Part shown: in pieces, positions 1-34,170 of the stretch
How the letters are laid out: the number at the start of each line of letters is the position of its first letter
Numbering within the stretch: position 1 is the stretch's first letter
DNA from: Holophagaceae bacterium
Lineage (GTDB): Bacteria; Acidobacteriota; Holophagae; Holophagales; Holophagaceae
Length of the DNA stretch: 34,170 nucleotides
Assembly: GCA_025353305.1 (NCBI GenBank)
Contig: JANXQX010000097.1
Span: forward strand, 1 to 34,170
Reading direction: 5' to 3'
Made by a program: the position numbers and the translations under genes
Notes under the pieces: generated by a model
What the model saw: only the letters and a program-made list of their open reading frames with translations
What the model was told of the DNA's origin: nothing
Databases searched by the model: none

Positions 1-290
1 CCCTCACTGCCGAAGAGCGCCGTGGGGCCCAGGTCCGTCTTGAATTTGTCCTCACCATATGGCGCCACGCTGTAAGGCGTACGAAGCAACATGAATGGGT
101 AGTTTTTCGATGTGTCCTTTGGTGTGTAGATGGAGGTGAAAAGCGCGACCCCGTCCCGCATGGAAACCATCACTTCGCGTTTGCTGTAGTGCTCTTTCAC
201 ATAGTCCAGACCCTGCGCCGCCAGCGTCACTGACATGACCGGAAGCAATAGCTTAGACAGACGCAAACTCACACGCGGGATCAAGCTCAT
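1..290 (-). CDS. CocE/NonD-family hydrolase (X-Pro dipeptidyl-peptidase S15 fold), 5' part only
   Basis: The gene runs off the left edge; only the first 96 residues are visible. A signal-peptide-like start (basic MSLIPRVSLRLSK, then a hydrophobic stretch ending near LAAQG) is followed by REVMVSMRDGVALFTSIYTP and the LLRTPYSVAPYG segment. Seen together, these are typical of the N-terminus of CocE/NonD alpha/beta hydrolases (acyl-amino-acid esterases, glutaryl-7-ACA acylase relatives, S15 peptidases). The catalytic Ser-Asp-His region lies outside the window. The ATG is preceded by GGAG five bases upstream. It is predicted to be exported and to cleave peptides or esters in the periplasm; the substrate cannot be told. 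Confidence 0.8.
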   Translation of the reverse strand, partial: MSLIPRVSLRLSKLLLPVMSVTLAAQGLDYVKEHYSKREVMVSMRDGVALFTSIYTPKDTSKNYPFMLLRTPYSVAPYGEDKFKTDLGPTALFGSE

Positions 291-357
291 GGCGGCTCCT
301 GGAAGGCTGGAGCGAGGATAACAGGGATGAGCCTCGTGTTGTGAGGGTCGAGCTGCT

Positions 358-1173
358 TCAATCCCTGAAAACGGGTGTCTGTTTGCTCATGGCGGCCATC
401 ATGGCGGTTTGGATATCTTGGGAAACCAACATGGCAGCATTCCAAGTGGCGATGGCGGCGAGGCCATCGGCCACACTGTGATCGCGGGTGTAGTTGAGCA
501 TTTCCTTGGTGCCGCGGATGGACAAGGGTGATTTCCCGGCGATCTGACCAGCGATTTCAAGGACCCCGGCTTCCATCAGTTCATCCGATTCAAAGACCTG
601 GTTCACCAGGCCGCAGGCTGCGGCCTCCGGTGCCGTTATCTTCCGTCCGGTATAGGCCCATTCCCGCACCAGGCCTGGCGCCACCAGCTTGGGAAGGCGC
701 TGGAGGGAGCCCACATCGGCCACCATGCCAATGTCGATTTCCTTGATGGAAAAGTGGGCGCTTGCGGTGCAATAGCGCATGTCCGCAGCCGCCACCAGGT
801 CTAGCCCGGCGCCGACGCAGGCCCCGTGGATGGCCACCAGCACGGGCTTTCGGCAGCGCTCCAGGCTGTTGAGGGAATCCTGCAATTGCAGGATCATCCC
901 GCGCAGCTTCTCCGCGGCGCGGCCTTGGCAAGCATCCTTGATGGCCTGCTGCACGCCCATGAGCATCATCAAATCGATGCCCGAGCAGAAATGGCGGCCA
1001 TTGCCCGAAAGCACCACAACGCGCACTTCCGGTGTAGTGTCGGCCCAATGAAAGGCCTCGCCGATCTCCCGCCACATGGCTTCGTTCATGGAATTCGCCT
1101 TGTCCGGGCGATTCAATCGGATCGAAGCGATGCCTTGCTGGTGTCCAACGATCAGAGTGGTGAAGTCAGGCAT
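358..1173 (-). CDS. Delta3,5-Delta2,4-dienoyl-CoA isomerase-like crotonase (ECH1 type)
   Basis: A 271-residue crotonase-superfamily enzyme. FCSGIDLMMLMG (63-73) and GACVGAGLDL (117-126) form the acyl-CoA binding and oxyanion region. The three acidic residues of the ECH1 subfamily are visible: D125 (GAGLD), E145 (IKEIDIG) and D153 (VADVGSLQRLPK). The C-terminal SRDHSV-like and ATWNAAMLVSQDI segments also match mammalian peroxisomal/mitochondrial ECH1 rather than ordinary enoyl-CoA hydratase. The expected role is shifting conjugated double bonds so that odd-position unsaturated fatty acids can enter beta-oxidation. The ATG has GGAG six bases upstream. It lies 67 bp upstream of the CocE-type gene in the same direction and may or may not share its transcript. 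A simple hydratase is the alternative, but the aspartate at 153 argues against it. Confidence 0.88.
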   Translation of the reverse strand: MPDFTTLIVGHQQGIASIRLNRPDKANSMNEAMWREIGEAFHWADTTPEVRVVVLSGNGRHFCSGIDLMMLMGVQQAIKDACQGRAAEKLRGMILQLQDSLNSLERCRKPVLVAIHGACVGAGLDLVAAADMRYCTASAHFSIKEIDIGMVADVGSLQRLPKLVAPGLVREWAYTGRKITAPEAAACGLVNQVFESDELMEAGVLEIAGQIAGKSPLSIRGTKEMLNYTRDHSVADGLAAIATWNAAMLVSQDIQTAMMAAMSKQTPVFRD

Positions 1174-1270
1174 GAGCGGCTCCCCGTAATGAGTGTGCGT
1201 TCATTGTGCCTGTGATTCCCAACTTCGAAGTGGCCGCCATACCGCTAATATCTCCAAGAAAGGAAACGCT

Positions 1271-1930
1271 ATGAAAACGATTTTGATCGTCTGCGCGCTT
1301 TTATTCGGAAATCAGTGGTGCCTGGGGGATGACGTTTCAGGGCCCAATCGGTCGACCATCCAGAGTTTCTCGTGGGGCAGTCTCTATTACGAGCCGGGCT
1401 TGCTTGGGCCCTACCAATTCGAAACCACCAATGGTGGCTTCCGGCTCAATTCGAAACAGGGGGAAGTGTCCATCCAGGGCACCGAGGTCAACGGCTATCA
1501 ACTCACCTGGGGGAAGGACATTCTTACGATCAGTCAGAACGGCGTGGATCTGGATATCCGAGGGAAGGATAAGGCCTGGACCCTGCGTTCGCTGAATGGA
1601 AGCTACACATTGGTGTCCTCCTCTCCCAAGGACACCTTGGTGTTCGAACGGAACGCGAACACATTCAGCATCAAGGGCGCGAAAGGACTGGTGACAGCTA
1701 CCTTGGATTTCCAAACCCTGCGGATCAAGAGTCCCCTCGGGACCGCGACTCTCATTAACGACATCGGAAAACGCACCCTGTCGGGCATAGGGCTGGATCA
1801 GATCCCCTATCTCGGAAGGGGGCTCTTTATTCCCTTCCATGGGGTAGGAATTTTCATCGATATTGCAAGACTCTTCCCCATGCAGGAGGTGGCCGAATGG
1901 GTCGAGTGGAAGCCGATCCTGGGACCCTAG
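1271..1930 (+). CDS. Secreted hypothetical protein, beta-rich
   Basis: Unrecognised. I start it at the ATG at 1271 (219 residues), which has AAGGAAA just upstream and begins a good signal peptide (MKTILIVCALLFGNQWCLG, probable cleavage near residue 19). The open frame extends 26 codons further upstream, but that part has no export or ribosome-binding features. The mature part has alternating short strands and turns (TTNGGFRL, NGVDLDIRG, NGSYTLVS, ANTFSIKG), suggesting a beta-sandwich or beta-solenoid. The C-terminus is more hydrophobic (GRGLFIPFHGVGIFIDIARLF). No cysteines or catalytic motif stand out. It stands alone, divergent from the isomerase gene and followed by another secreted beta-repeat protein in the same direction. 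Confidence 0.75.
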   Translation: MKTILIVCALLFGNQWCLGDDVSGPNRSTIQSFSWGSLYYEPGLLGPYQFETTNGGFRLNSKQGEVSIQGTEVNGYQLTWGKDILTISQNGVDLDIRGKDKAWTLRSLNGSYTLVSSSPKDTLVFERNANTFSIKGAKGLVTATLDFQTLRIKSPLGTATLINDIGKRTLSGIGLDQIPYLGRGLFIPFHGVGIFIDIARLFPMQEVAEWVEWKPILGP

Positions 1931-2106
1931 ACCGATTGCTGCCCGACGGGTGTGAAGCTGATTGATCTGTTTCAGCCCCCTTCCGGCTCCGCTGGCTTGA
2001 AAGCGCGCCCCTATTGAAGGAAGGGAGGGAGGATTACACCGGACCCCCTAAACCCTATACGAAAGGCGCCGTATTGCCTCCTTGAACCCCCAACAAGGAG
2101 CCCGGT

Positions 2107-2919
2107 ATGCCTACCCCCCGTCCCATCGCTGCTCTGATCATGGTTCTAGCGGCCACCGTTCTAGGCGCCCAGACTTTCGTCCTCCATCCTGACCAGACCT
2201 CGGCCACGACCGAGAGTCACACGGTGGCCCTGCCCAATGGTTCCACCCTCACCATCAAGAACACGAATGGGCGCATCAAGGTGGATACCTGGGACCGGGC
2301 GGAAGTCGCCTTCACGGGGCAGTTCAAGCCCAGCAGCAAGGATGAGCAGGTGAAGGTCGTGTTCGAATCGGGTCCGGGGGGCCTTGAGATCCGCGGCAAA
2401 TATCCTAAGCAGCAGTCTGGTTGGGCTGACTACCGCGGCGCCGTCTGCGAAATGGAACTCAAGGTGCCCCGTAGCGTATTCGCCCGCATTGACACGGTGA
2501 ACGGCAGGATCACGCTGACCGGACTCCAAGCCAAAGCAGAGTGCCGGACGGTCAACGGCGCGATCGAAGCCAATGACCTTAATCACGGCCTGACCGCCGA
2601 GACAGTGAACGGCGCCATCGCCCTGAACCAGGTGCATGGCGCCATCCACGCCTCCACCACCAATGGCGCGATCTCGTGCAAGGGCCTGGATGGCATGGGC
2701 CAGGGTGTTGACCTGTCCACGGTCAACGGCGCCCTGAACGTGACCATGGCCAAGCTCGAAGGCTCCTTGCGGGCCACCACTGTCAATGGCCAAGTCTCGG
2801 TCAACACCAAGGGCGCCGAACAGGTGAATGCTACGAAGCACAAGGTGGAAGCCACCTTCCCAGGCAGCATGCAGATCATCCATCTGAGCACTGTGAACGG
2901 CGCGTTGGTGGTGCATTAG
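2107..2919 (+). CDS. Secreted DUF4097-type beta-repeat protein
   Basis: A 270-residue exported protein with a signal peptide (residues 1-21, ALIMVLAATVLGAQ). The N-terminal part holds SHTVALPNGSTLTIKNTNGRIKV, typical of DUF4097 (putative auto-adhesin) proteins. The rest is a ladder of [ST]x[VT]NG[AR]I units with the Asn at residues 132, 150, 168 and 186 (an exact 18-residue step), then 207, 227 and 264. Such NG turns with alternating hydrophobics predict a right-handed beta-helix or beta-roll. The ATG follows AAGGAG by about seven bases. No enzyme motif is present. The function of the family is not established; surface or envelope location is inferred from the signal peptide. Confidence 0.85.
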   Translation: MPTPRPIAALIMVLAATVLGAQTFVLHPDQTSATTESHTVALPNGSTLTIKNTNGRIKVDTWDRAEVAFTGQFKPSSKDEQVKVVFESGPGGLEIRGKYPKQQSGWADYRGAVCEMELKVPRSVFARIDTVNGRITLTGLQAKAECRTVNGAIEANDLNHGLTAETVNGAIALNQVHGAIHASTTNGAISCKGLDGMGQGVDLSTVNGALNVTMAKLEGSLRATTVNGQVSVNTKGAEQVNATKHKVEATFPGSMQIIHLSTVNGALVVH

Positions 2920-3000
2920 GTTGCTCCTTCGGCAGAGATACAGCAGCGACTCTGAGCAATCGCACGCGATGCCGATTGATGATTTCTATGGGAGACCTTT

Positions 3001-4161
3001 GTGACTTCGCGAGGCAACCTTCTTACCCGTGGTGCCTCAGCTATTTCTCGGTGGTTCATCACATTGCAGTTGCTGTTGCTGCCTCTTTTTGGCCAGACCC
3101 CCGAATCACACCATGCCGCTCCATTGATCATCGGAGATGGGTGGGAACGGGAAGAACCGGCAACAGCAGGTTTCGATGCCGCACGGCTCCGCATGTTGAT
3201 TGACAAGCTGATGGATGAGGAGACAAACATCCACAGCATTCTCGTTGAACGGCATGGGCGCTTGGTGGCAGAGCAATACCGGCGGGGCATGGATAAATCG
3301 GTGTACAGCCTTTTCGCACACACACAAACATTCGGTCCCATGGTCATGCACGACACGCGCTCGGTGGGCAAAAGTGTCGTCAGCCTGCTCATTGGCATTG
3401 CCAAACACCAGGGGAAGATCGGAAACCTTACGACCCCAGCCATAGACTTCTATCCAGAGTATGCAGATTTAGCGACAACCGAATGCAAGGCCATCACCTT
3501 GGAGCACCTGCTGACAATGAGCAGTGGTTATGAGTGGAATGAGGGTGGGAGCGGTCCCGACGATGAACATCGCTTGTATTGGAAGTGGTCGCCCTACCGA
3601 TACGTGCTGAGTCGCCCCATCGTTGCCTCTCCCGGTAGTAGGTTTAATTACAACAGTGGTGGCACAGCCGTTCTTGCCGACATTTTGACCCGGGCCACCC
3701 AAACACCCTTGAAGGAATTCGCCCGAAAATTTTTGTTCGAGCCATTGGGCATCAGCGATTGGGAATGGGTGGCTGATCTGCATGGCCGACCCCTGGCCTT
3801 CACCGGCCTTCGCATGCGCCCTCGCGACATGGCAAAGATTGGCCGTATGGTGGTAGACCACGGACGGTGGCGGGGACAGCAAATTGTCCCGGCGGATTGG
3901 ATCACAACTTCTCTGCAACCCCGGACCAGCACCGGCTATCCAGGTTTGCAGTATGGCTATCAATGGTGGACGGGCACCGTGGAATGGCAAGGTAAAAAAC
4001 TTGCGTGGGGCGCAGCGTTTGGTAATGGTGGTCAACGGCTGTTCGTGGTTCCCGATTTGGACATGACGGTGGTGATCACTGCGGGTGCCTACGACGATCC
4101 GAAAATCGCCCCTCGCGTCAATGCGTTGTTCAAAGACATCATCTCCACGGTTCAAAAATGA
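3001..4161 (+). CDS. Serine hydrolase of the class-C beta-lactamase/DD-peptidase fold
   Basis: A 386-residue protein starting at GTG, chosen because GGAG lies six bases upstream. A hydrophobic segment at 19-31 (FITLQLLLLPLFG) followed by GQ looks like a signal peptide. The penicillin-binding motifs are present: SVGK at 121-124 (nucleophile S121, general base K124), YNS at 217-219 (Y217) and GNGGQ at 341-345 in place of the third KTG/HTG box. This is the pattern of 6-aminohexanoate-dimer-hydrolase/EstB-like proteins as well as AmpC-like beta-lactamases. The fold is clear but the substrate (peptide, ester or beta-lactam) cannot be inferred. It is monocistronic and ends at a strong terminator. 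Confidence 0.88.
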   Translation: MTSRGNLLTRGASAISRWFITLQLLLLPLFGQTPESHHAAPLIIGDGWEREEPATAGFDAARLRMLIDKLMDEETNIHSILVERHGRLVAEQYRRGMDKSVYSLFAHTQTFGPMVMHDTRSVGKSVVSLLIGIAKHQGKIGNLTTPAIDFYPEYADLATTECKAITLEHLLTMSSGYEWNEGGSGPDDEHRLYWKWSPYRYVLSRPIVASPGSRFNYNSGGTAVLADILTRATQTPLKEFARKFLFEPLGISDWEWVADLHGRPLAFTGLRMRPRDMAKIGRMVVDHGRWRGQQIVPADWITTSLQPRTSTGYPGLQYGYQWWTGTVEWQGKKLAWGAAFGNGGQRLFVVPDLDMTVVITAGAYDDPKIAPRVNALFKDIISTVQK

Positions 4162-4190
4162 ACACCCCTTCCTGCGCTGATACACATTCA

Positions 4191-4216
4191 AAGGCCCGCT
4201 TTTCGCGGGCCTTTTT
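4191..4216 (+). terminator. Intrinsic terminator, probably bidirectional
   Basis: GGCCCGC at 4193-4199 pairs with GCGGGCC, with a short T-rich loop, followed by TTTTTT on the plus strand. A run of A residues on the left gives a weaker T tract on the minus strand. It closes the serine-hydrolase transcript and sits immediately 3' of the minus-strand tRNA, so it may serve both. Confidence 0.9.
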
Positions 4217-4304
4217 TGGTGCCGGTGGCCGGACTCGAACCGGCACTAGGGGTGACCTAACAAGATTTTGAGTCTAGCGCGTCTACCAATTTCGCCACAC
4301 CGGC
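4217..4304 (-). tRNA. tRNA-Leu (anticodon CAA)
   Basis: Read on the minus strand, the acceptor arms GCCGGTG and CACCGGC pair perfectly. The D arm contains TTGGTAGACGC. The anticodon loop CTCAAAA gives anticodon CAA. A long class-II variable arm (TAGG/CCTA) and a T arm (GCCGG-TTCGAGT-CCGGC) complete the tRNA. The discriminator A and the 3' CCA are encoded (4220-4217). The anticodon stem contains one T-T opposition at its second pair. The overall sequence resembles tRNA-Leu(CAA) of other bacteria, which decodes UUG. Confidence 0.95.
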
Positions 4305-4313
4305 ATGAAGCTT

Positions 4314-4341
4314 AGCATACCGGGCTGGCAGGGCTTTTCAA
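4314..4341 (-). promoter_or_regulatory. Sigma-70 promoter of tRNA-Leu
   Basis: On the minus strand TTGAAA (4341-4336), a 16-bp spacer and TATGCT (4319-4314) stand nine bases before the mature tRNA 5' end, which places the start point almost at the tRNA itself. Confidence 0.7.
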
Positions 4342-4429
4342 AGAAGATGATTCAGCCCCAAGCACATACCAAATACGAATTACGACAAGGGACATGGAAC
4401 TGATAGCTCAAGGCCCGCAGCCCACCGTC

Positions 4430-6142
4430 TCAAAGCGCCGTTAACGGTATCCGTCGCCCTTGGCCAAAGGCTTTGGGGCTCACTTTCAGATTGAAGGGGA
4501 GCTGTCGGCGTTTGAATTCAGTGTGGCGCAGCAGGCCCAGGATTCGTGGCAGAGCTTTTTGCGCGGACTCCAGCTCAGCGCCCTCCAGCAAGAGAACGAG
4601 ATCTTCCGAGAGTCCTGCCTCGGGCCGTTGGGCTTCAAGCGCAGCGCCAAGGATGGCATCGAGTACCGCGTAGGGTGCAAGGCTGGCTTCATCGGTTTGG
4701 CCAGGGCGAAGTTCGGCGGTGGGCACTCTGTGCAGAATGCCCGGCGTGATGGCTTCTCCCAATTCATACGCGAGGCTGTAAACGCGGGCTTTCAGGCAAT
4801 CGCCCAGGATGGAGAAGGCGCCGATGCCATCGCCGTAGAGCGTGAAATAACCCGTGGAGGCTTCGCTCTTGTTCCCGGTGTTCAGCACCGCGATGCGGGT
4901 GGAACCTAGCTGTTCATGGACCGCGGGCTCTGAGGTGAGCGCCATGAGCAGCATGGCTCGGGCGCGGCTCTGCAGGTTTTCATCGGTGACGGAAAAAATG
5001 CGATCTGGAAATGCGCTGTTCAGGGCCGAGGCTGCTCCCGCAAAAGGCGCATCCGCATCCAGGCAAAGGAACTTGATCCCCAAACGTTGGGCCTGATTCT
5101 TGGCAAGAGCCAGGCTTTCACCGCTGGAATAAGCGGTCGGCAGAGCTACACCAAGCACGCGCTCGGGCCCCAGCGCCTCGACTGCGACGGCGGCCACCAC
5201 TGAGCTGTCAATACCACCGGAAAGGCCGATGACCACTGCTTCCAATCCCTGCTTGGCCAGGTTTTCGCGCAACCCCAGGCCAAGGGCGACCCGGAGCCAG
5301 GCACCTTCTTCCGGAAAAATGGGCCAGGAAGTTCCGGTGGTTCCGGTGTCCACCCCCACGATGCCTTGCGTGAATCGCTGGCCGCCCTGCCAGCTTCCAT
5401 CGGGTTGCACCAGACACGAGCCACCGTCGAAAAGCAGCGAACTGTCAGCACCCACCCGATCCGCATAGACCAGCGGCACACCATATTTTTTCGCGAGACC
5501 CTGGATCAAACGTTTCCGCTGCTGTTCTTTCGATGCAATGGTCCAGGGCGCTGCCTTGCCTGGGGGCAACCAGGAACCGAGCAGCGTGGGGCTGGCGGAG
5601 GCATTGAGAAGCAGCGTAGCCCCAGCTTTTGCAAGTTCGGCAATGGGATCGCGGGTGTAATGAACAGCTGCGCTGCTGAACTCCTGATCGGCCCAAAGGT
5701 CCTCGCAAATGGAGATGCCGATGCGCTGGCCCAGATGTTCGATGAGCTCCGGAATTTCAGGCGCAGGTTCGAACCAGCGGTGTTCCTCGAACACATCGTA
5801 ACTGGGCAGCAGCTGCTTGCGGATGATCTGGCGAATCGCCCCGCTCTCGCACCACCACAATTCGTTAAAAAGACGGCCCGAAGGGCTTGGACTGAAGGTG
5901 CCGAATACCAGCGGCACCGATCCAGTTAGCTTTGCCAGTCGCCCGGATTCAGTGGCCACAAGGGCTCGTAAACCTGCTTCCCACAGGCGATCTTCAGCGA
6001 GATACCCCACCACCGCCAGCTCTGGAGTCACGACCAACTCGGCGCCACCTGCTACTGCCTCGGCATAAGCCAATTCTATGGCCGCACCGTTCGCGACCGG
6101 GTCGCCGAGCTGCTGGTTCAGTTGAAGCAAGGCAATTCGCAT
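4430..6142 (-). CDS. nadE: Glutamine-dependent NAD(+) synthase
   Basis: A 570-residue two-domain enzyme making NAD from deamido-NAD, ATP and glutamine in the cytoplasm. The N-terminal nitrilase-type amidase (about 1-270) shows its Glu-Lys-Cys triad: E41 in TPELA, K109 in IRKQLLPSYDVFEE and C146 in ISICEDLW. The C-terminal synthetase carries the PP-loop SGGIDSS at 308-314 and LNTGNKSE/STGYFTLYGDG, the usual NAD synthase signatures. The length fits the bacterial glutamine-dependent form. It lies 91 bp downstream of the histidine kinase gene in the same orientation and could be read from the same transcript. nadC lies elsewhere in the window, so the two NAD genes are not in one operon. Confidence 0.97.
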   Translation of the reverse strand: MRIALLQLNQQLGDPVANGAAIELAYAEAVAGGAELVVTPELAVVGYLAEDRLWEAGLRALVATESGRLAKLTGSVPLVFGTFSPSPSGRLFNELWWCESGAIRQIIRKQLLPSYDVFEEHRWFEPAPEIPELIEHLGQRIGISICEDLWADQEFSSAAVHYTRDPIAELAKAGATLLLNASASPTLLGSWLPPGKAAPWTIASKEQQRKRLIQGLAKKYGVPLVYADRVGADSSLLFDGGSCLVQPDGSWQGGQRFTQGIVGVDTGTTGTSWPIFPEEGAWLRVALGLGLRENLAKQGLEAVVIGLSGGIDSSVVAAVAVEALGPERVLGVALPTAYSSGESLALAKNQAQRLGIKFLCLDADAPFAGAASALNSAFPDRIFSVTDENLQSRARAMLLMALTSEPAVHEQLGSTRIAVLNTGNKSEASTGYFTLYGDGIGAFSILGDCLKARVYSLAYELGEAITPGILHRVPTAELRPGQTDEASLAPYAVLDAILGAALEAQRPEAGLSEDLVLLLEGAELESAQKALPRILGLLRHTEFKRRQLPFNLKVSPKAFGQGRRIPLTAL

Positions 6143-6233
6143 GAGTCCAGGATACCGATTCAGAAGCCACGGCGTTCAAGGATGCGACGCGGCGGGTCCC
6201 ATTGCCTGCAGTCCAGGGTCCACAGACCTCAAC

Positions 6234-7385
6234 TCACCACCAGATCTCCACTCTGGTTCCACCTTCTTCTCGTTTTTCAAAGCGTAAATCCGCGCCTTGG
6301 GCGTTGATCCATTTCAAGGCGAGGGGCAACCCAAGGCCAGTGCCATCGGGACGGCCACTTTCGAAAGGCCGCAGCATTTGCAACAAGGTGTCCTCGCCCA
6401 TGCCCGGGCCCTGATCGAGAATTTGGATGCGGCCATCTTCCACCACCACACGGATCTCGCCGCCTCGGGGCGTAGCCTGACAGGCGTTCTCAAGCAGATT
6501 CAACAGCGCTTGATGCAACAGCATTGGATCTGCCATGGCACGACCCTGGCCCTCGCATTTCAACGTGCGCCCATGACTTAAGGGCCGCTTTGCTATTTCC
6601 GTGATGACTTCATTCGCAACTTCCCCCAGATTCGTTTCCGAGTATTCAGGCTCCAAGGGTTTGGCCCATTGCAAAAATTTCTGGATGACACGATCCAATT
6701 CATCCACCTCGTCGAGCAGGTCTTTCGACACATCCACGTGGCCCGCACGATACAGCAACTGGCCATGGCCCTTGAGTACCGCAAGGCCATTCTTCAATTG
6801 GTGCGCCACGCCCGCTGTCATCTCGCCCAATTCCGCGAACCGCTCGCGCAATTGGCGACGGCGATCCTCCGCTTCCTGCTCGGTGATGTCTTCAAAGGAA
6901 AGCAAAGCCCCCACCTGATTGGGAGCCTCGATCCGCCGCAGTCGCCAGCGTTTCATCGCGCCTTCAGCATTGGCGCCCTCACAGCGCCAGCCTGGACCAG
7001 GGCCCCGATGCAGGCCTTCCAGCAGCCAGGGAAAGGGCTCCAACACGAAGGAGGTATCCAGACCCACCACGCCGGGTTTCACACCCAGCAATTCGCGGCC
7101 CATGGAATTGAGCGCCGCCACCTGATTTTTCTGGTCCACCCACAACAGGCCGAAGGGCAGCGCGTCCACCAGTTTTTCGTGCACGGTTTGCAGCTGGCCG
7201 AGAGTGGCAGCCAGCTCCCCGCGTTCATGAAGACTGCGGCTCACGGCGCCGAGGACCAGCAACTCCGGATCTTCCTTGGCTGTGCGCCGAGTTCGAAAAA
7301 ATCGAATCCCGAAGATGGTCGCTCCAAATAAAACCATTCCGACCGGGAAGGCCATGGCGATGAGCGATTCAGCTGAGAGTTTCAT
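6234..7385 (-). CDS. Membrane-anchored PAS sensor histidine kinase (orphan)
   Basis: A 383-residue kinase. An N-terminal membrane segment (about 8-30) is followed by a PAS-like domain (about 70-165, ending SFEDITEQE). The dimerisation/phosphoacceptor helix has H195 in GVAHQLKNGLAVLKGH, a HisKA-type box, and the ATPase domain has N300 (LLNLLENACQA), DQGPGMG (324-330) and GTGLGLPLA (348-356). No response-regulator gene is adjacent, so its partner must be encoded elsewhere. The signal is probably cytoplasmic or membrane-borne because there is almost no periplasmic loop. The start codon has no clear Shine-Dalgarno and faces the divergent phosphotransferase-regulator gene 32 bp away. NtrB/AtoS-like kinases are the nearest general type. 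Confidence 0.92.
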   Translation of the reverse strand: MKLSAESLIAMAFPVGMVLFGATIFGIRFFRTRRTAKEDPELLVLGAVSRSLHERGELAATLGQLQTVHEKLVDALPFGLLWVDQKNQVAALNSMGRELLGVKPGVVGLDTSFVLEPFPWLLEGLHRGPGPGWRCEGANAEGAMKRWRLRRIEAPNQVGALLSFEDITEQEAEDRRRQLRERFAELGEMTAGVAHQLKNGLAVLKGHGQLLYRAGHVDVSKDLLDEVDELDRVIQKFLQWAKPLEPEYSETNLGEVANEVITEIAKRPLSHGRTLKCEGQGRAMADPMLLHQALLNLLENACQATPRGGEIRVVVEDGRIQILDQGPGMGEDTLLQMLRPFESGRPDGTGLGLPLALKWINAQGADLRFEKREEGGTRVEIWW

Positions 7386-7420
7386 GGGAAGCCAGCCCTT
7401 AGATTAACCTTGTTCCCATG
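7383..7420. promoter_or_regulatory. Symmetric divergent start region
   Basis: The two divergent start codons lie inside a perfect 8-bp inverted repeat, CATGGGAA (7383-7390) and TTCCCATG (7413-7420). Between them is a 22-bp spacer that contains TTAGATTAA, which gives a TAnnnT -10-like hexamer on each strand. Neither gene has a recognisable ribosome-binding site. Whether the symmetry is functional (shared operator) or chance is not known. Confidence 0.35.
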
Positions 7421-8242
7421 GATCAGCATCCCATCTACATTCTGTCCGGTGGATCCGGCGAGACCGCCCTGCGAATGGTGGCCGCCGCGCTCACACAATT
7501 TCATTCGGGTGATATCTCTGTCATGCGGCGTTTCCAGAACGTCTTCACACACGAAGATATAGAACGCATTCTGCAATTGGCAGCTGAAAAACGGGCGGTG
7601 ATCGTCCACACCATTGTGAGCCGGGAGCAGCGCAATTTCCTTGACCAGCGTTGCGCGGATCTGCGACTCACCCAGGTGGATCTCTTCGGGGATCTGCTGA
7701 ACACTCTGGGTCTTTACTTGCGCGAGAGCCCTGATGAACGGCCAGGCCTTTTTCATGCGGTGGGTGACCGGTACTTCAAGCGCATCGAGGCCATCGAATT
7801 CGCGTTGAAGTACGATGACGGCGCGGATATATCTGGCATTGCCACAGCGGACATCGTATTGGTGGGGCTTTCGCGCACCAGCAAGACACCCCTTTCCATG
7901 TATCTCGCCATGGAAGGGCATCGCGTCATGAATGTACCCTTGGTGCCCGGTGTGCCCTTGCCGTCGGAGTTGGACGAAATTCCCCAAGGCCGCATCGTGG
8001 GCCTCACCATCCAGCCTGAACGCCTGCGGGAAATTCGTCTGAATCGCCTGTCGCGGCTTGGCGCCGGTGGCATTGCCGACAAATACAGCGACATGGGCCA
8101 CATCCTGGAGGAGTTGACGTATGCAGAAGGTGTCTTCAAGCAGCACCGCCGCTGGCCGCTTCTGGATGTGACGGGAAAAAGCATCGAAGAAACCGCAGGT
8201 CTTGTACTGGACCGTGTCTTCGGTAAAGAACGGGCCGTATGA
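7418..8242 (+). CDS. Pyruvate phosphate dikinase / PEP synthase regulatory protein (bifunctional kinase-pyrophosphorylase)
   Basis: A 274-residue DUF299 protein. This family uses ADP to phosphorylate, and Pi to dephosphorylate, the active-site threonine of PEP synthase or PPDK, switching gluconeogenic PEP formation off and on. Seen here: the N-terminal YILSGGSGETA, the nucleotide-binding GLSRTSKTP at 150-158, and LTIQPERLREIR followed by YSDMGHILEELTYAE, all hallmark segments. The length is normal. The stop codon overlaps the egtB start (ATGA), so the two are translationally coupled, although no functional link between them is known. The target enzyme is not encoded in the window, so I cannot say whether it is the PPDK or PEPS form. 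Confidence 0.93.
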   Translation: MDQHPIYILSGGSGETALRMVAAALTQFHSGDISVMRRFQNVFTHEDIERILQLAAEKRAVIVHTIVSREQRNFLDQRCADLRLTQVDLFGDLLNTLGLYLRESPDERPGLFHAVGDRYFKRIEAIEFALKYDDGADISGIATADIVLVGLSRTSKTPLSMYLAMEGHRVMNVPLVPGVPLPSELDEIPQGRIVGLTIQPERLREIRLNRLSRLGAGGIADKYSDMGHILEELTYAEGVFKQHRRWPLLDVTGKSIEETAGLVLDRVFGKERAV

Positions 8243-9408
8243 ACGATCTGCCGCGGCAGTACCGCTCGGTGCGCAAGGCGACGCTGAATCTAGTGGCGCC
8301 CCTGACACTAGAAGACATGGTGGTTCAGGCCATGCGCGACACCAGCCCCACCAAGTGGCACCTGGCGCATACCACCTGGTTCTTTGAAACCTTCATCCTG
8401 ATACCGAAGCTTCCTGGATACCAAGTCTTCGATCCCAGCTATGGATTTCTCTTCAACAGCTACTACAACGCCATCGGCCAGCGGCAGCCAAGGGACCAGC
8501 GAGGCGTTCTGACGCGACCGGGCCTGGGGGAAGTTCTGGCCTACCGGCGCCACGTGGACGGGGCCATGGAAACCCTGCTGGAAAATTTTCCAACCGCGGC
8601 CATGGCCCTCGTCGAACTGGGTCTGCACCATGAGCAGCAGCACCAGGAATTGATCCTCACGGACATCAAATACCTGCTGGGAACCCAGCCCTTGAAACCC
8701 GCCTACCTTCCCGCTCCACTCGCTCCAGCAGGCGAGCCCGCACCCGCGTTGACGCTGGAATGGGTCCCGTTTGATGAAGGTCTCCGCGCCGTCGGCCATG
8801 ATGGCAGCGGATTCGCTTTCGACAACGAAGGGCCTCGGCACAACGTATTCCTGACTGCTTTCGAGCTTGCAGCCCGGCCTGTGACCGTTGGTGAATATCT
8901 CCGGTTCATCGAGGATGGTGGCTACGAGCGTCCCGACCTATGGCTCTCCGATGGCTGGGACGCCGTGCTCACGAATGGCTGGACAGCGCCTCTCTACTGG
9001 CGAAAGTCCTTGGGCGGATGGAAGGTTTTCACGCTGCAGGGCGAGGAGGACTTGGCTCGGAGGAAGTCCGTCTGTCATTTGAGTCATTTCGAAGCAGACG
9101 CCTATGCTCGCTGGGCTGGTGCGCGCTTGCCCACCGAAGCCGAGTGGGAAGTCGCCTCGGATCATCCCGGCTTGTCACAGATGATGGGGGTCGTGTGGGA
9201 GTGGACCGGCAGCGCCTATCTGCCCTACCCGGGTTTCCGCGCTGCGGTGGGCGCAGTGGGGGAATACAACGGTAAATTCATGAGTGGTCAGATGGTGTTG
9301 CGGGGCGGCAGCATCGCTACGCCACACGGCCATATCCGGCCCACCTACCGGAACTTTTTCCCGCCCACCGCGCGCTGGCAATTTTCGGGGCTGCGATTGG
9401 CGCGTTAG
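8239..9408 (+). CDS. egtB: Ergothioneine sulfoxide synthase EgtB
   Basis: A 389-residue non-haem iron enzyme that couples trimethyl-histidine (hercynine) to a thiol donor using O2. The N-terminal DinB-like domain has SPTKWHLAHTTWFFE (36-50, iron ligand probably H44) and HHEQQHQE (130-137), the HxxxHxE ligand motif at H131/H135. The C-terminal formylglycine-generating-enzyme-like domain has NEGPRHNVFLTAF, ARLPTEAEWE, VVWEWTGSAY and the closing YRNFFPPTARWQFSGLRLAR. The length is a little short of the mycobacterial enzyme. The ATG overlaps the preceding stop. EgtA, EgtC and EgtE are not nearby, which suggests that it may use cysteine rather than gamma-glutamylcysteine; this is inference. Confidence 0.93.
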   Translation: MNDLPRQYRSVRKATLNLVAPLTLEDMVVQAMRDTSPTKWHLAHTTWFFETFILIPKLPGYQVFDPSYGFLFNSYYNAIGQRQPRDQRGVLTRPGLGEVLAYRRHVDGAMETLLENFPTAAMALVELGLHHEQQHQELILTDIKYLLGTQPLKPAYLPAPLAPAGEPAPALTLEWVPFDEGLRAVGHDGSGFAFDNEGPRHNVFLTAFELAARPVTVGEYLRFIEDGGYERPDLWLSDGWDAVLTNGWTAPLYWRKSLGGWKVFTLQGEEDLARRKSVCHLSHFEADAYARWAGARLPTEAEWEVASDHPGLSQMMGVVWEWTGSAYLPYPGFRAAVGAVGEYNGKFMSGQMVLRGGSIATPHGHIRPTYRNFFPPTARWQFSGLRLAR

Positions 9409-9441
9409 ACGGAATTCCCACTCTCCACTTAGGCTGATCCG

Positions 9442-10389
9442 ATGCCCGGACCCCAAATGACCTCCAACTTGATGGATGAAGTCCGCACCGGCCTTCTTGC
9501 CAATCCCAGACGCCTGCCACCGGCGCTCTTCTACGACGCGGAGGGCTCGGCTCTCTTCGAGCGGATCACGGAATTGCCCGAGTATTACCCCACTCGCACC
9601 GAACGGGACATCCTCGAACGCCATGCGGCGGACATGCTCCAGGAAGCCGGGACTGATCTGGAATTGGTGGAGCTGGGGTCAGGCAGTTCCACCAAGACCC
9701 ACCTACTCATCCATGCGCTTTTGTCTCGTCAACCAGATGGCAGCTACGTACCCATAGACGTGAGCGCCACCGCGCTGAAACACGCGAAGTCAGCCTTGCT
9801 GGAAGCTTTTCCGAGGCTTGAAGTCCGACCCATTCACGCAGATTACCTGGGAGGCCTGGCCTCCCTGAACCATGGCCATGCACGGCGGCTGGTGATCTTC
9901 CTGGGCTCCACCATCGGCAATTTTGATCCTGCCCAGGCAACGTCTTTCCTGCGCTCCGTGCGGGCGGCCCTCCAACCCGGGGATGCGCTGCTCATCGGCA
10001 TGGACCTGGCCAAAGCACCGACCATCCTCATCCCCGCCTACGATGATGCCCTCGGTGTCACCGCACTGTTCAATTTGAACGTGTTGGCCCGGCTCAACCG
10101 GGACTGGGGCGCAGATTTCCAGTTGGAGGGCTTCCATCACGTGGCCTTGTGGAACGCGGTCGAGTCACGCATGGAAATGCACTTGGAAAGCCAAGCGCGA
10201 CAGTTCGTTCGCGTCGCTGCCCTCGATTTGGAAATTGCCCTAAGTGTGGGCGAACGCATCCACACCGAGAACAGTTATAAATTCCGCCCCGGCGTGGGCG
10301 AGGCCATCCTCCATGACGCGGGCTGGTTGCTGGAGCGCACCTGGACCGATGAACAGAAGTGGTTCGCGGTGCACCTGGCCCGATGTTGA
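9442..10389 (+). CDS. egtD: L-histidine N(alpha)-methyltransferase EgtD
   Basis: A 315-residue SAM-dependent enzyme that trimethylates histidine to hercynine, the first step of ergothioneine synthesis. Diagnostic segments are FYDAEGSALFERITELPEYYPTRTE split over 30-54 (histidine-site tyrosines), ELGSGSSTKT at 77-86 (SAM loop), FLGSTIGNF at 153-161 and IHTENSYKF near 270. The length matches the family. It begins 33 bp after egtB with only a weak purine run upstream; an alternative ATG five codons in is possible. With egtB it forms a two-gene ergothioneine locus. It ends 71 bp before the convergent permease gene, with no obvious terminator between. Confidence 0.95.
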   Translation: MPGPQMTSNLMDEVRTGLLANPRRLPPALFYDAEGSALFERITELPEYYPTRTERDILERHAADMLQEAGTDLELVELGSGSSTKTHLLIHALLSRQPDGSYVPIDVSATALKHAKSALLEAFPRLEVRPIHADYLGGLASLNHGHARRLVIFLGSTIGNFDPAQATSFLRSVRAALQPGDALLIGMDLAKAPTILIPAYDDALGVTALFNLNVLARLNRDWGADFQLEGFHHVALWNAVESRMEMHLESQARQFVRVAALDLEIALSVGERIHTENSYKFRPGVGEAILHDAGWLLERTWTDEQKWFAVHLARC

Positions 10390-10451
10390 GCCTTGGAACT
10401 ATGGGGCCCAGGGGTTTTCAATTTTCAATAGGCGAATGACTAGTGTTCTCA

Positions 10452-10479
10452 AGTCTTGAGTCAGGTGTCTTGAGTCAGG
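10452..10479. repeat. 14-bp tandem duplication across the permease stop codon
   Basis: AGTCTTGAGTCAGG (10452-10465) is followed directly by TGTCTTGAGTCAGG (10466-10479), 13 of 14 identical. On the minus strand the first copy met encodes the end of the permease and the second supplies its TGA, so slippage here would change the C-terminus. Confidence 0.85.
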
Positions 10480-11702
10480 GCTTCCTCAGGCATCTGCCAG
10501 CGGTCGTAGCGGAAGAGCATTAGCAAACCCGGAATGGAAATGGTGATGCAGAGCAGGAAGAAGGCGGGCCAACCCATCCACTTCACCAGCTGGCCCGCAG
10601 GGCTCGAGAACACGGTGCGAGTCAAAGCCATGAGGCTCGATAAAAGTGCATATTGCGTGGCGGTCATACGCTTGTCGCAAATGCGCATCAGGAAAGCCGC
10701 ATAGGCCACCATGCCTGTGCCGAAACAGAAATTTTCCGCGCCGATGGTGGCGAGCATCAGGGTGCGATTGTGTCCCACCAACGCCAGCGCATAGGGTGCC
10801 AGGATGCTGGAAGCCTGCAAGATACCGAAAATCAGCAAGGAGCGTCGCAGGGACCAGCGCCGCATCACCAGACCACCCAAGAAGGCACCTACCAATAGGG
10901 ATGCGAGGCCCAATCCCTTCGTGGCAAGGCCGATCTCCGTTTTACTGAAATCCAAGGTCATCAAAAAAACCGTATTCAGGGAGGCCGCCAGCATGTCGCC
11001 CAATTTGTACAGGATGGTGAAGGCCATCATTTCCAGCGCGCCGCGGCGGGAGAAGAATTCCGTAAATGGCTTTACCACGGCGTCCACCAAGGTGCGCGGC
11101 GCTGTCGCGCTAGCAGGCTCCGGCGCAAACCAGGCCGTGAACATTCCCGGCACCATCAAGGCCGCCATCACCAGATAAACCACGCGCCAGGTGGTGCGAT
11201 CCGCGAGCCACAAGGCGAAGGCACCCGCCATCAGCATGGCGATACGATAGCAATTGATGTTGAGGCTTGATCCCAGCCCCAAATCATGAAGGGGCAGCAA
11301 CTCTGTGCGGTATGCATCAATGACGATGTCCTGGCTGGCGCTAAAGAAAGCAACCATCAGGGCCAAACCCGCGATGGCTCCCAAACCCGTACGTGGATCG
11401 CCAAAAGCCATGGTGCAAAGGCTGAGTACCACCGCCAACTGAAAGATGAGGATCCAGCCCCGACGGCGCCCCATGAAAGGAGGTGTGAAGCGATCAAGAA
11501 TGGGTGACCAGATGAACTTCAGGTTATAGGGAAGGCCGATGAGCGCGGACAGCCCGATAAGGCCCAAGTCTACGTGAGAATCCTTCATCCAGGCCTGCAG
11601 TGTGGAATTCGTAAGCAGCAGTGGCAGGCCCGACGTAAAACCAAAGAGTGCCACCGCGGCCAAGGGCGGCAAGGACTTGGGCCGGGTTTCAAGAGTTGGC
11701 AT
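10461..11702 (-). CDS. AmpG-like MFS permease (PAT family)
   Basis: A protein of about 413 residues with some 12 hydrophobic segments. The opening FGFTSGLPLLLTNSTLQAWMKD, the loop GLPYNLKFIWSPILDRF (followed by RRRGW) and SASQDIVIDAYRTELL are characteristic of AmpG and other peptide-acetyl-CoA transporter family members. AmpG imports GlcNAc-anhydroMurNAc peptides for cell-wall recycling; some acidobacterial homologues may carry other solutes. No ampD, ampR or beta-lactamase gene is adjacent. The open frame could start at a TTG at 11720; I chose the in-frame ATG at 11702 because neither has a ribosome-binding site and ATG is commoner. It is divergent from the threonine aldolase gene and convergent with egtD. 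Confidence 0.85.
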   Translation of the reverse strand: MPTLETRPKSLPPLAAVALFGFTSGLPLLLTNSTLQAWMKDSHVDLGLIGLSALIGLPYNLKFIWSPILDRFTPPFMGRRRGWILIFQLAVVLSLCTMAFGDPRTGLGAIAGLALMVAFFSASQDIVIDAYRTELLPLHDLGLGSSLNINCYRIAMLMAGAFALWLADRTTWRVVYLVMAALMVPGMFTAWFAPEPASATAPRTLVDAVVKPFTEFFSRRGALEMMAFTILYKLGDMLAASLNTVFLMTLDFSKTEIGLATKGLGLASLLVGAFLGGLVMRRWSLRRSLLIFGILQASSILAPYALALVGHNRTLMLATIGAENFCFGTGMVAYAAFLMRICDKRMTATQYALLSSLMALTRTVFSSPAGQLVKWMGWPAFFLLCITISIPGLLMLFRYDRWQMPEEALTQDT

Positions 11703-11877
11703 AGAGGATGGTAATGGCAATTAATGGAACCGCGAATGAGCAAGAATGTTTCTTGGGTCCCGCATGACGGTTCGGCCACGGAGCGCATGGAATTCCATGG
11801 ATATAAAAATTCAAAAGTTGGACTTCTCAGATGGCGAACTTTGGCCACGCAAAGGAATTGTCGGGAATAATGACTTC

Positions 11878-12915
11878 ATGAAACTCCTCGATTTCCGCTC
11901 CGACACCGTCACCAAACCATCCCCTGAGATGCGCGCCGCCATGGCGGATGCGGAGGTCGGGGATGACGTGCTGGAGCGCGATCCCACGCTGGATCGCCTG
12001 GAGCGCCGAGTAGCGGAATTGCTGGGCAAGGAAGCCGCGCTCTGGACACCCACGGGCTGCATGGCTAACGCCATCGCCATGATGCTGCACCTGCGCCGCG
12101 GCGATCGCTTTCTGGCCTCTGCCCAGGCCCACGTGCTGGGTTCAGAACTGGGCACTGCGGCATGGCTCGCAGGCGGCATGCCCGAAGCCCTGCCTTGGGA
12201 TGGAAAGCCCGGCCGCATCTCCGCGGAGCAGGTGCGCAAGGCCGCAGGAAGCAGCGGCCCATACTACACGTTACGCACCGCCTTGTTGTGTCTTGAAAAC
12301 ACCCACAATTTCGCAGGCGGAACCTGCATCAGCCTGCAGGATCATCGCGATTTGACCTTGGCGGCCCAGGAGAAAAAACTTGCGGTGCATTTGGATGGTG
12401 CACGACTGTGGCACGCCGCCGCTTTCCTGAAGGTCTCGCCGCGTGATCTGGCGGAAGGCGCGGATACCGTCAGCGTCTGCCTCAGCAAAGGCCTTGGGGC
12501 ACCCATGGGGTCGCTGCTGGTGAGCAACCAAGACAAGATCGAAGAAGCCCGCCGCCTTCGCAAGATGCTGGGTGGTGGCATTCGCCAAGGGGGCATCATG
12601 GCCGCGGCTGGCTTGGTCGCGCTGGACTACCTGCCACGTATTTCCGAGGATCATGCCAAGGCCAGCGAACTCAGCGTAGGACTGCGGGCACTCGGTTTCA
12701 CCCAGGAAACACCCGAAACGAACATCCTACTGGTACCCGTGGCCTCCGTCCCCAATGCCACAAAGCTCCTGAAAGATGTCGGCGTTCTCGTCACCAGTGT
12801 GGGGTCTGCTCTGCGCTTCATCACCCATCGCGATATCGAAGCCGGCGAAATCAAGGAAGCCTTGTCACGCATAAGGACCCATGCCGAAGCCATCCTTGCC
12901 CGACCAGAAGTTTGA
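11878..12915 (+). CDS. Low-specificity L-threonine aldolase
   Basis: A PLP enzyme that splits L-threonine/allo-threonine into glycine and acetaldehyde. The frame is open for 44 codons further upstream, but the family begins at the DFRSDTVTKPS motif, so the ATG at 11878 (MKLLDFRSDT) is taken; this gives 345 residues, the normal size. Seen: TPTGCMANA (57-65, phosphate binding), H85 (ring-stacking histidine position), LENTHN (139-144), HLDGAR (171-176, PLP-aspartate) and the lysine K204 in SVCLSKGLGAPMGS. The C-terminal part ends with VTSVGSALRFITHRDI. The unknown membrane-anchored gene follows 63 bp later and may be co-transcribed. Confidence 0.95.
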   Translation: MKLLDFRSDTVTKPSPEMRAAMADAEVGDDVLERDPTLDRLERRVAELLGKEAALWTPTGCMANAIAMMLHLRRGDRFLASAQAHVLGSELGTAAWLAGGMPEALPWDGKPGRISAEQVRKAAGSSGPYYTLRTALLCLENTHNFAGGTCISLQDHRDLTLAAQEKKLAVHLDGARLWHAAAFLKVSPRDLAEGADTVSVCLSKGLGAPMGSLLVSNQDKIEEARRLRKMLGGGIRQGGIMAAAGLVALDYLPRISEDHAKASELSVGLRALGFTQETPETNILLVPVASVPNATKLLKDVGVLVTSVGSALRFITHRDIEAGEIKEALSRIRTHAEAILARPEV

Positions 12916-12978
12916 ATACCAGGCTCATCAGGCTCTAAGCGAAGGGCAAACTGGCACGTAGATCAGGCCGGGGGCTCC

Positions 12979-13848
12979 ATGCGCGACGCCAGTTGGGACA
13001 GCGGAGAAGCAGTGCGGCAGGGGGGCCGCAAGCCTTGGCTCAAGTGGCTGCTATTAACCGGCGGAGTGACCCTCAGTCTTTCATTGGTCATCGGCGGTTC
13101 CCTGGGCAGCTTGGCCTTCCGTCACCGATCCCAGCTCTGGCCCGCGGTGCGCAACATCCACTCCCGGCTGCAGAGCGACGAGGGTGCCAGAGAACTGTTC
13201 AAAAAGAATCCGGCACTGGCCGAAACCTACGCCCATGAGCAGGATTTCGTGGCCACGGTCCGCGACTGGCGGGCCAAGGTCGGCGGCCTGCCGGTCCAGG
13301 AACCCGCCGAAAGTCCCACCTATTCACCCAACGCCGACCCTGGCGAGGTCAGCGCCAGCATCAAGGGCTCGGGCGGAGCCTGGATGATGGTGGAGATCCA
13401 GGGTGGCGCGCTTGCGGGACCCATCGAGGGCGAGGGCATCAACCATATTTTTTTTGGGGCGGACGAAAAGGCTCTCGAGAGCGCTCGGGAAAAAGCGGGT
13501 GAGCACGGGGCCGAGCGGGCCTGGGAAGAGTTCCGGGAAGTGATGCTCCGGTGCAATGACGACCTCAAGGCGGCCGAGCTGTACCGTGTGGAATTTGGCC
13601 TGCACGCAACCTACCCCAGCGAAACCGCTTTCCTGGATTCTGTGAGAAAACTGCGACCAGTCATTGCCAACCTTCCCGCCACGAACCAGAAGGGCTTGCA
13701 TGAGTTCAGCATTCATAGCTATCAAACGCCTTTCGCGAACAACAGGGTGTTGAGCTTCAGGAGCACGGATGGCCAGCGCCTGGTCGCCACCTGGAAGGGC
13801 GGCCAACTCAACAACGTGGAACTGCGTCCTGCCCACAATCATGCATAA
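12979..13848 (+). CDS. Hypothetical membrane-anchored protein
   Basis: I do not recognise this 289-residue protein. It has a basic N-terminus (QGGRKPWLKW), one membrane helix at about 22-48 (LLLTGGVTLSLSLVIGGSL then LAF), and a soluble remainder that should be periplasmic. Residues 60-100 are charged and helical (SRLQSDEGARELFKKNPALAETYAHEQDFV), followed by a Pro-rich linker (about 105-120), and then a segment with hydrophobic strands (GSGGAWMMVEIQGGALAGP) and another charged helix. The C-terminus is beta-like (NRVLSFRSTDGQRLVATWKGGQLNNVELR). The ATG follows a G-rich stretch (GGGGGCTCC). Context (after threonine aldolase, convergent with cysteine desulfurase) gives no clue to role. Confidence 0.7.
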   Translation: MRDASWDSGEAVRQGGRKPWLKWLLLTGGVTLSLSLVIGGSLGSLAFRHRSQLWPAVRNIHSRLQSDEGARELFKKNPALAETYAHEQDFVATVRDWRAKVGGLPVQEPAESPTYSPNADPGEVSASIKGSGGAWMMVEIQGGALAGPIEGEGINHIFFGADEKALESAREKAGEHGAERAWEEFREVMLRCNDDLKAAELYRVEFGLHATYPSETAFLDSVRKLRPVIANLPATNQKGLHEFSIHSYQTPFANNRVLSFRSTDGQRLVATWKGGQLNNVELRPAHNHA

Positions 13849-13877
13849 AGGGCAATGAGCGGCACTGGCGACAATAC

Positions 13878-15029
13878 CTAAGCTCTGGTGAAAGGATTCG
13901 ATCCGCGCAGGTCTTCCACGATGCCGGGCAACATTTCCAGAACCGTCTGGATTTCATCCCGGGTGGTATATCGGCAAAGTGAGATGCGGATCGTACCCAA
14001 TGCGAATTCCTTGGGCGCACTCATGGCCCGCAGCACGTGGCTGGGTTCCTTCTGCCCCGTGGTGCAGGCGCTGCCCGTGGAGACGCAAACGCCACGTTCG
14101 CTAAGTTTCATTAACAAAGCCTCGCCTTCTAGTCCCTGGAAACCCATAAACGAGGTATTGGGAAGGCGTGGCGCGCCAGCGCCATGCAGGTGCACGCCTT
14201 TGATTGAATCTCGAATCGCTGATTCAAAATGATCCCGCAACCCCCCCATCGCCGCAACCTGCGGAAGGTGTGCCAGCACCATTTCAGAGGCTTTTCCGAG
14301 CCCCACGATGCCCGGCACGTTTTCGGTTCCGCCTCGCCGCCCGCGCTCCTGGTGCCCCCCCAACATGAATGGCTTCAGCCGCAGTCCACGACGGATGAAC
14401 AAGGCCCCGGTACCCTTAGGCCCGTGAAATTTATGGCCACTGACATTCAACAGGTCAATGGGCAGCGTGGCGAGATCCAAGGGCGCTTTTCCGATGGACT
14501 GGGTGGCATCCACGTGCAGCAAGGCGCCCTTCCCTTTGACGAGCTGAACCACTTTGTCCAGCGGGAACAACACGCCGCTTTCGTTGTTGGCGGCCATGAG
14601 GGAAACCAGGGCCGTGTCGGGCCGGATGGAGGCTGCCAGGGCCGCGAGATCCAACTGCCCGTCCCTGTCCACCCCAAGGCTCGTGACTTCGGCGCCCTGT
14701 GACTTCAACCACTCGCATACAGCCAGCACCGCTGGATGTTCCACCGCACTGATGATGAAATGCCGCTGGTTTGGAAAGGCTTCGAACACACCCCGAAAGG
14801 TGTGATTGATGCCTTCGGTCCCACCGCTGTTGAAAAGAACCTCCGCCGGGGAGCAGCCCAGCATGGCCGCCACCTGCTCTCGGGACTGCACCAGCGCGCC
14901 TTCGCTCAGGAGACCCAGCACATGGGCCGAACCCGCATTGCCATAACTTTCCTGTAAGAAAGGCAGCATCGCCGCCAGGACTTCCGGGGCCATCCGCGTG
15001 GTGGCGTTGTTGTCCAGATAGATGATCAT
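13878..15029 (-). CDS. Cysteine desulfurase (NifS/IscS family)
   Basis: A PLP enzyme that moves sulfur from cysteine to an enzyme persulfide for Fe-S clusters or other thio-cofactors. I start it at the ATG giving MIIYLDNNATTRMAP (383 residues), the standard family N-terminus; 45 upstream open codons are unlike the family. Seen: NSGGTEGIN (67-75), AEHPA (96-100), HVDATQSIGK (172-181), the PLP lysine K200 in SGHKFHGPKG, RGGTENVPG (232-240) and the mobile-loop cysteine C322 in STGSACTTG. That loop is the longer IscS/NifS (group I) type. No IscU, IscR or tRNA-thiolation gene is adjacent. The ribosome-binding site is weak (TGAAG). Confidence 0.93.
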   Translation of the reverse strand: MIIYLDNNATTRMAPEVLAAMLPFLQESYGNAGSAHVLGLLSEGALVQSREQVAAMLGCSPAEVLFNSGGTEGINHTFRGVFEAFPNQRHFIISAVEHPAVLAVCEWLKSQGAEVTSLGVDRDGQLDLAALAASIRPDTALVSLMAANNESGVLFPLDKVVQLVKGKGALLHVDATQSIGKAPLDLATLPIDLLNVSGHKFHGPKGTGALFIRRGLRLKPFMLGGHQERGRRGGTENVPGIVGLGKASEMVLAHLPQVAAMGGLRDHFESAIRDSIKGVHLHGAGAPRLPNTSFMGFQGLEGEALLMKLSERGVCVSTGSACTTGQKEPSHVLRAMSAPKEFALGTIRISLCRYTTRDEIQTVLEMLPGIVEDLRGSNPFTRA

Positions 15030-15343
15030 GTCTTCAGCATCAGCCGGAATGACCTGTCTCGTCCATCTTTGGAACAGAATTGACTGGTTTTCCAACACCA
15101 AAATCTTGTCGAGACTATTCCTCTCTTCATGGGAACAAATGGGTGGCTGTTCGGCGATCCCCAAAGCGAGCTGAGATGTCCCTGGAGCCCGCTCGGACAG
15201 CTTGTGAAACCCCTCCAGCCAGCCATAAACCCAATTGAGTACAAAATCACCAAAATTTGAGTGGGACCAACGGTACCCTATAGCCTACTGATTTGGTCTC
15301 CAGGCGCTGGAGCCCGAGCGAGCCTATCCGGAGGAACTCTACA
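15030..15343. other. 314-bp divergent intergenic region
   Basis: It lies between the cysteine desulfurase start and the lipoprotein start. The left 135 bp is open in the desulfurase frame but looks non-coding. The right half holds a plausible plus-strand promoter (15257-15284) and a small 5'-UTR hairpin (CTCCAG 15298-15303, CTGGAG 15307-15312) 17 bases before the GGAGG ribosome-binding site at 15330-15334. I see no RNA gene or known riboswitch. Confidence 0.5.
15257..15284 (+). promoter_or_regulatory. Candidate promoter of the lipoprotein-resB-ccsA operon
   Basis: TTGAGT (15257-15262), a 16-bp spacer and TATAGC (15279-15284), about 60 bases before the TTG start at 15344. The match is reasonable, but no experimental support is visible. 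Confidence 0.45.
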
Positions 15344-15976
15344 TTGCGACTCAGAACCACTTTTAGCCCAGTCCTGCTTCCGGTCATTCCAATGGTTCTG
15401 CTGACCCTGGGTTGCCAACAGGACAAGGTGACCAGCTACCGTGTGCCCAAGGAAGCCACAGGGACCGCAGGCATGCCTTCAGCACCTACCGGGATGCCGC
15501 CCCCAGGCATGGACGCCCCTAGTGGCGGCGACATGCCGGCCCCACCCAAGCCCACCGGCCAAGGTGCCCTGAAATGGACGCTGCCCAAAGGTTGGGTTGA
15601 AAACGAGGCGGGCGGCATGCGCTTCGCCACCCTCAAGCCCCCCTTCCCAGGCAAAGTTGACGCCTCTATAGTGGTTCTGCCTGGAACCGCCGGTGGCGAG
15701 CTCAGCAACGTCAATCGCTGGCGCGGTCAGATTGGCCTTGGCCCCTTGGACGAGCAGGCCCTCAACGCCGCCCGCAAGTCAATCAAATCCAAGGCCGGCA
15801 CAATTTCCGTATTCGACTTCACCAGTGAGGGTCAAACCAAAACCCGCATGGTGGCGGGTCTCATCTCCACCAGCGATGGAAACACCTGGTTCCTGAAACT
15901 CGTTGGTGACACCGAGCCCGTGGGAAAAGCTGAGCCGGACTTCATGCGTCTCATCGGGAGCATTCACCTTGACTAA
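15344..15976 (+). CDS. Putative lipoprotein of the cytochrome c biogenesis operon
   Basis: The start is a TTG at 15344, chosen because a perfect GGAGG (15330-15334) precedes it by nine bases and because it gives a compact signal peptide (MRLRTTFSPVLLPVIPMVLL) ending in LTLGC, a plausible though not ideal lipobox, with C24 lipidated. A Met/Pro/Gly-rich linker (about 40-75) leads to a globular domain of about 130 residues containing WTLPKGWVE, MRFATLK, VVLPGTAGG, NVNRWRGQIGLGP and a C-terminal GNTWFLKLVGD. The NVNRWRGQ block looks like a conserved signature of an uncharacterised envelope protein family. The gene overlaps resB by eight bases, so it is translationally coupled to cytochrome c maturation genes. 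The function is unknown; a role with haem delivery is only inference from context. Confidence 0.75.
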   Translation: MRLRTTFSPVLLPVIPMVLLTLGCQQDKVTSYRVPKEATGTAGMPSAPTGMPPPGMDAPSGGDMPAPPKPTGQGALKWTLPKGWVENEAGGMRFATLKPPFPGKVDASIVVLPGTAGGELSNVNRWRGQIGLGPLDEQALNAARKSIKSKAGTISVFDFTSEGQTKTRMVAGLISTSDGNTWFLKLVGDTEPVGKAEPDFMRLIGSIHLD

Positions 15977-17129
15977 CAAATACCTACTGAAGGCTTGGAA
16001 TTTCATCTCTTCGTTCCAGCTCACCATCGTCTCCTTGGCCTTGCTCATGCTGCTGGTGTTGTTCTGCACGCTGGCTCAGGTGCCTCTGGGCACTTATGGC
16101 GCCGTCAACATGTACATGCGCAGTTTTCTCGTGTGGTGGGGACCCGAAGGCTCCACATGGATCATTCCGGTGTTCCCCGGCGGCTCGCTCGTGGGGCTCA
16201 TCCTTACCTTGAATCTCTTGGCCTCCACCTTCAAACGGCTTCAGCTCACCTGGGCCAAAGCAGGCCTATGGCTGGTTCACATCGGCCTGATCCTGCTGGT
16301 GTCGGCAGAATTCGTATCGGCGGCCTTGCAGGTGGATGACCGCATGGCCATCGAGCAGGGACAAACCGTCAATTACGTGGAAAATTCCCGCTCCATGGAA
16401 CTTGCCATCGTGGACGTGACCGATCCAAAGTCCGATGAGGTTTTTGCGGTTCCCGCAACCTTGCTGGCAAAATCCAGCACCGTGGCCCTGCCCGGCAGCC
16501 CTATCACATTAAACGTGAAGCACTTTTTCCCCAACGCCGAGCTGACCAACCGCGGCCCCATGGATCCTCCTTCCCTCGCCACCATGGGCGTCGGTGCGAG
16601 CGTCAAGATCGAGGAGCGGGCCGTCTCCTCCAATGAAAACGATTTGAACAACACCTCGGTATTCATTGAACCCGTGGCCGCTGGTCGCAGCTATGGGGTT
16701 TGGTTGGCCTCCATCGCTCTGGGCGCGCCTCAATCCTTTACCCACGAAGGGCATACCTACGCCATCTCCATCCGGCCCACGCGCCACTACCTTCCCTACG
16801 CCCTGACACTGAAAAAATTCAGCCACGACAAGTACCCGGGAACGGACATCCCCAAGAATTTCTCCAGCCTGGTGCAGATCTCCAATCCGTCCAAGGGAGA
16901 AGCGCGGGACGTATTGATCTACATGAACCAGCCCTTGCGCTATGAAGGCCGAACGTTCTACCAAGCCAGCTTCGGCAAAGGCGACACCCTCTCCATCTTG
17001 CAGGTTGTCGAGAATCCAGGCTGGTTGCTGCCCTATATTTCCTGCGTCCTGGTGACCATCGGTCTCCTGGTGCACTTCGCCATCATGTTGCGCCGTTCTC
17101 TCAAGCGACGGCAGGAGAAGGTGTCATGA
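15969..17129 (+). CDS. resB: Cytochrome c biogenesis protein ResB (Ccs1/CcsB)
   Basis: A 386-residue membrane component of the System II haem-handling complex, which with CcsA moves haem out and attaches it to apocytochrome c. The start is a TTG at 15969 inside the end of the lipoprotein gene, chosen because GGGAG (15956-15960) is eight bases upstream and the next residues (TNKYLLKAWNFISSFQL) are the family's N-terminus. Three N-terminal membrane helices (about 16-35, 53-75, 88-112, the last GLWLVHIGLILLV), a large periplasmic domain with YMNQPLRYEGRTFYQASF, and a final helix near the C-terminus (ISCVLVTIGLLVHFAIML) are visible. The C-terminal ATGA overlap couples it to ccsA. Confidence 0.92.
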   Translation: MTNKYLLKAWNFISSFQLTIVSLALLMLLVLFCTLAQVPLGTYGAVNMYMRSFLVWWGPEGSTWIIPVFPGGSLVGLILTLNLLASTFKRLQLTWAKAGLWLVHIGLILLVSAEFVSAALQVDDRMAIEQGQTVNYVENSRSMELAIVDVTDPKSDEVFAVPATLLAKSSTVALPGSPITLNVKHFFPNAELTNRGPMDPPSLATMGVGASVKIEERAVSSNENDLNNTSVFIEPVAAGRSYGVWLASIALGAPQSFTHEGHTYAISIRPTRHYLPYALTLKKFSHDKYPGTDIPKNFSSLVQISNPSKGEARDVLIYMNQPLRYEGRTFYQASFGKGDTLSILQVVENPGWLLPYISCVLVTIGLLVHFAIMLRRSLKRRQEKVS

Positions 17130-18889
17130 AACTCACCAAACTGCTCCCCTGGATTGTCGGCGTCGTAGCATTGTTTGCCGCCCTTTTCGCGGCTATGCCG
17201 CAGGGCAAAGTCAACGGGTTCGACATCAATGGCTTTGCCAAATTGCCCATCCTCGAAGGGGGCCGGGTTAAACCGCTTGATTCCGTGGCCAGGAATTCGC
17301 TGCTCCTTATTCGGGGCAAGCAGAGTGTCCGTTTTGAAGGGAAAACCATCAGCGCTGATCAATGGGCTCTGGATCTGATGTTCCGCCCTGAAGTGGCTGA
17401 TCGTCAGCCGGTGTTCAGGATTGATGATCCTGATGTGCTGGGTCTCATTGGCATGAAACAAACCTCAAATGCCTATTTCACCTTCGAGACCTTGGCTCCG
17501 CACATTGATGAACTCGAAAAACAGGCGAAGGTGGCGCAGCCCATTGATGCCAAGAAGCGCACCCGCTTTCAATCCGCCGTGGTGAATCTGTTCGAGCGCG
17601 TCTATATGTATTTCCGTCTGAAAAACACCCTGCAGCTCGCTGGAACACCCGGCCTTGCCGTGCAGATGCAAGCCGTGGCAGCGCCCCAGGCTGGGGAAAT
17701 GCACAGCGCCCTGACCCAGCTGGCGATGTTTCGCATTCTGCCTCCCTTGGCCGGACAAAAGGCGGATGCCTGGCAAAGCGTTGGCGAAGATCTACAGGCC
17801 GGTGCCACGGGCCGACCCCTCCACCCAGGCCTTGCGCCTCTCGCACGCATCGCAGCGGCTTATGGTGTGCAGGATGCGACTGCCTTCAACAACAGCGTGG
17901 CTGAATTCCAAGGCATCGTAACCAGCCTGAAGCCTGAGGCCATGAGCCACGCGAATAACGAAATCACTTTCAACCGTGCGCAGCCCTTCTACTTGGGCAT
18001 GGTGATCTACGTCCTGGCCTTGTTGACCATTTTTGTCTCCTGGCTTTGGAAGCAAGAGCTGCTTCAACCCACGGCCTTCGCCCTGCTGCTGGTGGGCGCC
18101 ATCGTGCACACCAGTGGGCTGGCTTTCCGCATCATCCTTCAGGGTCGCCCGCCGGTCACCAACCTTTACTCATCTGCGGTGTTCGTGGGCTGGGGTGCGG
18201 TGGTGTTGGGCATCGTTCTGGAACGGCTCTACAAGAAGGGCTTTGGCACTGCAGTTGCTGCTGCCGCTGGCTTCGGATCGCTCATCGTCGCTCAGCATCT
18301 GGCCGAAGGCGACACCATGGAAATGATGCGCGCGGTGCTGGATTCCAATTTCTGGCTTGCCACCCATGTCGTCACCATCACCATTGGCTACAGCGGAACC
18401 TTCCTGGCGGGCGCCATCGCCATCGCCTACACCCTGTGGAAACATATCGCTCCTGATCCCGATCCTGAGACCGGCAAGGCTCTGGTGGGCATGGCCTACG
18501 GCATCATCTGCTTTTCGCTTCTGTTCAGTTTCGTCGGCACCGTGTTGGGCGGCATTTGGGCGGATCAATCCTGGGGTCGCTTCTGGGGCTGGGATCCCAA
18601 GGAGAACGGCGCGCTGTTCATTGTTCTCTGGAACGCGATCATCCTGCACGCCCGCTGGTCAGGCATGGCCAGGGATCGCGGCATCATGACCATGGCGATT
18701 TTCGGCAACGTGATCACCAGCCTCTCCTGGTTCGGCGTGAACATGCTCGGAGTTGGCCTTCACTCTTACGGTTTCATGGATTCTGCCTTCTATGCCCTCT
18801 CCACCTTCATCGGCACTCAACTGTTGCTGATGGGTCTGTGCATGATGCCCCGGCGCTTCCAGTTCACGAAGCCCAGCGCCAAGGCCTGA
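17126..18889 (+). CDS. ccsA: Cytochrome c biogenesis protein CcsA (ResC), long form
   Basis: A 587-residue haem-handling protein of System II. The C-terminal half (about 288-575) is the normal CcsA core with multiple helices, the tryptophan-rich haem site WGRFWGWDPKENG (483-495), RPPVTNLYSSAVF before it, and flanking histidines H414 (THVVTI) and H546 (GLHSYGF) in the positions of the external haem ligands. The N-terminal 290 residues are an extra domain: one helix (7-24) then a large periplasmic part beginning GFAKLPILEGGRVKPLDSVARNSLL. This extension is known from the longer CcsA forms of several phyla, but its role is not established. It starts in an ATGA overlap with resB and ends just before the terminator at 18904. 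Confidence 0.94.
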   Translation: MKLTKLLPWIVGVVALFAALFAAMPQGKVNGFDINGFAKLPILEGGRVKPLDSVARNSLLLIRGKQSVRFEGKTISADQWALDLMFRPEVADRQPVFRIDDPDVLGLIGMKQTSNAYFTFETLAPHIDELEKQAKVAQPIDAKKRTRFQSAVVNLFERVYMYFRLKNTLQLAGTPGLAVQMQAVAAPQAGEMHSALTQLAMFRILPPLAGQKADAWQSVGEDLQAGATGRPLHPGLAPLARIAAAYGVQDATAFNNSVAEFQGIVTSLKPEAMSHANNEITFNRAQPFYLGMVIYVLALLTIFVSWLWKQELLQPTAFALLLVGAIVHTSGLAFRIILQGRPPVTNLYSSAVFVGWGAVVLGIVLERLYKKGFGTAVAAAAGFGSLIVAQHLAEGDTMEMMRAVLDSNFWLATHVVTITIGYSGTFLAGAIAIAYTLWKHIAPDPDPETGKALVGMAYGIICFSLLFSFVGTVLGGIWADQSWGRFWGWDPKENGALFIVLWNAIILHARWSGMARDRGIMTMAIFGNVITSLSWFGVNMLGVGLHSYGFMDSAFYALSTFIGTQLLLMGLCMMPRRFQFTKPSAKA

Positions 18890-18903
18890 TCCCAAATTAA
18901 AGA

Positions 18904-18953
18904 AGCCGCAGATGACGCAGATTCAACTGCGAAATCTGTGGCTGTATTTTTTT
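18904..18953 (+). terminator. Long hairpin terminator with iterated arm word (element A)
   Basis: Outer arms 18904-18913 and 18934-18943 pair over 10 bp (one G-T), and inner CGCAG/CTGCG at 18916-18920 and 18927-18931 pair over 5 bp. Seven T residues follow at 18947-18953. It lies between the convergent ccsA and SDR stop codons and can terminate ccsA. The left arm repeats the word CGCAGAT twice, the feature it shares with the three elements to the right. Confidence 0.85.
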
Positions 18954-18970
18954 CTGGATAGCTCCCGGCT

Positions 18971-19831
18971 TCAATCAGCTTTGCCCGCATCAAACGACAA
19001 CAGCGTGGGGTTCCGGCCCTGCAGGATGTCCTCCATGCGCACCTTGACGCCAGCCTTGGTGTCTGGATGGGTGAGGATGTAAAAGCATTCTGAGGCGATG
19101 GCCTCGAAGACTGCGTCGGCCACGCGATCCGGAGCAATGCCGGTGGCCGTGGCCTGCAGCACAGCGCTGGCGATTTTTGCGGAGACCTGGTCAAATTTTC
19201 TTAGATCACTGCGCTCGGCTTCCTCGCGGTTCCGTTCGGATTCCGCGATGCGGGTCTTCACCCAGGCGGGGCACAATACGGACACTTTCAGCCTGGAATC
19301 ACGCAAGGCCAGGTCGTGGTGCAGCACTTCCGAGAGCACCACCACCCCGTGTTTGCTCACGCTATAGGCCGCAAAGCCCGGCGTGGCCAGCAAGCCCGCG
19401 GCTGAAGCGGTGTTGATGATATGGCCTTCCTCGCCATCCGAAAGCATGCGCGGCACGAAGGCCTGCAGGCCGTGGATGACACCGTGGAGGTTCACGCCCA
19501 GCACCCAATTCCAGTCTTCCGAAGTCAATTCCCACGCGGGTTTGCAGAGCGCAACGCCGGCATTGTTCACCAGGAGATGCACCCGGTGGAAACGGGTGAA
19601 GGCAGCATCGGCCAGGGCTTTCACATCCTCGAAATTGGAGACATCGGTGGGAACGCCGACCACTTCCGCGCCCTGCCGCTTCAGCTCGGCCACCGTGCCC
19701 GCAAGGCTGGCCGCGTTGATGTCGGCCAGCACAAGTTTCATGCCTTCCTTGGCGGCACGCTGGGCGATGGCCCGGCCGATGCCCTCGGCCCCGCCGGTGA
19801 TGACCGCGATTTTGTTCTTGAGGTCTTCCAT
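18971..19831 (-). CDS. Short-chain dehydrogenase/reductase (classical SDR), downstream copy
   Basis: A 286-residue NAD(P)-dependent oxidoreductase. TGGAEGIG (12-19) is the nucleotide loop, LVNNAG (87-92) the central strand motif, and S143, Y156 and K160 (YSVSK) the catalytic triad. An aspartate at the end of strand 2 (LADIN, D37) favours NAD over NADP. A C-terminal extension of about 40 residues (DRVADAVFEAIASECFYILTHPD) resembles SDRs of the CsgA/Rv-type lipid dehydrogenases. It is the last gene of the acyl-CoA cluster, ten bases after the other SDR, with GGGAG five bases before the ATG. The substrate is unknown; a hydroxy- or oxo-acyl-CoA is likely from context. Confidence 0.9.
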   Translation of the reverse strand: MEDLKNKIAVITGGAEGIGRAIAQRAAKEGMKLVLADINAASLAGTVAELKRQGAEVVGVPTDVSNFEDVKALADAAFTRFHRVHLLVNNAGVALCKPAWELTSEDWNWVLGVNLHGVIHGLQAFVPRMLSDGEEGHIINTASAAGLLATPGFAAYSVSKHGVVVLSEVLHHDLALRDSRLKVSVLCPAWVKTRIAESERNREEAERSDLRKFDQVSAKIASAVLQATATGIAPDRVADAVFEAIASECFYILTHPDTKAGVKVRMEDILQGRNPTLLSFDAGKAD

Positions 19832-19841
19832 GGGCGCTCCC

Positions 19842-20603
19842 TCAGACCGTTAAATATCCGCCGTCCACGTTCAGGCACGTTCCCGTGGTATAGCTCGCGG
19901 CGTCGGAAACCAGATACAGCACCGCGCCCGCCATTTCATCGGGCTGGGCGATGCGGTGCAACGGGATGTGCTCCAGCGCCTTCTCCAGGATCATGGGATT
20001 GCCGGTCAAAGCCGAAGCGAACTTGGTGTCCGTGAAGCCCGGCAGCAGCGCATTGACGCGGATCTTCAGTGGTGCGCACTCCTTGGCGAAGGCCTGGGTC
20101 ATGGAAATCACTGCTGCCTTGGTGATGGAGTAGATGCCCTGGAAAGGTCCGGGGATGACACCATTCACCGACGCCACGTTCACAATGGCGCCGCCTTGCT
20201 TCATGAGCTTCGCACCACCCACGGACATGAAGAAATAGCCCCGGATGTTAACGTCCACGGTCTTCTGGAAAGCGCCCATGGGCGTGTCCAGGATGGGCCC
20301 GAAATAAGGATTGGCGGCAGCATTATTGACGAGGATGTCCAGGTGTCCGTGCTTGGAATCGATGACCTTGAAGATGGCTTCGATCTGGTCCACATCCCCG
20401 ATGTGGCAGCCCATGGCTTCCGCCGACCCACCGTCCGCCTTGATAGCGTCCACCACCGGTGTGCAATGCTCCGCCTTGCGGCTGGACACGATGACGTGGG
20501 CGCCATGGGCTGCCAACAGCGTCGCAATGGCCTCGCCAATGCCCCGGCTGGCGCCGGTCACCAAGGCGATCTTGCCGCTTAGATCGAAGGTGGGCTGGGT
20601 CAT
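19842..20603 (-). CDS. Short-chain dehydrogenase/reductase, upstream copy (DHRS4/FabG-like)
   Basis: A 253-residue SDR with TGASRGIG (16-23), LVNNAAANPYFGP (91-103), S145, Y158 and K162 (YSITK) and the C-terminal GTCLNVDGGYLTV typical of FabG/DHRS4-like enzymes. SSRK after strand 2 (40-43) suggests NADP. The NNAAANPYFGP variant of the NNAG motif is what peroxisomal DHRS4-type and related fatty-acyl SDRs use. GGAG precedes the ATG by six bases. It sits between the kinase gene and the second SDR; with LvaD of the levulinate pathway as precedent, it might reduce or oxidise a 4-oxo/4-hydroxy acyl-CoA, but this is inference. Confidence 0.92.
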   Translation of the reverse strand: MTQPTFDLSGKIALVTGASRGIGEAIATLLAAHGAHVIVSSRKAEHCTPVVDAIKADGGSAEAMGCHIGDVDQIEAIFKVIDSKHGHLDILVNNAAANPYFGPILDTPMGAFQKTVDVNIRGYFFMSVGGAKLMKQGGAIVNVASVNGVIPGPFQGIYSITKAAVISMTQAFAKECAPLKIRVNALLPGFTDTKFASALTGNPMILEKALEHIPLHRIAQPDEMAGAVLYLVSDAASYTTGTCLNVDGGYLTV

Positions 20604-20645
20604 GGGAGCTCCTGGTTCATCGGTATCGCGAATGAAAAGCTAACC

Positions 20646-20751
20646 ACGCGGAGGGGTGCGGGGAAAAGCGGAGGGTAGTGGAGAAGAACTTTCTTAACCC
20701 AATTTTCTTGTTCTTCTCCGCTGCCCTCCGCTTCGCCGCGACCCTCCGCGT
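20646..20751. repeat. Intergenic inverted repeat with iterated word GCGGAGGG (element B)
   Basis: Left arm 20646-20689 and right arm 20710-20751 pair in three blocks: ACGCGGAGGG with 20742-20751 (10 bp), GCGGAGGG 2068-type block at 20668-20675 with 20724-20731 (8 bp), and GGAGAAGAAC 20680-20689 with 20710-20719 (10 bp). The loop is 20 bases. It fills the gap between the SDR start and the kinase stop, both minus strand. Six T residues on the plus strand (20756-20761) follow the right arm. Confidence 0.9.
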
Positions 20752-20759
20752 TGTGTTTT

Positions 20760-21827
20760 TTAAGCTTTCGACGCCGCGATCTGCCTCAAACAGCGCTGCT
20801 CCAGGTAGTTCGTCATGTGGATGAAGCCTTTGAACGCTGGATTCGTGGTCTGGCCGTGATGGTAGCGGTAGTAGATCTGTTGCACGATCACCGCCAGCCG
20901 GAACAGGCCGTAGATCAGGTAGAAGGTGATGTCGTCCACCTTGCGCCCGGTCCGGGAAGCGTAGTAGTCAATGGCCTCCTGCCGCGTGAGCATTCCCGGC
21001 AGGTGCGTGGGTTGGCGGCGCATGCGCTTGAAGGTCTCGTCGTCGTCCGCCTGGACCCAGTAGGCCAGCGAGTTCCCGAGGTCCATTAACGGATCGCCCA
21101 ACGTCGCCATCTCCCAGTCCAGCACGCCGATGACGTTCATGGGGTGCTCCGGATCCAAAACCACATTATCGAAGCGGAAATCATTGTGGATCAGGCAGGT
21201 GGCACTGTCTTGGGTTGGCATATTCGCCGCGAGCCACGCCATCACACTTTCAAAATCCACCGCATTTTCCGTGCGGGCCTTGCGATAGCGGTCGCTCCAA
21301 CCGGATATCTGGCGTTGCACGTAACCATCACCCTTGCCAAGTGATTCCAACCCCGCGGCCTTCCAATCCACCTGATGCAGCTCGATGAGCTTGTCGAGAA
21401 CGTTGAGGCAAAGCTGGCGCGTGTCGGCTTCGTTGAGATCCAATCCCTCCGGCAGGTCCTGGCGTGGGATCAGCCCCCGGATGCGCTCCATCACATAGAA
21501 TTCGCTGCCCATAACCGCCACGTCCTCGCAAAAGGCCAGCACCTCTGGAACGTAGGGATAGTGCTGCTTCAGAGCCGCCATGATGCGCGCTTCCCGTCCC
21601 ATATCGTGGGCGCTCTTCGCCTTGTGCCCGAACGGCGGCCGCCGCAGCACCAGCTCGCGGTTCTCGTAGCGAACCAAATACGTCAGATTCGAAGCACCGC
21701 CAGGAAACTGGCTGATGGCTGGGACACCCACAAGGCTCGGATCCAGGCTTTTCAAGAATTCATCAACGGCCAGAATGGGCAGGTCCTCACCGCTGCGAAT
21801 AGGGCCTGATTCATCGATCAAAGGCAC
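20760..21827 (-). CDS. APH/choline-kinase-fold phosphotransferase (ACAD10/11 N-domain type, LvaA-like)
   Basis: A 355-residue small-molecule kinase. I start it at GTG 21827 because GGAG lies five bases upstream; the open frame continues upstream into a repeat through a TTG without a ribosome site. Seen: FPGGASNLTYLVRY (41-54) and LVLRRPPFG (59-67) of the N-lobe, HNDFRFDN at 214-221 (catalytic D216, N221) and VLDWEMATLGDPLMDL with D237 (metal). The DWExATxGDPLxDL block and the LRRPP segment match the kinase domain fused to acyl-CoA dehydrogenase in ACAD10/ACAD11 and the stand-alone LvaA. The dehydrogenase gene lies directly upstream. The expected reaction is phosphorylation of the 4-hydroxyl of a 4-hydroxyacyl-CoA; antibiotic resistance is unlikely. 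Confidence 0.88.
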   Translation of the reverse strand: MPLIDESGPIRSGEDLPILAVDEFLKSLDPSLVGVPAISQFPGGASNLTYLVRYENRELVLRRPPFGHKAKSAHDMGREARIMAALKQHYPYVPEVLAFCEDVAVMGSEFYVMERIRGLIPRQDLPEGLDLNEADTRQLCLNVLDKLIELHQVDWKAAGLESLGKGDGYVQRQISGWSDRYRKARTENAVDFESVMAWLAANMPTQDSATCLIHNDFRFDNVVLDPEHPMNVIGVLDWEMATLGDPLMDLGNSLAYWVQADDDETFKRMRRQPTHLPGMLTRQEAIDYYASRTGRKVDDITFYLIYGLFRLAVIVQQIYYRYHHGQTTNPAFKGFIHMTNYLEQRCLRQIAASKA

Positions 21828-21871
21828 AAGGACTCCGCAGAGGTTGAACTGAAAAAGAAAAAAATGAATCG

Positions 21872-21952
21872 CCGGGGACAAAAAAGGATTTACGGGGATG
21901 AAAGCAAATACCAGCCTTGTTCTTGTCCCCGTTCATCCCCGTCCATCCCCGG
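21872..21952. repeat. Intergenic inverted repeat with iterated word CGGGGATGA (element C)
   Basis: The right arm carries three copies of the complement of CGGGGA at 10-11-bp steps (21925-21931, 21935-21941, 21946-21952); the left arm carries two (21872-21878, 21893-21899). Pairings are ACGGGGATGAA 21892-21902 with 21932-21942 (11 bp, perfect) and CCGGGGA with 21946-21952; CGGGGACAA 21873-21881 can alternatively pair with 21923-21931. It separates the dehydrogenase stop from the kinase start. Confidence 0.85.
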
Positions 21953-21964
21953 TAAAAAAGCTTT

Positions 21965-23200
21965 TCATTTTTTCGGTATCTCCATCCCCGCCTTCTCCGC
22001 CTGCGCTTTGAGTTCCCCCTTGGCGATGGACGCGCGGTGCACTTCGTCGGGGCCGTCGGCTAGGCGTAGCATTCTTGCGTAGGCGTAGAGGCCCGTCAGC
22101 GGAAAATCATCGCTGAGGCCGGCGCCGCCGTGCATCTGGATGGCCTGATCGATGACCAGCTGCGCCATGTTGGGCGCTATGACTTTGATCTGCGATATCT
22201 CGCTTTTGGCGCCCTTCACGCCGACGGTGTCCATCAGCCACGCAGCCTTGAGCGTGAGCAGGCGCGCTTGTTCGATGGCCATGCGGGCATTGGCGATGAT
22301 GTCGCGGTTGCCCCCCAGCAGCGCCAGGGGCTTGCCGAAAGCAATGCGCGTGAGGGAGCGCTGGCACATGAGTTCCAGGGCCCGCTCGGCGGCGCCGATG
22401 ATGCGCATGCAATGGTGGATGCGGCCCGGCCCTAAGCGCCCCTGCGCGATCTCAAACCCGCGGCCGGGCCCACTGATGAAATTTTCGATGGGCACTCGAA
22501 CATCCGTGAAGCTCACTTCGCCGTGGCCGTAGGGCTCGTCCAGGGCGCCGAAGACTGGCACCATGCGTTCGACTTTCAGGCCCGGCGCATCGAGGGGCAC
22601 CAGCACCATGGAATGCTGCGAATATTTCGGCGCGCCGGGGTCCGTGAGCCCCATGAAGATGACGAAGGCGCAGTTGGGATGGCCAATGCCGCTGCTCCAC
22701 CACTTGCGCCCATTGATGACGATTTCATCCCCCTTTAAGACCGCCGTGGCCCGCATGTTGGTGGCGTCGCTGGATGCCACCTCCGGCTCGGTCATGCAGA
22801 ATGCCGAACGGATCTTGCCTTCCAAAAGTGGCTTCAGCCAGCGCTTCTGTTGTTCTTTGGAACCGTACTGCACTAGCACTTCCATGTTCCCCGTGTCCGG
22901 CGCGTTGCAATTGAAGACTTCAGGCGTGATGAGCGAGCGGCCCATCAGTTCCGCCAGAGGCGCGTACTCCAGGTTCGTGAGTCCCGCGCCGAATTCGGTG
23001 TCCGGCAAGAACAGGTTCCACAGCCCCGCGGCCTTCGCTTTGGCCTTCATCTCCTCCATGATCGGCGGCACATTCCAGGGCTGTGTCCCGCGCTTCAGTT
23101 GCGAGAGATAGGTTTCCTCAAACGGCGTGACGTGCTCGGTGATGAAGGCTGACACGCGGGCGATGAAATCGCGGGCCTTGGGGGAGTGGGCGAAATCCAT
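21965..23200 (-). CDS. Acyl-CoA dehydrogenase, ACAD10/11 (LvaC-like) type
   Basis: A 411-residue FAD enzyme. The ATG at 23200 is chosen for its GGAG six bases upstream; the frame opens six codons earlier at a [19 protein letters not shown] (134-149) and WWSSGIGHP (167-175) form the flavin/substrate region, and [22 protein letters not shown] (split at 254-274) with AFGKPL is the ACAD11-type helical core. The usual catalytic glutamate of YEGT is replaced by D382 in ADGPDEVH, as in ACAD10/11. That subfamily is known to act on 4-phosphoacyl-CoAs, removing phosphate to leave an enoyl-CoA. It heads the minus-strand cluster with the kinase and two SDRs, separated from the kinase by element C. Confidence 0.93.
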
Positions 23201-23229
23201 GAGGGGCTCCGGGTTCAAGAAAAATAATG

Positions 23230-23385
23230 ACGCGAAGGTGGCGAAGGAAGCGAAGGTTAAGAAGCAAAGAATGCTCTGTCTCCACAGTTCTAGAGCAATT
23301 CTTTTTCGTGAAAAGCGCTCACTTCGTCACCTGACCATTAAACACGTGTTTCTTCACAGCCTTCGCTCCTTCGCACCCTTCGCGT
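23230..23385. repeat. Intergenic inverted repeat with iterated word GCGAAGG (element D)
   Basis: Three successive words in the left arm pair with three in the right arm: ACGCGAAGG 23230-23238 with 23377-23385 (9 bp), GCGAAGGA 23241-23248 with 23367-23374 (8 bp), GCGAAGG 23250-23256 with 23360-23366 (7 bp). The loop is about 100 bases, longer than in the others. It lies between the divergent dehydrogenase and rarA genes, so it is not a simple terminator. Confidence 0.9.
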
Positions 23386-23434
23386 AGTGGCTTTTCGATG
23401 GGCGATTAGGTTTCTGTACGACTACTCTGGAACC

Positions 23435-24826
23435 ATGAGCGCCCCTTTGGCCGAACGCATGCGCCCCATGACCTTGGACGAGGTTGTGGGCCAGCCGCAT
23501 CTGGTGGGGCCGAAAGGAGCGCTGACGCGCCTCGGTCTTTCCAAACGACTGCCTTCCATGGTGATGTGGGGGCCGCCGGGCACGGGCAAGACCACGCTGG
23601 CCCGCATCCTGGCGAAGGAAACGGGGCATGGGTTCGTGGAGTTCAGCGGTGTCACCGGATCCGCGGCTGAGCTGAAGAAATTCCTTCTGGACCAGAAATC
23701 CATGCCGCTCTTCCGCACGGTTCCCCCGGTGATCTTTCTTGATGAAATCCACCGTTTCAACCGGGCACAGCAGGATATATTGCTGCCCTTTCTGGAACGC
23801 GGCGAAGCCATCCTCATCGGCGCCACCACTGAAAATCCGGCTTTCTATTTGAACCCGGCGTTGCGCAGCCGCTGCCAGCTCTTTGATCTGAAGGCCCTTG
23901 AGCCCAGCGCCATACGGGGCGTCCTGGATCGCGCGGTGGACCATGAAAAACTGGATCCGCCACCCCCATCCGAATTGTTGGACTGGCTCTCGCATTGGGC
24001 TGGCGGGGACATGCGTTCGGCGCTTTCAGGCTTGGAAGTATGGGCGGATCTTCCGGCCAAGGAGCGCGATATTGCTTCGCTGCAATCATCCCTGGGCGGG
24101 CGGCTGATGTTCGACCGAGCCGATGGCCACTACGACCTGGCCTCGGCCTTCCAGAAATCCCTTAGGGGCAGCGATGCCGATGCGGCGCTCTATTATCTGA
24201 GCCGCATGATCCGCGGCGGCGAAGATCCCCGCTTCATCGCGCGGCGCCTCATGGTCACGGCGGCCGAAGACGTGGGCAATGCGGATCCACAGGCTTTCAT
24301 CATGGCGGAAACCGTGTCCCGGGCCGTGGAGCGCATCGGCTGGCCCGAAGCCCGGATCCCGCTTGCCCAGGCGGTCATCTATGTGGCCAACGCGCAAAAA
24401 AGCAATGCCACCGTCATGGCCATCGACGCGGCACTCGCAGCTGAAGACGCACCTATTCCCGATTCATTGAGGGACGCCCACACCAGCACCGCGCGGAAGG
24501 CCGGGCGGGGCAAGGGTTACCACTATTCCCACGGCGGCTACGACAAGGCTCAGCAGTTCCTGCCGGATAAATTACGGGGCGAAACCTTCTATGAACCGCT
24601 GCGGCCACAGGAGCGGAGTTGGCGCGACAAGGAAGAACCCGAACCGGCGCGGCTGGACGCGATCTGGACGGGGTGGATCGCAGAGCATGCCGAAGGCGGC
24701 GAGATCCCCATGGATGCCTGGTGCCAGGAATTGGAATGCAGCAAGGAGGCCCTTGCGCGCGCAGTACATCGGCTTGCTTCAGGCAGTTTCAAGGTGGAAC
24801 GGGCACTCAAAATAGTCCCGAATTGA
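23435..24826 (+). CDS. rarA: Replication-associated recombination ATPase RarA (MgsA)
   Basis: A 463-residue AAA+ clamp-loader relative that acts at stalled replication forks. Walker A GPPGTGKTT at 46-54, Walker B VIFLDEIHRFNRAQQD from 99, sensor-1 IGATTENPAF (128-137) and the arginine finger region NPALRSRC are all present. The C-terminal half has the tetramerisation signatures GGEDPRFIARRL, AEDVGNADP and KGYHYSHGGYDKAQQFLPD. The start is the ATG giving MSAPLAERMRPMTLDEVVGQ, the usual N-terminus; 16 upstream codons run into element D. After the usual end (about residue 405) there is an extra tail of some 55 residues (ARLDAIWTGWIAEHAEGGEI onward), possibly a small helical or winged-helix add-on. 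It is convergent with the pirin gene, two bases apart. Confidence 0.95.
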   Translation: MSAPLAERMRPMTLDEVVGQPHLVGPKGALTRLGLSKRLPSMVMWGPPGTGKTTLARILAKETGHGFVEFSGVTGSAAELKKFLLDQKSMPLFRTVPPVIFLDEIHRFNRAQQDILLPFLERGEAILIGATTENPAFYLNPALRSRCQLFDLKALEPSAIRGVLDRAVDHEKLDPPPPSELLDWLSHWAGGDMRSALSGLEVWADLPAKERDIASLQSSLGGRLMFDRADGHYDLASAFQKSLRGSDADAALYYLSRMIRGGEDPRFIARRLMVTAAEDVGNADPQAFIMAETVSRAVERIGWPEARIPLAQAVIYVANAQKSNATVMAIDAALAAEDAPIPDSLRDAHTSTARKAGRGKGYHYSHGGYDKAQQFLPDKLRGETFYEPLRPQERSWRDKEEPEPARLDAIWTGWIAEHAEGGEIPMDAWCQELECSKEALARAVHRLASGSFKVERALKIVPN

Positions 24827-24828
24827 AA

Positions 24829-25698
24829 TCAGTCCAGGAACCCCATTCTGCCTTTCTGGTAATCGTCGATGGCCTCCTGGATCTCTTCGGAGGTATTCAT
24901 GACGAAAGGACCGTAGTGCGCGATGGGCTCACGCAGAGGAAGCCCCGCCATGATCATCAGGCTCGCGCCATGGGCATTGTCCACGCGGACGCCTTCGCCT
25001 GCTTCGTTGAGCACGGCCACATCGTTGGGATCAAGGTTCTGGCCCGAGACCTCGGCGTCTCCGCTGAGCAGCACAACCGCAGCCTGGAACCCTTCCGGAA
25101 TGGCGTGTTCGAAATGGCTTCCGGCTTCCAGTTCCACATGGGCGTAGGCGATCTTCGCCGGGGTTTCCGCCGGTCCCTTGCGGCCCAGCCATTCGCCGGC
25201 CAGCGCTCGCAAGCGGCCACCCGGAAAAGCCTGCCAAGGCATCATGTCCGCGTGCAGATCCGTGTAGCCAGGCTGGCTGCCCTTTTCGGATTTCGGGAGG
25301 TTGATCCAGAGCTGCACCCCTTCGATGGCGCCGCCGGTTTCCAGATGCTCGGGTACGGGCATTTCTTCATGCACGATGCCGCTTCCCGCGTTCATCAGCT
25401 GCGCACCACCGGGCTGCAGCAGGCCGTGACTTCCTGTGCTGTCGCGATGTCGGAAGGCGCCCTGCATCATGTAGGTCAGGGTCTGGAACCCCCGGTGGGG
25501 ATGGGTCGGAAAACCCGCGTCGGTGCCGGGTTCCAGCACCATGGGGCCGAAGTGGTCCATCAGCAGGAAAGGGTCCATCAGGCGGAAGGCCTCGCTGCCA
25601 CGCATGCCGGTGCCGGGCAGCAATCGCACCAGCGGCACTTTGTTGCCATCCGTGGTGGGCTGGCCGTGGATCAGGGTTTTCACACCTCGCAAGTTCAT
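24829..25698 (-). CDS. Pirin family protein
   Basis: A 289-residue double-cupin (bicupin). The iron-binding set of pirin is visible: H66 and H68 in THPHRGFQT, H110 and E112 in GIVHEEMP, with spacing as in human pirin. The second cupin (about 180-260) has no metal ligands. Pirins are reported as metal-dependent dioxygenase-like (quercetinase) or redox-sensing proteins; a specific role is not assignable. I start it at the ATG with GGAG five bases upstream; a GTG two codons earlier overlaps the stop of the preceding pirin. It is the second gene of a two-pirin operon driven from the promoter near 26450. Confidence 0.93.
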   Translation of the reverse strand: MNLRGVKTLIHGQPTTDGNKVPLVRLLPGTGMRGSEAFRLMDPFLLMDHFGPMVLEPGTDAGFPTHPHRGFQTLTYMMQGAFRHRDSTGSHGLLQPGGAQLMNAGSGIVHEEMPVPEHLETGGAIEGVQLWINLPKSEKGSQPGYTDLHADMMPWQAFPGGRLRALAGEWLGRKGPAETPAKIAYAHVELEAGSHFEHAIPEGFQAAVVLLSGDAEVSGQNLDPNDVAVLNEAGEGVRVDNAHGASLMIMAGLPLREPIAHYGPFVMNTSEEIQEAIDDYQKGRMGFLD

Positions 25699-25700
25699 GG

Positions 25701-26408
25701 TCACTCCAAATCAAAGAAGAGAACTTCGCTATTCTCGATGGCCTTCAGGTCCAGCTTGGATTCTGCTTCGAGGGCGATGGCGTCGCCGGCTTTCAGGGCT
25801 TGTCCGTTGGCCACGGCCGAGCCCATGGCCACGTGGAGCCAACCATGGCGCGATGGATCCAGGTGCCGGGCGAGCTGCGCCCCCGCGTCCAACCTGGCCA
25901 CCTGGATCTTCAGGTCCTGGAAGACCAGGACGGAACCCTCCGCTCCATCCCGGCTGGCGATGAGGCCCCAGGTATTGCGGAAGCGGTGGTCCGGGAAGGC
26001 AACCTGGCCGTATCGCGGTTCAAGGTCTTTGGCCTCAGGCAGCATCCAGATCTGCAGGAAGTGGACAGGCTCGGACTTCGAGGCGTTGTATTCGCTGTGC
26101 CGTATGCCGGTCCCCGCGCTCATGACCTGGGCTTCGCCGGGGCGGATGATGCCTTTGGTGCCCGGTGCGCTCAATGAATCCTGGTGCTCCAGGGCGCCCT
26201 CCAGCACCCAGGTGAGGATTTCCATATCCTTGTGGCCGTGAGTCTCGAAGCCCGCCCCCGGCGCCACCACGTCCTCATTGATGACCCGGAGAGCCCTGAA
26301 CTGGTGGTGGGCGGGATCTGAATACTCGCCGAAAGAGAATGTGTGGCGCGTATCCAACCACCCGAAATCGAAATGTCCCCTTTCCTCAGATCGTCTCAGG
26401 CTCAGCAT
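25701..26408 (-). CDS. Pirin-like bicupin, YhhW/YhaK type
   Basis: A 235-residue shorter pirin relative. SFGEYSDPAHHQFRALRVIN (25-44) and the ligands H57 and H59 (THGHKDME), H104 and E106 (GIRHSEYN) match Escherichia coli YhhW/YhaK, proteins with quercetin 2,3-dioxygenase activity in vitro. The ATG has an ideal GGAGG six bases upstream. It is the first gene of the pirin pair; its stop codon nearly touches the start of the second pirin, so the two are co-translated. The promoter upstream contains a perfect palindrome and is probably regulated. The physiological substrate is unknown. Confidence 0.93.
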   Translation of the reverse strand: MLSLRRSEERGHFDFGWLDTRHTFSFGEYSDPAHHQFRALRVINEDVVAPGAGFETHGHKDMEILTWVLEGALEHQDSLSAPGTKGIIRPGEAQVMSAGTGIRHSEYNASKSEPVHFLQIWMLPEAKDLEPRYGQVAFPDHRFRNTWGLIASRDGAEGSVLVFQDLKIQVARLDAGAQLARHLDPSRHGWLHVAMGSAVANGQALKAGDAIALEAESKLDLKAIENSEVLFFDLE

Positions 26409-26446
26409 CGGTTCCTCCGGAGGCCAGCTGGGCGACCCCTTGAAAT

Positions 26447-26474
26447 ATTATATGTTTAAACATCTATTATTCAA
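26447..26474 (-). promoter_or_regulatory. Consensus promoter with palindromic operator for the pirin operon
   Basis: On the minus strand TTGAAT (26474-26469), a 16-bp spacer and a perfect TATAAT (26452-26447). The spacer contains ATGTTTAAACAT (26452-26463), a perfect 12-bp palindrome; it extends to 18 bp with one mismatched pair. Its position between the -35 and -10 is that of a repressor site (MarR/TetR-type size). The universal stress protein gene diverges from the same region. Confidence 0.7.
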
Positions 26475-26525
26475 TCCCCAGTGTTTTCTTGGCTCCTCTG
26501 GCCTATGTTGGAGACGGAGGATGCC

Positions 26526-26960
26526 ATGATCCAGTCGGTACTCGTGGGAGTGGATTTTTCAGAGGCTTCTCGCCAAGCCCTTAGCCAGGGCCGATCCCTG
26601 GCGGAAAGGTTGGACGTGCCCTTGACGGTCCTGCATGTCCTGCAACTGCCCCCTCCCCTGCTTCCGGAAGTGCAATTGCCTCTTCCTGACCCGGATTGGA
26701 CCCAGGATATGGAACTCCGCGCCGCCGAGCAGCTGGAAAAGTGGATCGAGGGTTTTCCGAATGCCCAAGCCCTGGTTCGATGGGGAAACCCGGCCGAGGA
26801 ACTGGTTGCCGCGGCGGATCCGGAAACCTTGCTGGTGGTGGCCCAGGTCGGCCATTCCACTTGGGAACGCCTGCTTTTCGGCAGCACCGCCGCGCGAGTG
26901 GTGCGACATGCGCCCTGCGACGTGCTGGTGGTGCGGGCGGAGCATAAAAAGAAACCCTGA
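26526..26960 (+). CDS. Universal stress protein (UspA family), single domain
   Basis: A 144-residue Usp. VLVGVDFSEASRQAL (5-19) is the first strand and helix, and the C-terminal nucleotide motif reads VGHSTWERLLFGSTAARVV (about 106-124), followed by HAPCDVLVVR. The canonical Gxx G start of the ATP motif is altered: its first Gly position is Ala, so ATP binding cannot be assumed. The start ATG has GGAGG five bases upstream; the frame opens 15 codons earlier without such a site. It is divergent from the pirin operon and shares its control region. The specific stress is not known. Confidence 0.92.
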   Translation: MIQSVLVGVDFSEASRQALSQGRSLAERLDVPLTVLHVLQLPPPLLPEVQLPLPDPDWTQDMELRAAEQLEKWIEGFPNAQALVRWGNPAEELVAAADPETLLVVAQVGHSTWERLLFGSTAARVVRHAPCDVLVVRAEHKKKP

Positions 26961-26979
26961 ATCAGAGCGCGCTTTAAAT

Positions 26980-27831
26980 TCAGGCTTCCAGCCTCAGGCT
27001 CAGATCCGCCGCCGGCGCGCTGTGGGTGAGAGCGCCAATGCTGAGAAAATCGACACTGGTCTCGGCAATGGCCCGGACGCGTTCCAAGGTGATGTTGCCA
27101 CTGGCTTCCAGAAAAAAGCGGCGGCCCGATGCATTGCGCATTCCCACTGCGGCGCGGAGGGATTCCAGATCCATGTTGTCCAGCAGCGCGCCATCCACCT
27201 CAGGCAATTCAAGGCATTCCGCAAGCTGATCCAGGCGTTCGACTTCGACTTCGATGCGGATCAGGCTGGGGCTCATGCGGCGGGCAGATTCCACCGCGTC
27301 GCGCAGGCTGTCGGCGGCGGCGATATGGTTTTCCTTAAGTAGCACGCCATCGCCAAGGGTCAGGCGATGGTTGGAGCCACCGCCGCACCGGACGGCGTAC
27401 TTTTCCATCAACTTGAGGCCTGGCGTGGTTTTGCGGGTATCGAGAATCTTTGCTCCGGTGCCATCGACCATTTCCACGAACATTCCCGTCAGGGTCGCGG
27501 TGCCAGACAGGCGTTGAAGCAAATTCAGCATCACCCGTTCCGCCATCAGGAGCGAACGGCTGGAGCCTTCAAGGGCGAGCACGACACTCCCCGGTTGCAC
27601 GATGCTGCCGTCCTCTTGCCAAGGCGTTGTCTTGATGCGCTCGTCCACGATGCGCAGGACTTCCGTCGCCATGGGCAGGCCCGCCAATACCAGCAGCGAC
27701 TTGGCCTTGATGGCCCCGCGCATGGGCCTGTCCCGGACCGAACCCGAACTCCAATCCTGGGTGCCCCAGTCTTCCCGCAGAAAGGCGCGGAGCTGATCGC
27801 GGTAGGTCTCGGGATGGGGTGGGTTGAACAT
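26980..27831 (-). CDS. nadC: Nicotinate-nucleotide pyrophosphorylase (quinolinate phosphoribosyltransferase)
   Basis: A 283-residue enzyme that makes nicotinate mononucleotide from quinolinate and PRPP in de novo NAD synthesis. Seen: LNLLQRLSGTAT (102-113), ILDTRKTTPGLK (129-140), KYAVRCGGGSNHR (144-156, quinolinate/PRPP site), LLKENH (164-169) and the barrel strands EVEVE and LLDNM, with the closing EASGNIT and SIGALTHS. The length is normal. nadA and nadB are not adjacent. It converges on the Usp gene (19-bp gap) and diverges from the dienelactone hydrolase gene. Confidence 0.97.
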   Translation of the reverse strand: MFNPPHPETYRDQLRAFLREDWGTQDWSSGSVRDRPMRGAIKAKSLLVLAGLPMATEVLRIVDERIKTTPWQEDGSIVQPGSVVLALEGSSRSLLMAERVMLNLLQRLSGTATLTGMFVEMVDGTGAKILDTRKTTPGLKLMEKYAVRCGGGSNHRLTLGDGVLLKENHIAAADSLRDAVESARRMSPSLIRIEVEVERLDQLAECLELPEVDGALLDNMDLESLRAAVGMRNASGRRFFLEASGNITLERVRAIAETSVDFLSIGALTHSAPAADLSLRLEA

Positions 27832-27929
27832 GCGAAAAGCTTAGCTCAGACTTCGGTAGCTTCAAATTCCTATCAGGTACTGGTCGAAATCAGAGTCATG
27901 GACCACAATGCGGGAAACAAGAGGCCGAC

Positions 27930-28655
27930 ATGCACCCTGTAAAAGGTCAATGGATCAACCTGTCCGTTAGTGATGGAACGACCATGCGCGCCTTTGTCGC
28001 ACGCCCCCGTGACGCTGCCACGGCTCCGGGCTTGCTGGTGCTGCAGGAAATCTTTGGTGTGAACGGCCACATAAGGGAAGTCTGCGAACGCCTTGCCATG
28101 GAGGGTTTCACTGTCATGGCGCCTGAACTTTTCCATCGCACGGCACCGGGGTTCATCACCTCCTACGACAACTTTGGCCCAGGCCGTGACGAAGCTGCCA
28201 AGATGACCATTCAAGGACTTGAAGATGATTTCCTCTCAGTTGGGGACTGGTTCGCAACGGATGCCCAAACCGCATCACGAAAGATCGGCAGCATCGGTTT
28301 CTGCATGGGGGGGCGCATGAGCTTTCTGGCCGCGACCATCCTGCCGCTGGCCTGCGCGGCGAGTTTCTACGGCGGCAACCTGCCCGGGCATCTAGACCGC
28401 CTGAATCGCCTGAACAGCCACCTGCTGCTGATTTGGGGAGGGCAGGATGCTTCCATTCCCAGGGATCAGCGGCATGCCCTGGAAGAAGCACTGCTGGCCG
28501 CCAAGAAGAGCTACCTCAGCGTCTGTTTCGAAGATGCGGGCCACGGCTTTTTCTGTGACCAACGGAGCAGCTACCACTCCGAAGCAGCCCATCTGGCGTG
28601 GCCCCTGGCGCTAGATTTCCTCCGGAAATACATGGACCCGGAGGCGAGGCAGTGA
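27930..28655 (+). CDS. Dienelactone hydrolase family protein
   Basis: A 241-residue alpha/beta hydrolase. The dienelactone hydrolase triad is visible: C125 in GFCMGGR, D173 in GGQDASIP and H205 in DAGHGFF, and E40 in VLQEIFGVN, which in the family interacts with the catalytic Cys. The family hydrolyses dienelactones in chloroaromatic degradation but many members are of unknown substrate; no other aromatic-degradation genes are near, so a generic esterase/lactonase role is as likely. The ATG at 27930 has AGAGG five bases upstream. It is monocistronic as far as I can tell. Confidence 0.93.
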   Translation: MHPVKGQWINLSVSDGTTMRAFVARPRDAATAPGLLVLQEIFGVNGHIREVCERLAMEGFTVMAPELFHRTAPGFITSYDNFGPGRDEAAKMTIQGLEDDFLSVGDWFATDAQTASRKIGSIGFCMGGRMSFLAATILPLACAASFYGGNLPGHLDRLNRLNSHLLLIWGGQDASIPRDQRHALEEALLAAKKSYLSVCFEDAGHGFFCDQRSSYHSEAAHLAWPLALDFLRKYMDPEARQ

Positions 28656-28686
28656 TGTGAGGTCTATGGGCTTTGGGTGGTGGGTT

Positions 28687-28760
28687 TTGGCACTCAACTT
28701 GGAACTTTTCGTTCCTGACTCTCGACTTTCGACCCAAAAGGTTGGCATTCAAGTTTGAAC
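28687..28760. repeat. Direct repeat pair and hairpin between two plus-strand genes
   Basis: TTGGCACTCAACTTGGAAC (28687-28705) recurs as TTGGCATTCAAGTTTGAAC (28742-28760), 16 of 19 identical. Between them GGAAC/GTTCC (28701-28705, 28711-28715) and TTTTGG/CCAAAA (28685-28690, 28734-28739) can pair, and the word TCGACTTTCGAC occurs. This may be a fifth, different iterated-word element. Confidence 0.6.
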
Positions 28761-28805
28761 CCAAGGCTCTGCGCTAGAATGGCCTCGACCAAATTAGGAG
28801 CTTCC

Positions 28806-29582
28806 ATGTCCGTCATCACAATCGAAACCAGTGGCCGCATTGCTTGGCTGACCATCAATCGCCCGGAAAAACTCAATGCCTTGAATGCCGAGGTGCTGAA
28901 AGAGTTGGATTGCGCCTTCGCCGGCTTGGAGCACGACGAAGCTGTGGGCGTGGTCGTCCTCACCGGATCAGGAGAAAAGGCATTCGTGGCAGGCGCCGAT
29001 ATCGCCGAATTGAAGGATCTTGATAGCGCCTCCGCACGGCAGGTGGGCCTGGCAGGGCAAGCAGTATTCGAGCGTATCGAGCGCATGCCCAAGCCTGTGA
29101 TCGCCATGGTCAACGGGTTCGCGCTGGGCGGTGGCTGCGAGCTGGCGCTTGCCTGCCATGTGCGCGTGGCCTCTGAAAGCGCGAGGTTCGGCCTGCCCGA
29201 AGTATCCTTGGGCATCATTCCTGGATATGGCGGAACCCAGCGTCTGCCTCGCCTGGTGGGCAAGGGCGTGGCTCTCGACATGATCCTGAGCGCTGAAATG
29301 GTGGGCGCGGCGGATGCGCTGCGCATGGGCCTGGTGAGCCGCGTCTTCCCGCAAGCGGACTTGAAGGCTGGCACGGAAAAACTTGCCAAGACCATGCTCA
29401 CTCGCGGTCCCATCGCGCTGGCCCACGCCTTGACCGCGGTGCATCAAGGCCTTGAAATGCCCCAGGAACAGGGCCTGCAATTCGAAGCGGCGCTCTTCGG
29501 CCTGCTGGCCGCCAGTGAAGACATGAAGGAAGGCATGGGCGCCTTCCTGGAAAAACGTCCGGCTCAGTTCAAAGGCCGGTGA
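28806..29582 (+). CDS. Enoyl-CoA hydratase (crotonase family)
   Basis: A 258-residue hydratase of beta-oxidation. INRPEKLNALN (17-27), AGADIAEL (62-69), NGFALGGGCELALACH (103-118) with catalytic E112 and ARFGLPEVSLGIIPGYGGTQRLPRLVG with E132 are all in place, so both catalytic glutamates are present and it should act as a true hydratase. The start is the ATG at 28806 with AGGAG five bases upstream; 17 upstream open codons lie in a repeat. It is the sole complete gene of its type besides the ECH1-like one at the left. A degenerate copy of its last 14 codons follows (29596-29637). Confidence 0.94.
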   Translation: MSVITIETSGRIAWLTINRPEKLNALNAEVLKELDCAFAGLEHDEAVGVVVLTGSGEKAFVAGADIAELKDLDSASARQVGLAGQAVFERIERMPKPVIAMVNGFALGGGCELALACHVRVASESARFGLPEVSLGIIPGYGGTQRLPRLVGKGVALDMILSAEMVGAADALRMGLVSRVFPQADLKAGTEKLAKTMLTRGPIALAHALTAVHQGLEMPQEQGLQFEAALFGLLAASEDMKEGMGAFLEKRPAQFKGR

Positions 29583-29595
29583 CCGAAGCCGCCCG

Positions 29596-29637
29596 GCCTT
29601 CTTGGAAAAACGCCCGACATTGTTCATAGCTCGATGA
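29596..29637 (+). pseudogene. Remnant of a second enoyl-CoA hydratase 3' end
   Basis: These 42 bases align without gaps to the last 42 bases of the preceding gene (29541-29582), 32 of 42 identical, including the stop. Translated, AFLEKRPTLFIAR-stop matches AFLEKRPAQFKGR-stop. Five of the ten differences are at adjacent positions in the middle. It looks like the tail of a paralogue left after deletion or recombination. There is no upstream coding sequence for the rest of the gene. Confidence 0.6.
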
Positions 29638-29770
29638 CCTGATCCGCCTTTCCACTCCCCAAGGATTAACGACCCGAAATCCATGAAATCCCACGGCTCG
29701 CCCCGCTTGCGGCGCACCTGACCTGAATACCCTGGCGCCAGCGGGGATATTCCGCGAAATTGGGTTTGTT

Positions 29771-29838
29771 CTCCCTCGGGAACCCGGGTGGAAGCGGTGG
29801 GCAGACTTTCCTCCAGAGTCGCGGCCTGCCCGAGGGAG
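29771..29838. repeat. Inverted repeat in the ECH-propeller gap, alternative pairings
   Basis: CTCCCTCGGG (29771-29780) and CCCGAGGGAG (29829-29838) are perfect 10-bp arms. GGGCAG (29799-29804) could instead pair with CTGCCC (29826-29831), which overlaps the right arm, so two structures are mutually exclusive. It is downstream of the propeller gene. The rest of the 275-bp gap shows nothing I recognise apart from the ECH remnant. Confidence 0.4.
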
Positions 29839-29857
29839 GCACTCAACTGGACAGGGC

Positions 29858-31978
29858 CTATTTCTTTCCAGCCGCGCCGATGAACGCGAATGCGGTCTGC
29901 TCGTTGCTGTGGGCATCGGTGGCGCGCACTAGCACACGATCTCCGCGCACGGCATTCTTGGGAAGCAGCACATCGAAACGCTCGGTCTGGCTGTCGAAGA
30001 TCCGATCATCAGGGAGGATCTGCAGCCAGTTTTCACCATCTGCGCTGAGGGCCGCTTCCTTGATGACCGAAGTCGCATCCTGGGCGGTGAAGCGGACATG
30101 GACCCCGTCGTTTTCCATGGTGGCGCTGAGGTCTGAGATGCCGGGTGGCGTGTGATCCACTGTGAAGGCCGCCGTGCGGAACGTGCTCGTCAGCACCGCA
30201 TTGAAGGGCTGGGTGGGCGCGTCGCTGGCGGTGACTTCCAGGTGGTAGCGGCCATCGGGCAGGGGCAACGTATCAAAGGTGAAGAATTTTTCCTTCCAGA
30301 CCTTTTCCAGTTCGATGGGGCCGCCCCGATCAGGGAGCAGGCGGATCCGGTATTGCAGCGTGTCATTGTTCGGATCGCTTGCGCGGAAGACGAAAGCCTG
30401 GGAGGCGCGGCGGAAGCTGCGTTTTTCCGACCCGGCGTATTGCAAGGCAGGAATCAGTTTTTGTGTTTCCAGCGGAACCCGTTCGATGCCGATGTCGTCG
30501 GGCGGCGAGCTGCGGGTGATGACCACGCCCGTAGGCATGACATCGATGCCCTCCCACACAGGGGCCAGGTTGCGGTTGGTCCAGTAGACCTTCACCGAAT
30601 CCACCGTGGGTGTCGCCCCGCCGCGGGTGCTGGAAAGCTTCAGGCGGAACTGGGCAAAACGCGCGGGCGGCACGCCCGGGCGTTCGCCGCTGCGAAGGGG
30701 CGGCGTCCAGGTCGACCATGTGCTGTCTGGGGTTTCCGTGGACCCAGTGCGCAGCTGGAGTTCCACCGCGGTGCCAGTCGGCTGCTCCGAGTCCACGTAA
30801 GCCCGTCCCCAATCCGCAAGGGGATTTCCCTTCAAAACACGGCTTTCGAGTGTGCCCTCCGTAGTCTGGCTGTCCGATAGCTGGTGAAGTTCGGCGGGAT
30901 TGGAACCCACCGCCAGCAGATCCGAACCGCTCGCCACAAAGGCTGTGGCCTGCGCGGTGCCCAGATCCTGCAATGATGCAAAAGCTTCCTGATCCCGGCC
31001 GCGGTCAGCCAATGAAATGGAGAAAATTCGAGCCCGGTTGCCGGTGCCCACCAGCAACTGGCCCCGCCATGTCGCCAGAGAGAAAATGTGGCCCTGATTG
31101 CTCTGCCAAAGGGTTTCGGGCACCCGCGACTTATCCAAACGGATGACGGCGGACTTTGTGGCGGTGCCGGTTTCCGAAAGATAGCTCTCACGCTTTTCGA
31201 GGTTGCCGCTCGCCATGCGATTGGCCAGGCCATTGTTGGCACCGATGAATACCTGGCTTTCAAACAGGGCGATTGCACGGACTTCTTCAAATCCTGTAGA
31301 CACGAGCGTTTCCAATTTGTCCCCGGAATAGTGGAGCACCAGGCCCCGGCCATGGGTGCCAAGGTAGAAACCACCCAGCCCATCCGGAGTTAGGGCGGTG
31401 AAGGCCGTTTCCTCGGGCAATTCAGCCATCCTCCGGCCCCCGCTTTCACGCGCCAACAACAGCAATGCGCCCTTTTCGCCGCCCCCCGCGACAACCACAT
31501 CTCCACCTTGCGCGGAGATGCCCCACACCACCTTGGCTTCGATATCGGCAAAGGGTTTCACGTCGCCTGACGGAGATACCCGGAAGAGTTTTCCTTCGCC
31601 GCTGGGTGCCACCAGCAGATCGTTTCCGAGCTTAGCCATGGCGAAGATCACTCCGCCCTTCACCTGGGCCAAAGGCTTTACGTTGCCACCGCTGTAATGG
31701 AAGAGCTTGCCTTCCGTGCCTGCGGAAAGGAAAACGCCACCGGCTCCATCAGCCACCGCGGCCCAGACAACACCTTCGGGGAGCTGCCCTACGCGTCGCA
31801 ACCCGGGCGCCAGGCGAAGCTGTCCATCGGAACCGATGCGAACGCCCCGGGCCTCGGCGCTCAACCAGTCGTTGAAACCGCTGAAGGCGGCAGGTGAAAC
31901 AATGGAAGGGCTCGTCGCCTGCTGGGCATGCGCCATGCCAGCCACTGCCATCAACATCGGAAGCACACGTGAACGCAT
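29858..31978 (-). CDS. Secreted beta-propeller-like protein with C-terminal Ig-like region
   Basis: A 706-residue exported protein (signal peptide 1-18, MLMAVAGMAHAQ). Residues about 60-380 are repeats of the form GGVFLSAGTEGKLFHYS, NDLLVAPSGEGKLFRVS, GGFYLGTHGRGLVLHYS and SQVFIGANNGL, blades of a WD40/NHL-like propeller. Residues 400-600 contain a discoidin/fibronectin-like stretch (QLRTGSTETPDSTWSTWT) and a segment ending in DGRYHLEVTASD. The last 100 residues (VDHTPPGISDLSATMENDGV) look like an Ig-like domain. No catalytic motif is seen. GGAG is seven bases before the ATG, and the stop of the S55 peptidase gene lies 32 bases upstream, so they form an operon. Its role is unknown; binding or scaffolding in the envelope is a guess. 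Confidence 0.8.
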   Translation of the reverse strand: MRSRVLPMLMAVAGMAHAQQATSPSIVSPAAFSGFNDWLSAEARGVRIGSDGQLRLAPGLRRVGQLPEGVVWAAVADGAGGVFLSAGTEGKLFHYSGGNVKPLAQVKGGVIFAMAKLGNDLLVAPSGEGKLFRVSPSGDVKPFADIEAKVVWGISAQGGDVVVAGGGEKGALLLLARESGGRRMAELPEETAFTALTPDGLGGFYLGTHGRGLVLHYSGDKLETLVSTGFEEVRAIALFESQVFIGANNGLANRMASGNLEKRESYLSETGTATKSAVIRLDKSRVPETLWQSNQGHIFSLATWRGQLLVGTGNRARIFSISLADRGRDQEAFASLQDLGTAQATAFVASGSDLLAVGSNPAELHQLSDSQTTEGTLESRVLKGNPLADWGRAYVDSEQPTGTAVELQLRTGSTETPDSTWSTWTPPLRSGERPGVPPARFAQFRLKLSSTRGGATPTVDSVKVYWTNRNLAPVWEGIDVMPTGVVITRSSPPDDIGIERVPLETQKLIPALQYAGSEKRSFRRASQAFVFRASDPNNDTLQYRIRLLPDRGGPIELEKVWKEKFFTFDTLPLPDGRYHLEVTASDAPTQPFNAVLTSTFRTAAFTVDHTPPGISDLSATMENDGVHVRFTAQDATSVIKEAALSADGENWLQILPDDRIFDSQTERFDVLLPKNAVRGDRVLVRATDAHSNEQTAFAFIGAAGKK

Positions 31979-32010
31979 CTAGGTTCTCCAGCTAAAAGTA
32001 GTCAAGGTGA

Positions 32011-33801
32011 TCATTCAATTTCAACTTCAAGGGTGATCAGCCCCTTCACTTCGCGTTCCAGAGGCAACACTGCGCGGCCGATGATGTGCCGCTGGAGCTT
32101 GTTGTCGGAGCTGCCGCCGTCGGTGGCGATCAGGCTCGCCACGGAGGGGGGGATGCCTTCGATGCGGCTGCCACGCAGCCCCGCGCCCGGTTGGCTCTGC
32201 ACCAACAGTGCATAGGCGTGGTTGTTGCGCAAGGCGCCGTTCAGCAAGCGGACGATGTCGTTCAGGCCGCTGACATCGATGACGCGCTCATCGGGATCGG
32301 CGGCTGAAAGGCTGAGGCCATCCCCCACCAGCAATGTGGCCTTCCCTACCTGGGCACTGTGAGGCACGGGAATATTCAGGGTCGCGTTTTCCCTCACACC
32401 CTGGACGTTCTGGAGCGTCACCAGCACTGGCAGGGATTCCCCCCGTTTCACGTGGGCCTTGAGGATTCTCACCGCGGAAATCCCCGTGAGATCTAAGCGC
32501 TCCTCGGCTTTGATGGTCAGCGAAATGCCTTCGAATACGGGCCGTTCAAAGGGATTCATCGCCAAGGCCTGCATCATCGCACCCACGAAAGTGGCCAGCC
32601 GATTCGGATTCAGGTCCGCGATGACATTCTCGATTTCGATGGCCGGATGCCCGACGATCTTGATGTTGCCCTGCAGGGACAGGCTTTGCAGGCCCAGGCC
32701 GCGCACATATCCACTCAACGTCTGACTCACGACGGCGGAAGCCAGGATCGGCGTGATGAAGGGATGGTCCATCAGCTCGAATCGGAAATTCAAGGTCTTG
32801 CGGCCACCGAGATTCAGGCCGATGCGCAGTGGCACCATGCGTGGCTCGGCCCCCAGCACGCCACCCACGCCCACAGAGCGGTCCAGCCGCAGAGCGCCGA
32901 TGGGCGCCACGGACTGGGCGAGCTTGAAGCTGGACTGGTAGCTGGCCACGTTTCCCGCGACCGAAGCCGACCAGAGCGGCAGGTCCACGCCGCCCAGATT
33001 GAAAAGCTGATGGCCGAAAAGCAGGATCTTCTTCCCGCTCACATAAGTGATGGTGCCGGAGGCGGCCATGTCCATATCGCCTTGGACCAACGCAATCGAA
33101 GCCATGCCACCGGGCTCGATGGGGCTGGCCTTGGAATTTGGCGCAGGCGACACCATGGCTCCGCTTCCCGCATTGGCGAAACGCAGAGGCAGGCCGCTGA
33201 AAAGGGCCTGGTTTTCCGGCAGCAGCGAGGTCCCGGAAATGAGCAGGGGCAGTTCCGCAGCGGATTGACCGGCTTGGCTCCCCAGGCCCATAAGTTCCGA
33301 TAAAGGCAGCATCTCGCCTCGAAGCGCGGCCTTCAGCACCTTGGGCGGTTCCACCTTAGGAAGGATCAGGGGCGTGCGGGAAGGCATTGTCTCGGGCAGG
33401 TCCCTCAGTTGATCCAGCATTTCGCCGATGGGGGTGATGCCACCCATGGGCTCTTTCTCGAATGCGAATCCGATGCTCAGGGCGCCGATGAGCTTGCCGT
33501 CCACATAGCAGGGCGACCCGCTCATGCCCGCGAGAATCCCCGTTTCGGCCAAGGGTCCGCCGCTGGCCTTCACCAGGATCAGACTATGGCCAGGGGAGAT
33601 GTTCCGCTGGACGCCCAGCACTTCGAATTCAAAGGTCTCGATCTGGGCGCCTTTGAAGACCGTGCGTCCCGTGCCTTTCATTCCCGGAAGGATATCGGCC
33701 AGGGGCATGGTGGCCTGGGCATAAAGAGAAGTTGTCTCAGTTGTCAGCATCAGGACAGCAGGAACGAACAAAAGGCGAGCAGCCTTGAACAGCAGGGGCA
33801 T
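32011..33801 (-). CDS. SpoIVB-type S55 peptidase domain protein
   Basis: A 596-residue exported protein. The start is the ATG at 33801 with GGGAAA upstream and a signal peptide (MPLLFKAARLLFVPAVLMLT, ending near YAQA); the frame opens 13 codons earlier at a TTG. The S55 domain is near the N-terminus: RNISPGHSLILVKASGG (66-82), GILAGMSGSPCYVDGKLIGAL (split over 88-108, nucleophile in GMSGSP, 92-97) and GGITPIGEML (120-129). ILLFGHQLFNLG further on is the FGH block of the domain. No PDZ domain is evident. SpoIVB proper is a sporulation signalling protease; this homologue in a Gram-negative context is probably a different, envelope-processing enzyme, and the following propeller protein could be partner or substrate. 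Confidence 0.88.
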   Translation of the reverse strand: MPLLFKAARLLFVPAVLMLTTETTSLYAQATMPLADILPGMKGTGRTVFKGAQIETFEFEVLGVQRNISPGHSLILVKASGGPLAETGILAGMSGSPCYVDGKLIGALSIGFAFEKEPMGGITPIGEMLDQLRDLPETMPSRTPLILPKVEPPKVLKAALRGEMLPLSELMGLGSQAGQSAAELPLLISGTSLLPENQALFSGLPLRFANAGSGAMVSPAPNSKASPIEPGGMASIALVQGDMDMAASGTITYVSGKKILLFGHQLFNLGGVDLPLWSASVAGNVASYQSSFKLAQSVAPIGALRLDRSVGVGGVLGAEPRMVPLRIGLNLGGRKTLNFRFELMDHPFITPILASAVVSQTLSGYVRGLGLQSLSLQGNIKIVGHPAIEIENVIADLNPNRLATFVGAMMQALAMNPFERPVFEGISLTIKAEERLDLTGISAVRILKAHVKRGESLPVLVTLQNVQGVRENATLNIPVPHSAQVGKATLLVGDGLSLSAADPDERVIDVSGLNDIVRLLNGALRNNHAYALLVQSQPGAGLRGSRIEGIPPSVASLIATDGGSSDNKLQRHIIGRAVLPLEREVKGLITLEVEIE

Positions 33802-33922
33802 GGAGTTTTCCCAAGAAATCGGCCGTGACCGTATCAACAAAGCCTAACAGGGATGCGGATCCCCAAAGAATTCCTGGAGCCCCCACCTTTGCTTACATGT
33901 GTTTAGACGGCCATTAAGTTCC

Positions 33923-33977
33923 TGTGACGGATGTCACCCAGACTTAACTTTGAACTAAATAGAACCCCCTGTAATCT
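33923..33977 (+). promoter_or_regulatory. CRP-like site and promoter of the TonB-receptor-like gene
   Basis: TGTGA-N6-TCACC at 33923-33938 matches nine of the ten bases of the CRP half-site consensus. TTGAAC (33950-33955), a 16-bp spacer and TAATCT (33972-33977) form a modest promoter about 24 bases before the ATG at 34001. The site could also act on the divergent S55 gene. Activity of a CRP/FNR-type regulator here is inference. Confidence 0.45.
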
Positions 33978-34000
33978 TCACAAGATCGGAGGAACTATTT

Positions 34001-34170
34001 ATGACATCCAGGCACACTCGCATTTCCGGACTTATCGCCGTGCTCATCGCGGCACCCTTGGCCAGCCCTTTGATGGCCCAGGGCGTTTCTGCCCAACTCT
34101 CGGGCACCGTGAAATCGGCATCGGATCAGCCCGTAGCCGGCGCCACGGTAGTGATCCGCAACGCGGAAAC
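34001..34170 (+). CDS. TonB-dependent receptor / carboxypeptidase-regulatory-like protein, 5' part only
   Basis: Only 56 residues are visible before the window ends. A signal peptide (MTSRHTRISGLIAVLIAAPLASPLMAQ, split) leads into VSAQLSGTVKSASDQPVAGATVVIRNAE, the opening of a CarboxypepD-regulatory-like (CNA-B/SusC-type) beta-sandwich. In Acidobacteriota and Bacteroidota this is the standard N-terminal extension of outer-membrane TonB-dependent receptors (OmpA/Oar-like). The plug and barrel are outside the window, so the assignment rests on this extension. GGAGG is eight bases before the ATG. Confidence 0.7.
   Translation, partial: MTSRHTRISGLIAVLIAAPLASPLMAQGVSAQLSGTVKSASDQPVAGATVVIRNAE

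Follow-up and report, generated by a model that had tools for sequence, protein, structure and literature searches.

A predicted split ACAD10/11-like kinase and dehydrogenase pair clustered with two SDRs in a Holophagaceae bacterium

The function of mammalian ACAD10 and ACAD11 was assigned as late as 2024 and 2025. In these enzymes a kinase and an acyl-CoA dehydrogenase (ACAD) are fused, and separate bacterial relatives of both ACAD10 domains replace them in vitro (PMC11342911). Non-conservative substitution of R626/H634/R637 ablated the activity of the ACAD domain of ACAD10/11 (PMC12440821). The lvaRABCDEFG operon of Pseudomonas putida contains a kinase, an ACAD-fold eliminase, and an SDR, and 4-hydroxyacyl-CoA is activated there by phosphorylation. 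The levulinate cluster of P. citronellolis LA18T comprises a kinase 59% identical to LvaA, an ACAD 78% identical to LvaC, and an SDR, together with a histidine phosphatase and, in the available part of the source, no LvaB (PMC6692424).

The window analyzed here, a 34,170-nucleotide stretch of DNA from a Holophagaceae bacterium, carries a cluster for which the same two reactions as in mammalian ACAD10/ACAD11 are predicted. Its four open reading frames all lie on the minus strand, in the following reading order:

21965..23200, minus strand: ACAD10/11-type acyl-CoA dehydrogenase by family membership, 411 aa, ATG at 23200
20760..21827, minus strand: APH-fold kinase, 355 aa, GTG start
19842..20603, minus strand: SDRa, NCBIfam PRK07035 type, adh_short
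18971..19831, minus strand: SDRb, NCBIfam PRK06194 type, adh_short

These coordinates confirm the arrangement described in the earlier note, with the dehydrogenase upstream of the kinase and two SDRs following on one strand, and the motifs quoted there, including ADGPDEVH, are found in the translations. The GTG start was chosen because 355 aa is the usual length among relatives of the kinase; the frame is open to 21881 (373-aa ORF, 20760-21881), and that of the dehydrogenase reaches beyond its ATG to a TTG at 23218 (417-aa ORF). The intergenic gaps of 137, 156, and 10 bp indicate that the genes are not tightly packed throughout, and are too small to accommodate a gene for an acyl-CoA synthetase or for an LvaB-like protein, two components whose lack the earlier note had remarked. 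Flanking the cluster are what we take, from reading the frames by eye, to be a ccsA-like and a RarA-like ORF. The window contains no repeats of 24 bases or more, and promoter and terminator scans of it gave scores under the shuffled mean. Among five genomes of the genus, the kinase and both SDRs are present in all five, one SDR being split across two contigs in G003, and the ACAD11-type dehydrogenase is present in four, in two pieces in G002. The dehydrogenase was not found in the fifth genome, G001, whose contig stops within the kinase, so that the gene would lie beyond the contig. Computation shows to which families the proteins belong, which residues and cofactor motifs they carry, that kinase and ACAD co-occur, that the cluster is conserved, and that the phosphatase is absent.

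The dehydrogenase has the Pfam domains Acyl-CoA_dh_N, _M, and _1 and is 53% identical to mouse ACAD11. A PDB sequence search returned the unassigned 4hr3 at 597 bits and three ACAD11 sequences at 442–447 bits, the next conventional ACAD scoring 146. In a midpoint-rooted tree the enzyme lies within a 122-member clade that includes mouse ACAD11 (support 1.0), its placement relative to ACAD11 inside that clade having a support of 0.045. The phosphate-recognition residues R261, H269, and R272 correspond to R626, H634, and R637 of mouse ACAD11, and the catalytic D388, in the motif LADGPDEVH, corresponds to D753 (417-aa ORF numbering; columns assigned from motifs in the mouse sequence). Equivalents of R626, H634, R637, and D753 are present in 103/103 close relatives (≥500 bits) and in 3, 3, 4, and 4, respectively, of 15 remote ACADs (<220 bits). 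P99, assigned from the motif FAPDVFN to the helix-breaking proline of human ACAD11 (P463), is a weak membership criterion, since 74 of the 103 close relatives carry proline. The tree placement with mouse ACAD11 and the four residues sustain the earlier assignment to the ACAD10/11 clade, and the protein is predicted to be an FAD-dependent enzyme that eliminates phosphate from 4-phosphoacyl-CoA.

The kinase (Pfam APH, PF01636, 174.5 bits) is 32–35% identical to the kinase domain of mouse ACAD11. Residues D234, N239, and D255 (373-aa ORF numbering) correspond to ACAD11 D220, N225, and the DFG-like Asp, each present in 113/113 aligned kinases, and R96 and R190 correspond to the CoA-contacting R86 and R176, columns likewise assigned from motifs in the mouse sequence, with Arg in 109 of the 113 at either site. 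In a midpoint-rooted tree the clade that contains the kinase and 9o56 is sister to the ACAD11 and 3dxp kinases (supports 0.981 and 0.984). The protein is not an aminoglycoside kinase, a grouping that the earlier note would have taken as a refutation, nor does it lie strictly inside the ACAD11 kinase clade. As a member of the group sister to the kinase domains of ACAD10/11, it is a predicted 4-hydroxyacyl-CoA kinase. Shared with mammalian ACAD10/ACAD11 are the dehydrogenase clade and its four substrate residues as well as the catalytic and CoA-binding residues of the kinase (PMC12440821, PMC11342911), whereas the window has two proteins in place of a fusion, a sister-clade kinase, and two attached SDRs.

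Among 249 Pseudomonadota genomes, the ACAD occurs in 67/69 that bear the kinase and 0/180 that do not, a comparison whose p value disregards shared ancestry and whose genomes were drawn round the cluster carriers G042 and G043; part of the search was run at E 1e-110 with at most 7 candidates scored per genome. Within Pseudomonas, sampled likewise around cluster carriers, 117 of 119 genomes contain both the window-type kinase and the ACAD, and both are absent from the same two. The window-type kinase does not always adjoin the ACAD, the two genes lying apart in 9 of 18 genomes. The residues, trees, and co-occurrence support the split ACAD10/11-like pair proposed earlier, which most likely acts on 4-hydroxyacyl-CoA.

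We infer the substrates, the reaction order, and the roles of the SDRs as follows. The kinase would move a phosphate from ATP onto the 4-OH of 4-hydroxyacyl-CoA, and the ACAD11-type dehydrogenase would eliminate this phosphate with the help of FAD but with no net redox change. The resulting 2-enoyl-CoA would be degraded further by the usual hydratase, dehydrogenase, and thiolase enzymes. Such phosphorylation followed by elimination is an inference well supported by residues, clades, and kinase–ACAD co-occurrence. SDRa (NADP-type) would reduce 4-oxoacyl-CoA to 4-hydroxyacyl-CoA, and SDRb (NAD-type) would either return the 4-hydroxy enantiomer that is not preferred to the 4-oxo state by oxidation, as an epimerizing pair with SDRa, or handle the 3-hydroxy product. 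That the four genes form a catabolic module feeding 4-hydroxyacyl-CoAs into beta-oxidation is, in our estimation, quite probable. If so, ACAD10/11 chemistry would be common among bacteria but largely unstudied there, with a separate kinase clade and a conserved operon; it could be dissected in readily cultured hosts such as P. putida, and many "aminoglycoside phosphotransferase" genes could be renamed, the kinase having at least 8000 relatives.

SDRa has the NADP-type cofactor motif SSRK, with a basic residue in 34/34 cluster-linked copies, and SDRb has an NAD-type Asp at the cofactor position, with an acidic residue in 25/25 (sets picked by score, length, strand, and nearness to the kinase, near-identical copies removed). 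The SDR at the LvaD position of L224, a locus recognized as the lva reference by operon anatomy and not by name, is 40% identical to SDRa and has a basic motif, TARR, like SDRa. LvaD is reported to take NADH or NADPH (PMC6692424), and therefore the motif cannot fix the cofactor, still less substrate or stereochemistry. From their sequences, SDRa is a predicted 4-oxoacyl-CoA reductase and SDRb a predicted NAD-dependent secondary alcohol dehydrogenase for the opposite enantiomer or a downstream 3-hydroxyacyl substrate; together they are perhaps a 4-oxo reductase and an alcohol dehydrogenase, and possibly a stereo-inverting pair.

An alternative that retains the same core chemistry, and to which we give appreciable but less than even weight, makes SDRb an NAD-dependent 3-hydroxyacyl-CoA dehydrogenase serving the beta-oxidation step that follows and SDRa the 4-oxo reductase, with no inversion. 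The NAD-type Asp suits catabolic oxidation, the ACAD product enters beta-oxidation, and SDRb has similarity to the hydroxyacyl/hydroxybutyrate dehydrogenases 2et6 and 2q2q; these are, however, its weaker PDB matches, the closer being the unassigned SDRs 5ig2, 3ioy, and 3tjr and the C-alpha dehydrogenases 4yae and 4y98, and a dedicated enzyme may duplicate general beta-oxidation. More tentatively, and rather unlikely as a whole, the SDRs may form a stereo-inverter, in which SDRb would use NAD to convert (S)-4-hydroxyacyl-CoA into its 4-oxo counterpart and SDRa would reduce this with NADPH to the (R) form for an R-preferring kinase. Racemic mixtures of 4-hydroxy fatty acids, whether they arise by lipid peroxidation or from gamma-lactones, would in this way be consumed completely. 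On this reading the ACAD11 system would be widespread in bacteria and present in nearly all Pseudomonas, where it is divided between two loci, one of which includes an SCP2-like lipid-binding protein, and would not be a levulinate specialty. The SDR pair gives a clear prediction on the use of both enantiomers. ACAD10 has a roughly fourfold preference for the R substrate and is still active on the S form (PMC11342911), which makes inversion less needed. Moreover, four kinase-clade loci (L020, L021, L027, L030) consist of ACAD and kinase alone, with no SDR above threshold nearby, and SDRb is missing from 14/15 window-type kinase loci without an adjoining ACAD, indicating that the SDR pair is not general; this locus count leaves out 13 of 58 distinct kinase loci with flanks that are too short, and its thresholds on score give too low a number of SDRa genes at loci whose annotated SDR is more divergent (e.g., L091, L094).

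The cluster had also been described as levulinate-like and as a reduced lva operon, by which equivalents of LvaA, LvaC, and LvaD would act on the C5 substrate 4-hydroxyvaleryl-CoA. We consider this improbable. In its favor are the common chemistry with P. putida lva, the 40% identity of SDRa to the LvaD-position SDR, and the P. citronellolis levulinate cluster, which has a phosphatase of the same type as the extra gene in relatives of the window cluster and is likewise without LvaB in the available part of PMC6692424; that cluster differs from the window in its lva-type kinase and ACAD and in the phosphatase itself. Against it, the window kinase is 26–33% identical to the L224 kinase and the dehydrogenase 35–37% identical to its L224 counterpart, so that both lva enzymes are further from the window proteins than ACAD11 is, and in midpoint-rooted trees the L224 LvaA- and LvaC-position proteins fall outside the clades holding the window proteins and ACAD11. 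LvaB of L224 is a DUF6285 protein; the window has none, L224 and L225 being the sole carriers among the loci compared. No sigma-54 LvaR, LvaE synthetase, or symporter was recognized beside the cluster among flanking ORFs read by eye, and the cluster has an extra NAD-type SDR relative to lva. LvaC-like matches (208–228 bits) are listed for 5 of the 119 Pseudomonas genomes, two loci of which (L224, L225) were inspected, compared with 117 for the window-type pair. Neither the levulinate reading nor that of a reduced lva operon is supported.

The published identity of LvaC to ACAD10/11 is 56–62% (PMC11342911). The L224 LvaC-position protein has 38% identity but 57% positives with mouse ACAD11, and our guess is therefore that the published figure denotes similarity. 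ACADs of ∼50% identity in four Pseudomonas genomes (L213–L216) were rejected as LvaC candidates, there being no kinase match nearby.

It is also quite doubtful that phosphorylation takes place on a different hydroxyl, for example a steroid or terpenoid side-chain alcohol, with the ACAD eliminating that phosphate. The 25-hydroxysteroid kinase (9ft5/9fsg) is likewise an APH-fold small-molecule kinase acting on a hydroxyl, that of a steroid side-chain alcohol, and a fold search with the structure model would favor it, at ranks 2, 4, and 5 ahead of ACAD11 at rank 6; this model, used for fold ranking alone, is of moderate confidence, with a pLDDT of 74.7 and low values around the catalytic loop. 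By sequence, however, 9fsg scores 40.6 bits compared with 268 for 9o56 and 163 for ACAD11, which rules it out as the closest relative, and the residues for 4-phosphoacyl-CoA in the ACAD partner and the CoA-binding Arg equivalents in the kinase also oppose this substrate. The nearest solved relative, 9o56, is labeled just aminoglycoside phosphotransferase and is not among the best 50 fold-search matches listed. An aminoglycoside kinase that inactivates drugs and lies beside an unrelated dehydrogenase, as the APH fold (PF01636) of the protein and the database names of its relatives might suggest, has next to no chance of being the correct reading and is ruled out by the NCBIfam, PDB sequence, and fold searches, because the six PDB sequence matches at E ≤0.001 include the generic label alone (9o56, 9fsg), the sole antibiotic-kinase NCBIfam match, capreomycin, scores 26.7 against a cut-off of 390, the first APH(2'') enzyme is seventh in the fold search, below 3dxp, 25-hydroxysteroid kinase, Rv3168, and ACAD11, and the gene co-occurs tightly with the ACAD.

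The nearest relatives of the split ACAD10/11-like cluster are operons with a LysR gene beside ACAD, kinase, histidine phosphatase, SDRa, and SDRb in that order (Azospirillum L089, Contendobacter L024, Telmatospirillum L012, L184). No description of a window-type operon was found in the open literature searched, including the available parts of PMC11342911, PMC6692424, PMC11890623, and PMC12440821; the Pseudomonas locus tags PA1827-PA1831 and PP_0368-PP_0370 yielded nothing useful and were not used. These operons share with the window the kinase clade, the ACAD clade, and the gene order, with identities of 62–77% among the matches listed, whereas the histidine phosphatase gene is present in 0/5 genomes of the window genus and no LysR match lies beside its cluster. 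Compared with its nearest relatives, the parts missing from the cluster are the LysR regulator and the histidine phosphatase, not LvaB and LvaE. The genus probably obtained the module horizontally, with Proteobacteria as donors. The Proteobacterial version often also carries the LysR regulator and the histidine phosphatase.

Four genes occupy the minus strand of the window at 18971-23200 in the order dehydrogenase, kinase, SDR, SDR, confirming the layout described in the earlier note:

21965-23200, minus strand: ACAD10/11-type acyl-CoA dehydrogenase (ACAD)
20760-21827, minus strand: APH-fold kinase, predicted to act on 4-hydroxyacyl-CoA
19842-20603, minus strand: SDRa
18971-19831, minus strand: SDRb

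The successive intergenic gaps from ACAD to SDRb are 137, 156, and 10 bp, and the cluster is flanked by what we take to be a ccsA-like gene on one side and a RarA-like ATPase gene on the other. The GC content of the window is 57-63% (per 2 kb). The gaps at 20604-20759 and 21828-21964 contain GC-rich partial palindromes of the CCCTCCGC / GCGGAGGG and GGGGATGAACGGGG types, REP-like in look; the palindrome patterns tried have few copies within the window, where a repeat search found no repeats of ≥24 bases.

Sequence scores of the ACAD against PDB entries are 442-447 bits for ACAD11, 597 for 4hr3 (a solved structure without assigned function), and 146 for the next conventional ACAD, with aligned identities of 67% to 4hr3 and 53% to mouse ACAD11. 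In a midpoint-rooted FastTree phylogeny of 145 sequences, the ACAD and ACAD11 share a 122-member clade with support 1.0, within which the placement of ACAD11 has a support of just 0.045. The 4-phosphate-binding residues R626, H634, and R637 of ACAD11 correspond to R261, H269, and R272 of the window ACAD, and catalytic D753 to D388. All four are kept in 103/103 relatives at ≥500 bits and 15/15 at 220-400 bits; at 400-500 bits R626, R637, and D753 are present in 9/9 and H634 in 8/9 (one Tyr), and among 15 ACADs below 220 bits the four are present in 3, 3, 4, and 4, respectively. Non-conservative substitutions of R626, H634, and R637 are described as the most disruptive in ACAD10/11, with only partial impairment by R637K (PMC12440821).

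The kinase retains the ACAD11 catalytic residues D220, N225, and the DFG-like aspartate as D234, N239, and D255, and the CoA-contacting arginines R86 and R176 as R96 and R190. It falls in a 68-member clade with PDB entry 9o56 (support 0.981; 113 kinases, midpoint-rooted), and its sister clade holds ACAD11 and 3dxp; the two together have 109 members and support 0.984. The designation of the two proteins as an ACAD10/11-type pair thus holds fully for the dehydrogenase, whereas the kinase belongs to a sister clade with the catalytic and CoA-contacting residues kept. The predicted kinase structure (pLDDT 74.7) ranks 3dxp first by fold, followed by 25-hydroxysteroid kinase and Rv3168, with ACAD11 at rank 6 and aminoglycoside kinases starting behind it at rank 7.

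Co-occurrence was assessed in 249 Pseudomonadota genomes, a sample centred on a genome (G043) picked for carrying both genes, with thresholds of E 1e-30 for a kinase of either clade and E 1e-110 for an ACAD11-type dehydrogenase. All 67 dehydrogenase-positive genomes fall within the 69 kinase-positive ones, and the dehydrogenase was found at this threshold in 0/180 kinase-negative genomes (Fisher p 4e-59, genomes treated as unrelated). Best kinase matches are bimodal (≥424 bits in 18 genomes, ≤197 in the others), and 16/16 genomes with a dehydrogenase at ≥540 bits are among the 18 with a window-type kinase, so the subclades co-segregate; in 9 of these 18 the top kinase and dehydrogenase matches are non-adjacent. 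Within Pseudomonas each gene is present in 117/119 genomes, counting as present G085 (dehydrogenase in two pieces) and G126 (partial match), and both are absent from the same two, a 1 in 7021 chance under independence. Together with the key residues and the trees, the 67/69 co-occurrence supports the predicted core biochemistry, in which the kinase would phosphorylate and the dehydrogenase remove the phosphate.

The levulinate reading of the earlier note is not supported. The Pseudomonas locus recognised by its anatomy as an lva operon (L224) encodes a sigma-54 regulator, kinase, 118-aa DUF6285 protein, ACAD, SDR, synthetase, and symporter; its LvaA- and LvaC-position proteins lie outside the 109-member kinase and 122-member ACAD clades, and the latter is 35% identical to the window ACAD. 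Its kinase has 30% identity to mouse ACAD11, in agreement with the 29% printed for LvaA (PMC11342911). Its LvaC-position protein has 38% identity and 57% positives to mouse ACAD11; the 56% published for LvaC against ACAD11 (PMC11342911) is near the positives, unlike the identity. Accessory genes vary among versions, since for P. citronellolis a histidine phosphatase gene by the lvaA homologue is reported and no LvaB was found (PMC6692424). ACAD11 functions on its kinase and ACAD domains alone, and therefore the core pair should be enough for the predicted chemistry; in vitro, stand-alone bacterial relatives of each ACAD10 domain took its place (PMC11342911). The cluster belongs with ACAD10/11 and lva as a further version, not a separate kind.

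The cofactor-deciding site is basic in 34/34 distinct cluster-linked SDRa copies and aspartate in 25/25 SDRb copies, in both gene orders, and YxxxK is present in 34/34 and 24/25. In SDRs generally a basic residue at this site fits NADP and aspartate fits NAD, suggesting that SDRa is NADP-type and SDRb NAD-type. The strict NADP reading of SDRa is weakened because LvaD, whose L224 counterpart carries the same basic motif, is reported to accept either NADH or NADPH (PMC6692424). Identity to that counterpart is 40% for SDRa and 28% for SDRb, and the C-alpha dehydrogenases 4yae and 4y98 are among solved relatives of SDRb. SDRa would be the 4-oxo reductase. ACAD10 favours R-4-hydroxyhexanoyl-CoA approximately fourfold, yet the S form is still used (PMC11342911). 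SDRb may supply the oxidising step of a stereo-inverting pair or, just as compatible with the evidence, serve as a 3-hydroxyacyl-CoA dehydrogenase.

The neighbourhood survey proposed earlier covered 58 distinct window-type kinases (≥380 bits), 45 with enough flank, including the window and its sister L010. Adjacent genes are ACAD in 30, phosphatase in 31, SDRa in at least 27 (a lower bound owing to score thresholds), SDRb in 21, and LysR in 17; the 15 loci without adjacent ACAD have SDRa in 14, phosphatase in 11, and SDRb in 1. Four loci (L012, L024, L089, L184) have the exact order LysR', ACAD, kinase, phosphatase, SDRa, SDRb, which is the window order plus phosphatase and LysR. At E 1e-5, the L184 phosphatase as query gave hits in 0/5 genomes from the same genus as the window (76-95% complete) and in 2/2 positive controls. 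Among 6 of 277 matching plasmid records, an annotated Azospirillum plasmid has LysR, ACAD, kinase, histidine phosphatase family, SDR, SDR; in those of Ideonella, Pseudoalteromonas, Streptomyces, Deinococcus, and a Rhodobacteraceae bacterium the arrangement differs or has fewer members. In Pseudomonas-type loci phosphatase, SCP2-like, kinase, and SDRa stand together, with a LysR|ACAD pair at a separate locus (seven Pseudomonas dehydrogenase loci examined, L217-L223), so that the window-type set is split in two. Three Acidobacteriaceae MAGs (L013, L014, L018) likewise have a LysR|ACAD pair and no kinase in the stretch examined. The 105-aa SCP2-like protein encoded between phosphatase and kinase in Pseudomonas-type loci (L170 5706-6023 and equivalents) may carry lipids or acyl-CoA to the kinase. 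Nine Pseudomonas-type loci (L170-L174, L188, L190, L191, L207) also have an enoyl-CoA hydratase/isomerase gene within a few kb of the kinase; the L170 copy shares 57% identity with the hydratase encoded at window 358-1173, which here is ~18 kb away from the cluster.

The cluster was likely gained horizontally. Within the window's taxonomic family the kinase is present in 5/5 genomes of its genus and 0/20 others; betaproteobacterial kinases (Collimonas, 69-74%) are the nearest named ones from beyond Holophagaceae in the 120 matches listed. In the ACAD tree the window protein joins a Pseudomonas MAG first and Azospirillum, Telmatospirillum, and L184 next, ahead of other Acidobacteriota (supports 0.83, 0.93). 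The window itself comes from a Holophagaceae lineage, its ACAD being 100% identical to the counterpart in a Holophagaceae bacterium MAG (L009); of the 31-letter words sampled from the window, 78% also occur in the nearest genome compared (G001). In a same-class family (L100 in G034, L101 in G026) the kinase is 52-55% identical but its partner ACAD is clearly different (41%), which suggests divergence or exchange of partner.

Elsewhere in the window, at 8239-10389, a DinB_2 and FGE-sulfatase gene (EgtB-like) stands together with a histidine-specific methyltransferase gene (Methyltransf_33), a candidate ergothioneine-type pair. In sister species the cluster is interrupted at differing sites: a HicAB-like pair (HicB match under Pfam's cut-off) splits ACAD from kinase at L096 5816-6282 (G005), a nucleotidyltransferase-looking gene with no Pfam match lies between the SDRs at L095 9595-10251 (G003), and a CcdAB pair separates them at L097 2332-3008 (G002).
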